64,000 nucleotides of DNA from Aurantiochytrium sp. KH105 (lineage: Eukaryota; Sar; Bigyra; Thraustochytrida; Thraustochytriidae), in NCBI GenBank assembly GCA_003116975.1, contig BGKB01000109.1:226726-290725 (forward strand), read 5' to 3'. Shown here one piece after another: positions 1 through 64,000 of this stretch. The position numbers and the translations under genes are program-made. The notes beneath the pieces were generated by a model that searched no databases, was not told where the DNA came from, and saw nothing but the letters and a program-made list of their open reading frames with translations. Each line of letters opens with the position of its first letter. Position 1 is the first letter of the stretch.

Positions 1-715
1 AAAGTTGCGTTCGAAGAGCATGCCTTCCATTCCACACGTTAGCCTTTGCGGACGACGAGCTTGTGTCCAAAAGAACAAGGATATTACATTTTCTGACTGT
101 GAAAGTAGCAAATTCAGGCGATCGTATTTACTCGAAGAGCAAAGAGTATCTCTCTTTATCGCAATGTCACAGCCTGAGATGATAGAGCAAGACACATTGA
201 CAGAAATGGTCTCGAGCAAGCTCACAAGAAAATACCAGTATAAATGACCTGGTTTGCTGGAGATGTTTCGTTAGGTTAGCATGGTGAAAAAAAAAATGCG
301 CGGCCTCGTGTAAAAGCGGCATTTAAGGAGATGGATAAAGTGCTGGGCCTTCGACAAGGCGACATTATCCAGTAATGCGCTGGACCTTCGTCAAGGACGG
401 CATTACTCATTGACGGAATGATACGCAGGGCCTCGTTAAGGCGGCATCATTGCAGTGGGTGCGATCTTTGATGACACGCGTTGATTGGGTTGCGATACGC
501 ATTGCGGTTCGCACGATGGGTAGGTACTTTGGATCTGCTTGTGCGTGGATGCTATAGCAGTTTACCACCTGGTCTCAAGGTGATGGGTAGCTCATCGTGA
601 CGGGCATCGTCGAATACTACATTACGATTCGATCAAGATGGAAGCAACAACATCAAAAACATCAGGGTATGGAGAAGAGCAAGAGCTAGACTAGACTCCG
701 TGAGAATACGTGGAC
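1..715. other. Intergenic, degenerate short repeats
   Basis: No convincing gene. An open frame covers 5-247 but begins at TTG and shows no family resemblance. About 298-450 carries four diverged copies of a GC-rich 25-28 nt phrase (GCTGGRCCTTCGtcAAGG-CGGCATTA type). The remainder probably contains the 3' flank of the channel gene that ends at 716. Confidence 0.5.
298..450. repeat. Four degenerate ~26-nt repeats
   Basis: Copies start near 298, 342, 377 and 424. Each reads roughly G-C-x-G-G-(G/A)-CCT(T)CG-x-(C/A)AAGG-CGGCATTA. Spacing is about 35-47 nt and the copies differ by substitutions and small indels, so this is an old tandem array or a set of dispersed sites. It has no protein-coding reading. 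Confidence 0.5.
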
Positions 716-1441
716 TCAAAGCTGCGCTGCGGACACAGACGCCACACGGGATTTGCGACGAGCGCTTTCGACACTTTCTTCCTCCCAAGCCTCGCTCTGC
801 ACATTCTCCTCGCCAGTGACAATGTTGGCCAGAAGCTGACGACGCTTGGTAGTAAAGAGACCGTGACTGATACGAATAAGACGCCAGACTCGGGCAATGA
901 TAAGTGCCGAGGCAATGGCGTCATCCTCGGTCTCATGCAGCAAAATCTCGAGCGCGATGCTAGTTGTGACGATAAAAAGATCGAGCTGGTATGAGAGGTT
1001 GCGGAGGAACTGAAAGGGGCCCAGGGTGATGAACGCAAGGACGAGTTCGATCTCAAAAATAATGAGAATGACGAGACTGACAACGTACATAATGGCAGAG
1101 GTTGAATGGACAATGTCTGAATGTTCCTCGCAGTGAATATGGGCCGTAAGAGACTCGACGCCGCTCGAATCGACGCATTCAGCATTATTTGTGATGGCGT
1201 AGCAAGGCGGGAAATGTGCGTCAAGGAAGACTTGCGCAAAGAGGAGAATCACGTCGAACATGAGCAGGCCCGTGAGGGTGTATTGGGTGTTTCGCGCATG
1301 GAGCCACCGGATGGATGAGGATCTCCATAGCGAGTTGTACTCGACGTCCACGTAGGCAACCTCTTCTCGCTCGGTCACGTAGCACTTGATGCGCTTGTCG
1401 TAGTCTTCACGGGTGAACTTGTCCGGATAGGCGTCAGCCAT
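716..1441 (-). CDS. Hv1-type voltage-gated proton channel (voltage-sensor-only)
   Basis: Product of 241 aa starting at the ATG at 1441; the open frame upstream is low-complexity. It has four membrane segments and no pore domain, the layout of Hv1/VSOP proton channels. S1 (about 52-74) contains Asp63 in FDVILLFAQ, matching the selectivity-filter aspartate of animal Hv1. S2 (about 115-137) has Glu130 and Glu132. S3 has Asp154. S4 reads ARVWRLIRISHG with Arg184, Arg187 and Arg190 at three-residue spacing, followed by the family's hydrophilic turn. His112 before S2 and His169 in the S3-S4 loop sit where zinc-binding histidines lie in animal Hv1. The C-terminal tail is short (about 45 residues), with no obvious long coiled coil. 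Expected role: voltage- and pH-gated proton efflux at the plasma or vacuolar membrane. A CTG/CAG tract lies just upstream in the leader. Confidence 0.85.
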   Translation of the reverse strand: MADAYPDKFTREDYDKRIKCYVTEREEVAYVDVEYNSLWRSSSIRWLHARNTQYTLTGLLMFDVILLFAQVFLDAHFPPCYAITNNAECVDSSGVESLTAHIHCEEHSDIVHSTSAIMYVVSLVILIIFEIELVLAFITLGPFQFLRNLSYQLDLFIVTTSIALEILLHETEDDAIASALIIARVWRLIRISHGLFTTKRRQLLANIVTGEENVQSEAWEEESVESARRKSRVASVSAAQL

Positions 1442-1471
1442 CTCTCTCGGTTTTCTCCCGCACTCTTTCCT

Positions 1472-1472
<1 letters not shown>

Positions 1473-1502
<30 letters not shown>
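1473..1502. repeat. CTG/CAG trinucleotide tract
   Basis: An almost pure CTG run (CAG on the minus strand) with one TTG interruption, 30-60 nt upstream of the proton-channel ATG, so probably in its 5' leader. Similar tracts occur at 31127-31152, 36456-36490 and 46150-46230. Confidence 0.8.
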
Positions 1503-2134
1503 CGGCGCGGGTCAATGATGTAACAGCACTCGTGCTTTCCCTTCTCCGCGCCCGAGCAGTGAAGGCGCGGCCTCTCACGCGCGCGACCAGAGGTAGTACG
1601 CCTTCTACTTGCCGAAGTTGTACTTGTAGTTGCCAAGTGGGTGTCCCGCGTGCGCGTGCACGTGCTGGCTGCCGTAGCGGTGGAGACTCGTACGGATTTA
1701 CTTGATAGCCTCCTAGGACCTACTTGTGTAGGACGCCGGACTAAGTTTTCACCCGTAATGGGCCGCTTTTGCTTGGGACTATGGCCGCTATAAGAGCCGT
1801 GGTGGGAGCAGTGGTATACGGACGCAGAACCGGCCTCTCGAACGTGAGCCCCATGCGCTGTGCGATACACCATGGACCAGCCGTGCCGAGGATCATGGTG
1901 GTAAATTGCGCACAATTTACGGGCAGCATCCACATGCTGGCACGAAGCGCACATTCCGCCAAGACAGTCAAAGACTCTACTTTCCTGATCTTGCGTGCTA
2001 GTGAGGTCCAACGTTTGCCAACTGTCTTGAAGAGGACGACACCTCGTCGCAAACAATGCAAGTTTATGCTCTGCTTTACTGGTCTTGCGAGCACTTGGAC
2101 TCCGACGTTTTCTATCATGAAGAGGAAGAAACCT

Positions 2135-2163
2135 CGTCGCAAATACTTGCATTATTTGCGACG
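2135..2163. repeat. Perfect 11-bp hairpin inside a diverged direct repeat
   Basis: CGTCGCAAATA (2135-2145) pairs perfectly with TATTTGCGACG (2153-2163) around a 7-nt loop. The left arm and its upstream context GAAGAGGA-GA-ACCTCGTCGCAAA also occur about 88 nt earlier (2030-2053), so the hairpin overlaps a direct repeat. No gene contains it. Confidence 0.6.
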
Positions 2164-4660
2164 AAGACGGTTAGTCGCGTCGCAGGTAGTGTCATTTTCA
2201 GGTTCAGAGTCGTGACCTGAGGACGAAAAAGTAAAACATGCATTTCGCAAATGGCAAGCCGCAGAATGCTCGTGGCGGTTGTACGTTGGTGGCTTTGTGC
2301 ATTACGATAAGGAAGTTCTTACAGAATCGTGCATGATGAAGCCAACGTGAACTGCGACAAGACAAAGAAAGTGTCAGCGGAGGAGATGCGACAAGACGAA
2401 GAAAGTGGAAGTGGAGGTGATACTTCTCAACGTCTCGTATAATCATCAAGCAAAGACAATGCAAGAGATAATAGAAGTAGCAAGATTTTGGCCCTCTTGC
2501 TCTGGTATTCTACATTTGCAAATCGAGCACAGACCCTTCATAAACTTGAAGCATGTTGTCTGCAGAGAAACTGAGAAGCAAGCTCTTTTGCTTGGGGATG
2601 AAGGTTTACGCTTTCAGAATTCATGTTGTAGCAGCCTGACTCCATGCCGTCTGGATGCTACCAACAGCTACAGCTAAGCCTGTTCGTCCTGGCCCAGAAT
2701 GCCACCGCAATAGCCAGCATTCATTCATTCATTTTGCGACCTTTACGGGCGCCCATTCGTTCATTCGCATTAGGTCCACCATACCCTACCTACCTGCCAC
2801 GCGCGGCCGCACCAAGGGGGGCAGTCTGGCAACCGCAAATGGACTCTCCAACAAGCAAGTAAAAAGGATGGAAAAAGAAAGTGAAAAGAAAGAAATGGAA
2901 AATGAAAAGCCCGACCGTGGTAGATGGGTGGATGGGACAGAGCAAAGTAAAAGAAAAGAAAAAGAAATAAAACGAAAAAAAGTAAAAGAAATACTTACTC
3001 GAGTCCGTTGAGTCAAGGCCGCCCGCGCGGGCGGTGCAAAGTACGGGACCGGGCGCCGCCCTGGCTCCCGTTCCGGTGCACTTCCCTCGCCGAACGCCTC
3101 GCACCCGACCCCGCTCCAGAACACTGACCTAATACAAAGTATGGCTTTGTGTCTGGTGCGCATCAACGGAGGGGGGCGGCACGTGTGGCGCGGGACACGG
3201 AACTCGGTGGCAGAGCTTCCCCTTGCGCGCGGCAGCTTCTTCCGGTCCGTTGATTGGCTGGACGCCCCCGGGCGGGCGGCGGCGCGGGCGGCGCGGAGGT
3301 ACGGGACCCGGGCTCGACCTTGGCGCGGACCTAGGCTTCAACTATACGGAAAGCTAGGCCCTCGCTGTCGCTGCACCGACTCGCTGCCACCGCCTGGACC
3401 GGCTCGCACCTCGCGGCGATGAATGGATGGGTGATTTTTTTGTTTGTTGATTAGTTGGCGGCGAATGGATAGTCGAGGTGGTAATGAAAAGCTCCGGCTT
3501 TTTCAGAGGTTGCTTGGTTGGTGGCCGTGACAGTGGCGACCAGTCAGTGGCTGGCAGGTGAATCAAGTCGGTGTAAACCGTATTTTCATTTGCAGGTTTT
3601 CGATCGATCAATCGACCAATCCATTTTCTCTCAAGAAGACGGCTAGTTTCCGTTGCTTGTATCGATCTGACTCGAAGAGGGAGGAGGCGATGCATTGTTC
3701 ATTTGAAACTCTCCAACCGACGCGGCGGCGCCAGTGAAGACGCAGCGCGTGCGTCTGAGGTGACCCTGCGAGGGAGCGGCAGGAAGCCTGCGAGGGGGAG
3801 GGAACGGAGGGAGGCGGCCGCGCCGGTTTCGGTGGCTAAAAAAGCCCCCCGCGAAAAAAGGGTTTCGGGTGGCGCGCGCATCCGCGGACGGCGCGGGACG
3901 TAGAATTTCGTCTAGCCGGCCAATAGCCCCCCTCTTCGCGGTAGCCGGCGTCAGTGTGGAACCGGCAGGAACGGGCGGTCTGGGACTCATTGGCGGCGAA
4001 AAGTTTTTTGTTAGATCAATCAACCAAATCAAGAAAAAAGAAAAAACAAAGGAAAAAGAAATCAAGGGGGGCGAATGGCGACGATGGACTACGTGTAGCT
4101 CTTAGGCTGCTGCCGTCCGTCCGTAGCGCGCCAACGGCGCTCGAACCGAGACGGCTCGAGTCGCCAGCTTTGGGCAAGTGGTGTCTCGGGCAACGGGCCT
4201 CTTTGCCCTGACGGAAGGGAGCGCGAGCGAGCGCAAGAGTACGACGACTCAAGGCTGTGTTTTGCTCAAGCTAGCTTATAGACTACCGGCCAGCGTGGCG
4301 ACTGGAGCGAGTCGGTCCAGGGAAGCTGGCTCCCGGGTGCGAGCCGATCCAGCGTGACGCGCTCGCAGCACCATCAGAACGGCGCGCTGCTTGACGCTTG
4401 AAGCGGTGCGCTCTGGCAGTCATGCCATGCCATGCCAATTCATGCCATGCCATGCCGTGGCAAGTTCAAGTTCAAGATCGAGATCGAGACCAACAGGTTG
4501 CATCGCGATGTTGCGGCGGATCTTCGTGAACGACGGAACCGTCATGGAGGTTGGGTATATCTCTGATCTGGAACAGGGTCGGGTCCGGTAGGGCCTTCCT
4601 GTTTGGTTATTATGTTGGTTGCGTTGCGTTCATCGACCGGTTCTTGTACGGACCGATGGA

Positions 4661-4692
4661 TCGATCGATGGATCGATTGATCCATCGATCGA
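4661..4692. repeat. 14-bp perfect inverted repeat, GATC-rich
   Basis: TCGATCGATGGATC (4661-4674) pairs with GATCCATCGATCGA (4679-4692) around the 4-nt loop GATT. Its composition suggests it grew from a GATC/GATG microsatellite. No neighbouring gene explains it. Confidence 0.6.
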
Positions 4693-5177
4693 GCGCTGCG
4701 CGTCCGCATCCCTAAGCCACATGCCACTGGCACTGCTACCTTTCGACGTCTCGCTTCCTCTGCGCTGCTGCAGCTGCTGCTGCAGCTCGCCCCGGCGGTC
4801 GCACGCGTCCCAAGGATTCTCTATGGATCTTGAACTCGAGAGCGACAGCGAGCGAATCTCGCAAGCCTTTCTTCTGTTTTCGACTTGAGTCGTCCGCTTC
4901 GAGCCGAGTGGGTCCCTTGCACGAGCCAGGCCTGACGCTCGCACGCATCTGCTGCATGTCGCACTGTCGCGATCGCGTGCATGTCTGGGACTCGCGAGGC
5001 CGAGCGCGGCGGCGTCTCCGAGCACGTCCTTTTGAGGCCCTCACCTTTCAAGTTGCTGTTGCTCCCCCGAACGGCTTTATAGCGGCTCAGTGCAGCACGG
5101 AGGAGATGAGGCCCACCGGATCCGGCCTCGGCTTCTCATTCCATCGTCGCGATCTCTCTCCTCTGTTGGGGACCGTC

Positions 5178-5240
5178 GCGACCGCTCGCCGCGACCGCTC
5201 GCCGCGACCGCTCGCCGCGACCGCTCGCCGCGACCGCCGC
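5178..5240. repeat. 13-bp tandem repeat, about 4.8 units
   Basis: The unit GCGACCGCTCGCC is repeated at 5178, 5191, 5204 and 5217 with a partial fifth copy from 5230. Units abut with no spacers. The arginine-rich open frames across it are translations of the repeat, not genes. Confidence 0.85.
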
Positions 5241-5615
5241 GTCCTGGAGCCCGGCGTTCGCGCGCGCGAGGCCCTCGCCCGTGCACGTGCACGCGATGGA
5301 TGGAGCAAGTTGGCGTGCAGCAGCAGCAGCAGCAGGAGCAGCAGGCGCTGCGCGTCCCAAGCCGACGGTCAGCCGTCTCCGCGCGCGCGGTAGGTAGAAG
5401 CAGCTGCTGCTGCTCGTGTCCACGCCACGGGGTGGGGCAGAACCGCGTGCGTTCTCAGGCTTGCTCACTCGGCCAAGCTCTTTGTTTGTAAAAAACATGC
5501 GTTCGTGGAAGCCCAAAACCCGTGGCAAGGTCGGTTGATAAATGCTGCTGCAGCCATGGCAGGTGCGGTGCGGTGCTGCTGTGCTCGCTGGGCTCTTTCT
5601 TGGAGTTTGCGGCAC

Positions 5616-5636
5616 GGAGAGAGAGAGAGAGAGAGA
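5616..5636. repeat. GA dinucleotide microsatellite
   Basis: About ten GA units in a gene-free region. Simple sequence only. Confidence 0.8.
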
Positions 5637-8337
5637 TGGACGGTCGAAGCTTGGAAAGGAAAGAAATGGAAAGGAATGCGACGGCGCTCGGTTCTTTGTT
5701 CTGAAACGCAGGAGGGAGACGGCAAGTTACCGATGACGATGGATCCGGATCCTCCTCGAGACACGAACCGCACTCGCGACCGCTCGTCGCATCCCTCGCT
5801 CGCGGCAGCAGCAGCTGCTGCAGCACTGTAGATCCTGCGCGCGACAGCGAGCGTCGGGCTGGCGTTCAACCGAGCATGGCGTAGCTGCACTGCGCGACGT
5901 GCTGCAGCGGCAGCGGCAGCAAGACCAGAGGCAAGGCGCTCCCGTGTCTCAAAACGGCCGCCTGGATCGGCGAGGAGTCGATTCGCGGCGCGGCTCAGTT
6001 ACACACACAATATACATGCGCACGCACACACGCGCACAGAGGGGTTTCATTGGGCGTTAGGTAGGTATCTCTTGGTAGCAGTAGCGTGGCATGTGGCCCG
6101 CGCTGCGAGACGATCGCGCCCAAGCCGGCCACTGGCCGTCATCATCGAAAACATATGGCTCCCGCGCGCCGCTCCCTCCGCCTTGCGGCCACCCACCCAC
6201 GCACGCACGCACGCCCGGGCGCCTGCGCGGCTTGGAGCGAGTCCGCTTTGCGCCACGCAGCACGCCGCGCCACGCACGGCGGGCGAGCCTGCACCGCTAG
6301 GCCTCGACCGCCCCCGGCACACAGGCAGGCAGAGTGAGCAAGCAAGCAAGTGAGCATGCACCGCGAGGCTTTTATTCGCAGCGTCGATCGATAATGGCAG
6401 CGGCACCACCCTCGCCCGCCCGCCAGTCAGCCAGCCAGCCAGCCAGCCAACATGCCAGCCTGGTGCGCGCCGCCGCAGTCGCTGCCAGAATCGCGTTCTA
6501 AATTTCATTTGATTATAAAAAGCGCTGCTGCATCGCGCTGGGTTGCGTCGCGTCGTGGGTCGCGTGTCTCGATCGTGTCTCGCGTCGCGCGGGGCGCTGG
6601 GTGGCTGTGCTCGAGCTGCCTAACCGTGCCTGGAAGTTTTTCGCGGCCTCTTCTACTTGCCATTCGGTTTACTTGACTTTGATTCTTACGATTTTCTGTT
6701 TGGTTTATCATGGGTCGTACAATGGCTGGCCAGTCAACAAATTATCTGGCACTGGCTGACTGGATGCAGATGGCCGGTGGTTATTTAGTCACGTTGTTTA
6801 GCGAGTTACGATTGTTTCAAATTCATTTGGGTGGAAAAGGAAATAATGAACAAAAATGATTTTTTCTTCCTTCTTTGCTTTGAACCGCCCTTTCAATAAA
6901 AAAAATAGAAAGAATAAAAAAAGTGAAACATCATGATCAACCCAAGCGCCTTCCACTAAACCATCGAATCCAGTCCTCCGGCCGGGCAGCCTGCCGCCAA
7001 AGCCAGCCAGCAGCCTTCGTTCTGCACGGTGGCCCGGCCGGTCAGTAGCAGCAGCCACGCAGCAGCCACGACCTCGTCGCTCGTCTCGCTCTTGTGTCCC
7101 TAGCTAGCACAGCTAGCTTCGTCTCGGATCTTCGCTGCCGTCTGTCGTGTCTTTGCGCGTCGAGAAGCCTCCAGTGGTCGCCAAGAAGCCTCGTTCATTT
7201 CGAAATCGCGGTCGCGGCGCCCATACCGTAGGCCCGGTAAGACTGACGTGGCAACAGCACAGCTGTGCCACTATTACCTGAGCGTCATTTGCGCAACGAG
7301 AGAACGGCCCTGGCTCTCCCGCCCTCGTTCCTTCATTCACCCCTCCTCTCCCTCTTTCCCCCCCCTTGGCCGAGAGAACGGCGTCACGCCTCGGCTGCCC
7401 CCGCGTTCCTGCCCGTTCGCTCGGCGCGGGGGGCACGCGGCGGCCGTAGTGCGGGGTCCCGGCGTGACGCGCGCGGGGTCCTGCGTGTTCCGCGTAGCCA
7501 GGGCCTAGACGCGCGCCGGCCGCCCGCCGGAGGCCTGCTTCGCGTCGGACGCCGCCTAGCTGGGGGGGGAGGGTACGCCGCGAGATCTACCGCGCTTCCA
7601 GGAAGGCCGCGCCGCGCCCCTAGCAGTTCCGCCCGTGTTCCCCCCGCTCCCTCGGCCTGCGCCCCGCCGTAGAACGCGCCGGAACGCGCTCTGGCCTCCT
7701 CCTCCTTTCCCCTACACAAGCATAGTATTGCTTATTTTGAAATGGCCAAGAACGGAGAGCACGGAACCCGAGAGCGCCCTCTTCGCCTGCCGCAGCCGCC
7801 ACGCTCTCGCTCGCTCCCAAGCTGCGGCTGCTCGCCGCCCCGCTGCCTCTCGCATCCTTCCGGCCAGGTTCTGGCCGCGCCGCTCGCTGCCTGGGCTTCG
7901 GCTTCGGCCTCGGCACGACACGATACGACACAGCGCGACACGACGCGAGGGCGCGACGCGAGAGAGCGGTGGCGGCGGCGGTTCCTCTGGACGCGCCCGT
8001 GCCTTCCCGCCAGGCCGCGCAAGGGGGGAAAGAAAGGAGCAGGCAAGGAAGAGGAAGGCGGAACCGGGCGGAACCCGGACTTGACTCGGCTGAATGAGGA
8101 AAAAACCTTTTAGATTGAAAGGAAAGTGCGTGAAAATTATTTTTCTTTTTCGATTCTTTTTTGTTTTCTTTGTTTTTCTTTTTAGTTGTTATAATTTTTT
8201 CGGCGGCGGTCGAGACCCTCGAACACCAAACCCGAAACTCCAAACCCTCAAACCCAACCACCCCCAAACGCAAACTCCGCTAGCAAGCTGGAGACCTCAG
8301 AGTCAATACCCCTCTACGACAGACACCAACGAGCACC

Positions 8338-8988
8338 ATGCTGGCAATACGTCCCGCCATCGCGCGCTACAATAAGCTCCTCGTCGACCGCCCTGTTATT
8401 ACCAACGCGGTCACCGCCGGTCTCCTCGGTATGACCGGTGACGCCGTCTGCCAGTTTGGCATCGAGGGCAAGACGCTCGCGACCTTCGACACCAACCGCA
8501 TGCTTAGCATGGCCACCTTTAGCGCCTTCTACTCGCGCGTCAACTTTAAGCTCTTCCAGCTTTACCCCCGGATCCTCCCCGCCGTTGTTAAGCGCAAGCC
8601 GCTCGGCGAGGGTGTCGCCAGCAGTCTTATTGACAACCTGGTCCATTCGCCCCTCCTTTACCTGCCCACCTTTTTCCTTTGGACGGGTGCGGTCGAGGGC
8701 AAGACCATCAGCAGATCCATGGAGGACATGTGTGAGCAGTTCTCCACCATCATGCAGAGTCTTCTCCTCATCTGGCTCCCGGTCAACACCTTTACCTTTA
8801 GCGTTGTGCCCCAGAGCCAGCGCGTCTGCTTCGTCGCCGTCGCCAACCTCGTTTGGAACATTGTTCTTGATCATCTCCACCACCATGGCGCTCCGGACTT
8901 CGACTTCAAGAAGTGGCTCGACCTTCCCTCAATAAGTTTCGAGATCCCCTCGGATATCCCGGTCTCCCCGGCTGTAGCACTAGCCTAA
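8338..8988 (+). CDS. Mpv17/PMP22 family membrane protein
   Basis: Product of 216 aa with an ATG start in a CACCATG context. It follows the Mpv17/PMP22 pattern: an N-terminal helix (RYNKLLVDRPVITNAVTAG), a GDAVCQ motif after the first helix, a central PxxLYLPTFFLW segment, and the family signature near the C terminus with WLPVNTFTFSVVPQSQRV then NLVWNIVLDHL. Length is normal for the family (about 180-230). Members sit in mitochondrial inner, peroxisomal or vacuolar membranes with four helices and are implicated in metabolite or ion permeability and mitochondrial DNA maintenance; which membrane applies here cannot be seen. A C/A-rich leader precedes the start, with GCTAGC at 8279. Confidence 0.9.
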   Translation: MLAIRPAIARYNKLLVDRPVITNAVTAGLLGMTGDAVCQFGIEGKTLATFDTNRMLSMATFSAFYSRVNFKLFQLYPRILPAVVKRKPLGEGVASSLIDNLVHSPLLYLPTFFLWTGAVEGKTISRSMEDMCEQFSTIMQSLLLIWLPVNTFTFSVVPQSQRVCFVAVANLVWNIVLDHLHHHGAPDFDFKKWLDLPSISFEIPSDIPVSPAVALA

Positions 8989-9704
8989 ATCGAGAGATGG
9001 CCAGCCCTTCTCTCACGTCTTTGCCCCCTCCCTCCACAGAAAAAAAGCGTTTGGTCCAAAGCAATCAATCAACACACACGAGAAGTCAAGCAATCACTTG
9101 ACCACGACCGAACCATGGAGCGAGTCCGCGGGTCTGCGCTCGCACTGCATTGCCGTCCTTTACCCCTGCCAAGTCCAGGAAAATGAAGCGATGCTTTGCG
9201 CAGCCAGACATCTGCTGTTCCGCAACGCACCAGGGTCAGCCTTACGCTGACCGCGACGCTCGTGCGCAAGCGCGGAACAGGGCAGTGTATCTCAACAAAA
9301 TCTAAACACAAGCACACAGACGCCTACGCCAGCTTGCTTGCGCAGCCGCCTCTGCCTGCTTTAGGAGTCGAACTCATCAAATCTGCTCGCGTCGCGCTTT
9401 GTTTGCGTTGCGCGCGTGCAGTTCACATCGACCGCAGAGGCCCCTGTGCTCAAGCAGCTACTAAACTCACAAAGCATTTTGATGTCATTCTTTCTCAAAC
9501 CAAATCTCCTCATCTCATTCATGATTCGATTTCTCCTATACTGTTCGTTCACTCTACGTCATGTTCTTTCTCTTGCCGCCGTCCGTCTATTGGCTCATAA
9601 AATGCCCGTGCGATCAGGGTAGTACGCGCAGCGCGCACCCCCAATTTAAAAAAAAATCTCCTCTTCAGCACGCCGAAGCTTTGGACGAAGCAGGGTAAAC
9701 AGAC
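8989..9704. other. Intergenic, Mpv17 3' flank and S2P 5' flank
   Basis: No gene recognised. CT/AT-rich after 9470, with the run TTTAAAAAAAAAT about 50 nt upstream of the next ATG. Likely holds the Mpv17 terminator and the promoter of the protease gene. Confidence 0.5.
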
Positions 9705-10868
9705 ATGTCAAAGTTCGCGCGATGGCTTGGGCAGGCATGGTTTCTCGGCGGATCCATCATTGTCTGCGCCTTTGCAGTGGCTAGCCTCGCTGCCGAGGTG
9801 CACAGACTTCCCGGCCGTTCAGAGACTCGGGCAAATAAAGTCCACGCGTTTCGCCATGACGTGAGGAAAGTTCACCACGACGAAAACGACGACCTTACCG
9901 CTGCGCTCGCAACAGCGCTCCATGAACTCCTTCTACCGGTCCATGAGATGAGTACCCTCATGCTCTCCCTGCCAATGACTCGCTCGCTTCCTTGTCTCGC
10001 TGCAGCACTGGTACTCGTCCTCGGCGCGCAGTAAGTCGCATCTTTCTTTTCCAAGCGTGCCGCCTCCGTGAAACACGAGACTCACATGCCTTCTCATCCC
10101 ATACTCACACTTAGCGAGCTTGGGCATTGTCTTGCTGCACGCGCATTCGGACTCAAAGCGCACATTAGGCTCGTTAGCGCTCTCGCGGCCGAAACACGAC
10201 TTGACGAGACAACATTTCGAGCTAAACCACTCTACGCGCAAGTGTCCATCGTTCTCGCCGGTGTATATCACAATCTTGTGACACTGGTCGCTATCAGCGC
10301 GCTCGCACTTGCGTTGAAGCGCGCCGCGCCTCCTCTGCCTCGGTCAGATCTCAATTTTGTCGTGGTCGCCTTGCCAAACCAAGGCCCTCTTCAAATGGCA
10401 GGCCTCGCGCACGGAATGCTCGTCTCTCGAATAAATAACATTCCAATCCGTGATTTATATCAGGATGATGCCATTGGTGAAAGATTAGCAACACTCTTCC
10501 CGGCTCGCTTTGAAGCGCTGACAGCCACAAACACCGATTTCCAAGACTCTTGCCCACGAATAATAGTCTCACGGGATGGACCCGCAATGGCGCTTACATT
10601 TCCCGGCAAACAAACATATGTACATGCTCTACAAGATGTAGCATTGCATAATGCTGACAAGACTTCCTGGCCTCGGTTCTGGCTCATCTCACGGATCGCT
10701 CGACACGTGTCGGCTTTGGGGCCGCCGCTTCTCAACATTCTCGATGACCTTCATCTCTTTGCGCGTCTCGTCATCACCTTTAGTTTCGGCATGGCGCAGG
10801 TCAACTTGCTGCCGATTCCTTTTCTCGATGGTGCACGTCTCTGCAAACTATTTTTCTCGCCGCTCTGA
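9705..10868 (+). CDS. Site-2-protease-type intramembrane metalloprotease (M50), one intron
   Basis: Exons 9705-10030 and 10115-10868 give 359 aa; the 84-nt intron 10031-10114 has GTAAGT and TTAG ends. The splice creates the zinc site: exon 1 ends with CA and exon 2 begins with C, giving His109 of HELGH (109-113), the HExxH of M50 proteases. The second motif, NLLPIPFLDG, with Asp347 as the third zinc ligand, is near the C terminus. TM1 lies at about 8-30 and a second helix runs into the HExxH. The central segment (about 200-230, PLQMAGLAHGMLVSRINNIPI) resembles the PDZ-like insert of S2P enzymes. Known members cleave membrane-anchored transcription factors such as SREBP and ATF6 in Golgi or organelle membranes. 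The protein ends only 12 residues after LDG, shorter than animal S2P, so a further 3' exon is possible. Confidence 0.85.
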
Positions 10869-11364
10869 TGTTCCACCTTGGTTGCGTCTTATCAGTAGAG
10901 CCCAAAAAGTAAAATAAAGACCAATAGGACGAGATTCTAGCTAGCGACGCTGATCAAGACACAGATCCTCTCTAAGCTTACTTACACTTGGTTTCCTTTT
11001 CTTTGTATGACATGCCAAGGTACAGGATGATCTTCTGGTTGACTGACCTGGCTGGCCAGAAGAAATATCTCTGCCTTTTCTTCCGCCTACACAATGAATG
11101 TAGCTTCACAGCCTTGTCATGATGAAGCCATTAATCAGCCTCGCTGCGCCTTCGCCGCCTGCTCTGATTTGCCCTGGACCGCTACCCTGGCTAGGATAGC
11201 TTGCGGGTCGGCGCATCCTCGGACTCTCGCTTCGGTTTGCCAAGAAATCTCTGTCTTCTCCTTCCTCCAAGCTGGTCTGACTATGACAGAGTCAAGAAGC
11301 ACATGCATGCAGATCGGCAAACGAAGGAAAAAAGACGCGACGCGAGCTCGACGTGCGCGTCTCG
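10869..11364. other. Intergenic, phosphatase promoter region
   Basis: No gene recognised. Contains CTAGCTAGC at 10937-10945. The open frame of the next gene extends upstream to 11353 but only from a GTG, so 11353-11364 is treated as leader. Confidence 0.5.
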
Positions 11365-13350
11365 ATGAAGAAGTCCCGCGCCGCGCTGCCGCTGGCGTTG
11401 GCGGCGCTGTGCCTGGCTGCGCTCGCAGCGCCAACCCCTGTCGCCGCTGCCTCGCTCCGCGTGCCCGAAGAGGTCGAGACCTTGCTCCTCGGCGGCCGCG
11501 GCGGCCCGGACGGGGGCGGCGGGGCAACGGGCTTGCTGGACGCGAGCAGGGTCCCGCAAAGATGCCGCGCTCCACCGACGCCCTGGAGAGAAGCCCTCCT
11601 GTCCTGGAAAGAGATTTCCCTATACGCGATACCGCGACTCGACGTGCTCAGCAAGAAAGTCGTCGATGAAAGCAACGAAATCGAGATCGAGGTCGCATGG
11701 TCCTCACTCTCCTTTCTTACCAAACATGACTGGGTTGGTGTCTTTGCGTGCGAGGACGTCAAGGAGCCATGCTCGCCTCTCGGAAAGTATCCTGTTCAAT
11801 TCAAGCCCCAGACCCACAAACACACCAGCGGCACGGAAAGCTTTCGGATCCTTGTTCGCCCTGGCGTCCAGGGCTATCGCGTCGCATACGTGGCCCCCAG
11901 CGTCGCACCATATCCCGAGGTCTTGGCCATGTCTCCCATCATCGTTGTCCCAGAGGCTTTGCTGGAGCGCCCTCGCCACGTGCGCGTTTCTCAAGTCGTC
12001 GATGATCCTTCTGCCCTGCGCTTTGTCTGGGCCGTTGCGCCCTCACTCGCCCAAGATCCTGGCGAGTGGCAGGTGCGCATAGTTGCGCCCAACGGGACGC
12101 TTCTTGCAGCTCAGACCCCGCAGAACTCCTTCACGTACTCGCGCGAGGATCTCTGCGAACAGGCCCTCATGCCTGCTGCCACGGTTGGCTATCTGCAACC
12201 TGGAACGCAACTTGTTGCCATTGTGCGCGGCGTCTTTCCCACCGAAGAGCACCCCACCTACGTGATTGAAAACCGCAAGCGCGGCGTCGCCACGGCACCG
12301 CGCCAAGTCCGCGGTGTCCGTCCCCCTCATTCGCGCACCCAAATGGTTGTCTTTGGTGATATGGGCCAGTCCATGGAGGATATCGACGGCTCTTCGCAGC
12401 ACAGCTGGGATAATTCTGGTCACGGTGAGATCGGTGCTCATAATACAACCCGGCTTGTGCGCGCGCTGTTGGACCAATACCCTAACATGGCTCTCGTGAA
12501 CCACATTGGAGACATTAGCTATGCCACCGGAGCGCTTGCACTCTGGGACAACTTTCTGCACCAAATCGAGAACGTCTCGGCTACAGCGAGTTACATGACT
12601 TGTATCGGCAATCACGAAATGGGCTGGGCCGAGAGCGCCATTCCCGGTACTGACAGTCAGGGCGAGTGCGGCATTCCTTATGCCACCTTTTTCCCATTCT
12701 CTGGACAGCCCGACCTCTCGGCGCGCGCACAAAATGAACCCTTTGACCAACGCGCAAGCGACATTCGTGACCGCCCCTGGTACTCATTCGATCACGGCTT
12801 GGCTCACATTACCATGATCTCAACCGAGCATACGCTTGATCCAGAGTCGCCTCAATATGAATGGATTGAGAACGACCTCGCCGCCGTCGACCGCACCAAG
12901 ACGCCTTGGCTCATTTTCATGGGCCACCGTCCCATGTACGTTTCGTCTGACTTTCAGGGAGATCACGACAAACTCGCTTTTACGCTTCAAGCCTATATCG
13001 AGCCTCTCATGAGCAAGTATGGCGTTGATATGGCGTTTTGGGGTCATCATCACTCGTACCAACGCACTTGTTCCCACTTGGTTGGCGGCAAGTGTAGAGA
13101 CGCTGGCGACGGTGGCGTGCAACACTTTGTCGTTGGGGCGGGTGGCTATGCGTTTTCTCCAATCAGCAAGAAAGCAGACCCTAAGTTTGTTTTCGCAGAA
13201 GACAGAATGTGGGGCGCTGCCCTCGTTGATCTCGTCAACGCCACATCGGCCCGCATCGACTTTCACAATTCCCGCACCGAGGATGTCATTGATTCCACCT
13301 GGATACATCGTCGGTCCTTTACCGACAACGATCTCGTAGCTCTCCTGTAA
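11365..13350 (+). CDS. Secreted purple acid phosphatase
   Basis: Product of 661 aa from the first ATG at 11365; a longer frame starts at GTG. Residues 1-28 form a signal peptide (MKKSRAALPLALAALCLAALAA). A fibronectin-like N-terminal half (about 100-310) precedes the metallophosphoesterase core. All five purple acid phosphatase metal-ligand blocks are visible: GDMG (Asp332), GDISY (Asp383, Tyr386), GNHE (Asn416, His417), the HRPMY block (His521) and GHHHSYQR (His561-His563). The Tyr ligand marks it as a true binuclear metal enzyme, predicted active. The length and N-terminal domain resemble the plant-type large PAPs that hydrolyse phosphate esters or nucleotide pyrophosphates outside the cell or in vacuoles. 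Likely role: phosphate scavenging. The single-exon gene converges on the next one across 168 nt. Confidence 0.9.
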   Translation: MKKSRAALPLALAALCLAALAAPTPVAAASLRVPEEVETLLLGGRGGPDGGGGATGLLDASRVPQRCRAPPTPWREALLSWKEISLYAIPRLDVLSKKVVDESNEIEIEVAWSSLSFLTKHDWVGVFACEDVKEPCSPLGKYPVQFKPQTHKHTSGTESFRILVRPGVQGYRVAYVAPSVAPYPEVLAMSPIIVVPEALLERPRHVRVSQVVDDPSALRFVWAVAPSLAQDPGEWQVRIVAPNGTLLAAQTPQNSFTYSREDLCEQALMPAATVGYLQPGTQLVAIVRGVFPTEEHPTYVIENRKRGVATAPRQVRGVRPPHSRTQMVVFGDMGQSMEDIDGSSQHSWDNSGHGEIGAHNTTRLVRALLDQYPNMALVNHIGDISYATGALALWDNFLHQIENVSATASYMTCIGNHEMGWAESAIPGTDSQGECGIPYATFFPFSGQPDLSARAQNEPFDQRASDIRDRPWYSFDHGLAHITMISTEHTLDPESPQYEWIENDLAAVDRTKTPWLIFMGHRPMYVSSDFQGDHDKLAFTLQAYIEPLMSKYGVDMAFWGHHHSYQRTCSHLVGGKCRDAGDGGVQHFVVGAGGYAFSPISKKADPKFVFAEDRMWGAALVDLVNATSARIDFHNSRTEDVIDSTWIHRRSFTDNDLVALL

Positions 13351-13518
13351 GTAATTTTTTTTCCATCAGTCGCAGTCTCGACTGCATCATTGAGGTTTTT
13401 TTTAAAAATATCTCAAAAGCTCTGCCGCGCCGCTTGAAAGCGCACGAAAAATGATATAACATGACTTTCCGTCTTGTCAAAGTTAAACATGCACAACAAC
13501 ACGAGAACATAAACTGTC

Positions 13519-14271
13519 TTACACGAGGCCATACGCAACGAGCACCCGAGGCGGTGTTTCACCCTGTTCGAGAAACTGGCTCACGTCACGCGGAACGCGG
13601 TCACGCTTCTTGAAAAAAGGAGTCAAGATCGAATGGACGTGGCTTTTGCGATTCACGATGAGCAAAACGATTTCATCGTCAATGCGCGCAAGCGATTGCG
13701 CAATAATGAAATTGATAAAAATCTCCGTGGGTGTCGTGGAGGTGATCACGAAAAGTACGGCAAAAAACGGCAACGTGACTGTCTGCACCACGTCCACCAG
13801 GACCAGTAGCTGATGCACTCCCTTGCGTACTTGACCGAGGGATCCCAAAAGTCTTGCTGGAAGTTTGAGCAATGCGACGATAACGCCACCATACACTCGC
13901 CAAGACGACCCATTAAAGTAGACTTTGCCCATCTCGTTGACGGCCAGAACCTCACCTCGTCGGCCAACGAGAACTTCAGACTTGCCTTCGAGGACAGCGA
14001 GCAGCGTTGCGTTGACCATGAATGCCTCGTTCAGGTACGGCAGGAGAAATAGCGCCGCCGCTCCGGCCATAAAATACCTGAAAATGCACAAGGAGAGCTC
14101 CATGTCCGCGATGCATGTCCACTGCGTGTCGCGAACTTCATACACGTACCATGACATCAATCCGAGCATGATTAAGTTCACGAACCCTTTCAGCACGACT
14201 CCCTCCACGCGGATGTGCGAGCTCCATAGCTGCGCATCGCCGACCTTGCGGCCATCATCCACCTCGTCCAT
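13519..14271 (-). CDS. Uncharacterised multi-pass membrane protein
   Basis: Product of 250 aa from the ATG at 14271; the upstream extension to 14346 starts at GTG. Not recognised. Hydrophobic segments are visible near residues 27-45 (GFVNLIMLGLMSWYVYEV), 60-85 (the YFMAGAAALFLLPYLNEAF region), 130-150 (YGGVIVALLKLPARLLG) and 155-185 (QLLVLVDVVQTVTLPFFAVLFVI), so four or more helices are likely. A well-formed segment near the C terminus reads TEIFINFIIAQSLARIDDEI. Codon choice favours C/G at third positions, supporting a real gene. The short cytosolic C terminus is basic, then acidic. Function unknown; transport or signalling cannot be separated from sequence alone. Confidence 0.65.
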   Translation of the reverse strand: MDEVDDGRKVGDAQLWSSHIRVEGVVLKGFVNLIMLGLMSWYVYEVRDTQWTCIADMELSLCIFRYFMAGAAALFLLPYLNEAFMVNATLLAVLEGKSEVLVGRRGEVLAVNEMGKVYFNGSSWRVYGGVIVALLKLPARLLGSLGQVRKGVHQLLVLVDVVQTVTLPFFAVLFVITSTTPTEIFINFIIAQSLARIDDEIVLLIVNRKSHVHSILTPFFKKRDRVPRDVSQFLEQGETPPRVLVAYGLV

Positions 14272-15599
14272 GGTTGCAGCGCACGAGGTTGCAGGCCTTT
14301 CGTGTTTGCAAGTTGTGTTGCTTTGGGCAGCATTTCCAGCGTGCACGTGCTTCTCTTTCTTACTTCACCCAGAAAATCTATATATTCAAGTCTGGTAAGC
14401 GCAAATCGTACTACTATGATACCTCTCACATGGTCGGATAGTGCACCCGGTTACAAGACTAGTTGGCGGAAAGGGAGGCGCGCGGAGAAGTCAGGAGCGC
14501 ACGCAGTGGCCGAGAGTCGCGCGCAATGTACAGCAATGGAGAGAACGATGGTCCAAAGGTGTGGCTCTAGCATTGTGCGCACCTGAAATGGGGAGGACGG
14601 ACGTTGGAACCAACTGATTTGACGTCTCGAACATCAAGCACAAAGCGATCCGCAACCTGTCATTGGTGTTAATCTGCAAAACTAGACCTTCGTCAGTCGT
14701 CGTCATCATGATCTCCCCGCAAACGTGACTTTTTTTTTTTCCGCAGGAGGCACCAAGTGCTCGCGCGCACGTCTAGATTCTATGTGTCACCGTTTTGCAG
14801 TATGACGGCAAGCTCGACCGGTACAGTGCGCGCGTGCTGCTCGAAGCCATCTTGGTCGAGAAATGCAATAGTGTTGCGCATGCTGATGCGTATACTCCAT
14901 ACAACTTATAACTAAGAATGTAAGGCCAGAGCCTCCGAAAGAAGGTCTTCGTTTTGTCGTGGCGCTCACGCCGGGCGTAGAAGATATGGTGTGCTTCCGG
15001 CGAAGCAGCAAGGTAGAGGTGGCCTCGTGAAGAAAAGTTACTTACAGCACCTTTTCTCTCTCTAGTTTTGAGGGATTCAAGAACTGTAGAAGACGTTGCT
15101 TCAGAGACGTAAAATGCTTCAGCTTGGCCCGAAATTTGCGACGGCTTGGTCTGATATGTAGGGTTTGCACAAGTATACATTAACTTGCCTCCTGGTGTCA
15201 GGGTGATAGCAACCTCATCATGACGGAACGAGGTAATTGAGCTGATGCTGTCCTTGGCATAGAAATGTCTACGTCACTCTCGAGAGAAATTCAAAGACTA
15301 TATCCTTCAACGCACCAGTTGTGCGTGCATTGTCGTTGGCACAGAAATGCCCAACGCGAGTGTTTCATTGACATCTGACTAGGTTCTGCTCATGCTGTTT
15401 TCTAGTCTTGTTGCTTTTGTGAGCTGCTGCAATCGGCTGCAGACAAGCCCTTCGGGACTCTTGACCTTAGATTTCTAGAAGAGTTGCTTGAACGCAGCGC
15501 AAATCTAATAATCGCCTTTGAATGTTGTTTCAACAACTTATCCCGACTTTCGTTTATCAATGCGTCAATCGTAAATGCCCGGAATAGAGCACAACGAAG
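14272..15599. other. Intergenic, lower GC than surroundings
   Basis: No gene recognised; short open frames on both strands lack coding bias. GC falls after about 14700 toward the mobile element. A diverged direct repeat, TGTCNTTGGCANAGAAATG, occurs at 15249-15267 and again at 15331-15349. Confidence 0.45.
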
Positions 15600-15820
15600 C
15601 AGCCAGCTCGAGTCTTGAGAGGAGCAAAAACGAAAAAAAGCACATGTAAGGGTGAGGAAGGAATCTTGACAGCTTTCGCAGTGTTCCGTTGATCCGTTGT
15701 TCCGTTTTGGCAGTGAATCAACCTCTCAACGCTCGATCAAAGTATCATGAACAACCGTTACTATCTATCTCTATAATCAATATTTTACAAGCCGAAACTA
15801 GCATAACTTTACCAGAAGAG
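15600..15820 (-). ncRNA. Candidate right end / guide RNA region of the Fanzor element
   Basis: In IS605/IS607 systems the omega RNA overlaps the 3' end of tnpB and runs to the right end, its last bases serving as the guide. The 220 nt downstream of the nuclease stop is AT-rich and has no open frame of note. At 15683-15706 it contains three near-identical TCCGTT units (GTTCCGTTGATCCGTTG, then TTCCGTTTTGG), which could be subterminal recombinase sites or an RNA stem component. Position is inferred from family knowledge; no structure was computed. Confidence 0.3.
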
Positions 15821-17087
15821 TCACTTCGTGCACGAGATGGATTTGATGTAAATATTGCGAGCACCGTTGATGTCTCTGTCAACAGAGAGACCACAACGAT
15901 CACAGTTATATCGTGTATTCCCACCAAGATTGCGTTTCACGTATCCGCATCTTGTGCAGGTTTTTGAAGTGTTACTCTTCAGGAACGGCCAACGTGTTTC
16001 TTACATGTCCGTGGTTTTGAATGAGTCTGTCGTGAAAGCGGCAGTGAGAAAGCATTTGCATCTTGCGTTTCGCAGTTAGATGGAGCTTGTGTGATTCGAG
16101 GATACGCTTGACACCCAATTTACCAACCCGGATTTCTTGAAAGTTGTCCAGAAGAAAGCGAATGATTCTGTCGTGTGCGTCTTTGAGTTTGTTCTTCATT
16201 TTTGCCCGAAGCATTTGCTCTTTGCGCTTGTAGGTCTTCTTTCTATGAATGCGACTTCCAGTCTCTTCATCCCCATCCCGGGAGCTTCTGATCTGGTCAA
16301 TACGCTTTGCCAAGTCGAGCATATTGTAAGACTTGAATTTTCCACGTTTCTCAGAACCAGTCGTACGTGGCAAGACGTTGAGTGTTGCGCATAGTTTTGC
16401 ATCGTTCGAATAGAGTGTTTGAAAGTCACGAGCGCCTGGATCGAGAGTCGCGTCTTTGAAAGGTGCTGGTTTGAGCTTTTCTCGCTTTTTCTGATATGGA
16501 ATGATCAGGTACCAACGACCAGGCTCTTCGTAAACGATTTTGCAGTCCTTTTTAATCTTGGGAAGCTTTCGATTTCGCTTTTTCGAACCTTGACGTTTGT
16601 ATCGCAGTGGTCCAAATGGTTTAGCTTTGTCGTCAGCATCCAACCTCCACCTATATCGTTTCATGAGGAAGATGAAGTTGTCGTCAAATGCATTGTTCTT
16701 GGCGAACATACACTTTTGAACTGGAATAACACCAAAACCTCGCTTGTCGCGCCTTGACTGAAAGCGCATTTCGAACTTTTTCACAGTTCCAGCCTTTTTG
16801 TTCGAAAAAGCGGATTTGTAAGCTGCTCCTAGACGACGTAGAGTGTCACCACGCATATGGTATGGAAGACTCTCAATCTCGTCATCGAGCTTTCGTTTCT
16901 TCTCGACTACACGATTTAACGCTTTACGGGTTGGTCCAAGAAAGTACTTTTTCATCTCCGCAAAATGAGTGCCTACATTTCCTTTCTTGATATGCTCAAG
17001 AGCCAGGTTCCACAATGCACGTAGTGCGTGGTGAATTTTGGTAAAAATCTGTCTTTGACGAAGTTTTGGTCGCAGCTTAACTTTCAT
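15821..17087 (-). pseudogene. Fanzor/TnpB-like RNA-guided nuclease, single frameshift
   Basis: From ATG 17087 the frame is open for 371 codons to 15975, then hits TAA at 15974-15972. Omitting one A there restores YTSKTC and continues for 49 residues to a stop at 15821, for about 421 residues in all. Visible parts are the N-terminal TnpB-like segment (MKVKLRPKLRQRQ, then ALRALWNLAL), RuvC-I LDPGARDFQTLYS with Asp216, a basic bridging region, RuvC-II region VGKLGVKRIL (about 321-330), then SHCRFHDRLIQ, an EE pair at 370-371, YTSKTC, a CxxC...CxxC zinc ribbon (CTRC, CDRC) and RuvC-III SVDRDINGARNI. The RuvC-II site has Gly instead of the canonical Glu, as described for eukaryotic Fanzors, which use an alternative Glu further on. 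Only the frameshift breaks it. Alternatives are an assembly error or recoding. Confidence 0.85.
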
Positions 17088-17696
17088 CGATCTTATGTCG
17101 CTTTCTTCCTCCTCGGCTGCTTCGTTGACCGTGGAGACGACACCCAAAGACAGTGATGATTGAGACGAGGTCTTTGACGATTTCATCTTGCGGTCCTCCA
17201 TCGTCATCTTGTCCATTTGGATGGACAACTCGAATTGAGGCTCCTTTGGAAGTGACAATCCACTCGAGCAAGTCGAATGCGAATCGACAGAGACGGTCTC
17301 TATAGGTAACCACGACTTCTTCGAGTTCTCCTTGCATTGCGAGTTCCAGAATGGAACGAAGACCGCGCCTTTTGAAGTTGATGCCAGACCCAATGTCTCG
17401 GATGACTTAGTGTTTGGGGAAGTTTTCTTCGAACCAAGCGACTTTTGTCTGGAGAGGTCGTCTTTCTGCGCTTTGCTACTGACTCTTGCATAACACAGTC
17501 GACGTCGCTCAACTTCCGTTTGCCTAGGAATGTCCGAGTTAATGTCAAAGTCCTCGATACATACTCGTCGGTGTCCGCCTTTTGTCCTGTAACTTCTGAC
17601 TTTGTTGTCGATAGCGTAGTTTCGTATTCTATCTCTGTGCAGTCCGAGCCGCAAAGCGGCGACTCCAACGGAGACGTAGTGTCGCTCGTCTGACAT
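17077..17696 (-). pseudogene. IS607 TnpA serine recombinase, frameshifted and interrupted
   Basis: From ATG 17696: a MerR-type helix-turn-helix (YVSVGVAALRLGLHRDRI, then TKGGHRRV) followed by the resolvase start CYARVSSKAQKDDLSRQ with the catalytic Ser in the ARVSS motif. Near 17436 the frame is lost by one nucleotide. The remainder is in the next frame: FEENFPKH, a TAA at 17409-17407 where family members usually have Glu, then VIRDIGSGINFKRRG, EVVVTYRDRLCRFAFDLLEW and IITVFGCRLHGQR, ending at 17077. All blocks are standard IS607 TnpA, so one 1-nt deletion and one nonsense change inactivate it. Because the first frame stays open through the damaged zone, it runs on into the nuclease gene and gives a false 574-residue fusion. 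Confidence 0.85.
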
Positions 17697-17830
17697 CGAG
17701 CGACACCACCAACCCGAGTTTCGGTTGTGCTGGAAACGATCCTACAATCTTCTAATAATTTGTTGTAACTGCTTGTCCCCGGCAAGTTGCTGATTGTTGA
17801 CGGTAGAATCAGTGCGGATCTCGCTCTCCA

Positions 17831-20576
17831 GCGCGCCAAAACCCGCAGAGGGACAGGCAGGTCCCCGCCGCGTCCCAAATCTGATGCACGAGGTGGCCTG
17901 ACAAGCCTTGGCCTCTAGCCGATGAGGTTCCGCCGGTACGTAACCTCATCCGTCGTCAGGTTTTGACCTGACCGGCCCTCACGCGTGGTGGGGGAGGCGA
18001 ATAGAATTTCTTGCTCGAGTGCTTGCTTGCTTGCTTGCTCTCTCGCTCTCTGGCTCGACCTCGGTGGCGCATCTTTGCCCTCCTGCCACCCATGGTGCGT
18101 GGGGCGGCGCGCACGGCCGCGGCAGGCTCGGACATGCCGACGGTGCCATTCACGGCGCCTTGTTGGTTGGTCGAGAGAGAAAGGCGGAAGATGCGGTCCC
18201 AGCCAACGGGAAGAAAGGAAGAGCGCGCGCGGTACGGGCCGGCCGCGGCCACCTGAGTGGGCTGTCCGCTTTAACACCGTGACGTTGAGCGAGACGAATG
18301 AACGGGTGGCTGTGGCTTGGGCCAGGTAGCTTGCTATGCTAGCCAGCCACCATGGCCAGCTAGCTGTGCATCTTGCCCAACCTCGCCAGCGCCTTGCGTT
18401 ACGTTGGAATGTGTCCCATGCAGCGGTGCGGCGCAGTGCGGTGTAGGCCGGTCTGTGCCGTGAGAAGACGAATATCACAAGAGAGAGGAAAACACAGGTT
18501 TCAGCCGCCCGATCTCGACCACGAAAGACTCGCGCTTGACCGCGGTTCTTGCCTTTTGTTGCCTTCAACTTGCCTTCATTGTCTGTCAAGTTTGTCTTGG
18601 CGACCACGAGGACCCCGTCGCTAGGGTTGGTCGGATGCTTGGCTGGCTGTGGCCGGCAGCAACTGCGAAGCTCGACTCGAGACCGATGGCGGCCCCGCCT
18701 GCGGCTTTACCCGGGCGGACATCCGGCTCGTCGCGGCCTTCTTCGCCTCCCCGCCGCAGCCGATCTCCAAAGCTGCCGCGGGTTGGCGCATTCTGTTGCA
18801 GTTGCGTGCAGCACGGCCACGCGAGCCCTGCGTTCCTCCCTCCCTCGGGGCACCGGCGGCAGCGGCAGCGGCACGGATGGGGGGCGAAGATACGGCCGGT
18901 GAGCAACCCGGCACGCCACGCGAGCCCAGCTTGTTTTTTGACGGTAGAAGAGCGAAGACGGCGGAGGAAAAGCGACCGGCGGGGGAAGTCCACCTTAACG
19001 CCAAGGTCACGACGAAACGCGCCGAGAGTGCGAGTTAAGGCGATAGGAAAACACAGCCCGCAGGCACTGGCCACAGGAAAAACAGCCGCACTGGCTTCGC
19101 TTGCATTGCTTTGCATTGCTTGGCTTCGCATGGTCTTGCCATCGCTTGCTTGCGTACATTGCTCTTCTTGCATGGTCTGTATCGCTTTGCATTGCTTGCT
19201 TGCATGATCAGCTTTGCATGCATTCGTTTCGCGAGGCCGCCGCAGGTGCTGTATACGTACGTCCTTGGATGAGTGCGGCAGCGGCTGTCGGTCGCGGAGG
19301 GTCGGTCAGTCGGCAGGCCGTACGCTGGCGGCAGCGGAAGCGGAGGCGGGAGAAGGTGGAGGTTTCGTTTCGTCTCCCTCCGCAGGTATGTGCAGTTAGT
19401 TGTTGGCGGATGAGACTTATTAGGAGGAGACGAAGCGAAGATTGGAGATTCCGCCACGTTCTCTGACTCGACTTGACTCGACTTGACTAGCGGGTGCGTA
19501 CGGGAGGGAGGGAAGGAGGAAACGAGGCGGCCCAGCGCGTTTCCCGCCCGCCCGCCGCCAGTGCCTGCCGGTCGATACGCCGCGGCAGCGTCGGAGATGC
19601 GCCACCGCAACTTCAACGGGCGGCGATTCCAAGGCAACCAACGGCTGGAGGCTCTGCGGAGGCGCGCGTCCTCCCTCGCTGGGCCCGGGCCCGCCTCGCG
19701 GGCGCCGAGGCCGAGGCGAGCGCCGCGAGGAGCAACGAGAAGAAAGGTTTTCACAGAGGCGCGCGGGCTTGGACTCGCGCAGGTTTGCAAAACCCGGCCG
19801 GCCAGAAGAGGAGGAGGAAAACACAGCCGCGGCGGAGCAAAACACAGCGCGTCCCAGGAAGGCGATTTGAATCGCAATTCGAATCGCGATTCGAATCGAG
19901 AAGAAAGGCGATTTGAATCGGAAAGGCGCGCGGGGCTGCGCGGCAGACACGCAACGCAACGCAAGGCAACGCAAGGCGCGGCGCGGCACGGCAAGGCGAC
20001 GCAAGGCGAGGCGAGCGAGGAGCGCGCGGCGTGGACGGGGAGGAGGACGCCGAGGAGAAGGAGCTGGGGCGCGAAGACCGGGAGTGTTTCGCGTCGAGAC
20101 GCGAGAAAGGCGAGGAGGTTTCTTTGTGTCCTCTCTCTGCTGCTGTTTGATTGGCTTTTTTAGCTTCTTTCTTTCTTCTCTCACGCGCGCACTCGCGCGC
20201 TCGCTCGGGTGCGGTTGTCGCCGGCCGAGCTCAGCTTGCCCGGCAGGGAGGAGTCAAGAACCGTCTCGCCAAGCGCACCGGCCGGCGGGAGCTCCACGTC
20301 CGCCGACAAAGAAGCAGGAAAGAGCAGAGCAGAGCAGAGCGTGATCGCCGGGACCGCGCGCAGAACTCGCGGCGAGAGAGCCGAAAGGCAGCTTCGACGA
20401 ATACTGGCTAGCTCCTAGCTAGCCGTAGCTCGTTGGAGACAGGCGGGGAAAAGGTGAGCGGAAGAGGACCCGGAGCCAAGTGGGCAGTGGGACGCAAGAG
20501 GCAAGAAGCAAAAGCGCAAAGCGCCAGCGAAAGCGAAAGCGGACCAGCGAGGCGGAAAGGAGACCTAGCAAGGAGG
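17831..20576. other. Intergenic 2.7 kb, repeat-rich
   Basis: No gene recognised; open frames are Arg/Pro/Ala-rich artefacts. Contains GCATTGCTT-type repeats (about 19090-19210), TTGAATCG palindromic repeats (19861-19921), GCTAGC at 18338, and two GCTAGC copies at 20407-20423, about 155 nt before the RCC1 gene. Probably holds the RCC1 promoter and leader. Confidence 0.45.
19861..19921. repeat. GAATCG palindromic repeats
   Basis: GGCGATTTGAATCG occurs at 19861-19874 and again at 19908-19921. Between them are overlapping ATTCGAATCG palindromes. This makes a 60-nt block of self-complementary sequence in an otherwise GC-rich gap. Confidence 0.65.
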
Positions 20577-22190
20577 ATGCTCGCGTACCTCGGGCGCACG
20601 CAGGACGAGGCAGGGACCGCGCCCGCGGCGCGGCGCGTGGTCGCCTACGCTGCGTATGAGGCCACCGTGGCGCGCGTCGCGCAGAAAATTAAGGCCGAGG
20701 TCCTCGTCCCGCTCTTCGGTAACCGCGCCGGCATCCCCGCCGAACTCGGCGTCTTCATGCTGCAGTTCCTCAGCGCAAAGGACCTCGGGAACCTTGCGCA
20801 GGTGAGCGCGGAACTCAAGGAGGTCGTCGACCACGTCTGCGAGGAACAGCTTCGCTGCGTGCTCGCCCTGGACGCCGAGAGTGAAATTCAAAGTCTGCCC
20901 ATCGCGGCCCATTTCCTCGAGCGCCCGCGCGGCTTTGGCGTCCCCTCCGTGACTCGTCTCCTGCACGTTCTGTGCAACAGCAGACAGGAGACGTACGCCA
21001 CCACCCTCACCTGCGGCGAAGGTCACACATGCGTCATTCAGGGCAATGGTTCTACCCTTTTCACCTTTGGCGATGGCAGTAGCGGCCAGCTCGGATCTGG
21101 AGAACGAGAGCGCTCGGTCCTGCCCGTGCGGCTCTCGGCCCCGTTCGGAGAAACCTTTGTCGGCGTTGCCTGCGGCGCAGAGCACACCTCCGCGCTCACC
21201 TCGAGCGGTCGCATCCTCACCTGCGGTGCCAACCTCGCCGGCCAGCTTGGGCGGCTTACCGAGAACAACGAGCCTTCGGCGACTCTCGCCCAACTTGACC
21301 TCTGCGACGCGCGCTTCGTTCAAGTAGTAGCGGGACGTTTCTACACGGCCGCAATCACAACCGACGGGAGAGTCGCCATCTTCGGCACGGGTCTCGACTG
21401 CGAGCTGGTCGCCGACACCTGCCTTTTGGTGGCGGGCGACATCGACGCCGACGAGCGCATTGTGCAGCTCGCCGCCGGGGCCGGCCACTTGCTGCTGCTC
21501 TCGAACCGAAACCGCCTCTTTGCTCTCGGTGACGGCACAGACGGCAAGCTTGGCCTCGAGGCGAACCTTGCCGGTGGAGCAGCTGCTCGTAACGATGTGG
21601 AGCGCGAGCAATCGCTCCATGCGTCGTCAACGTCGCCCCGTCTTGTTGCGATGCCCGAATCGGCGCTGAGCGAGGACATTGTCCACATTGCCGCTGGCGG
21701 CAGACACTCTGGTTTCATTGCCGCGTCTGGTGCTCTGTACATGTGGGGCTCTTGCAGACACGGTGAGCTGGGCATCGGTCGATTCCAGCGCGCCATCTTT
21801 CAGCCCACAAAGGTGCGCCTTCCGGCCTCGAACCCTTTTGCGCTCGCCATGTCGTGCGGCACAGCCCACACTGCCGTACTCACCACGGGCGGCCGCGTCG
21901 TTACCTTTGGCAATGGCTCGCACAACCAAGACGGCAAGCAGAACTCTTTCTGGGCCACGAATGCTCCTCATGAGATCTGCCCGGGCGAAATGGCAGATCT
22001 CAAGCCCGAGCTTGTCCACGTTGTCTGCGGCGGCCGCCATAGCGCGGCTCTCGACGTGCGTGGACGTCTCTTTACCTTTGGTGATCCCCTCTGCTGCGGT
22101 CGTCCCTTGCGGCTTGCCATGGCGGGCCCGCACTTCATGCCTCGCCAGGTCAACCTCATTCCGGAGGTCCATCGCCACAACAGTGTCTAA
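20577..22190 (+). CDS. F-box-like RCC1-repeat protein
   Basis: Product of 537 aa from the first in-frame ATG (20577); the frame is open upstream only from a TTG. The N-terminal part has an F-box-like helix (IPAELGVFMLQFLSAKDLGNLAQVSAELKEVV, about 72-104), which in F-box proteins binds Skp1. From about residue 150 it forms a seven-bladed RCC1-type propeller. Repeats are recognisable by the GxxHT/S, then GxLFTFGDG, then GQLG pattern: GEGHTCVIQG, LFTFGDGSSGQLGSG, CGAEHTSAL, LTCGANLAGQLG, AAGGRHSGFI, LYMWGSCRHGELGIG, CGTAHTAVL, CGGRHSAAL. The combination suggests a substrate adaptor of an SCF-type ubiquitin ligase, or a GEF-like scaffold; the substrate is unknown. Single exon. It converges on the RRM gene. 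Confidence 0.85.
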   Translation: MLAYLGRTQDEAGTAPAARRVVAYAAYEATVARVAQKIKAEVLVPLFGNRAGIPAELGVFMLQFLSAKDLGNLAQVSAELKEVVDHVCEEQLRCVLALDAESEIQSLPIAAHFLERPRGFGVPSVTRLLHVLCNSRQETYATTLTCGEGHTCVIQGNGSTLFTFGDGSSGQLGSGERERSVLPVRLSAPFGETFVGVACGAEHTSALTSSGRILTCGANLAGQLGRLTENNEPSATLAQLDLCDARFVQVVAGRFYTAAITTDGRVAIFGTGLDCELVADTCLLVAGDIDADERIVQLAAGAGHLLLLSNRNRLFALGDGTDGKLGLEANLAGGAAARNDVEREQSLHASSTSPRLVAMPESALSEDIVHIAAGGRHSGFIAASGALYMWGSCRHGELGIGRFQRAIFQPTKVRLPASNPFALAMSCGTAHTAVLTTGGRVVTFGNGSHNQDGKQNSFWATNAPHEICPGEMADLKPELVHVVCGGRHSAALDVRGRLFTFGDPLCCGRPLRLAMAGPHFMPRQVNLIPEVHRHNSV

Positions 22191-22680
22191 TGGCAAAGGC
22201 AGGCAGACTTGGTCACATTACATTTCTTTCTTTCCCTCTGGAGCGAAGGATGACAACACTTTCTCTAACGTGGCTCTCGAGCTAGACAGAAAAGCAACAC
22301 GCAGAACGCACGCACCTGTGGCACGAGAAGTCGCCCTTATGGCGGCTTTGCATCTCCAAAGCACACGAGCTAGGTGTCCTCGTAGAAATAGATTGTTGCA
22401 ATGCATTGCAAAAAGAAAAGCAAAAGCAACGAGGACGGGTGTGTGTCGCGTAAGCGCAACAAGCAAGATGGGCAAGGGGCGAGCAAGAAGGAATATCACA
22501 CGCTCTCCACGCTTAGTATCATGGGGATTTCTTTCGGGAATGTCTCCTTCTTCTTTATTTACTTTAACTTTTTCTATTTATCCGCGCGCGGCGGGCAGCA
22601 TGCCGGGAGGTTTTTAAAGTTTATTTTATTTATCTTTTTTTTACCAAGCATCGCGTCATTTCTTGTGCCCGCGCGCGTCT
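22191..22680. other. Intergenic between convergent genes
   Basis: About 490 nt between the RCC1 stop and the RRM-protein stop. AT-rich around 22610-22645 (TTTTATTTATC run), consistent with 3' ends and polyadenylation of both genes. No gene seen. Confidence 0.55.
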
Positions 22681-24150
22681 TTAGGCGTAGTCGACACGAA
22701 CAGGGCGTCCCAGCAATTTCTTGCCATTGAGTTTCTCCACGACTTGATCCACGACGTCCTCCGTGAAAAAGTCGGCGAAGGCGGCACCCTTAAATGCGCC
22801 CGTCTCCTTGTCTTCAATCCATCGCAGCGCCTTGATCGGTCCAAACGGCTTGCAAAACTCGTGGATCTGGTCTCCCGAGGGATCCAGGTCAAACGAGAGG
22901 TTGCCAAAGAATACAGCCTTGGTGCCACCCTCGGGACGTGTGCTCGGAGGCCGCGTTGGTCGCGAGGCACCTCCAGCGCCTCCCTTGGACTTGTTACGGT
23001 GCGGGCAGTACTCGATGCGAATAGGCCGGTCCTGAATACAAAATCCTGCGTTCGAGTACGCCACCGCCCACGCTGCGTCTTCGGCCGTGTTAAAGACGAT
23101 GAAAGAGCTGCCATAAAAGTTGCCCGTCTCACGATCCGTGACCCAGTTCACGTACGAAGGCTGGATTTCATGTTCCTCGAAACAAGCATTCAACGTGGTC
23201 TCGTCAATGCCGAACGGCAGGTTTCCCACAAAGCACCGATTCACGTTGTCTGGATTCGGCGCGGGCGCTTCGGGCGCGACAAAAGGTTTGGCACTCGCAG
23301 AGTCCTTGTTTTTGGAGCGGCTCTTGCCATGGCCTTGGTCTTGCGCGGACCCTTCTGCCGCCGAAGCGGCGTGTGCGGCGGCCGCGCCACTTGCTGTTCC
23401 TGCAGCGCCGCCCGCGCCGCGTGCGGCGGGCTCGATGCGAATCTTGCGGTTGAGCACCTTCTCGCCGGCCTTTTCGAGGGCTTTTTTGGCGTCCTCAATG
23501 GTTGCAAAGTCAACATGCGCGTACCGCTTGAACTCGCCAGCGGCATCGTGGCCAAAGCGCACGGCCTGAACCTCGCCACAGTCATGAAACACCTGGAGAA
23601 GCGTCTCCTCGTCAACATTGAAAGGAAGGCCACCGACAAAGACCGTCTCGCTCACCTCTGTGGGTGGCGGCGGCGGTGTCTTCTTGGCGACGGACAACGA
23701 TTCCGCGTCAGCCTTGCTCTCGGCCTCGGTCTCTTCGGCAGCGTCTGCGGGCTTGGCCATCTCGGCTTCGAGCTCTTCTTCGAGCGCGTTCAACTTGTTT
23801 TTGATACGCATATCGTGCGGGTTCTTGGCGAGCTTCTTTTCGAATTTTTCCATGCGCAGCTTGATCAGCTCTGCTGCCTTCGAGAGCTGTCGCTCCTCTG
23901 ACTGTGTTTTCTTGACGTCTTGGGCGTTGTCGGCGTCCGGACGCTCATCCTCGCTGTTGTCCGAGTCTTCTTGCTGCTCGGCACGTTTTTCCTCCTTTTT
24001 CTTGAGCTCCTTCTTTTCCTTCTTGGCCTTCTTCTCCTTTTTTTCCTTTTTCTCCTTCTTCTTCTTGGCGTCCTTCTTCACTTTCTTGGCGTCCTTCTTG
24101 ATCGCGAGCTCCACCTCGGGCTCGTCGCGCGTCCTCTTCTTCCCGCCCAT
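22681..24150 (-). CDS. Three-RRM nucleolar-type RNA-binding protein
   Basis: Product of 489 aa from the ATG at 24150; a GTG lies three codons upstream. The N-terminal 55 residues are almost wholly Lys/Glu (a nucleolar-localisation-like tract), then an acidic stretch. RRM1 is at about 168-241 (RNP2 VFVGGLPF, RNP1 RYAHVDF), RRM2 at about 305-380 (CFVGNLPF, GSSFIVF) and RRM3 at about 411-489 (VFFGNLSF, GAAFADF). Linkers are Ala/Gly-rich. The layout resembles nucleolin/Nsr1 and Nop12/RBM34 proteins that act in pre-rRNA processing, but acidic-patch and RGG features are weak, so the exact orthologue is open. GCTAGC sits 17-22 nt upstream of the ATG. Confidence 0.85.
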   Translation of the reverse strand: MGGKKRTRDEPEVELAIKKDAKKVKKDAKKKKEKKEKKEKKAKKEKKELKKKEEKRAEQQEDSDNSEDERPDADNAQDVKKTQSEERQLSKAAELIKLRMEKFEKKLAKNPHDMRIKNKLNALEEELEAEMAKPADAAEETEAESKADAESLSVAKKTPPPPPTEVSETVFVGGLPFNVDEETLLQVFHDCGEVQAVRFGHDAAGEFKRYAHVDFATIEDAKKALEKAGEKVLNRKIRIEPAARGAGGAAGTASGAAAAHAASAAEGSAQDQGHGKSRSKNKDSASAKPFVAPEAPAPNPDNVNRCFVGNLPFGIDETTLNACFEEHEIQPSYVNWVTDRETGNFYGSSFIVFNTAEDAAWAVAYSNAGFCIQDRPIRIEYCPHRNKSKGGAGGASRPTRPPSTRPEGGTKAVFFGNLSFDLDPSGDQIHEFCKPFGPIKALRWIEDKETGAFKGAAFADFFTEDVVDQVVEKLNGKKLLGRPVRVDYA

Positions 24151-24896
24151 GCTGTGCACCTCGCGAGCTAGCGAGACTCTTAAGCGCTCTCTTGCTCTCT
24201 TTCACAAACGAGGCGCGTTGACCTCGGGTGGAGGAAGACGCACAAGCTCTCGAGGCCTGCGCGCTGCGCGGAAGCGTGAGAGCGAGGCTTTCGCTCGAGC
24301 TGACTGGGTCTTGAGGTCTCGGAGCGAGAGCAGCCGGGCCACCGGTTCTGTGCCAATGGTCTGGATTCGAGTGCGCGCACAAGGCTCGCTCCCGTGTCGC
24401 TTTTTTTTTTTTTTCCCTCGTTTTTTACTTGTAAACAGAAGTTGTAACCTAAGTGGGCGTGTGGCATAGCCTTTTTATAGAGTGCGAGGATGCAAGCAAA
24501 AGGCTGCCACAATCAATAATAAAAAGATGAGTCTATCTTGACATGGAGCTGCTGCCAGTTACTGCCGCTTCCAATGCTGCTCCGAAGTCTCTAGGCCTAG
24601 GTGATGAACTTGTGCCAGTGATGAAACAGACCTCGCTAATCTTAACCTAACCTATAACCGTATTTCATTTATCTTGGCAGCTATGCTTTTCCTCTTTCTC
24701 TCTGACATGAAATATTTGACGCAGAATGACGAATGTGCTATCAGAATCTAACACTTTTTTGGTGGGGGCGGGGGGAGAAGCAGCGATTTTGTGTAAAGAA
24801 CATCAACAACAACAGTTTTATGGTTAGCTAGGTTTTTTTTGGTCTTTTAAAATTCAAGGCAGCCTCAGCACAAGAGATGCAGAGCAGACCGGAAGC
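24151..24896. other. Intergenic, RRM-gene promoter and receptor 3' flank
   Basis: No gene recognised. Features include a T tract (24402-24415), CTAGGCCTAG near 24591-24600, two GTGATGAA words (24602, 24618), and a GC-rich strand-asymmetric run GGTGGGGGCGGGGGG near 24762. Confidence 0.45.
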
Positions 24897-27543
24897 CTAC
24901 TTGCGCACATAGTTCGCAGGGAAGACGCCGCGCTGGCCGTTAGCCTCACCCTCCCACCATCCGCTGGTGTCGCGGTTGATGACGCGAATGCGATCACCCT
25001 TGCTGAAGGAGAGCTCGCCCGGTTCCTGCGCCACGTGCTGATACGAGGCCACGACGTAGCCGTCACCTGCACTCGCGCCGGCAGCGCCGCCACCAAAGAT
25101 GCGCGATCCAAACGCAGCGGCACCAGCCGTCATACCAGCGACGAAGCCAGGGCCCTGCGCGTCCGCCACACGAGGGCTCGAGGCAGGTGCCGACGGAGAT
25201 GAGGCGACGGTGAGGTTGCGCGAAGAACCACGAAAACTGGGGAGAAGAGGAAGACCCCGACGGTGGCGACGGAAGCCCACGGCAAGAAGCGCAGCAAAGC
25301 CGACGCTTGCAATCGCGATGGCCGCAATAGCGCCAGGATGCAAGCCGCCCGCTACCACAGTGATGTGACCCTTTTGACCGCGGTTGGAAAAGTTGTTGTT
25401 GCGTGTGGACATGTAGTGGTACGTCCCCACTTCACCCGTGCGGACAGCACCAAGGTCGAAATAAGGCGTCTTCGCTCCGGAAAGTTTGGCGCAGTTGTAA
25501 AAAGACTCCTCGCGATCAGTGCGGCTCGTGTACTTTTCCTCGAGCTGCGCAAAGGTATAGCATTTTTCCGGATTGGCGTACTCCTGGTCAAGAAAGAGAA
25601 GACGAGCCCATTGATCCGTAGAAATGTCGAACATTTTCATGGAAGACACGTCGTCCATGGCAAAGTTCTCGCCGGCGTTCACCATAGGCACCATGTTAGA
25701 ACGGTCAGCTGTGGTTTGACCCGTGTTAAGCGCGTTACGCGGTCCACCCTCGCCGTCGTTGCCACCGCGATCCGGGTTGTAATCAGACCCGGTCCACTGC
25801 ACGTGAACACAATCGTCGTCTGTGACTGTAAGGTCCGCTGGGACAAAATCATACTCGACGGCAGGGTAAGTCTGCACGATGTTTCCTCGCTTACCGCGGA
25901 CGTTAAGATTGTAGATTGTGCGATCCTCACACTCATCGCCAGCCTCAGAAGCAGGCACGATATCGAAGACGTAAGAGCGATCTTGAAAAGTGCGACCAAT
26001 CTGTTCCGTGTTCATCGTGTAGCTCAACGAGGCAGCGCTCGAGAGGCCGTTGACTGCGATATAGGTCTTATCTTCGTTCGCGTCATTGTCATAGATCGGG
26101 TTCGGATCGCCAACATTGTACGCTGCGTTGCCGTCCACCGAAGCTTCGAGTCCTGCAGTGATGCCATCCGCGGTGGAAATGTTATAGCGAACGCGCAGCA
26201 CGCATTTCGTTCGTTGATCAACGTGCGGCACTGTCCAAACGTATCTGTTCGCAGAAGTACTTCCGCCAACATTTCCGAGATGATTTTGGCGATTGAAGCT
26301 CGCCACAACGCATTCCGGAGGGTCGATGCCGTGTGAAGGATCGGTGCACCAGGTACCTTCCTCGGCAATGCAAGCACGCTCATTGTTGGGTTGGGAGCTG
26401 GCTGAGGTGCACTCGCCCGAGGGGCAGGCGCAACGACCGCGTGGCTTGACATTTTGCGACTCCGAGCGAAAGTAGTCGCACTTGGACTCGTCTTCGGTGA
26501 GCACAGCCACATCCTTCCAGGGAGACCAATGCCAGTAAGGCCAATAGTGCGATTCTTCCACGCACTCGAGACCATATCGGTTGTCATTGGGATTTTGGCG
26601 GTCCGCCATGGCGCCCTTGCTGTTGCTAACACTTTGATCCGAGGTCCACAGACCCTTGTTGCGTTCACGAAGAAGGCACTGCTGATAGTAATTGAGTGTC
26701 TCATGACGGCCGTAACGCATATCATCTTGTGCATCGGCGGAGGTAGGGATTGTAGTTTGAGCCCGGACATTGAGATTCGTGTCAAGCAGCGACTTGAGGG
26801 CTATGGGCGTGCCGTCACGCAACGAGCACGTCGACGAAATGGACGAGTCCGGGTAAAAGGGTGACTTGCACACGTCGTCAGCAGAGTCAGCACTGATTCC
26901 GCAATTGTCCGAGAGTGTGTCTTCACAGGCGTACTGGATGACAATCTGGGAATGCAGCTCCGCGTTGGGGCCAAGACCATGCTGTACCGTCCACTCGATG
27001 GGGATCTTGGAGCCACTGAAGTAGTACATACGGTCGGTGTTGACTGCACCTTCTGTGATGACGTTGCCGTCGGAGTCCAGCTGGGCTTTGGCTTCCTCAT
27101 CGGTAATGTTATAGTTGGTTGTCTGACACTCTTCCAGTGCCGTGGCATCGTCTACGAGTTCGTAGCACGAGAAAGGCATCGCGCGAGGGCAGTTGTAGCC
27201 GCCTGCGTTGTTGTTTTCGCTGTCAAAGAGGCGGTTGGCATTGCCGGTGTTCGCATTGTTGATTTCGCCTGCGCAGAGATGAACCGAGAATAAAAGAATT
27301 GCGTGGCGTCAGTCGAGCCCAAGTACTTACATTTAATTCCTCTCGTCTCGTCTCATCTCGTCTCATCTCGTCTCGTCTCTGAATCTGGTCCTGGCTCCGC
27401 GAGCTTTCTTTCCTTTCTCACTTACAGTTGCGGTTGTTGCTTCCGCGCGGATTGTGCATGTAGATATCGCCGCGCACCTCGACGGGGCCATGGCTGAGCG
27501 CGAGCACGGCCAGCAGCACCGCGAGCGAGGTCTTCATGGTCAT
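24897..27543 (-). CDS. DD3-3-like secreted/receptor protein with TM and cytosolic SH3 domain
   Basis: Exons 27543-27426 and 27268-24897 (intron 157 nt, GTAAGT donor, GCAG acceptor) give 829 aa. The splice joins a split Cys codon (T|GC). Residues 1-22 are a signal peptide. The mature N terminus DIYMHNPRGSNNRNC plus NRLFDSENNNAGGYNCPR matches my memory of Dictyostelium DD3-3-type proteins, as does MYYFSGSKIPIEW and the QIVIQYAC segment. A Cys-rich ectodomain follows, one TM at about 685-705 (AAIAIASVGFAALLAVGF, stop-transfer RRHRRG), a Ser/Pro/Gly linker, and a canonical SH3 domain at 774-829 (ELSFSKGD, GWWEGE, GVFPANYV). The SH3 would recruit proline-rich cytosolic partners. Role unknown; adhesion or signalling is an inference. 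A CTCGT/CTCAT pentamer repeat fills part of the intron. Confidence 0.8.
27341..27380. repeat. CTCGT/CTCAT pentamer microsatellite in an intron
   Basis: About eight pentamer units inside the receptor-gene intron. A related GAGGC/GAGAC pentamer array lies at 28513-28567. Confidence 0.75.
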
Positions 27544-28512
27544 GGCCTCCGCCCTCCCTGTTGCTTGCTCGCGCACACACACAGACTGCACTCGCTCCTC
27601 CTCACTCGGCGCGCAGCTCCTGCCGGCGTCCGTCCCGCGTCGACTCGCGTCGCGCAAGGCCGAGCGAGACTCGTCTCGGGGCGACCGATCGTTCGGAATT
27701 TGCCGGCGGCGCGGCGCGGCCCGCGAGGGCGAGCGAGCGAGTGATTGCTCGACTTATCGAGAGGGATGGATTGATTGATTGACTGATTGCTCTAGTCGGA
27801 GGCTAGCTCGCTCTCTACGGCCCAGGATGGACTCACGACAGACGCCACGACGGTCAAGAGGCGGAAAAAGAAGCACACAAGTACAGACACACACACACAC
27901 ACGCGCGCGCACAACCCTCGCTCGCGCGAGCCTCGATAGTTCACTTGCGCTTCGGCTTGCCGCACTTGCGCAGAAGCGCGGCCGCATTTGCGGCCGGGCC
28001 GGCCCAGCTGCAAGGCAAAGAAAATGAAAGAAAAGAAAGAAAGCAAAAAACGAGTGTGTGCGCAGGGCGCGCGCACAAGTTGTCGCAGCGGTCCCGCCGC
28101 AGCCGCAGCCGCCGCGCCGCGGGAGAGGCAGCTAGCTGGCACGGCCAGAGGCGGGCGGCGAGCGGCGAGCGGCGGGCGGCGGGCGGCTACGATGCTGCGC
28201 GCTCGCACGCGCGCCGTACGTGCCGGCCGGAGCGGCGGAGGCTGCCAGCGCGGCGCGGGCCGGGCCGGCGGGTAGGTATGGCGGGGCGGTAAAGAAGAAA
28301 GAAAGAAAAAAGACTTCTTGTAAGGTGGCGCGCGGCAAGTCGGGTATACGGTGCGCGCACAGTGCGGTATAGAAATAGCGCACTTGCGGAGGCCGGCGCG
28401 GAAGCTACGCGCGCGGCACGTGCTGCACGTGCTGCGGCCAGGCGACCCGACCTGCTGCTACCTGCACTGTCGCGAGTCTCGACGTGACGTGACGCGATGA
28501 GACGCAACGGAA

Positions 28513-28567
28513 CGAGGCGAGGCGAGGCGAGGCGAGGCGAGGCGAGGCGAGACGAGACGAGACGAGA
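28513..28567. repeat. GAGGC then GAGAC pentamer array
   Basis: About seven GAGGC units pass directly into about four GAGAC units, a two-variant pentamer microsatellite. Confidence 0.8.
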
Positions 28568-29112
28568 TCTCCTCGCGACGAGGCTGCTGCAGGCGCAGCT
28601 GCGCGAGATCTCGCCGCGCAGCACCGCCCGCGAGCGACTGACCGGTGCCAGATCAAGAGAGATCCCGTCCGCCTCGCATATGGATGCCGTCAGGGGTGTG
28701 CGTTTGCGCACATGCCTGTACTGCTCGTGCTTTCGTTTCTTGAAAGAACGCGACACGCTGTACTGACGACAGGTGCTTCTTTATCCGATTTTCTCCATCG
28801 AGGCGCGGCGACTCATCACTCTTCCGACGACTGCGACTCAGCCGCCAGGCAGCTCGCCGAAACGCGCAGCTAACATCTCTGTTCGGTGGGTCGGGCCCAT
28901 GCTTATGCAGCTGGGCGGGGCTGGTCACGGTCGCCGCGATCGTTATCGTACCAGCGAGCGATGTATGTGAATGCAACTTGCCACAGTGGTGTATAAAAAT
29001 GCCAGCCAAGACGAAGCCGTCAAAGCGGAGGCGAGGAAAGCCCAGGCCCCAGGGCATCGAGCACGATCAGCATCCCGCGGCAGGCCGAGGGATCCAAACC
29101 GTGGAGAGCGAT

Positions 29113-29160
29113 CGAGCGAGGGAGGGAGGGAGCGAGCGAGCGAGCGAGCGAGCGAGCGAG
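29113..29160. repeat. GAGG/GAGC tetramer tract
   Basis: Three GAGG units followed by about eight GAGC units, in non-coding sequence. Confidence 0.75.
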
Positions 29161-29642
29161 GATGGATGGAATCCCTGTCGACTCCTCGTCGCCGTTGCCG
29201 CAGCAAACCCTCGCTGGAAATGGCCCGGCCCGCTGTGCGTAGCGGCGGAGACACGATAAGTCTCCATGGGCCGGGAAAAAGGGTGGAAGGAAGGAAGACA
29301 CGGCCCGGAAAGGCGGGCTGCTAGCCAGCCAGCCAGCCAGCCAGCCACCAGCCAGCGAGGCCTTTTGCGGCAAAGTGAGCATGCGCCCAAGCGGAGCATG
29401 CGCCACAATCTGACAAGGAGCGTCTGGGATGGGCTTACGTTAGCCAGCTAGCCAGCCAGATCGTTGACAGGACAATAAAGTATACCTAGGCTACTTTAAA
29501 TACTTGAAATTCTGCCAATCAACGATTATTGCAGCACATCGAGAGAGCAACCAAACGTTCTCTAAACTTCATAGGGTGAATGTATACAAATTAGGATATA
29601 ATACTATGGACAAGGCAAAACCGGGCCGCTTTCGGCAGCAGC

Positions 29643-31123
29643 TCACGCCTCTGCACGGAGCAATAGGTCAACAAGCTCGCTCTTCTCAACGCAGCTTGAA
29701 TAGTCAATGCCGAGACGGCCCAAAAGATGCTTGAGCGTGCCAATTGAGCACTTGAATAGATCCTGGCGAGATTGCGGAGGAGGAGCGGCAGCGTTGACAT
29801 GCTCTCCGCCCGAATTTACGCGACGACGCTTTGGTTCGCGCGCAGACGTGGCTGCTGCGCGAGGACTGCGCACTTGCTGCCGCTGCTGGCCTGCTTGCTC
29901 GCTACTAGACTCCGAGTTTGCTTGCGGTCTCGTCGTTTCCGCTGTCGCTGACGTTGTCGAAGAGGACCGCGATCGAGGACTGAAGTCAAAAGCCTGGGCC
30001 AGAGGGTGAAGCCAATGCACAAATGGCTGATTGCTTGACACCGGAAGCCCGCTCGGCGATGTGAAGACTGGCGGCAGGGTCGGTGACGGTCTGGACGCTC
30101 TAGAATGCGTCGTCGTCGTCGACGACGATGATGATGATGATGATGATGATGATGACGCGGGGGTTGCCGACGCTCTCGCTGGCCTCGTGGACACGCTTCC
30201 TGACCTCGCAGGCCCCGACGAAGAGGCGAAAGCGCGGCGCAATCCTTCCGCAAAGCTCGATTGCCGTGAGAGTCCAGACGTGGCCGAAGCCCGGCTTTCG
30301 CTTCTGCTTCCGCCGCTCGTACCGCTACTGGTGCTACTCGCAGGTACAGGTGCTCTTCGGCGGTTGACGCGACGACGGGAAGAAGAGTCTTGGTTCGCGC
30401 TTGAGGAAGATGAAGGAGGCTGAGATGCAAAAGCGCGCCTCAAGCCCTCGGCAAAACTACTCTGCCGATCAAGCCCTCCCGCTTGGCGCGCGGGTCTGCT
30501 GCGCGCTTCAGATGATGACCTCTGCGTCCCTGAGGTTGAAGAATCCTGTTCCCGCTGCCCCATGTAGTTGATCATGGCCTCTGAAAAAGAGCGCATGTAG
30601 TCCTGCATGAGGGCTTCGGCGAAATGCCGCGCGGCAGCAATCTCATCGCCATGTGCAGATTCGCCGGCGTGGGATGCTTGGTTCCGCCCTTGCACAGGGT
30701 CTGGGCTCGTATTGGGGGCGGCTGAGGAAGAGCTCCGTTCCGAGCCCCCATCTTGGCTCTGCTCCGCATTCGTCTCGGGCTTATCTTCATCTACGGGGAG
30801 CCCCTGCCTGCAGTTCGGGCACGAGTTGTGCCGTTCAAGCCACGGCGTCACACACGCCGCGTGAAAGATGTGCTTACAGGGCAATTCAATCACATCCTCG
30901 TCTTTTTCAAACGCGCTCAGACAGACGCTGCAGGAATGGTCGCCTCCCGGCGTGCGCACAGGGCACGTCTCCTGGCCCACTTTTGTCCGCGCGAGCTTGG
31001 CGACCGCCTCGCGCGGTGCTGGTGCAGGACCCGCGGCCTGGTCGTTCTCGTCTGCTCGAATATCAAACGCGTAAATCGGGAAGAACACCGTCGTCATGAA
31101 CCGGAGCATCTCCTCGCTTCGAG

Positions 31124-31154
<31 letters not shown>

Positions 31155-31181
31155 TCCCACGCCCGCATTTCCCCCCGCCAT
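29643..31181 (-). CDS. RING-H2 E3 ubiquitin ligase with C-terminal SAP-like motif
   Basis: Product of 512 aa from the ATG at 31181; upstream extension starts at TTG. A polyglutamine tract at about 11-19 is encoded by the CTG run. The RING-H2 finger at 84-125 has CSVC, then CKHIFHAAC, W, and CPNC in C3H2C3 order, so E2 binding is expected. The long middle is Ser/Arg-rich and disordered, with polySer tracts. It carries the same 15-residue phrase RQSSFAEGLRRAFAS twice (by codon position near 30441-30485 and 30228-30272). The C-terminal 36 residues (CSIGTLKHLLGRLGIDY, then C-EKSELVDLLL) resemble the SAP-like helix pair of RNF34/RFFL ligases. Substrate unknown; the repeated phrases could be docking or phosphorylation sites. 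Confidence 0.85.
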
Positions 31182-32375
31182 CCTCGCTCGCGGCGCTCTC
31201 AACTAGCTCGCTGCTCGGGCCGGCCCGGCCCCGTCGCGCTGCAGCTGCACAAGCCAGCTAGCTAGCGAGCAAGCGAACTCAATCTACTCTCGCTCCGCGA
31301 CGCCTCGCGCCTGCGCGCCCGCCTGGCTGCTCTCCTCCCGCCTGCTGCCTGCGCAGCCTCGCCGCGCTCGTCTCGCGCTCGCGCGCCCGCCGCTCGCCCG
31401 CTCGCTCTCGGCGCTGTCCTGGCTCTCGCGTTTGCAGTTTGCCTCGCGCTTTTAGCGATTTGACTCGGTTCGAACGCAGGCACTTCTGGAAACTCTTCTC
31501 CAATGCTGCACAAGAGCCGGCTAGGCAGGTGGTTAGGCGGTGGTTAGGTGCTACCCCCCCCTAGGCGCCGCCTACGGCCCGGCGCTTGAGAGCGTTGGGA
31601 GAAGTTTTTTCCAGAAAAAAGAAACATCACCGCAGCAAAGCAAAGCTGGCTGGAGAAAGAACGAGGAGGTCTCGGGCGACTGCCGAGCGACCGCGCAGAG
31701 CACGTCGCGCTCAAGACCGTGCGCGCGCGCAGGGGCCGCGCCGCGAACGGAGGGACTCGCGACGCGAGATTGAGCGGCCTTGAGCGGCGGGGCGGAGCCG
31801 AGCTTGCGAGGAAAAAAAGAAAATCATCCTGCAGACTGCGTTGCGAGGGTCGCGCGGAAGAGATGGAGAAATGTCCGGGAAGACAAGCTGCAGCTGGCTG
31901 AAGGCAGCAAGGGAGAGAGGGGGAGAGAGAAAGAGGCATTGAGGGCGGGTGGGCGAGCGGGCATGCGGGCGGCCTGGTGAGTGGGCAGGTTGCATGGCGA
32001 GAAGCTCGCTGCTGAAAGAACTTGACTTCGTGCGTAGTGTAGTGTAGTGTATACTTCAAGGGAAAAAGGAATGTTGCAACTCAATTTCGAAGGCCTGTTG
32101 GGCAAACTATCTACGCTTCCGATTGAACTGGCCGGCAGAGATTTGTTCTTAATCTTTGTAGCTTCGTAGCAAAAGTATAAACGGATATAATATTGGCTCT
32201 CGTGATCTTTCAACAGCATGATGCAGTCGCGTTGCAAGTTGCGAAACAATTCAAGTTTGTCAAAGCGCTTGTTGTTTGTGAACACGCGCTCGCCCCCTTG
32301 AACCGCTTAACGTATCATTGAAGCGCCTCCCGTCTCCTTGAAGCGCCTTCGATCTATTGAGAAGCATCAAGAACA
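31182..32375. other. Intergenic 1.2 kb, RING promoter and AMT 3' flank
   Basis: No gene recognised. Two overlapping GCTAGC copies at 31257-31266 lie about 80 nt before the RING ATG. CT/GA-rich sequence follows, becoming AT-rich after 32000, where the ammonium transporter's 3' end would lie. Confidence 0.45.
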
Positions 32376-34130
32376 TCAACCTAATTTGACGGAACTGGTC
32401 TGCGTTGTGAGAAGATGCGGAATACCGTCCGCGCGATCTTGCGGAACTGCAGAGTCTGGATGATGGCCAGATGATGCCACAGCCGCACTATCGATGGCAC
32501 CCCTCTCCTCAGTACCTGGGATGGAGGTCGACCTGTGCTCCGTGCTATCCGATCCGCTGGCATCACCGCGAGTACCCCTCGTGTCATCTTTAGCGCCACG
32601 ACCAAGGCCAGATGCGACAGATCCAGTCATAGGCGATACCGAAGGGTAGTGGTTTCCTGACGCCGTGGCACCCATCTTTTGAATAATGTTCTCAAATTGG
32701 CGAATCGCTTTAATTCGCGCATACATGTCAATACCATGTTCAACGATATCGTTGCCCACGAGCTCCTGTAGGGCGGACACGCGCATTTCCACTCCACACA
32801 CGCGCTCCACGACTACCCAGTACAGCAAGGTATTCAAGGTTGCCCAGGCAATGATGACTGCCAGACCGACGCATTGAATACCCAGGCTGCGAAAGTTGCC
32901 ACCATAAAAAATGCCCTCTGCGCCGACGAGACCTACGCAGTCCTGGTTCGCCTGAAATAGTGCTGGGACAAGAGTACCCCAGACGCCAGCGGCAAAGTGG
33001 ACGCCAACTACCCCCACCGGGTCGTCGACACGATACTTTGCGAGCAAGTCATGACACCACAGACAGAGAATTGCCCCTATTGAGCCCGAAATTGCTGCCC
33101 CTCCGGCTGTCAGAGTGTCCGGGGTGGCAGTGATTGACACAAGACCTGCCAAGAGGCCCATACTGCACGTTCCTGGATGTGCGAAGCGCTTCTGATAGAT
33201 GGAGTAAGCGCTTCCTGTGACGGCACCAAAACAAGCTCCTAATGTCGTGGTAAAAGCAACGTGACCGGCTACGATGCTGCTGTCTCCCGAGACGGCTCCG
33301 GAGCTACCGCAGTTAAAACCATACCAGCCAAAGAGCAGGATCAATGTGCCAAAGATAATGTTGCCGGCATCACCATGAAAGACCGAATGAGTAATGAGTA
33401 GCTGTTCATCCGAAAAAAAAAACTCAGAAGGCACCTTCTTTCCCAAGATGCCGAGACGCGGCCCTAGTAAGAAGGTGCACCAAAACGCAGATGTCCCGCC
33501 CAGTGTGTGGACCACACTCGTGCCAGCAAAATCCTTGTAGCCCAGTGCATTCAACCAGCCCTCCGAGTGCCATACCCAGTGGCAGACGACAGGATACGTC
33601 CATGCTGTCATCATAAAGGAAAGGCCGATATACACGGGGAGTTTCATGCGCTCCACGACGGCTCCCGAATCGATTGTGGCTGCTGTTGCTGCGAAGGACA
33701 GCTGGAAAAACCACTTGATGTGATCAAAGGCGCCACCTTCGGGGAAAAAGTCCGATGAGCCAATGAATCCACCCTGCGATTTTCCGTAAGACAGACCATA
33801 CCCTGTCATCCAGTATGCTATACCTCCAACCGCCAAATCGGCGTAGTTCTTGAACAAGATATTGACGGAGTTGAGGCTTCGAATGCTCCCGGCCTCGATC
33901 ATAGCAAAGCCTCCTTGCCTATTTATTGTTGATTGATTCGCGCGCGAGTACGTGAAAAAGTCAGCGTTGCGTTCGAGGCTAGGACCACGGCTTTTCATTT
34001 TCTTCGGCGTCACTTACATCGATAGCACCACCAACCCATTGATGAGGAGCCAGAGCGTGTCCACGTCCTCATGGTAGAAGCAGCTCTCGTCCAGCGTCCT
34101 CAGGTCGTTTGTTGTCGTCTCGTTCGACAT
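32376..34130 (-). CDS. Ammonium transporter (AMT/MEP/Rh superfamily), one intron
   Basis: Exons 34130-34018 and 33918-32376 (intron 99 nt, GTAAGT/ATAG) give 551 aa. The splice rebuilds a Met codon (AT|G) inside TM1, giving LLINGLVVLSMQGGFAMIEAG, the start of AMT proteins; the longer frame reading into the intron has no such match. Eleven hydrophobic segments follow. Diagnostic blocks are VVERMKLPVY, DFAGTSVVHTLGGTSAF (AMT signature with Asp167 and the first pore His175), and GVHFAAGVWGTL carrying the second pore His. The C-terminal 120 residues are hydrophilic, Ser/Gly-rich and cytosolic, a position where AMTs are often regulated by phosphorylation. Role: ammonium uptake at the plasma membrane. 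Confidence 0.92.
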
Positions 34131-34876
34131 TGGCAGCGAAAAAGGAGGGCACCACGCCAACCTCTCTGCGCCGACGGCTCAATGAGGACTGCCGTACGGC
34201 GACGAGCGGCTCGCAGACGACGCAAAGTCTCTCCGCCCCACATTTCTGTCAGAGATCCGTTTTTTGCAAGTCCAACACAAAGAGGGCTCCAGATTGCTCG
34301 GACACGCGCCGCCTCCGCGTGGGAACAGGGGCCTGGTGACGTCGAGAATAAGCACGATCGCGGGTCTCCGCGCGCGCGCGCCGGATTGTGCTTGGTGAAA
34401 CCTTTGGTCCTTTTTCTATACAGAGAGAACGGTACAGCGGTGGTGCAAGCTGTTTCGCTGCTACTACACTCCGAAAACTGCGCCACCCTGAATTCCATGT
34501 TGAGGGCCTGCCAAAGGTGATGGCGGCGGTGGTACGAGGCTTGTCGAAGCGCCGCGACATCGGCGTCTGCCTCAACGGACCCTGCGCAGTCATGCGCTGT
34601 GTGTGTCGGGACCAAGTTTCACTGGCCACTGGTCAAAAAGGAAAAGAAAGAAAAAGAAAGAAAGAATTGTAAAGAGACCAATTAACCGACGCGCTGGCTA
34701 GCAAACCATACGTAGCTTGCTAGCTAGCTAGCTGGCTGGCTGATGGGCAAAGTTAACGTAAATAACTCACTGTCAGGCTCGAGGCCTAGGCCCTCTCTGG
34801 TATCAAACTCGAGAGAAAATAAAAGAAAGTCGTTTGGACGATTTGAGACGAGGCGGGCGCTGGGCGGGAGTCTCCC
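34131..34876. other. Intergenic, AMT promoter and reductase 3' flank
   Basis: No gene recognised. Contains a cluster of overlapping GCTAGC/TAGC units (34697-34733), and GAGGCCTAGGCC at 34780-34791. Confidence 0.5.
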
Positions 34877-36013
34877 TTACTCCGAGTCTGCGGCAGGCAT
34901 TTTGATGAGCACCTTGCCAGTCTTGTACTCCTTGCCAAGTGAGTGGATGGTGTCAATCAACTCTTTGTCCTCGAGGCTGATTTCGCGAGCGTAGTCGGTG
35001 TAGAGCTTGTCTTCCAAGAGCTTGGAGAGGCGGTAATACAACTTGACCTTGCGTAGGTATGACTCGGCCACCCACTTGGGGGCGTGCAAGAGGCGGAAGA
35101 ACTTTTCAGGGTCATTCTCCTTGTCCTCAAGTTCCTTGGGGACTCCGCCACCGCCAATGTTGCCGTAGTAGTAGACGTCGGCCTTCTTCGGCATGGCCTT
35201 GTAGATTGTGCTCGAAACGTCTCCGGCAATGCCGTCGAACGCGATCGTGGCGCCGGTCAATTCAACCGCCTTTCGCAGATCGCTTTCAAAGCTATCTACG
35301 TCCGAGCGCACGATCTGCTCGCGGGGCACGCCCACGTCCTTTTCAAGCATGCGCACGCGATCTTCGCCGCGCACGATACAAACAGTCTTGAGGCCAAAAT
35401 AGGCGGCGCCTCGCGTCGTCTGCAGACCAACTTGAGAGTTTGCAGGCGAGATCACGAGTGCTTTGTGACCTCCTTCGTACGCGAGCGTAAGGATGACGAG
35501 AGAAGCGGTAGGATTCACAAAGGCGGCTGCGCCCTTCTTCGAGTCGAGCGAGTCCGGAAGCGGCAGCGTCTGCGTCGCAGACGCGACGGCGTACTCGGAC
35601 CAGAATTGGGCCTTGTCTGAGGTAGCAGCAACGCGAGTCATGGAACGGCAGTAGTAGTGCGCAAGGAGTCCTCCCCCCGAGCCCACAACGACGCCACTGC
35701 CTTCGTTACCGATGGAATGCGGGACCTCGATCTCGTCCGCTCCATAGTTTACAAAGCCCATCGCATAGTTGATGTCGTGCGGATGGACGGGCGTGTACTG
35801 CAGACGCACCAAGACTTCGCCTGACTCGGGCACGGGAACGGGCACCTTTTTCAAGGCCACCTTGCCTTTTTCGACGCTCTGCACGGACCACATCTCCTTT
35901 GGAATGGGTCCTGCTGCTGGGTTGTAGTACGGGCGCTGCTTGACAAGCGATGTGAATGCACGGAAGCCCTCCGACAGGTGCTCCCCCCACGAAGCGCTGG
36001 CACGAGAAGCCAT
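34877..36013 (-). CDS. Medium-chain dehydrogenase/reductase (quinone-oxidoreductase/enoyl-reductase type)
   Basis: Product of 378 aa with an ATG start. It has the MDR fold without the structural-zinc Cys cluster: an N-terminal GroES-like domain (GEVLVRLQYTPVHPHDINYAMG, GNEGSGVVVGSG) and a C-terminal Rossmann domain (KALVISPANSQVGLQTTRGAAYFGLKTVCI, then DVYYYGNIGGGGVP). The YTPVHPHDIN block matches zinc-independent quinone oxidoreductases and mitochondrial enoyl-ACP/CoA reductases (MECR-like). The usual AXXGXXG nucleotide motif is degenerate (ANSQVGLQ), so NADPH binding is inferred from the fold. The N-terminal 30 residues are basic/hydroxylated and could act as a targeting peptide. Substrate not determinable. 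Confidence 0.8.
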   Translation of the reverse strand: MASRASASWGEHLSEGFRAFTSLVKQRPYYNPAAGPIPKEMWSVQSVEKGKVALKKVPVPVPESGEVLVRLQYTPVHPHDINYAMGFVNYGADEIEVPHSIGNEGSGVVVGSGGGLLAHYYCRSMTRVAATSDKAQFWSEYAVASATQTLPLPDSLDSKKGAAAFVNPTASLVILTLAYEGGHKALVISPANSQVGLQTTRGAAYFGLKTVCIVRGEDRVRMLEKDVGVPREQIVRSDVDSFESDLRKAVELTGATIAFDGIAGDVSSTIYKAMPKKADVYYYGNIGGGGVPKELEDKENDPEKFFRLLHAPKWVAESYLRKVKLYYRLSKLLEDKLYTDYAREISLEDKELIDTIHSLGKEYKTGKVLIKMPAADSE

Positions 36014-36455
36014 GCTTGCTTTCCTCTTGTCGTCTTTTACTTCTTTTCTGCACGTTGCTCTCCAGCTGGGCAGCTCTGATGCTTGAACTTGGTCTCGTCT
36101 GTGGTATTATACCTTCTGAGTTATGGTTTTGCTTGACCTCTGCTGCTGCTGCTACTGTGCCCTGCCGTGATCCCGGTTATCCCCCAAAGCCCCCACCCCG
36201 ATCCCCCGCGCTGTTGCTCGGAGTTGCGGAAGCGTGCTTGTGTCAGCTCAAAGTGAGAACAAGCACAGCGCGTCATTTCTAGGCTTAGGCCTACGTGGTG
36301 GAGCTTCAAACTTGGTTGCCCAGCTGTAGCTGCAGCTGCAGCTGCACTGCTGACAGTGAGTTCTTGCTGACATAATGAGTCTCACCGCCTTTCTCCATTC
36401 ACGTCTTCGCCTCGTGCGTTCGTTGGCCAGGGCTGCTTCCAGCCAGTTCTACCAC

Positions 36456-36487
<32 letters not shown>

Positions 36488-36490
36488 GCA
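36456..36490. repeat. CAG trinucleotide tract
   Basis: About eleven CAG units with one AAG interruption in a non-coding, probably leader or promoter, position. Confidence 0.8.
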
Positions 36491-36569
36491 GAGCAGCAGA
36501 AGCAGCAGGCGCCGAAAGCCGCAGGGCAGCAGGGCTGAGAGGAGTCGCAGACGACGTCCGTCCCGCGCG

Positions 36570-36601
36570 GCAGCAGCTGCAGCTGCAGCTGCAGCTGCAG
36601 T
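36570..36601. repeat. GCAGCT hexamer tract
   Basis: Five units of GCAGCT, each self-complementary, so the whole tract can fold on itself. Confidence 0.8.
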
Positions 36602-36675
36602 ATGCGGCCTGCGGCATGAGCGAAAGACAAGTATAGGCGGCCTACAATCATCACCAATGGCATTGATGACGGCAG

Positions 36676-36720
36676 GAGGCCTAGGCCTGGAATAGATCAG
36701 GCCTAGGCCTAGAAGGCCTC
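36676..36720. repeat. AGGCCT palindrome cluster
   Basis: AGGCCTAGGCCTGG, 9 nt of spacer, then AGGCCTAGGCCTAG and AAGGCCTCC. Both arms are palindromic, and together they form an inverted repeat around GGAATAGATC. Confidence 0.7.
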
Positions 36721-37150
36721 CTAGTTTTTTCCCTTGCTCACGCCTGGCGGCCAGGCCTAGTGTCAAACTAGTTTGACGCACTGTAAAGAAGAAGAGCTCG
36801 CTGGCAGCATGGTTAGTCGTCCTTTTCAGGCCCGGTAGCAGCGTCGCGCGCGAGCGCGTGGGCGTGGGCGCGGGCGCGTGCGCGGGCGCGGGCGCGGGCG
36901 GAAAAGAGCTGCTGCGGCAGCCTGAGACCGCAACGCACCCCAGGCGCAAAGAGCACTAAAGACTTCCCCAATATTTGCTTGCGCGGGTGCTTGCTTGAGG
37001 ATAGGGAGACCGCGGCCGCCGAAGACGATAACGGCGGCAGCAAGAGGGACGGGTAGAGCGGAGCAGAGCAGAACCGGGCAGACAACAGGGAGGCGAGACG
37101 AACTTGCACCTTGCTTCGAGACGAAAGAAAACTCGGAGATAGGCAAGACG

Positions 37151-38722
37151 ATGCTAGCGAGCCTTCGAGTTGTAGTCCCAGACACGCTTGCGCTCGACGC
37201 AGAGACGTCCGCGCAAGCGCAGGCAAAGGGAGCCGAGCTGCTGCAGCTGAGCAAGTTCAAGGAGGATGAGGCAGAAATTGAGGCTAAAAAAACCGCATCT
37301 TCTTCGCTTCGAAGCTTCAAAGATCTCACGTTTCTTCTGCGCTCCGCAAATGCCACGGACGACAGCAAACAGAATGGAGATGATGGGGACACCGCTGCGA
37401 TCGCTGGTTTAGAGAATTTTATCCATGTTCGCGAAGCCTGGCTTGCCGAAAGTCTCCGCGCAGGATACTGGCTCGACCCGACACGCTATGCTGTACCGCT
37501 GCCACCGTCTGCCACACCTTTGCGCAACCGTGCCGGTCCTCCTATACCGATGACATTTGCCTCGAAGGAGGCCAGCCTGAACATGCACGAGACGAAACAA
37601 AAAGAGGCAGAGCAGTCGCTTCGACACATCAAGAGAGCGCGACCGACGAAGCGCAAATTGGAGGACCGCAAAATAACCCCGCGTCCCAAGAAAATTGCGA
37701 AAAAGGCTCTTCAACAATCGCAGCTCTCCTTTCCCCGGCGCAGTGATGGTGCCAAAATTGCTTCATCAGGCGACGCAGTTCTCAAGGTTGAATCTTCAAA
37801 GCCAGAACGCGTAGTGTTCCAAGGAGACATAGAAGAATCCGATGAGTCTAGCGATGAGAAAGAGACGAAACCCGAAAAGAAGACCACCAGGGAAAATCCG
37901 CGAGTCGATGATCCCGCAGACGAGATCAGCAATGGAAGCGGGAACAATGATGATGAGCCTGATGACAAGAACGACGACGACTACGAGGCGGTAGAAGAAG
38001 GAGAAGAAAAAGAAGAAGAAGAAGAAGAAGAAGAAGAGGGAGCGAAAGAGGCCAAAGACAAGACTATTGACGAAAAAGAAGAGAAGGCTGCTCAAGAGAC
38101 AAAAAAGGACCAGAAGAAACCAAATGCAAATGGAAAGGCTAAAACACAGCAGCAAAGTCATGGTGCTGCAAGAACACGAGAACTCGAGACCCAAAGTTCT
38201 ACAGAAACTCTTGACAATCGCGACGAAAATGACGCGGCAAGCGTTCACGATAATGCGGACGCTGAGTCGAAAACTGATCAGCCAGAGTCATTTGTCTTGG
38301 TCAATGGCTCTTCAAAGAAAAATGGAGCTATAAAGCATGAGCATATCAGTGCTGCAACGTCAAATCAGGCGCCTGTTAGTGAATCAAACAATCAAGAGTC
38401 TCCTCTGTCTGCAGACCAGGATGTCAATGTGGACGTTGAAGGTCCAGCCCCAAGAACTGCACCACGTTCGGAAGAAGATGACGCACTAGATCGAGATCAG
38501 AGTAGCACCAATGCTAGTCCAGGTGGGGGGGGTCCGTCACCTGCAACTGTTCCGGAGACCCCTTCGAGGCCATGGACAGCTGATGAGGATCGTGTATTGC
38601 GTGCTGCCTTTTTGACAAGGTCAAAGGGCAACGTTCACCGCGCCAATCTGCTGCTTGCTGTTTTATCCCGATCTGACGCAGAGCAGACAGCTCGACTCAA
38701 GGAGCTTGGCAACGTGGCGTGA
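37151..38722 (+). CDS. Acidic BRCT-domain protein with C-terminal Myb/SANT-like motif
   Basis: Product of 523 aa from the ATG at 37151; the open upstream frame begins at a non-ATG codon and is GC-repeat-like. Residues about 1-120 fit a BRCT domain: LRVVVPDTLAL start and the typical last helix FIHVREAWLAESLRAGYWLDPTRY. A basic segment (KRARPTKRKLEDRKITPRPKK, an NLS candidate) follows, then a long acidic disordered middle with a poly-Glu run (about 300-320). The last 50 residues read RPWTADEDRVLRAAF, like the first helix of a Myb/SANT domain. BRCT plus Myb is the layout of Rap1 telomere proteins, but sequence support is thin; a DNA-repair scaffold of the XRCC1/TopBP1 type is equally possible. 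Nuclear location is likely. Confidence 0.65.
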   Translation: MLASLRVVVPDTLALDAETSAQAQAKGAELLQLSKFKEDEAEIEAKKTASSSLRSFKDLTFLLRSANATDDSKQNGDDGDTAAIAGLENFIHVREAWLAESLRAGYWLDPTRYAVPLPPSATPLRNRAGPPIPMTFASKEASLNMHETKQKEAEQSLRHIKRARPTKRKLEDRKITPRPKKIAKKALQQSQLSFPRRSDGAKIASSGDAVLKVESSKPERVVFQGDIEESDESSDEKETKPEKKTTRENPRVDDPADEISNGSGNNDDEPDDKNDDDYEAVEEGEEKEEEEEEEEEGAKEAKDKTIDEKEEKAAQETKKDQKKPNANGKAKTQQQSHGAARTRELETQSSTETLDNRDENDAASVHDNADAESKTDQPESFVLVNGSSKKNGAIKHEHISAATSNQAPVSESNNQESPLSADQDVNVDVEGPAPRTAPRSEEDDALDRDQSSTNASPGGGGPSPATVPETPSRPWTADEDRVLRAAFLTRSKGNVHRANLLLAVLSRSDAEQTARLKELGNVA

Positions 38723-39082
38723 GATGTTTAATGTTAATGTTCTTGCTTTTCTTGCACTCATTTTTTATAAATCCAATGTTCACTTATCTACATGTGTTCC
38801 TATTTGACAATGCTCGTGTGCAGTGTATACGCAAAGATCTCATGGTCAAAACCCACTGGCTCATCAACGCGCGAGTTTTCGATTCGTCTCGATTCATCTT
38901 GTCCACGTTAAACCTTCTCTATGTCTTATTAACGCCGCCTTCCGAGACATCAATGATGTTCAACAGAAAAAGTATTACAGTGCACGTGAGGTCTCTGCCG
39001 GTGAACGCGGCCGCCCGAAGAGGAGGCAGACGCAAGACGGCGCACAATCGTGCACGGCGAGGGCGCAGTCACGAGCGCGAAG
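38723..39082. other. Intergenic, UFM1 promoter
   Basis: 360 nt between the BRCT gene and the UFM1 start. AT-rich first half, GC-rich from 39000. No gene seen. Confidence 0.55.
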
Positions 39083-39487
39083 ATGTAAGTGGGAGGAAAG
39101 AAAAGATTTTCCGGCAACGAACGCCCCCAGAGATGGCGTGGCGTGCAGCTGTCAGCTTACTGACGGGACCTTGCGTTGCTATTCTTCGCCGACGATGCGG
39201 AGGACGCGCGGGGGAAAAGGACGTATCGCAGGTCGACCAACAAGGTGCAGTTTAAGATCACGCTGGCGTCGGACAGCAAGCTGCCCTTTAGGGTCATCAA
39301 AGTCCCTGAAGAGGCTCCTTTCACAGCGGTGCTTCAGTTTGCCGCCGAGGAGTTCAAGGTCCCAGCAGCGACGAGCGCAATCATTACTGCAGATGGCGTA
39401 GGCATTAACCCAGCACAACCGGCCGGCAACGTCTTCCTCAAGCACGGCACAGATTTACGTCTCATTCCCAGAGACCGCGTCGGCTAG
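39083..39487 (+). CDS. UFM1: Ubiquitin-fold modifier 1 (UFM1), start codon split by an intron
   Basis: Exons 39083-39084 and 39232-39487 (intron 39085-39231, 147 nt, GTAAGT/GCAG) give 85 aa. The initiator ATG is AT in exon 1 and G in exon 2; no other in-frame ATG exists before the conserved core. The product starts [20 protein letters not shown] and contains [34 protein letters not shown] and [20 protein letters not shown], nearly identical to animal and plant UFM1. UFM1 is conjugated by UBA5, UFC1 and the UFL1 complex, chiefly to ribosomal protein uL24 at the ER. The protein ends directly in Val-Gly, whereas animal precursors carry extra residues removed by UFSP proteases, so this one should need no maturation. 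Confidence 0.93.
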
Positions 39488-39689
39488 TTGTGGCTCTTGC
39501 TCGAGAAAACATTGACTCTTTGCAGACCAAACAAATTGCTTGTTGATCTAGATCATGGGGAAGAAAGCAGGGCGTCCTGACGCAGTGATTCTACACAGGT
39601 CTCCTTGACGCCGAGTCGGTGTGCTGACGAATACAAGTAACGACGAGTGAAAGAAACAAAAATAGAAAAATAAAATTTGCTATTATTCT

Positions 39690-41105
39690 TCAAACGCGTG
39701 CGGCCTTCCCTGCAGCAGGTGCTAAGATCGAAGAAGAGGTAATCAATCTGAGCCAGTCAAAGACCTTCCAAGCTACTGGGGATGCCTTGACGATTCGAGT
39801 TATGCCCTCACTGCCAGGATAAAAGTTGGCCATCCAGCGTTTCACTTGCTTGAGAGTTTGAATAGGTACACGAAAGTCAGCCATTCGTGCCAAAAGCGTG
39901 GCACGACTGGCAAAGAGAGGTCGCAGTCCCTGCCAGTCCAATTCGTCCTCAGGGTGGCCCAAAAGACGCCCCGCTTGCTGCCAAACCTCAACGAGCGCCC
40001 GGTGCGGCTTGGTCAGAGATCGCAGTTGACACAGATCATCTTCCGCGAGATCAGGTGCAATTGCCTGCACCCTGAATACACGACCACGACGTCGAGGTCG
40101 TCTCTCGGAAGGACGGCCATGCTGCTGCAACCTCTGCCGGTCCACCTCTTTGTCGCGTCCGGCCATAAAGTGGCCCGTTGATATAGGTTTTTCCTTGATT
40201 ACCATCTCCTCGCGAAACCCGTTAATATCATCTTCCCCGATCATCTCGCACTTGCCCAGAGGTAGAGCACGTCGTTCTGATTTTTTCTGGTCCTTGCGTT
40301 GCTTTGCGGCGGGGTCGCTGCATTGCGAGAGCGTTGTCATGGCAAGTCCGGCTTTAATTGACCGGATGCCATTCTGATTGCGTGCAATCTCGTCGCGACT
40401 CTCAATTCGGCTCACAGAGGCTGGGAGCCGGTGTAGACTAGCCATGGAGGCAAAGTTCGCGCTTCCAGGTACAATGCATGAGCCTGTTGCAGCGTAAAAG
40501 CATTGCTCTAAGACCTCCTTTGCACAATCGACGACAATCTTGAGCCGCGCCCCGACAGGCCCTTTGCGAAAGCGTGAGCAGCCCTCTTCCCATACAGAAA
40601 TGACAATCACACAATTGTAGATATCCCAGCGCCGGAGAAGGTGAAGAAGCTTATCGCCTGCGCCCGTGTAGTCGCCGTCGCTGCAATCTTCCTCAAGAGT
40701 GTCCTCCTCGAGTTCGCGCGAGATGGCACCTGATACAATGCTTGCTTCGACGTCGACAAGACCAACCTGAAAGTCATCATTCGCTGGCGCCGCAAAACTT
40801 GCAACGCGAAATGCAGATGGCCAGCACGAGACCTCGCTCCACTCTGGTTTGTCTTGCAGCGAAGCAATGACATGCAAGGTGTCTGTGCCATGTGTCACGG
40901 GAGCCACGTGCGCCTGCACACGACGATTTCCGGGAAGTGCTCGGATGGGGCCGTGCGTCACGTCGAGATCAATGACCGATGAGGAGGAAAACGCCGATGC
41001 TACATGATCTTCGTTTGCTCGTGCGTGATCTCCTTCCGGGCCAAGATCCAGAACTTGTCGCTCCTCCACGACAAGTCCATGTGCTTGTTCTCCTTCCTCC
41101 ACCAT
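39690..41105 (-). CDS. Uncharacterised protein with a dynein-stalk-like C terminus (5' end uncertain)
   Basis: Product of 471 aa from the first ATG of this frame (41105). Most of it is unrecognised. The C-terminal 90 residues (LTKPHRALVEVWQQAGRLLG, then DELDWQGLRPLFAS, MADFRVPIQTLKQVKRWM, then WKVFDWLRLI) resemble the helical segment of dynein heavy chain that flanks the microtubule-binding stalk (P-x-V-x-x-V, then DW-x-x-A-K, then W-x-x-A). No AAA modules are present, so it is not a dynein motor. The 5' end is doubtful. Upstream of about 41003 another minus-strand frame (41180-41003) shows the better C/G-ending codon pattern and protein-like sequence (MDLSWRSDKFWILARKEITHE), so an unrecognised intron or indel may join them. 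Confidence 0.55.
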   Translation of the reverse strand: MVEEGEQAHGLVVEERQVLDLGPEGDHARANEDHVASAFSSSSVIDLDVTHGPIRALPGNRRVQAHVAPVTHGTDTLHVIASLQDKPEWSEVSCWPSAFRVASFAAPANDDFQVGLVDVEASIVSGAISRELEEDTLEEDCSDGDYTGAGDKLLHLLRRWDIYNCVIVISVWEEGCSRFRKGPVGARLKIVVDCAKEVLEQCFYAATGSCIVPGSANFASMASLHRLPASVSRIESRDEIARNQNGIRSIKAGLAMTTLSQCSDPAAKQRKDQKKSERRALPLGKCEMIGEDDINGFREEMVIKEKPISTGHFMAGRDKEVDRQRLQQHGRPSERRPRRRGRVFRVQAIAPDLAEDDLCQLRSLTKPHRALVEVWQQAGRLLGHPEDELDWQGLRPLFASRATLLARMADFRVPIQTLKQVKRWMANFYPGSEGITRIVKASPVAWKVFDWLRLITSSSILAPAAGKAARV

Positions 41106-42183
41106 TCGCCGCTTAGCACCGCACGCACACGCAGATCGACTTTCCTTTGCAAACTCCTTCGCCGCCACAATTCTTCTTCATCCGTCACGCGTGCACCCAC
41201 CCACCCGCACGTCCTCCCGACTTTTCTTCTTCTCGATCTCGCGCGCGCGCTCGCAAGTAATGCGAGGACAACTCGAACACACACACACACCAAAAATCGA
41301 AACACAATCCCTACATACTACCTACCTATACTACTTCTTGTTGACCGCCAAGTCACAGGAGCAGGCGCTCTCGCTGTCGCACCGCACATGACCACCCTGC
41401 CATCATCAGCAACATCAACGCCTCTGCGCCGTCCCCGCACGCGCACACCCCTCTCGCACACCTCTTTCCACGCGCACCCCCTGCAACCTCCATTCCCTCC
41501 GTTCCCCTGCGCAACCCCAAACCCGGCTAGGCCAGCTAGGGTTAGGGCTTTTTGCCCGCCGTCGGGTCCCTCGCGCGTGGTGCTCCTCTTACCCGAACAC
41601 TACCTTTCGCCTACTTAGCAGCCGATAATGGTAGCTGGTCTTGTGGTGGTCGCAGGCAATAGAAACAAGACTACGCGCAAAGGCCGGGGCACGCAGGCAG
41701 GGTGACCGCTGGTCCGGTGCGAGGGAGGCGCGCGGCCGCGAAGGAGCGGCGCAGGCGAGAGAAACAGACTCCGAAGCGTCGCGAGAAGGCGAGGCAAGGT
41801 ACGTGCGAGCGGCGAGGCAGCCGCGGCGGGCGAGGCGGCGCGGCTGCGAGCGGAGGGAGCCCGGGCGCGCGGTCCCGACTGCGCCCGCGAGCCTAGACGC
41901 GGACGCGGACGCAGACGCGGACGCGGAAGCGGGCTCGTCAAGATGCGCATGGGCGGCGCCAACCAGGCCATGAAGCCAGGCTAGCGAGCTAGCTAGCTAG
42001 CTGCGCGACGAAGTGCTAGAAAACGTGGCCTTGTTGCAGCCGGAGGTACTGGGGCTGGGCGAGGTGGCGCGGAGGGCGAGCGGGGGATGGTGGACGAGGC
42101 CGAGACGGCGAAAGAGATGACGGTTGACTGACTTTTCTACTTGATATCACGTGGTGAACGAACGTGTTGATCCCGCATGACAG
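41106..42183. other. Divergent promoter region of eL41
   Basis: Contains CA/CTAC-rich sequence (41275-41340), the telomere-like word TAGGGTTAGGG (41537-41547), GCTAGC copies (41980-42000), and a candidate leader-intron donor CAAG|GTACGT at 41799. No other gene was recognised, apart from the minus-strand coding-like frame up to about 41180 described for the neighbouring gene. Confidence 0.5.
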
Positions 42184-42303
42184 ATGGCGCACAAAAACAA
42201 CCCATGGAAGAAGTCCAAGGCGAAGATGCGCTGGAAGTGGCGCAAGAAGCGCACGCGGCGCCTGCAGCGCAAGCGGCGCAAGATGCGCAAGCGGTCGAAG
42301 TAA
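42184..42303 (+). CDS. RPL41: 60S ribosomal protein eL41
   Basis: The tiny eL41 core MRWKWRKKRTRRLQRKRRKM (then RKRSK) is encoded at 42226-42303, 25 residues with 17 Arg/Lys, matching the 24-25 residue eL41 of yeast, plants and animals almost position by position. The frame is open upstream to another ATG at 42184, giving a 39-residue form with the extra N-terminal MAHKNNPWKKSKAK. Just before that ATG is GCATGACAG, a good splice acceptor with a CTGAC-type branch site at 42128-42135, and a donor-like GTACGT at 41799, so a leader intron is likely. If so, the ATG at 42184 is the first codon of the spliced exon and the longer form would be made. eL41 lies at the subunit interface of the ribosome. 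Confidence 0.88.
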   Translation: MAHKNNPWKKSKAKMRWKWRKKRTRRLQRKRRKMRKRSK

Positions 42304-42639
42304 GCTCGCACCGCGCGACTCTGCTCCCGCATGATTTGCCTTCCATGAGCAAAGCCTTATAAGCTTTTTTTCCTTTCTTTAGGACTGTTCTATTGTTTCT
42401 CCTTGTTAGCGCCGCTTCTTGACAATCGTCCTTGCTGGCATTCGCTTGATTCTTGGATTCCTTTGCCGTGCTGCTCGTCAGAAAAACTTTCATCCATGGT
42501 AAAACTCCTCGTTGGCCGGTTTGAGAAACTGCAGCAGCCTGCAACGCATGCTTTCCAAAAAATTCAAAGCACAAATGGCAAACAATTTAGTTGTTTGGGG
42601 ATTTTCCTGATCCTGTTCTATATTATAGTAAAAGTCAGG
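42304..42639. other. Intergenic between convergent eL41 and MED14
   Basis: 336 nt, AT-rich; holds the 3' ends of both genes. No gene seen. Confidence 0.6.
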
Positions 42640-45600
42640 TTAAGACGCGCCAAGTACCGTGCTGAGGCAGCTCTTGAGCTTTCTAGAGAATTGATTGTAC
42701 GGTACAATAACGTCTTCCTTGATGGCATTGTTTGCGTAGAGCGAGTTGAACTTGACGCCTTCCACAGTAAGTGTCAAGTCCACGCGGTGAATCTCACCGA
42801 CAAAAAGACGCATCCGCAAATGAGACAAGGGCAAAAGAGTGACAATACGCGCTCCTTGGTTCGCTGATGCCTTTTGCGACATGATGCGCATGGATAGACC
42901 AAACTTGCCGCCCGTTCGCCCCCCTGGGCCCGGAGTGCCACCGGGCGTCGACCCTGGCAACGGCGTTTCGGGTTGCGATCCAAGCAACTTGTCTGGCTTC
43001 GAGGTTAGCGCCTCACGGATGGGCTTGACGGTGGGAAGACCAAACGCAAGGGAAGCAAGGACCTGGCGCGCGACTTGCTGCACTGCATCCCAGTCCACGT
43101 GCAAAAGGTCAGGTCGGATGTGCTCATTCAGTAGGGTCACGATTTCGTGCACCCAGGGCAGCGACAGGCCGCCCAAGAGCGTCACGCTAAAAGCCCCTTC
43201 TGCGAAGGTCACGAGGGCGTCGACCGTCAAGCCTTCGTGCGAGGCATGCACAGCGACGCCATCGGGGCCAGCGTACATGACTTTGGCAGCGGGCGCCGTT
43301 GGTTCCTGGCCAAAACGCACACACCCATCCGCGTGCCCGCCCTGAAGCATCAGCATGGCGCGGGCCAAGATCTCATGCATGGCAGCAACCGATGTGTCAA
43401 CATTTGAGCCGGCAGGGCCAATGGCCTTCATCGCCGTCGTCATGGCTGGCGCACGCACATATCGAAGACGCAGACGGACTGTGTCGTCGTCCGCCGGCGC
43501 GCTAACATATTGCGCCTCGCGCTCGGCGGCAGCCATGGCCAAAAGCGCGGGCGGCTTGCCAAAGGGGAGCGCCGGCGTCGCAGGAGCAGCGCGCACGTCG
43601 AGGTGGAGAACATCTCCTGGCTCGAGCTGGATGCACAGCTCTGCCTTGTCGCCGAAAGCGGCAGAAATAAGCCTTGACGGTCGCATCGCGATCGTATTAG
43701 GCGCCACGCGGCGCGTCGGACACCGAAGGGACCGCGACAGAAAGGTTGTTTGCATCGTCGTCACATGTGAGAGCGCCCGCGCCCTCGCTGCCTCTAGGGT
43801 TGCCCGTACGGTGGCGTCAGAGCTAAAGTTCTCCGTCATTCCAGGCAGAGGCCCAGCGCGAAGTAGGGCGCTACGCTTGACGCAAACGCTCTGGCCTGGT
43901 TTCCGCGCAGGACCGCCAACGACGAGCCATTCGAGCTGAGAGCTCGAACTCGCATCCGCGGCGGGGCCTGTTCCGTTTTTCGCGCCAGCTTCCGCCTTGA
44001 CGCCATTTGGGCCCGCGCTACTTGATGCGCTCACTGCATCAGAGTCGCTAATTCCAGAAAAGAGCGCCTTCGAGATACCCCTTCCTCCCACGCACAAATA
44101 GTACTCGTGGTCGTTCACGGCGGACAGGCGAATAAAGATGCATGGTGGCGAGGACGATGCGGCGCCGCGTCGGTCCTCTCTCGAAAAGGCTTGGCGTCGC
44201 TGCATTTGTCCCGCGCCCTGTTCCGGATCCACCTCGAGAATAAAGGGCATGCACCGCGACGTGGGGAGCTGGAGCTCCTCGCAGGCCAGTTCCACAGATT
44301 CAAGAATGGCGTGGACAGAGAGCAGAAAGAGGGCGCGCACAATGCCTGACGCAGCCTTTGCCACGTTCTCCTTGGCAATCTGGCGCTCCACTGCTGAGAG
44401 AAGCAAGAGGTCCGTCGAGGCGCCCCAGCGCCGCGCCGACCGGTAGCCTCCTGCGCCCTTGGCCTTCCGCAACAGGGAAAGTAAGAGCTCGCCGGATCGC
44501 ATCTCCACAGTCACTTCGAGCGTGCGCTCCACGGGGAGACCAATGTGGAGAGCTACCTCGTTGGCCTGCGTGACAATACTTGGCGTGTTTCTGAATTGAG
44601 ACAGCGCCCACGTGGGGCGCTCAATACGCGCCAATGAGGCCGAAGTTTCCAGCTCAAAGAGGAGCTCGTCCACGGCGAGACCAATCTGATTGAGGCGGCT
44701 CTCAGCATGAGCGAGCGCGCCAAGGAGCAGAACTTTTTCCACGTTTAGCGCAGATGGACACAGGCCATCGACAAGACTGCCTGCGTGTGCTGCCGGAGAT
44801 GTGGATAGGGCGTCCTCCCCGTCTGCGCCTTGAGGGCCAGGCACTTGAAGTTGTCGCCGGGGTAAGGTGTGCGCATCCGCGACGAGAGCAGCAGCGATGC
44901 TCGAGCGCGTAACAGAGGTATCAATTGGGGGGTCCAGCTCGACAAAGAGTTGGCCTTCGCGCTGGCTGGCGTCAAAGCAGATTCGAAGCGTACACGAGTT
45001 GTCCCAATGCTGCAGCTCAAGACTTGTTCCCTGCGGGCTGCCCTTGACGAGAAGCTTGCCGAATTTCCAGTGATTTTCCGTGAGCTCGCGAGCCTGCGCC
45101 TCGAGCATTTTGATGCTTACAGAAGCGCAAAAGGTATGGACAACCTCATACACGTCCTTCAGAGGAGTCTTGGTTGAAAGCAGACGCTGCTGCAAGACAC
45201 GCAAGAGATAAAGTACGGCGGCTTTTTTCGGTCGAAAGGCCGATGAAGCGTCCCGCTCGTCGACGCGCTTGCGCTTTTTCTTAGTGGCTGATGCGCCTTG
45301 ACCCTGCCCTTTGTCCAAGGCCTCGGAGCCGTCGTCATCTAACATGGCAACGACTGCGTCATCAGCATCATCCTCGTCGGCGCCCGTGCCGCTCTGTTTG
45401 GCCGAGTCTTTACGAGCGGCTTCCGCCACGTCCTCGGGTGACGAGATATTTGAGGTGCTAGCGTCTCCCGCCACAAGAATGGCAACACTGAGCACTACCC
45501 AGGGTGAGTCTAGCGCGGCGCCGGAAAGCGTGAGCACAACTTCGAACTCGTGTTCGACCCTGCACACTAACGTGCCGTGATCGATGCGAAAGGTCGTGAA

Positions 45601-46116
45601 TTGCGGCGGCGCCTTTTGGTGCAAAAGGCGCTCGAGAATGTACTGTTCTAGCTTGCGCAGGGTCTCTGACTCATTCATCTCGGGCAGGCGATCGTCGAGG
45701 CGCGGGTTTCCGGAGAGTTTGGCAATGGCGCGCGGGAGCCGCAGGTAGGTGCCAGAGCTGAGGACATCCACTGCGTTTGCCACATCGTAAACGGGTGCTC
45801 GTGCAGTGTGCAGGACGATGCCACTGCGACGAAGCGCGGCAACAGACTCAAAGACGCGCACCTCGTTCATGCCAAAGTCCTGCTGGAGAGCCAGGAGGTC
45901 GTCCACAAAGCGACCACTCTCGCATGCCCATTTAATGAGCACGAGAAGTTTGATGAAACGGTGCCGGACGTTCTTGAGGTATTTGCGAATGGCGTTCTTG
46001 CGATCGTTGTCATCCAGGGCCGCCACGGCGCGCGACATGGTTTCCAAGTCCTCGTGGGCCGTGAGACACACTCTTCGAACAATGTCGCCTACGGCGACGC
46101 GGGGATTGGCGTCCAT
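42640..46116 (-). CDS. MED14: Mediator complex subunit 14
   Basis: Product of 1158 aa with an ATG start and a single exon. The N terminus follows the MED14 (Rgr1/CRSP150) pattern: DIVRRVCLTAHEDLETMSRA, then YLKNVRHRFIKLLVLIKWACES, then HTARAPVYDVANAVDVLSSGTYLRLPRAI, the last being the strongest family block. The rest is long, mostly alpha/beta repeat-like, with acidic low-complexity inserts (about 225-285 and 700-740) and a conserved-looking end (RMRLFVGEIHRVDLTLTVEG, then NAIKEDVIVPYNQF). MED14 is the backbone that ties Mediator head, middle and tail modules and is needed for RNA polymerase II transcription. Length is within the family's range (about 1000-1700). A CTG-rich leader lies upstream (46140-46230). 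Confidence 0.85.
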   Translation of the reverse strand: MDANPRVAVGDIVRRVCLTAHEDLETMSRAVAALDDNDRKNAIRKYLKNVRHRFIKLLVLIKWACESGRFVDDLLALQQDFGMNEVRVFESVAALRRSGIVLHTARAPVYDVANAVDVLSSGTYLRLPRAIAKLSGNPRLDDRLPEMNESETLRKLEQYILERLLHQKAPPQFTTFRIDHGTLVCRVEHEFEVVLTLSGAALDSPWVVLSVAILVAGDASTSNISSPEDVAEAARKDSAKQSGTGADEDDADDAVVAMLDDDGSEALDKGQGQGASATKKKRKRVDERDASSAFRPKKAAVLYLLRVLQQRLLSTKTPLKDVYEVVHTFCASVSIKMLEAQARELTENHWKFGKLLVKGSPQGTSLELQHWDNSCTLRICFDASQREGQLFVELDPPIDTSVTRSSIAAALVADAHTLPRRQLQVPGPQGADGEDALSTSPAAHAGSLVDGLCPSALNVEKVLLLGALAHAESRLNQIGLAVDELLFELETSASLARIERPTWALSQFRNTPSIVTQANEVALHIGLPVERTLEVTVEMRSGELLLSLLRKAKGAGGYRSARRWGASTDLLLLSAVERQIAKENVAKAASGIVRALFLLSVHAILESVELACEELQLPTSRCMPFILEVDPEQGAGQMQRRQAFSREDRRGAASSSPPCIFIRLSAVNDHEYYLCVGGRGISKALFSGISDSDAVSASSSAGPNGVKAEAGAKNGTGPAADASSSSQLEWLVVGGPARKPGQSVCVKRSALLRAGPLPGMTENFSSDATVRATLEAARARALSHVTTMQTTFLSRSLRCPTRRVAPNTIAMRPSRLISAAFGDKAELCIQLEPGDVLHLDVRAAPATPALPFGKPPALLAMAAAEREAQYVSAPADDDTVRLRLRYVRAPAMTTAMKAIGPAGSNVDTSVAAMHEILARAMLMLQGGHADGCVRFGQEPTAPAAKVMYAGPDGVAVHASHEGLTVDALVTFAEGAFSVTLLGGLSLPWVHEIVTLLNEHIRPDLLHVDWDAVQQVARQVLASLAFGLPTVKPIREALTSKPDKLLGSQPETPLPGSTPGGTPGPGGRTGGKFGLSMRIMSQKASANQGARIVTLLPLSHLRMRLFVGEIHRVDLTLTVEGVKFNSLYANNAIKEDVIVPYNQFSRKLKSCLSTVLGAS

Positions 46117-47416
46117 CGTCTCAGCGAGGGATGTCCCTTCGCTACCCTTCTTGCTGCTGCTTTGGCTGCTGTTGTTCCTGCTGCTGCTGCTAGTTTGGCT
46201 GCTGCTGCTGCTGCTGCCGCTTCAGCTGCTGGTTTGGCTGTTTTTTGCTGCCGCCGCCGTGCGTGAGCCTGTGCGGGGCGCGAGGCCCCTCTCCCTGGCA
46301 GGCACGAAGAGCCTGTGGCGGGCGCGAAGCTCTTTCGCCGGGCCGCAGACCTGGCTGGGCCTTGGCCCTGTGGCCGGGCGCGGGCCTCGCTCAGGCGACG
46401 GCAGCGCGCCGCGGCGCGCGAGGGCCTTCCACCTCGCCCTTCGCCCGCCGCCGCCGCCGCCCCTCGCCGCCCTCGCCGCGCGCCGCCGGGCCCGTCGCGG
46501 AGTCCTCGCGTCGCGGCGAGGCTGGATGGATGTGCAGCTGCTGCCCGCCCGCCCGCCCGGATGGATGGATGGATCGGAGGCCTGCGCTGCCTGCGCGCAG
46601 CAGGGCGCTCCGCTGGGCTCGGGCGCGCGCGTCGAGGTCGGCGGGCCGCCTGCACGCACCCGCGCGCTCCCTCGCGCGCGGCGTCTCGTCGCCGGCCGCG
46701 ATGCCTCGCGCGTCTGGTCTCTGCCAAGATTTTTTGCTTTCTTTCTTCATGTCTCGCTGTTTCTCGTTTTTTTTTGTTTTTTCGGGGGACAATCAATGAA
46801 TGAGGATTTTCTTGATTCGACCATCTCTTGAAAGCCTCGATATACTTTCGCGACCCCGGTGTTGAGCGATAACCATGGGACGTCGATGCTTCGCTTATCA
46901 CCCCCGTTGCTGCTGTAAATAAAACGTGCTCGCGCTCATTGTCACCAAATCGAGCGAAGAAGGACAGCCTGATCAGAGTGTTTGCTTTTCCCTTAGGTAG
47001 TTCTTTTTTACGTTTTGACATGCACAGCATGGGAAAACCTGCAAAGTACGCCGTCCGCCTGCAGCGCCGACGCTACCGGCTGCGCTCCGCGTCGCGCCCC
47101 GCCCCTCCAGGCCATCTCTCGTCAGGTCTCCCCGGCGAGGCGCAGCCGCGGGTCGCGGACCGTGTCTGCGCACGGACCCTGGATGTGGCCCAAGCGGGCG
47201 GTTGGGCCCCTTCGGAAGTCCGAGTCGAGTCCGAGTCGCTTCGCGCCAAATAGGCCCTTTGCGCGCCGGAATAGGCCCCTTCGCAAATCGCTGGCGGCGG
47301 CGCCGCAGAACCCGAGCGAGCGCGCGAGGCCCGGGCTCGCGGCGCGGAGTCGAGGCGCGCGGGCGCGAGGCGCGGCGCGCGGAGTCGAGGCGGCGCGGGG
47401 CGAGGCGCGCGCGAAG
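46117..47416. other. Divergent promoter region of MED14 and RRP15
   Basis: No gene recognised. CTG/CTT-rich leader next to MED14 (46140-46240), GC-rich middle, T-tract around 46770-46785, and three GGCCC(C)TTCG/TTGC-like words upstream of RRP15 (47204, 47252, 47272). Confidence 0.5.
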
Positions 47417-48391
47417 ATGTCGGACAGGTCCGCGCGGAGGCGCGCGCGCGAGCAGGCGCGCCTGAAGGAGGCCGAGGCGCTGCTGCAGGAGGAGGAAAAG
47501 AGCGCCGAGGACCTCGACGACGTGGACGAGGACCACGACGACGTGGACGAGGACCAGGAGGAGCGCGAGGTCCAGGGCGAAGCCCGGGGAGGAGGAGGGG
47601 ATGCCGACAGCGTGAGCGAAGGCTCGGAGGACGACGAGGGCCGAGACGAGCAAGAAGAAGAGGAGGCCAAGGGCGGCGACGGGGAGAACCCGCAGAGCAA
47701 GGAGAATGGGTCCTTCTTCGCCAAGACTTTGCTGGACCTCGTGCAGAAACCCAAAAAGCGCAGCGCCGCCGATCTCGACGATGCCAGCGATGATGAGGAC
47801 GTCGACGAGGACGAGAAAAGAGATGAAGAGGATAGCGAGGAGGACAGTGCTGGCGACGGCACGACCGTGCTCACGAAGCGAAAGACCAAGGAAATGAAAG
47901 AAAACGAGAAACTGCGACGTGAAGCACGCAAGCGCAAACGCGTGCGCAAGGCAAAACGCGAGGCTCGCGAACAGGGTATGGAACCCCCGCAAGCCGCAGA
48001 TATTGCCTTCGAGAGACAGCTGCGCAAGATTGCCACAAAGGGTGTGGTCATGCTTTTCAACACGATCAACACCCACCAAAACAAGAAGCGCGCACTCACG
48101 GAGGACAAAAACGACAGCTCCAAGAAGAAGGGCATCAATGTCAAGGGCGCTTCGAAAGACAGCTTTCTCGATATGCTCAAACAGGGCGCCACGAAGAAGG
48201 CTTCTGCCACGAGCGATATGGAGGACGAAGAAGTGGACGAGGACGGGCCGGCGACGGAAGCGGGTGCGGGCTGGGGTGTCATGCGCGATGACTACATGAT
48301 TGGCGCCAAGCTTAGTGATTATGGCAAGGCCGAGGCCGAGGAAGAGCTCGATGATGACGAGGGCGCTGAGATCGAGTCCGTCTCGGACTAG
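47417..48391 (+). CDS. RRP15: Ribosome biogenesis protein Rrp15
   Basis: Product of 324 aa from the ATG at 47417 in AAGATGTCGGAC; the frame is open further upstream but consists of GC-repeat Arg/Ala. The N-terminal half is charged and coiled (Arg/Glu start, then alternating Asp/Glu tracts). The Rrp15 family core is in the second half: FERQLRKIATKGVVMLFNTI, then KDSFLDMLKQG, then GWGVMRDDYMIGAKLSDYG. Rrp15 is a nucleolar pre-60S factor needed for 27S pre-rRNA processing. The acidic N terminus and length are normal for the family. Confidence 0.88.
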   Translation: MSDRSARRRAREQARLKEAEALLQEEEKSAEDLDDVDEDHDDVDEDQEEREVQGEARGGGGDADSVSEGSEDDEGRDEQEEEEAKGGDGENPQSKENGSFFAKTLLDLVQKPKKRSAADLDDASDDEDVDEDEKRDEEDSEEDSAGDGTTVLTKRKTKEMKENEKLRREARKRKRVRKAKREAREQGMEPPQAADIAFERQLRKIATKGVVMLFNTINTHQNKKRALTEDKNDSSKKKGINVKGASKDSFLDMLKQGATKKASATSDMEDEEVDEDGPATEAGAGWGVMRDDYMIGAKLSDYGKAEAEEELDDDEGAEIESVSD

Positions 48392-48759
48392 ACAGATGGC
48401 GCGGGCCTTGGCGTGGTTCCAGGTGCTAACCTCGTATGAATACAAGCCATATAAAGACAAATCTCTGTTTCTGTACCAGTATTTTCTTTTTTGCACCCAC
48501 AATTAGTTTCAAAAAGATTGAATACCTTTCACTGGCGAAAAGGACCGAAAGAGAGAGTTGCACGCGTCAGGTACAACGTCGAAGAAAGATCTCCTCAAAA
48601 AGCAGGCAGGGTGCATTTGTCGAAGATGCGTCAAGAGCATTTTCACGTTGCGAGTCGACTTGACAAAGTCGTTCTTATTTGCTTGGACTGACTGCAAAGT
48701 ACGTTCCCTGGTACTACTTTCTTTTCCTTTCTTCCTTTTTTCCATTTTACTTCCGTCTC
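48392..48759. other. Intergenic between convergent genes
   Basis: 368 nt between the RRP15 stop and the channel-gene stop. No gene seen; presumably 3' UTRs. Confidence 0.6.
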
Positions 48760-51282
48760 TCATGCGGTTATGGACTCTTCAGTACGCGCAGCAAGGTTTT
48801 GCGCCGTGGCTTGCAAATCTGCAAGGGAGCGACGAATTCGAATCTGTGAGTCGCGAACTTGATCTATGCGCATCTGAAGACGCGCCTCTGCGCGCAATTG
48901 TTGTAATTTGACGTCCATAAGAGCCTTGTAGGCATAATTAAACTCTACGACAAGATCGCTGCGTTGTGATTCCAAGAGTTCGCGTTGCTTGGTTGCTCGC
49001 TGCGTCTCTCGCACGTAGTCAAAAGTCGACTTGCCACGATACCGAAGGTCGTCCATAATGCGCTGAAAGCCGTGCACTCGTGCCAGCGAAGGTCTGAGAG
49101 AACAAACGCCAAAGAGGTAGTCCACTTGGAAATTATCGACTTGTGTGAAGTCTCGAGCCTCGCCCTCGAGAACGCGACGAAGTTCGGTAAAGGTGAGGAA
49201 GTTTGCTGACTGATTGCTGGCCTTTTTGCGCCAAACCTGGAGCCGCTCAATAACTTCCCGGGTCGAGAGCCAATCTGTATGCAAGTGGTTTACGCAGCAC
49301 ATGCATGAGCCGAGGAGCTTGAGCAAGCTGCCTGTGCCTTCCTTGTATTTGCGATACAGCTGCCGATTCCGCCAGATCCAGGCGCGCACTTCGTGACTGA
49401 CACGAATGCCTTCCTTGGCATCAAGTCGCGAGCTTCGACTGCTCTCACCCGGATATGATCCAGGCAAGTCGTCCTCAGCAAAGGTACCATCGTCAGCAGC
49501 GGCTCGGTCTGCTTTGACGCTTTGCACATCTCGCCCTTGTTCCTGATTCACCACCTCGGTAAAGACAATCCCGAACGCCTTGAGTACCACCGACACGTAA
49601 AGGTTGAGCGCGATAAGGTTAAAGCACACAATAGAAAAAACGATGAAAAACGTCGAGATGCTGAGCTCCTCCACGGGCGAAGCATAGCGCAAATTCGAGG
49701 TCGTGAAGTAACCCGTTACTTGTAACAAACATGTCTCAAGGGCCCGTGCAAAGCTAGCATACGCTAGCGAATACGGTCCATAGAGCATGAGCAGAAAGGC
49801 GCCACACGAGACGGCGAGCGTGAGACACAACATGTACAGAGCGCCGAGATCCGCAGCGGTCGTCTGAATAATTGCATACAGAAAACGAAAGCCCCAAAAC
49901 AGACGAAAGTACTTGATCGAGTAAACACAGCACACAAGCACGTTGAAAGCTGAAAACGCGCGGAGAAGGTGGAAGCGTGCCACGTACGTGCTGGCGCGCG
50001 CAACAAAGAATTCGGCACTGCCAGGCTCTTGCGTTTTTAGAGCCGCAAAAACGTCGTCATGTAGGCTTGCGGTGAAGAAGCGAAGTCCGAGCTCTGCCAA
50101 GATGAGCGAGAGAGAGACAAAGAGAACGAGCTCCATGGCCGAAGCGAAAAGCTTTCGACCGTGTGCAAAGTCATTTATACGGCGTAAATTGACAGCATTG
50201 AGAAGTTGGAAAACGAGCCGCGCAACGACGGTCAGCGCTAGAAAGACAGCCACTACAATCGTGCCCGCGCCTCGGTCTACGCTTTGCACAAGCGGGGCCT
50301 CTTGAAAGTCTGGCACAGCACGAACGAGCCCAGATGGAAGAAACTCAAAGCCCATTCTCGAGGCCATTACGACATTAGTGTTGGGACTGATTAGCGTAAA
50401 GGAAATGAGAAGAAGCGCGGTCTCAGCATTTACAAAGGCAAGCGCGGCATTCGAGTCGTCCGCACTCGTTCCGCTCATGTTTACAGCTGCGGCCGTGCCT
50501 GCAAACATAGCCTGCAGCTGATCAAAATTCGTCTCGTCGTTCACGCTGAGGTCTTTGACGTGGCCTGAGCCAGGATACGAAGCAAAGTCCGTGGCAAAGT
50601 CTTGCTCTCCTGTTTCTTCCGCCGTGAGATACACGTAGCAGTCGCACGAGTTGATGACTTCGTCGTCCAAATCAAGTGTTGAGGGTCTAAAGCATTCACG
50701 GTTTTCTTTCATTTGACGCGAAAGCGTGAAACCGGCGACACATGGAGCGCTGGGCTCAAACTCGGCTGGGCCGCGCCACGCGCAGCCAGAGTTTGGGCGA
50801 ACCTGGATTGTTCGAAACCGTATGCCCCGCACGACAGTCACGCCACCGTGAACCTTGGCAAAATTACCCTGCTCGTGTGGATAGTCGAGAGGGTTGAGCA
50901 GATTCCTGAAGATCACGTTGAAGACATATTGCACAACGTCTTGGTGGTCTCTGACTTGGGAAAAGTCGATAATCTCATCCGTCAAGACGCGAGGAAATGT
51001 TGGTGCGAGTAAAAGTTGACGCTGCAAGAGTCTTGCGTCACTGATTTGGTCAAGCTCGAGCTGTAGACCAACGTAACACATAAGAAAGCAATTGAGCAAC
51101 AAGTGCAGGATCATCTCCTTGGCAAGAAATTCATTGTACTGCAAATTCCGCAGGTCAATCAGAAGTTGCTGGTACACGACACAGCACTGCTGATTCGCTG
51201 GCGTCCCTTTGTACTTGGGATTGAAGCGCTCTGCCTCGTAGCGGCTGCGTCGCCCCAGTGTGATGGCGCCGCCACGGCCCAT
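48760..51282 (-). CDS. Polycystin-2-like (TRPP) cation channel
   Basis: Product of 840 aa from the ATG at 51282; a GTG lies 12 codons upstream. After a short cytosolic N terminus comes S1 (about 54-72, EMILHLLLNCFLMCYVGLQLE). A large extracellular polycystin/TOP domain follows (about 80-310) with GIRFRTIQVRPNSGC and paired cysteines. S2-S6 follow: GTIVVAVFLALTVVARLVF, AMELVLFVSLSLILAELGLRF, FSAFNVLVCCVYSIKYFRLF, LGALYMLCLTLAVSCGAFLL, then a pore loop (YASFARALETCLLQVTGYF) and S6 STFFIVFSIVCFNLIALNLY. The cytosolic tail has a coiled region rich in Arg/Gln. This is the PKD2 layout; relatives are calcium-permeable channels of cilia, contractile vacuoles or plasma membrane. Ion selectivity cannot be read from the loop. 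Confidence 0.82.
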   Translation of the reverse strand: MGRGGAITLGRRSRYEAERFNPKYKGTPANQQCCVVYQQLLIDLRNLQYNEFLAKEMILHLLLNCFLMCYVGLQLELDQISDARLLQRQLLLAPTFPRVLTDEIIDFSQVRDHQDVVQYVFNVIFRNLLNPLDYPHEQGNFAKVHGGVTVVRGIRFRTIQVRPNSGCAWRGPAEFEPSAPCVAGFTLSRQMKENRECFRPSTLDLDDEVINSCDCYVYLTAEETGEQDFATDFASYPGSGHVKDLSVNDETNFDQLQAMFAGTAAAVNMSGTSADDSNAALAFVNAETALLLISFTLISPNTNVVMASRMGFEFLPSGLVRAVPDFQEAPLVQSVDRGAGTIVVAVFLALTVVARLVFQLLNAVNLRRINDFAHGRKLFASAMELVLFVSLSLILAELGLRFFTASLHDDVFAALKTQEPGSAEFFVARASTYVARFHLLRAFSAFNVLVCCVYSIKYFRLFWGFRFLYAIIQTTAADLGALYMLCLTLAVSCGAFLLMLYGPYSLAYASFARALETCLLQVTGYFTTSNLRYASPVEELSISTFFIVFSIVCFNLIALNLYVSVVLKAFGIVFTEVVNQEQGRDVQSVKADRAAADDGTFAEDDLPGSYPGESSRSSRLDAKEGIRVSHEVRAWIWRNRQLYRKYKEGTGSLLKLLGSCMCCVNHLHTDWLSTREVIERLQVWRKKASNQSANFLTFTELRRVLEGEARDFTQVDNFQVDYLFGVCSLRPSLARVHGFQRIMDDLRYRGKSTFDYVRETQRATKQRELLESQRSDLVVEFNYAYKALMDVKLQQLRAEARLQMRIDQVRDSQIRIRRSLADLQATAQNLAARTEESITA

Positions 51283-51800
51283 CTTGGTTTGGCGCGCCTC
51301 TTTTCGGTTCAAAGGCACGTGCGCCCGGGAGGTCTCACGGGCGCGGGCGGTGCCCTTACGAATGCTCGGTTCGTCGCGCTATAGACGCACGCGTCGTGCT
51401 GCCCGCCACCGCCTTTGCTACGCGCGAGCGCCGGCACTCGGGTCTAAGAAAGCTTGCAGCCAGGGTAGAGAAAAGTGAAGAGAAGGGGAAACGATGAGCC
51501 CGAGAAAATCGGGGAAATCCAAAAAAGGAATTCGTGAAAACACGGTGAAGAAAGCTTGTTTAACTTTTGACTACTGGAACTACTCGTGCTTGCTCGAAGC
51601 GTTTGAAATCTTCCTGTCTTTCGCGGATCCATCGCAGATGCATAGAGACGGGTTTTCGTGCGATGAACATGAGAGCGACAGGCTTTGTTTGTTTGCATTT
51701 GCAGCCTTGCTCTCCGGGCGCTCGCGAGCGGCGGTGGGTTTTGGCGCAAACGCCGTGAACGTGCTTGCGAAGAGCCGAGCTTTTGCTTTTGCAAACACGA
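51283..51800. other. Intergenic, channel promoter and CHR transporter 3' flank
   Basis: 518 nt. No gene recognised; short open frames on both strands have no coding bias. Confidence 0.5.
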
Positions 51801-53207
51801 TTAGCTAAAGCCTTGGGCAAAGTTGACGCCTGTGGGCGAAAGCAAAAAGCCGACAAGACCACCAATGAGGATGGCCAAGGGAACGAAAACATCAAAGAAA
51901 CGAATGAGCGACCCTGTGAGAACAAAAACAGCAGTCGAGGCCCAGCTGTTGACGGCCTTCTCCCAAAGCTGTGCACAGGCAGCAACGATGAGCCCAATAG
52001 CTGCTGCATTGACGCCGGCGAGAAAACACTTGAACGTTGGATTGCGACGTACATGCATCCAAAGAGGAAGAAACGCAAAAATGAGCAGCAACCCAGGGCC
52101 AAAGAGCCCGACCCAGGCAACCAGCGCTCCAACAAAACCCTTGTAAACGGCGCCCAAATACGAGGAAAAGTTGAAGAGCGGACCCGGAAGGGACTGCACT
52201 AGACCAAATCCGATGAAGAAATCAGACTCGGCGAGCCACCCGGTCTCCACGACCTCGACGAGCAGCATGGGCAGGACGACCTGACCACCACCATAGATGA
52301 TTGATCCTGTGCGGAAGAATGCTTCGAATAGCTCACCGTAGCCGCCAGGAGCAAGGACTCCTGCTGACCGAAGCGCAATGAAGGAGACGAGCGTGACGAT
52401 CCAGGTGATGAAAAGAAGGAGGCCAAGGCGAGGGCTAATGTTGATATTTTTCAAGATGCTGCGGTTGTCGGCCTCGTCGATCTCCGTCGGCGGTGTGAAA
52501 TAGTTCTCGAGCTTGCCCGGGCGACGCGAGTCCACCACGGTGATGACACCACCAATGATGAGCATGACCGGGAAAGCGAGACTGGCCCATCGATTGTTGA
52601 TGCGGTCATCGCCGGTGATGAGCAGCGTACCGACCGTACTTGCAGTGGCCAGAGCAATCTTGAGCTTTTGGACGTAGGATTCCTCGTGGCTAAGAACCTT
52701 GACGCCAAGGCTGTAGGCGGCGAGAAAGACGAGCGAGGTTGCTGCTGCAGGGAGGCCAATCAGGTAGTCCGGCAGGGTTTCATCAAGCGTAGAGACGGCG
52801 AGAAGTGCCACAGTTACGCAAACGATAAAAGATGGCAGATTCCAAAGAACAAAGGCAACAAGGCCGCCAGGGATTCCTGCGCGCGTCGCGCCGATGGCAA
52901 CCACCATCTGGGTTGACGTGGGTCCAGGCAAGCCTTGGCCCACGCTCATGAGCTCTACGAATCGCTCCGTGTCAAGCCACTTGCGTTTCTCCACGAATTG
53001 CTGCTGGAGGATGCCAATGTGCGCGGCGGGTCCACCAAATGCGATGAGACCGAGTGGAAGGAACCCTACAAAGACTTCCGCGAGGCGTTCGATAAAGCTC
53101 ATGCCCTCGGTGTTGGCCATGCCTTGCTCCTCAAGCACCTTATCCACGTCGGCCTCTTCGACGTCCTGAACCTTGGCCGACACCGCGGCGTCATCTTCTC
53201 CAGACAT
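51801..53207 (-). CDS. Chromate transporter (CHR/ChrA) family protein
   Basis: Product of 468 aa with an ATG start. It is the two-domain (long) CHR form. The N-terminal domain has FLPLGLIAFGGPAAHIGILQ, RKWLDTERFVELMSVGQGLP and GPTSTQMVVAIG. The C-terminal domain repeats the pattern with AFFRTGSIIYGGGQVVLPML, FIGFGLVQSLPGPLFNFSSY and GLFGPGLLLIFAFLP. About 10-12 hydrophobic segments in two inverted halves. Bacterial ChrA exports chromate, and sulfate/oxyanion transport is proposed for others; in a eukaryote the substrate is unknown. CHR genes are mainly bacterial, with scattered fungal and algal copies, so an old transfer is possible, though codon use here matches its neighbours. A short acidic N-terminal extension is present. 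Confidence 0.9.
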   Translation of the reverse strand: MSGEDDAAVSAKVQDVEEADVDKVLEEQGMANTEGMSFIERLAEVFVGFLPLGLIAFGGPAAHIGILQQQFVEKRKWLDTERFVELMSVGQGLPGPTSTQMVVAIGATRAGIPGGLVAFVLWNLPSFIVCVTVALLAVSTLDETLPDYLIGLPAAATSLVFLAAYSLGVKVLSHEESYVQKLKIALATASTVGTLLITGDDRINNRWASLAFPVMLIIGGVITVVDSRRPGKLENYFTPPTEIDEADNRSILKNINISPRLGLLLFITWIVTLVSFIALRSAGVLAPGGYGELFEAFFRTGSIIYGGGQVVLPMLLVEVVETGWLAESDFFIGFGLVQSLPGPLFNFSSYLGAVYKGFVGALVAWVGLFGPGLLLIFAFLPLWMHVRRNPTFKCFLAGVNAAAIGLIVAACAQLWEKAVNSWASTAVFVLTGSLIRFFDVFVPLAILIGGLVGFLLSPTGVNFAQGFS

Positions 53208-54756
53208 GTTTCTCCTTGTGTGCCGCCTTGTGCGCCGCCTGTATGTATACCTAACCCTTGCCTCGAAGGTTTGTGGCAGGCAATCAACCCGAGGCGATCG
53301 GGCAATTCGGGTCTGCTCTCCGAGTCTGTCTGCACTGCGAAGTGCAGGTGCAGCGAGGCTCGCCTCCTTCCAGTACGGTAGTTGTTGTAGTACTAGCAGT
53401 AGTAGGGGACCCAGTGAGGTCGCCGTACTACCTGCTCACCTCTCTCTGCTCATCGGTCGCAAGCCATGGCGCGACAACCATCCAACCAGCAGCAGCTAGC
53501 AGTAGCCAACGGTAAGCAACTAAAAATTGCAAGCAGTCTCGTCATGCCATTCTTGATCGATGGGCCCCGAGTCACGTGTGCACACGCGCCCTGCGAAGTT
53601 GAACTTGAAGTTCCCGGAGCATTATTCGTCACGACAGGTATAGTTTCTCTCTAAAGGGCACTGCATCTCCCCAAGCACCTGCCTGCAAGCTGCTCACGGC
53701 CGACGCCAATCCGGAGCTGCGCGCCCCGGCACGCAGCAAGGACGGCTAGCTGGGCTGTTCGAAGTTTCTTTCCCTCTCTGGCTGATCGCATCCCGCACGA
53801 GCCATTGATCGGCCTGGACTAGGCTAGGTTAGGCTAGGCTCGTGGTCACGGGAAAAAGGTAATAAAGGGGCCGTGCGACCGATCTGCTAGTGGACGCAGC
53901 CTTCAGAATGCAAGAGCCAAGAAACGACGCGGCGCTTCTCGGGCAAGGAAAGAAGGCAGTCCTCGGCGTTTGCGAAGGTGCGCCGCGCGGCGACCTCGCG
54001 TCTCGCCACTCGTCTCGTCTTGGTCTCATCCCTTGTCTCAGCTCGGCATCTCCCAAATCGCCGCGGTGCAGCGCGTGCCGCGATCGGCCACGCCATCGAA
54101 TCTTGCTGTGGGGGCGACAGTCCCGTTCCTCACCTGATCTGCTCCTGTTCCGCATCTGTACTTCAAACGTTCTTCTATGGATCCGCGCATCGCTCCGTAC
54201 TAAACCGACCCAAAGAGCCGAGGTAGAATTTAGGTCTCTTAGTGAGAAAGGAGTCGCCAGGGGCGGCAGCGTTCTGGCGCGTTCCATGACCCGCGATAGG
54301 CTGGCGGCACGTGCGTGCACATACATGGCTGTGGCATGGTGTAGCAGTAGGCCTGTATAGTAGTACTAGCTAGGCGGATAGCAAGAAAGCCTCGTTTCGC
54401 ACGCTCGCTCGCTCAAGACTCCGCGCGCGGCGGCGGGGAGCGCGGGTTTGGCGGCTGCAAACGCGAAAGACGGGCCGCGACGCGCTCGAGGCGGCTGCGT
54501 TTTGGCAGGCAGAGGCACGCCGAGTGCGGGGCCGGAGCGGTGGCGCCCGAGTGAGCTTCGCAAGTCCATTCCGGAGGACCAGCCCACCTGAGCCTGCCTG
54601 ACTCTGTGCGTACGTGAGGGCGTGCGTGCGTTGGAGCGGGCTCGTCAGGAGCAAGCCCAGACAGAAGAGCACATCCCAAACAGAGGCCATCGTTCGCCCC
54701 GACGAGGCGGGAAGTACGGTCGCGGACGTGCAGGGCTCGCCCCGGGATCGACGCAG
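53208..54756. other. Divergent promoter region, CHR transporter and LPAAT
   Basis: 1.5 kb without a recognised gene. Contains GTAGTAG-type repeats (53378-53410), GGCTAGGTTAGGCTAGG (53822-53838), GCTAGC near 53746 and CTAGCTAG at 54366. Confidence 0.5.
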
Positions 54757-55719
54757 ATGTCCACCATGGAGGCTGCTGACGCGCGCCTGCTGTCGGCAGC
54801 GACGTGGTTCGAGACGAACCTCAAGCTCGTGCTGAGCGTGGGGGTTCCATGCCTCGTCTTCGTGCTGCTGTTCTCGGTGCGGACGACGCGCAACCGCATC
54901 CTCGCCATCTTCGCCACACTGTACTTGTGGATTGCTTTCTGGTTGTCGCACTTCGTTTGCCTCGTCCTGCAGCTCTGCTTCCTCTGCACGATCGGCTGGG
55001 CCCTGCCTCTTCGCATCCGCTCGGGTATCCTCGGTCGCTGCCACCAGATCACTATTCTCTTTCTCATGACGCTTAACCCATTTTGGTGGGTCCGCGTCTG
55101 CCGGAGACCCAAGGGCGGGATCCCCAAGGGCTGCATCATTATGCCTAACCACCTCTCCTACGTCGACAGTTGGATTGTCGCGAGCGCCGTCTTTCCCGTT
55201 GCGCCGAAATTCATCGCCATGGAGAAACTCTTTAAAATGCCTCTTCTGGGCAGCGTCATGCACCTTGCGGGTCACATCCCAGTGCCCTTTGCCAAAAAAC
55301 CGGACGGAACCATTGGCATTAAAGAGGGCGCGGGAGCCATTATCAAAGAGTCTGCGCGTGCATATCTCGAACTCGGTTTCCGCCTCGTCGTCTTTCCTGA
55401 GGGCTCTCTTTCGAGGGACGGCGAGCTCAAAGAATTTAAGATCGGCATGTTTCAAGTCGCTTTTGACGCAGGTCGACCCATTGTTCCGATTGGCATGTGG
55501 GGCAATGCGGCCATGTTCCCGCCTGGAGACCAGTATGCCATGGCCCATGCTGCTCGCGTCAACCTAGCGATTGGGGACCCGATCCAGTCCACCGACTTTG
55601 GATCTGTCGAGGAGTTTCGAGACGCCGTCAAGGAGGCTGTTCGGGCTCTCCGCGATGGACTTCCAAATCATGATAAGAGTAAGCTGACAGCTGCGATCCA
55701 GCCGGGTGAGAATGTCTAG
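54757..55719 (+). CDS. 1-acyl-sn-glycerol-3-phosphate acyltransferase (PlsC/LPAAT type)
   Basis: Product of 320 aa from the ATG at 54757; a second ATG at 54766 has a stronger CCACCATGG context. The N-terminal 80 residues form two or three membrane helices. The acyltransferase blocks are in order: NHLSYVD (Asn131, His132, Asp137; catalytic HX4D), KFIAMEKLFKMPLLG (block II), FPEGSLSRDG (213-222; phosphate/glycerol binding) and PIVPIGMWG (block IV). Length and topology fit ER lysophosphatidate acyltransferases, which make phosphatidic acid for membrane lipid and triacylglycerol synthesis. In a thraustochytrid this step would place polyunsaturated acyl chains on glycerol, but acyl preference cannot be read here. 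A related lyso-lipid acceptor is possible. Confidence 0.88.
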   Translation: MSTMEAADARLLSAATWFETNLKLVLSVGVPCLVFVLLFSVRTTRNRILAIFATLYLWIAFWLSHFVCLVLQLCFLCTIGWALPLRIRSGILGRCHQITILFLMTLNPFWWVRVCRRPKGGIPKGCIIMPNHLSYVDSWIVASAVFPVAPKFIAMEKLFKMPLLGSVMHLAGHIPVPFAKKPDGTIGIKEGAGAIIKESARAYLELGFRLVVFPEGSLSRDGELKEFKIGMFQVAFDAGRPIVPIGMWGNAAMFPPGDQYAMAHAARVNLAIGDPIQSTDFGSVEEFRDAVKEAVRALRDGLPNHDKSKLTAAIQPGENV

Positions 55720-56070
55720 GTAGGTAGGCGCGCGCGCGCCGTGACCCTACTTCTCGCTCCCTCCCTGCTCCAAGCTTTCTGCTTGCTGCTTCCTGCTTCC
55801 TGCTTCCTGGCCAAGTCAAGTCCTTCTCCTCACCCCTTCCCTCTTTCCCGCCGGTGCCTCTTCTTTTTCTTCTTCATCCTCCTCTTCTTTTTTGGGGGAA
55901 TGTTAAAACCCCCTTTTCCTGATCATCGCGTAACCTTTATTGCGAAGTCTCCTCGCGCGGTCGCGCAATGTGGCACTGGATAGGATAGACAGTCCTCTGT
56001 GTCTTTGCAAATTATTTCATACTTACTGTTGACTCGTCTCCTCCTCTTTCACTCTCTTGTTTTACATCAT
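55720..56070. other. Intergenic between convergent genes
   Basis: 351 nt with repeated CTTCCTGCTTCCTG words (55790-55808) and T/C-rich sequence. No gene seen. Confidence 0.6.
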
Positions 56071-59000
56071 TCAGGATTTCGCCAGCTCTGCGGAAACCAC
56101 AACCAATTTGGGCGGCAGTTGAGCTTCCACGCCCTCGTCATCCTCGTGCTCAATTTCGTCTTCTTCTTCGTCGTCGTCATTGCCGCCACCGACTTCGAGC
56201 TCCAGCTCTCTGGTGACACCTTTGCTGGGCGGCTTTTCGCTGGTGCCCCTTTCAGCCGCTATCGGAAGCCCGAACGCTTCGCCATCAGCGTCAACGTGCA
56301 AACCATCCGCATTCTTTTGTGTAAAGGAGGGCAATCGACGCTTGAGGGACCCCACGAGCGAAGACGTTGCAGATGTGAGCGAATTGGGCCGACTGTTGCC
56401 ACGCACGCTTCGCGGGTACGGACCGTCGGCCTCAATTCTGCCCGAAAGAGGCCGTCCTGCAGAACTGAGACTCACGGGTCTCGAACGAGCTCCAACGCTC
56501 GACGTCTCTGGCTGACGAAGGGCTTCGATCGCCGTGCTCGCCGCAAGCATAGCCGTTCGCGCTGCTGCTGCGTGATTTCCTTGCCGGTGCTGTCGTTCTG
56601 CTTCTCGTTGCAGCCTATAGGAAATTCCTACAAAGTGTTCCGCCTCCGAGGTCATCTCCATGGGTACTTCCTCCTCTTCTTCGCGCTCCTCGCCAAGATA
56701 ATCGGCGTACACATCATCCTCATCAAAGCTCACCTCGTCAGCTCCGTCTCCGTAAAAGTCATCCTTGGAACTATTGCACGAGGAGCTACTTCGCTTCTTT
56801 GCCATGCAATGCAAGTCCCTTGTATTCGCCTTGCTCTGCGGTGGACCCCAGGTTGGCGATGACACTGTTGCAGAAACCAATGTCGCTGTTAAAGGCGTGC
56901 GTCCTGAAGGCGTTGGCGGCCCAGAGCATGGCGTTGAAGACAACGAACCCGCCGCGCTCAACACATCCTCCTGGCTGCCCTCCTCCAAGGCACCGAGACC
57001 CAAAGTGGACACGTGCACGAGGCCATGTTTCGTGGCCTCGTCCTGGCTGCTCGTTGACTCCGGGCGTTTGCTTCGCATCCAGAGGCGTTTAGACCGCGAG
57101 TCCGATTTGAGACGAAGACTACGCATCGACGATCCAACATGCTGAATCGTGGGACGGCGAAGCACAACGGAGCGGCTCGTCTCGTAAAATCTCCGTGCTG
57201 AATCTCGCAAAGACTCCCGGATAGAGAACGCGACATAGAGGAAAAAGAGGATATTGGAAGTGATGATGACCATCGTGTTGACCTGCTTGAAAAAAGTTCC
57301 GGTATTTGGTGAATAGATGAGCAAACCCGACATGAGCGTAAGCAAGCAAATGCCCAGACTTAGCGTCTCGATAAAGTGCAGCTTTGACACCATGCTGTAC
57401 GGTCGATAATGCACGTGAAGTACAATCGCAAGGACGAGAACCAATAGACCTGCGTACGTTTGAATGTCCACACCGACAGGTCGCAGAATCACTGAAATCG
57501 TTGCAAAGAGGGCTTTGCGCGTCATAATGACGATTTCCCAAAAAAAGCACTCCTTGCGATATCCGGAATAAATGAAGCCGTACACGGGTCGCCATTTTTC
57601 GAGAGCGTCGATTTCCTCGCGCTCGCGCTGATACCGCAAGTGCTGCTCATTCAGAGCCTGTAGGCGCTCTTTCTCGTGCTGGCGGCGCGTTGCCGCCAGT
57701 TCTTTCTTGAGATCATGAACATTTGGATCAAGGCTTCCCAATGAGCCCCGCGTTTGATGCGTCTCGCCGCTTTCGAGACTGCTCGCGCTCCCCACGCTTC
57801 TACGCTTGCTTGGCTCAAGCGAGGTCAATGACCTCTTCAAACCTTTTGCACCTTTCACTTCTTTGGTGTCAAAAGCCTCATTGCAGAAATCTTGCCGGCT
57901 ATCGACGCTGCTGCTCGCGGTGTTACTGCCACAGTCCATTGCGATACCGACTCCTACGCCTTCCGAGGAACTGGCAGACCCAACAAGGCCCACACCAACG
58001 GATGGATTTCGGCGATATCGGCTCGCGCCCGACGGACTTCGTCTCACCACGCGATACAGAATGATGCCTGCGCAGAACGGAATGCCGATTGCGTAAAAGG
58101 CGAGCATGAGCGAGCCCAGCGCGATCCACTTTCGATGCACGCCAACCCAGCACTGAATCGTGAACTGCGCCTCGAGAAAGGAGCGGCCGTCGATGTCATC
58201 CGAGCACGAAAAGAATTCGAAGCCGGCGCCTGTCAAGAACGGCTGCAGCACAATCAAAAGGACGATAGAGCTCACGATCGTCTTTTCTCGTGCCGACAGC
58301 GCATCTGAAGAGGTGTCGTAATACATGGGCACAACATAAGTCCACCACACTGCGAAAAAGAGACCCAGAAGGATGGGTGCAAGCGCATATCCTAGACTTT
58401 GCGCCAAGAATACCCAATCAGAGATGCCATAGCCTTCGGTGATGGCAAGCTCGGTCGAATTTGCCGACGCTGTTGGCATTGGATAGGCGCTGCTGGTATT
58501 AGTCACCAGCGCATTTGTTGCCACCAAGCAGTGCGTGCTGAGCGCCGAGCTTCCAGCCGATGACATGATGTCAAAGACCTGAAACAGACCGTTCAATGCT
58601 GGTGGCCATTCGAGCGGAAAGTTTTTGGTCATTGCAATGATCTGAAGATGCGACAAGACGATCTTGAGGACCATCACCTCGCGACGGCGCGGAGCTCCGC
58701 GCGCTCGAATCGTTCGTGTGATGAGGTATCCCAGAGCACCGAATCCCGCAAAGATGCTGAGCAAGAAAAATCCAACAGTGCTTCCGAGCGAATCGCACTC
58801 TACACAGCCAGCCCCCGTTCCAAGAGGGTAGTATCCAGGCGCGCACTCTTTGCATAAAGGACCAGCTTGGCCCTCGGCACAGCCGTTCATCTCCTGTACT
58901 GCCGGTAGAACAAGCACGTCGCTGTCGTCAGTGCTGTCTCCCCCGTCTTCGCTTTGAGACGCAGTGTCGGAAACTTGAATCGCGCTGCTCCTTGTTGCTG

Positions 59001-61617
59001 ATTCGGTCCTTCGACCCACTTGGGATGCCAGCGCGAGACCCCAAAGCCGCGAGAGCCGACGGTTGCCAATGGTGTGGGAGAGCTGCTGCGAATTTGATGA
59101 AGACGACGAGGCCGCAGGCGTCGATGTGGCCGCTGTCGTAGACGCAGTTCCATCAACGTACCAGGTCTCGTTATACGGACTCGTCACGAAAGAAGCCCAT
59201 GCCTCGGGTATCCTCAGAATAAATTCGTCCTCTTCGGTAACGCCTAGACAACTTTCCGGGACCGGACAAGGTTCAAAATGCATAGGATCCCAATTCGCTC
59301 GCCAGTACCCTTGAAGAGGGAGAATCGTGGTGCGATCGCCATATCCACAGAACGCGCCCACAGGACAAGCTGCGCAACGAGTCTTGGCAACGTCTGCCCA
59401 GTAAAACTCGGGCTTGCAAACGCATTTGTGATCCACGACTGTAAACTCGCTTCCGCAAGGTACGCAGTTGCGCGCTGGCGAATCCACATCCACCACGTAA
59501 CTATCCTGGCAAGCCTCGCACGCAGTTTGCTCTGCGTTAGGTTGATGTCCTAGAGGGCAATACTTGCACATTGCGGAAGCTGTTTCGTCTTGATACATGC
59601 CCAGGTCACAAGAACGACAGTAAGGCGATACGGTGAGCATTGACTCGTCTCGGTGCTGACCCGCAGGGCACGGTTCGCAAGCCTGCGAGTCGGCAGTCTT
59701 CCCATATCCAGCGCTGCAGACACAGGTGTATCCCGATACAGGATGCGACTCCGAGTTGGCGGTGTCCAAGCAGATGCGCGGGTGTACTTGGAGAGACAAG
59801 GGCGATCCCTTGATGTGCTCCCCGCTTCCGCTCATTGTGATTTCCACCATGTATGTTCCTTTTCGTCGAATGTCCAGGTCGCCGACAAAGGTGTTGTCGA
59901 TTGGATTCCGGGAAATGTAGATCGTCCCGCTGTCGGAAGCCTCCGCGCTGATGCCCCACCAAGTCACGTTAAAGTTCCCCGTGTCCGAGTCTGCAAATTG
60001 ATTCGTGTCAATGCCGAAGCGATCGCGCGGAAGAATCGTCAGCTCCGTATTTGGCAAGTATACTTCGTTGATGACCTCTTCGTCATCGTCGTCTTCTTCA
60101 TCCACAGTCGTGGCGAGACGGCGTTGCCGCTTGAGGCGACGACGTCGATCCTCCCCGGTTTCCGATACGGAGAGTACTGTCGTGGTATCTGTCAAAACCT
60201 GAGTGACCTCCCATTCAAACACTGTCTCCTGGGCTTCGACGTCGCCGGGTAAAACTTCGAGTTTGACGGCTGAGGTTACACTAAAGAGAGCTTGATTGGC
60301 AGATTGCTTGATACGGATTGTCGCCGTGTAAGATCCTGGCGCGATGCTCGTGCCATCGACCGTGACCGCAACCTCGGCTTTGTTTACCCCGTTTGTGCTG
60401 ATGACCTCACCCCCTGAGGTGCACTTGAATCCCTGTTCGAGGCTTCCTGACGTTGGGCTCACTGCGAGCCAACCGGTCGTCTCTTCGGAGTTGTAGACGA
60501 TTTCCGCGACCCAGTCAATTTTTTTCACCTGCATATTGTACAAAGCCAACGTGCGGCGCTCAATGGAACCAATGCTGATGCTCCATGTATTTTCAGAGGG
60601 AAGCAAAGACAAACTCGGCTCGCTGATTTCGACCGTAACATCTGCCTCAAGAGGTACACTGGCAATACCCGGTGTCGAGATTACTTGCGAGGCCTCAAAT
60701 GAGATGGACGTGGACGCCACGGTGACCCCGCTGGTATCAAAATCGTCTGCCTCCTTGAGGTCCTCGCTTGGGATATCGGACGACTTGACAAGTAGATAGA
60801 CGTCTAAACTGGCCTTGCCAGCGACGACAAGCGAGAGCTGTGCTTCGTCGGATACTTCTGAGCCCTTGGTGTTATCAAAAAGGGTAATCCACGAGGGTAA
60901 AATGAAGTTGTGCAAGAGCAAAGGCAAGGATCCCGAGTTTGCGATGGTTACCTTGGTGACGGAGGAGGCCGGCTTGATGATTTGCAAATCGATTGTTGGC
61001 GTGGTGACAGATGGAGTTCCGCAGGTATCCTGAGAGTCTCGTACATTTTGCTCATTGTATTGTTCTTCTTCTTGGTTCTCCACAGCGACGCTCTGCGCCA
61101 GCGTGCCGTCGGCATTAAATTTGGTGAGGACGTCGGCTCGGTACGTGCAGAGAGCGCTCGATCGAACGGATCGTTTCCCGCTCTTGCAATAGGCATTTGG
61201 ACCCCCACAAGCGGAGCATGCCGTCCAACTGTTGCCAGATGTCTTGAAGAAGCCGCCTGGGCAAACTAAACAGGAAAGGCTGCCCGATTCCTTACAAGTC
61301 CCACTTTCGAGATGGGCGAGCCAGTCCTTGTTGTACTGTCCGGCGGGGCAGCTCGACAGACAAAGCGTCGGCATGGGTGTCGGGGCTGGAGTTGTGGGCG
61401 CCGATGGGGCCGTAACGGGGGCCAGCGTTGCTGCAGCATGAGCTTGATGCACTGCATTAGAAAAGGCAGCAAGGAGAAAACTTAGCAGCAAGACCCATCG
61501 TGACGCCTTTATCGTCTTGCTTGGATCGATTCGGTCTGGAGTGCGTTTTTTAGCGGCTTGCGTGAGGGCCAGCTGGTTCAATCTGCGCTCTTGGTTGCGA
61601 TGTATGGAGCATTCCAT
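56071..61617 (-). CDS. 1848-residue cysteine-rich multi-TM surface protein (GCC2/GCC3-type)
   Basis: A single exon with an ATG start. A signal/anchor helix at about 40-60 (WVLLLSFLLAAFSNAV) is followed by a Thr/Pro linker and a first Cys-rich module (CPAGQYNKDW, CLVCPGGFF). Beta-sandwich repeats follow (about 200-460; one reads TWSISIGSIERRTLALYNMQ), then a filamin/Ig-like domain (about 520-610). Ephrin-receptor-like GCC2/GCC3 repeats come next (CEPCPAGQHRD, CRSCDLGMYQDETA, CKYCPLGHQPN). Then come the GYWRANWDP block and AGPLCKECAPGYYPLG next to the membrane. The C-terminal part has 8-9 helices in two clusters (SLGSTVGFFLLSIFAGFGAL to about residue 1500), split by a charged cytosolic loop. 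A long Ser/Glu-rich tail follows. Proteins of this plan are common in stramenopiles and ciliates and are uncharacterised; a receptor or TRP-like channel role is a guess. Confidence 0.8.
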   Translation of the reverse strand: MECSIHRNQERRLNQLALTQAAKKRTPDRIDPSKTIKASRWVLLLSFLLAAFSNAVHQAHAAATLAPVTAPSAPTTPAPTPMPTLCLSSCPAGQYNKDWLAHLESGTCKESGSLSCLVCPGGFFKTSGNSWTACSACGGPNAYCKSGKRSVRSSALCTYRADVLTKFNADGTLAQSVAVENQEEEQYNEQNVRDSQDTCGTPSVTTPTIDLQIIKPASSVTKVTIANSGSLPLLLHNFILPSWITLFDNTKGSEVSDEAQLSLVVAGKASLDVYLLVKSSDIPSEDLKEADDFDTSGVTVASTSISFEASQVISTPGIASVPLEADVTVEISEPSLSLLPSENTWSISIGSIERRTLALYNMQVKKIDWVAEIVYNSEETTGWLAVSPTSGSLEQGFKCTSGGEVISTNGVNKAEVAVTVDGTSIAPGSYTATIRIKQSANQALFSVTSAVKLEVLPGDVEAQETVFEWEVTQVLTDTTTVLSVSETGEDRRRRLKRQRRLATTVDEEDDDDEEVINEVYLPNTELTILPRDRFGIDTNQFADSDTGNFNVTWWGISAEASDSGTIYISRNPIDNTFVGDLDIRRKGTYMVEITMSGSGEHIKGSPLSLQVHPRICLDTANSESHPVSGYTCVCSAGYGKTADSQACEPCPAGQHRDESMLTVSPYCRSCDLGMYQDETASAMCKYCPLGHQPNAEQTACEACQDSYVVDVDSPARNCVPCGSEFTVVDHKCVCKPEFYWADVAKTRCAACPVGAFCGYGDRTTILPLQGYWRANWDPMHFEPCPVPESCLGVTEEDEFILRIPEAWASFVTSPYNETWYVDGTASTTAATSTPAASSSSSNSQQLSHTIGNRRLSRLWGLALASQVGRRTESATRSSAIQVSDTASQSEDGGDSTDDSDVLVLPAVQEMNGCAEGQAGPLCKECAPGYYPLGTGAGCVECDSLGSTVGFFLLSIFAGFGALGYLITRTIRARGAPRRREVMVLKIVLSHLQIIAMTKNFPLEWPPALNGLFQVFDIMSSAGSSALSTHCLVATNALVTNTSSAYPMPTASANSTELAITEGYGISDWVFLAQSLGYALAPILLGLFFAVWWTYVVPMYYDTSSDALSAREKTIVSSIVLLIVLQPFLTGAGFEFFSCSDDIDGRSFLEAQFTIQCWVGVHRKWIALGSLMLAFYAIGIPFCAGIILYRVVRRSPSGASRYRRNPSVGVGLVGSASSSEGVGVGIAMDCGSNTASSSVDSRQDFCNEAFDTKEVKGAKGLKRSLTSLEPSKRRSVGSASSLESGETHQTRGSLGSLDPNVHDLKKELAATRRQHEKERLQALNEQHLRYQREREEIDALEKWRPVYGFIYSGYRKECFFWEIVIMTRKALFATISVILRPVGVDIQTYAGLLVLVLAIVLHVHYRPYSMVSKLHFIETLSLGICLLTLMSGLLIYSPNTGTFFKQVNTMVIITSNILFFLYVAFSIRESLRDSARRFYETSRSVVLRRPTIQHVGSSMRSLRLKSDSRSKRLWMRSKRPESTSSQDEATKHGLVHVSTLGLGALEEGSQEDVLSAAGSLSSTPCSGPPTPSGRTPLTATLVSATVSSPTWGPPQSKANTRDLHCMAKKRSSSSCNSSKDDFYGDGADEVSFDEDDVYADYLGEEREEEEEVPMEMTSEAEHFVGISYRLQREAERQHRQGNHAAAARTAMLAASTAIEALRQPETSSVGARSRPVSLSSAGRPLSGRIEADGPYPRSVRGNSRPNSLTSATSSLVGSLKRRLPSFTQKNADGLHVDADGEAFGLPIAAERGTSEKPPSKGVTRELELEVGGGNDDDEEEDEIEHEDDEGVEAQLPPKLVVVSAELAKS

Positions 61618-62340
61618 GGCCTGAGTAGACTTCCTGGTGCAATCTTTTCTGGCTTTGCGACAGGATCTACGCTCTCTCGCATTAGCAATCTTCTTGAAGG
61701 AGGAAGTGCACTGACTGACGCGGTAACGAGCTAGCGAAGGCTTCGCGTCATACTATGCCTTTTGATGGTTAGGTTGGGTCGGGTGGCCTTGGTTGGCTGA
61801 TTGGCTTGCCGACTGGAGGTTTCGATGGTTCCCGCACCTTTCGAGCCGTAGGCAAAAGCATCGTCCGGGCCACCGCGTTTCCCCTTGCGTCCAGGCAGAC
61901 ATTCGAGAGGTCAAAAAGTTCGGGTGGGGACATGCGACGCAAATCGACTAGCAGTCAATAGAGAAAACACCCAAGAGTCATGGGCCACGCGCGAAGTGCG
62001 CGCGGGAGGCGGACAATGCAAGGCACGGGGATGCGCTCAATGAGAGTTGCCCTTGCACCAGTGCACGGCCACGCTGTGAGGGAGGTGGAAAGGGAGCGGG
62101 GAAGGGAGGGAGGTGGAAAGGGGGGCAAAATGCATTTTGCAGCAAGAAGCGTAAAAGTGTGCGCCAGCCAGGTTTGTGTATGTAGCATACACTCACCGAC
62201 GGAGCCGGCCATCTCTTTCCGCAAGAGGCATGAGAGTCGAGCCAAAGCTCAAGATTCTTTCAGATGCATAATCGCGTTTTATCAAAGAGCAAGCTTCTTC
62301 AACTCTACGTTATGGGCACGGTAAAGAGTACAGCTTCACG
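61618..62340. other. Intergenic, large-gene promoter and MSS51-like 3' flank
   Basis: 723 nt with no recognised gene. GCTAGC at 61730 lies about 115 nt before the large gene's ATG. GGTTAGGTTGGGTCGGGTGG-like sequence lies near 61768, and GGAGGTGGAAAGGG repeats at 62078-62120. Confidence 0.5.
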
Positions 62341-63824
62341 TTAGTCTAGCGACCACAGTGACTGTGCCTCCTGGGAGGCGGTAGATGTCTGGTCACTCTT
62401 TGGCCGAGGTTCTTCGACTTTGCTTGTGAAATCAGATTTACCTGTGAACCTCGATTGCATGGCCACATCTTTAGGTCGTCCCTGAGATTCTGACGAGCCC
62501 TCGTCGAAGGTGGACCGAGTCGATGTCTCGTTGTTCGAGACCATAGAGCTGGACGCAGAATTTGTTTCAATCTCAGAGAGATCTTTTGATCTGATCTCCA
62601 GGTCATGGATTGGGTCAAGCTTGGATGAAATTGTAGCGTCTAGCAATTTCTTTGCAGCAATAGCAGCGAGATTCCTTGCTGTTGTAATCTCATGAGGCGC
62701 TAGACGAATCTGGTCGGGCGGATACGCTGAAAGATCGCTATGAAAACGCTGACAGAGCTGCGTGCACACGCGGATTCGTGTTGCGTCTGGCAAATCTGCC
62801 AGTCTGCCATCATCATCTTCTGAACTTCCACAGATAGCATAGAAAAAGGAGTTGCCGCACGACCATGAACTCGACGTGGGGTCGCGCGGGTCGGCACAGG
62901 CTGTCATAGCCATATCTTTTATTCGTGCAATTACGCATGGTTAGTGATTGTTGTCGCGCAATCAGTGACGATCCTATCAAGCTTTCAATCAAACGTACGA
63001 AAAGGGTTGGCAGAAGGAGTCAGAAGAAAGCGTGTTTTAAGGAGGCTGCGAGCAATCATGACTTCGCCTCGAAGATCGGAGAAATCATTTGCTTGCGTAA
63101 AGACGCAAGGTATTCCTTTGTCACGAATAAAGCAGAGATCTGGAAGCCAACTTTCGAGGAGGCCCCGAGCTCCAGATCCAAATCCAGGATTGAATCCAAT
63201 GAGCACGGTCGCCTCCTTTGAAAAGGGCGGGCTTCGGATCAGCTCAGGTTTCTGGGTTCTCAAGAAGTCGCGTACACCTCCCCGCCAGCAGTTGGAAGAA
63301 GACGGCTGCGCGTTGCGCTTTCTACTTTTCCCCCTCTTCTCGACCGCCGAGGGCGGATTTAGCTCTGGGCCGACGAACCAAAGCCTGCAAACCTTGCCAT
63401 ACTTTTGTTTGAAGAATCGCTCTACCTCAGTCCAGTATGATGTCTCGCGAAATAAGCGCACCTCGGCTTTGTATGTTGCGCCCATGACAACAATGTCTAT
63501 CGATGCGGCGTTTTCCCAGAGAGGTTGTAAGTTTTCAAGGGCGTGAATGGCTGTGATAGGGTATGAGAGACCATCAACAAGCGCCAGGTCCTTGGTTGCC
63601 TCTTGAACGGCTTGAACGCCTCCGCATCTCGTGCGAAAGAATCCAGGCCATCCGTGCTTCAGGTCAATTTGTCTGCTGCTTTCGACCCCCTCGCAGTCGC
63701 AGTCTCTGTCTTGATTTGTTTTGGCGACGACAAGCTCATCGAGCGCAGGGAACTTTTTCTCTTTCGCCCATCGGAGCGTGCCAACGCATGCGTCCGCGTC
63801 CAATTCAGCGTCTGAGGCAAGCAT
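62341..63824 (-). CDS. MSS51-like C-terminal-domain protein, two exons (5' end possibly beyond the window)
   Basis: Exon 1 is 63824-62999. Its donor is GTACGT (62998). Two acceptors keep frame, at 62902-62901 (exon 2 from 62900, 461 aa) or 62917-62916 (exon 2 from 62915, 466 aa). Both give NPF followed by CADPRDPT and GNSFFYAICG. Conserved blocks in exon 1 are DGLSYPITAIHALE, IDIVVMGATYKAEVRLF, CRLWFVGPEL, VLIGFNPGFGSG and GIPCVFTQANDFSD. These match the C-terminal domain shared by mitochondrial MSS51/ZMYND17-type proteins. The N-terminal MYND zinc finger is not seen, so it may be absent or lie in an exon past 64000. Exon 2 ends in a Ser-rich tail. Yeast Mss51 controls COX1 translation; that role is not assured here. 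Confidence 0.7.
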
Positions 63825-64000
63825 TGCCCCTTGCGGTGGCGAGGTGAGGCGCGGCGTGGCGTGGCGCTACTCGCGACTCCTATCAGTTTTGGTCTGCACG
63901 GCGTGGGATAGCAGCTCTGGCGTTAGTAGTAGTACGACACTGACTCTGGCCGGGCCGTGCACTGCCCCTACCAACGGCCAAAATCGGGTCCATCTTTTTT
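63825..64000. other. Window edge, non-coding or upstream exon region
   Basis: 176 nt with GGCGTGGCGTGGCG repeats and no convincing coding frame. Could contain the promoter or an intron of the MSS51-like gene. Confidence 0.4.

Follow-up and report, generated by a model that had tools for sequence, protein, structure and literature searches.

Evidence for a Fanzor N-terminal module encoded in a second frame of the transposase gene in IS607-type elements of Aurantiochytrium and their relatives

The window analyzed here, a stretch of 64,000 nucleotides from Aurantiochytrium sp. KH105, carries an IS607-type element on its minus strand. A reading of the sequence alone had placed this element at 15600-17830, but the ends, judged against sister copies and a homologous site, lie at about 15755 and 17778. 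Sister copies of the same family (family A) share 89-95% nucleotide identity with the window copy and break off at 15755 and ~17778. The IS607 tnpA and tnpB/Fanzor motifs quoted in that reading are present on the minus strand, and the following features were assigned.

15755..17778, minus strand: IS607-type element, family A copy, ~2.02 kb, left end near 17778 and right end at 15755
17077..17696, minus strand: tnpA, IS607 serine recombinase with a MerR-type N-terminal helix, broken
17088..17690, minus strand: putative overprinted Fanzor N-terminal module, in the +1 frame inside tnpA
15821..17087, minus strand: Fanzor2 core (helix domain, RuvC LDPGARDF, zinc ribbon YTSKTC..DRDINGARN)
15755..15820, minus strand: right end after the Fanzor stop, terminating ..TAGTAACGG, the expected 3' part of the reRNA/omega RNA

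The element lies in an AT-richer island, as had been noted: GC per kilobase from 15 kb onward is 0.446, 0.445 and 0.515, whereas the kilobases immediately preceding have 0.503-0.528 and the one immediately following 0.638. Pieces of the two overlapping genes proposed for the locus, tnpA and Fanzor, are both recognizable, spread over several frames, but they are not intact. The tnpA changes frame after the catalytic motif and then meets an in-frame stop, and the Fanzor gene changes frame upstream of the zinc ribbon. The Fanzor start codon beside the tnpA start is missing; the upstream start codon and frame of the module are lost in this copy and open in the sister copies L015, L016 and L027. 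Judged from this damage, the window copy is a pseudogene, and the working nuclease and recombinase envisaged for it have to be given up. The Resolvase family (PF00239) matches at 17077-17337 with an E value of 3.4e-7, and a genome match to PF07282 (C109:242576-242701) corresponds to window positions 15851-15976. A 574-aa ORF at 15972-17696 matched OrfB_IS605 below threshold (8.5e-5; 23.2 bits, where the cut-off is 30.5); it was rejected as a real gene, being an artefact that begins in tnpA and runs on in the Fanzor frame. Rfam at gathering thresholds gave no match in the window.

Sister copies had been suspected elsewhere in the genome, and a search of 76.03 Mb in 367 contigs recovered them: 25 matches to PF07282 on 23 contigs and 17 to PF00239, with open genes in some copies. 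The PF07282 matches comprise 17 of family A (the fragment L029 included), six of family B and two others, L034 and L035, which are weak Fanzor-like fragments that lack any TnpA match. Family B divides into B1 (L013, L014) and B2 (L024, L025, L026, L036). Identity is ~87-99.9% among family A copies and 98-99% among L024, L025 and L026. Both genes are open in L016, L024, L025 and L026; in L013, L014, L015 and L027 the Fanzor frame is open and tnpA is damaged or shortened. Non-autonomous deletion derivatives were considered and discarded, the gaps being assembly N and not deletions (99, 781 and 587 bases of N inside L019, L020 and L036, and single N in L021, L023 and L028).

The right ends of family A terminate in ACGG in 15 of the 16 copies shown, L032 having lost it, and the left ends begin near CTGAAGCAGTTAC. 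With the boundary set by eye, the left flank is GG in ten of the 12 family A copies shown and AG in two; L017 and L031 have the same flank. The binomial test for GG, run on a conservative 7/10, gave p=2e-7. Family A thus inserts as IS607 elements do, at a dinucleotide that is typically GG and without target duplication. The left flank of family B is less clear, with CG, TG or GT before the left end. The fold of the right end of L016 was not better than that of shuffles (z -1.04).

Empty sites were sought with one query consisting of the joined flanks of 11 insertions. Element-free homologous stretches were found for seven of them (L025, L021, L020, L015, L030, L024 and the window), the homologous match around L020, L030 and L024 being imperfect near the junction. 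No clear empty site was returned by this joined-flank query for L016, L018, L026 or L027; a second pair of L018 matches, on C49, was rejected as an empty site, as another repeat sits there. The empty sites of L021 and L030 fit insertion at GG without duplication. For L021 the sequence is AATAGGATAG in the empty site and AATAAGG and GGATAG at the occupied ends, as expected for an IS607 exchange at GG with no duplication. The comparison with an allele lacking the insertion, recommended at the outset, was possible for the window itself: the homologous contig C4 lacks the element and helped to fix its ends, and ~125 bp between the flanks on C4 are absent from the window allele. Since the assembly seems to contain both haplotypes (profilin loci lie on C144 and C203), the insertions with an empty site are probably heterozygous. 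The profilin is distant from that of Acanthamoeba; the genome gave no match to the light-harvesting family PF00504, and searches for two 18S patterns found nothing.

The same sites bear on whether the element could be bacterial DNA contaminating a eukaryote assembly, a concern raised in the sequence-only reading. The relatives found in a prokaryote collection (the best 80 of 243) are mostly cyanobacterial, as contamination would predict. However, the 25 matches are spread over 23 contigs in two families, seven of the 11 queried insertions have flanks that recur on homologous contigs with an empty or near-empty site, and the window encodes MED14, SH3 and ion-transport domains (of six other long ORFs submitted to Pfam, five match above cut-off, purple acid phosphatase-like and polycystin matches included). 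Contamination therefore has next to no likelihood.

The nuclease belongs with the Fanzors rather than with ordinary TnpBs, as first proposed. Fanzors carry a DPG motif in RuvC-I and a glutamate six residues before the zinc ribbon in place of the canonical position (PMC10711439, in the text available). The RuvC-I motif is LDPGARDF in family A and MDPGVRCF in B1 and B2, and E370 and C377, with six residues between them, are invariant in A, B1 and B2. An IS607 TnpA lies alongside in a eukaryote, which marks Fanzor2. The IS607-like nature of the element was likewise upheld: the NCBIfam model NF033518 (transpos_IS607) matches the TnpA of family A, represented by the sister copy L016, at 3.7e-51 and that of B2 at 1.1e-36, and guided_TnpB matches the nucleases at 9.9e-32 and 3.8e-42, respectively. 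The best PDB match of the L016 nuclease is the mimivirus TnpB-like protein L79 (9b0l; 1.7e-25). In a tree of 101 core sequences, B1 and B2 group together (1.0) next to a cyanobacterial clade and apart from family A, which is placed beside the viral contig L146 with weak support (0.646); the deeper order was not relied on. Families A and B are not sisters, which suggests two acquisitions.

An IS607 element with a Fanzor in a eukaryote, put forward initially as new in itself, is already known. Fanzor2 occurs in IS607-type elements, with Acanthamoeba, Phytophthora, yeasts and giant viruses tabulated (PMC3627910). The elements described there (ACa-1/-2, ISvMimi and ISvAR158; Bao & Jurka 2013, PMC3627910) are like the present ones in combining a serine recombinase with Fanzor2 and in lacking TIR and TSD. 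They differ in that, as far as the available main text goes, no nested N-terminal frame is mentioned, and in that two families, not sisters in the tree, occur here in one genome. The IS607 TnpBs of cyanobacteria known as pro-Fanzors (Yoon et al. 2023, PMC10711439) share the DPG, the alternative glutamate and the IS607 TnpA. Loci of this pro-Fanzor type also proved to have the nested architecture in the present analysis, whereas the text seen of that paper treats lineage and reRNA and makes no mention of overlap or reading frames.

The most interesting feature of the element, unnoticed in the earlier reading, is the nesting of its reading frames. In L016, tnpA has 205 codons, and the Fanzor frame, +1 to it, is open from before the tnpA start. 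The Fanzor ATG lies 7 nt after the tnpA ATG, and 621 aa are open, ~200 of them within tnpA. This nested ATG is found in eight of the 12 family A copies for which a start region was located (L015, L016, L018, L019, L020, L021, L027 and L032) and is absent in the window copy, L017, L030 and L031. The Fanzor frame of B2 has its first ATG only 163 nt into tnpA. When codons were drawn from the usage of the element's own core, the chance of an open overlap was 0.0011 for A, 0.0012 for B1 and 0.004 for B2.

An open +1 frame may, in principle, be a by-product of codon bias and TnpA conservation, with Fanzor starting at the core ATG and the N-terminal stretch never being translated. When the codons of tnpA itself are shuffled, the overlap remains unusual in A (0.004). 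Consistent with a by-product, the openness of B2 and B1 is then not unusual (0.28 and 0.38), and one public annotation record (L204) has a short start. A prokaryote collection of genome contigs was scanned with the three-family alignment, and among the best 80 of 243 relatives, 64 had a TnpA domain match of at least 50 codons to the stop; the 16 without a TnpA match were dropped. The +1 frame of tnpA has zero stops in 55 of these 64 loci, one in six and two or more in three, against null means of ~3-17 stops; the +2 frame has 4-25. Five of the one-stop loci have a tnpA of 170 codons or more, and in these the frame is open from a point no further than 130 nt past the start of that gene. The three loci with two or more stops are L053, L078 and L094, the last two of which lack DPG. 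Five of the 55 stop-free loci (L063, L068, L082, L093 and L122) have the nuclease core in another frame or apart and are probably decayed genes. Among the 42 loci with at least 170 tnpA codons, 28 have an ATG in the nuclease frame at +4 to +19, the nearest mostly at +4 to +13 (28/42 against 6/64; p=2e-19); it is absent beside the tnpA start in 14.

The first two scans of a collection of viral contigs returned no relative; a third returned 60. Among the 39 viral loci whose TnpA domain covers 50 codons or more, the +1 frame has zero stops in eight, one in ten and two or more in 21. In 21 of the 34 viral DPG loci, the frame opens 58-232 nt inside tnpA and then stays open, five of the 21 (L158, L160, L165, L171 and L194) looking near-identical. 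The viral overlap is thus shorter than the cyanobacterial one and still hundreds of bases long, and in many viral loci the first nuclease-frame ATG lies 60-265 nt inside tnpA. For L152, shuffling the codons of its tnpA gives an open frame often enough (P 0.24) that its openness is not unusual. In the viral contig L146, with 21% GC, tnpA spans 2344-2982 and the nuclease 2351-4033, nested from +7, and the frame is free of stops where 18 are expected. In two non-DPG viral loci, L179 and L183, the frame has 22 stops (null 21.8) and 27 stops (null 31.2), respectively.

Twelve IS607 elements of other lineages, from named plasmids, served as controls. They were taken from 15 plasmid regions, L136, L139 and L143 being left out because tnpA or tnpB is not fully annotated; the tnpA start of L130 was taken from the match rather than the annotation. 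IS607 elements in general are described as having "two orfs, which often overlap" (eLife 2018, PMC6188088, as accessible), or coding regions "overlapping or separating" (PMC9956272, likewise), and the elements treated in PMC6188088 resemble those studied here in tnpA-tnpB order and serine recombinase. In contrast, the annotated tnpA and tnpB of the 12 control elements overlap by at most 50 nt, with no overlap in three, and their +1 frame has 4-23 stops (nulls 6.6-20.6). The zero-stop pattern in the present lineage, its recurrence at 21% GC and the stops in the controls all count against a by-product.

Between B1 and B2, third positions differ by 0.397 in the overlap against 0.588 in the core (Fisher p=5.6e-5), and protein identity is similar (0.69 and 0.67). 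The changes in the alternative frame are not significantly conservative given the number of changes (P=0.14), and the zero stops have P=0.07 on the same basis. In a set of 43 sequences, the overlap shows the lower fourfold-site divergence in all six identity classes and in 815 of 903 pairs, which are non-independent; L078 and L094, in which the frame opens late, were left out of the 42 loci for this test. The constraint extends to codons that could not create +1 stops (those without T at position 2): at such stop-proof fourfold sites, the overlap is less diverged in 19 of 21 disjoint pairs, with two opposite (Wilcoxon 1.6e-5).

Individual columns point the same way. They were compared in 65 tnpA genes of the lineage (40 from the prokaryote contigs, three from this genome and 22 viral), and these sequences are related, so that column counts overstate independent events. 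The alternative frame has W in 64 of 65 where TnpA has Leu in all 65; L in 62 where TnpA has V31/I24/L10; W in 61 where TnpA has mainly V39/L20/M3; and P in 60 where TnpA has mainly A24/S18/T18. In 14 controls the same columns hold mixtures, with stops at most of them. At these columns, therefore, the second frame stays fixed while the first varies, a pattern that codon bias does not readily produce; at the level of sequence, the second frame is under selection.

A further line of evidence comes from the module on its own. A profile was built from the alternative-frame peptide of 43 sequences (40 of the surveyed loci). Outside the training set, 23 of 34 DPG genome loci have a match to it in the frame of the nuclease itself, as do 35 of 37 DPG viral loci; the figures are three of six for non-DPG genome loci, three of 20 for non-DPG viral loci and none of 13 for control plasmid loci, four of which show weak matches in another frame (E 4e-6 to 1e-4). 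With the training loci included, the module is found in 62 of 73 DPG genome loci and 35 of 37 viral ones. Seven non-DPG loci with the module have DSG, DCG, DQG or DVG in RuvC-I where the motif was found. In five of the 13 DPG loci without a module match, the module sits in a shifted frame; three others (L064, L076 and L091) start right at the border of the available sequence and L072 close to it; and L187 has a visible PFW motif without a profile match. L080, L085 and L114 are DPG genes without a module beside the core, which indicates that the module can be lost. A PYW/PFW-like motif occurs in 92 members, where the sequence runs approximately P[YF]WNEFCQEISSLLWLPT; many members have SWFS after it and before the first nuclease helix. 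In family A, KRKL..KRRK in the module looks by eye like a nuclear localization signal. Pfam has no family over the module at E 0.001, the sole match at E<=1 being PF13040 in L146 (0.11).

The module is open although tnpA is interrupted by stops in L050, L056, L101, L103 and L105, and it begins the nuclease in viral L166 and L185 (weak matches, E ~0.003) and L187, where tblastn found no tnpA in the contig sequence examined. Residues 79-170 of mimivirus L79 match the profile of module plus first core helix (4.1e-13); part of this score of 52.7 bits is the helix, which alone gives ~16-21 bits in TnpB chains, and the PxW half of the module is not recognizable by eye in the alignment. Because the module survives without tnpA, it may act within the nuclease particle and not solely in docking to TnpA. 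Together with the constraint outside stop-capable codons and the W and P fixed against varying TnpA residues, the retention of the module without an intact tnpA makes the by-product explanation, with its core start, very unlikely.

A different account would be programmed ribosomal frameshifting, giving a TnpA-nuclease fusion, with the +1 frame held open to allow the shift. With few exceptions, the Fanzor frame is indeed offset by +1 from tnpA and overlaps it, and the ATG of B2, so far inside tnpA, would suit a fusion. A shift near the end of tnpA, however, needs neither so many open codons nor constraint over the whole overlap; nor would it require the ATG that stands right beside the tnpA start in 28 of 42 loci, or explain a module that outlives the interruption or disappearance from view of tnpA. 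Frameshifting is accordingly very unlikely. The element, its copies and ends, the insertion polymorphism, the nested open frames and the module without tnpA can all be read from the DNA itself, and it is highly probable that the lineage possesses a dual-coded N-terminal nuclease module, one DNA stretch encoding two proteins.

On this dual-coding interpretation, the nuclease would be longer than its core. Its ATG would lie within tnpA, 4-13 nt downstream of the start of that gene in many members and 60-265 nt downstream in others, and from there translation would continue in the +1 frame through the remaining tnpA into the core. Since the start codons are adjacent, both proteins might be made from one transcript by alternative initiation, perhaps through leaky scanning in eukaryotes. 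By analogy with known families, for which the chemistry at GG and RNA-guided cutting are described (PMC10711439 and PMC6188088, in the portions available), TnpA would excise double-stranded DNA and insert it at GG. Fanzor with the right-end RNA, the flank serving as guide, would cut the empty allele, and such cutting may help the element to be retained or to home. Given that the module is kept even in loci without detectable tnpA, it may be a functional component of the nuclease ribonucleoprotein, most likely packed against the RNA-binding core.

IS607 elements with Fanzor2 are already known from eukaryotes, but a nuclease whose front part is nested in tnpA was not found described. The nested frame does not appear in the accessible parts of PMC10711439, PMC3627910, PMC10432273, PMC11423790 and PMC11061315, and a literature search of titles and the beginnings of abstracts, with subscription journals mostly outside it and hence not a proof of novelty, returned no report of one. 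Annotation can hide the module, which may explain why it was missed. In the record of a Microcoleus phage, annotation covers the full nuclease frame of 561 aa but omits the tnpA frame, which is open over 200 codons; in a Trichormus plasmid, TnpB is annotated from the core although its frame is open for another 528 nt, and tnpA is interrupted once.

Fanzors are eukaryotic RNA-guided nucleases now studied as editors, and the lineage with the module is their presumed origin. A conserved N-terminal stretch of ~120-200 residues hidden inside another gene would affect how Fanzors are annotated, cloned and tested, and the overprint would, to our knowledge, rank among the longest same-strand ones outside viruses. 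It also makes testable why this TnpB lineage traveled with TnpA into eukaryotes. More tentatively, and with a chance we would put slightly short of even, most of the IS607 Fanzors and pro-Fanzors that are complete may carry the tnpA-overprinted module and need it for the function of the native element; the module would tie the nuclease to the transposase and would later have become a free-standing domain in Fanzors without tnpA. If so, nuclease and transposase would be bound together genetically, neither being freely mutable, and constructs that start at the core ATG would lack a native domain.

The genome assembly of Aurantiochytrium sp. KH105 appears to hold two diverged haplotypes, as seen in the profilin loci on contigs C144 and C203 (L039 and L040) and in the homologous contigs C11 and C18 (L034 and L035), and it is because both are present that empty sites could be found. 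At the site homologous to the L018 insertion (L048; C49:189600-191870), a different repeat stands in place of the element. C11/C18 also carry Fanzor-like sequence separate from families A and B:

L034, 4723-4981: Fanzor-like zinc-ribbon fragment
L035, 4286-4751: Fanzor-like zinc-ribbon fragment

Neither TnpA nor the overprinted N-terminal module found a match at these two loci, and the fragments may represent a different type of Fanzor or what is left of a domesticated one.

Two family A copies adjoin tandem arrays with units of ∼306 bp:

L017, 7180-9315: tandem array
L033, 6994-8932: tandem array

At the right end of a further copy, L021 (oriented 5026-5130), the final bases recur in tandem past the element end.

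Fanzor-type nucleases were also present on virus-collection contigs:

L166, 2297-3607: Fanzor-type nuclease, PxW motif near its start
L185, 1880-3334: Fanzor-type nuclease, PxW motif near its start
L187: Fanzor-type nuclease, PxW motif near its start
L146, 2344-4033: nested tnpA/Fanzor pair

No tnpA match was obtained in the searched DNA of the first three. For L146, a contig of 21% GC, the tree gives family A as the nearest neighbor, with weak support; a Pfam search of two neighboring proteins gave no match. In public annotation, the Microcoleus phage record (L205, 1179-2886) has a long nuclease without tnpA, and the Trichormus plasmid record (L204, 1119-2931) a short nuclease.

The KH105 assembly gave 47 scored matches to 5S rRNA. 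Many of the 5S genes listed lie less than ∼20 kb from contig starts, the end from which distances were taken, and for these genes the positions suggest a subtelomeric location of the rDNA.
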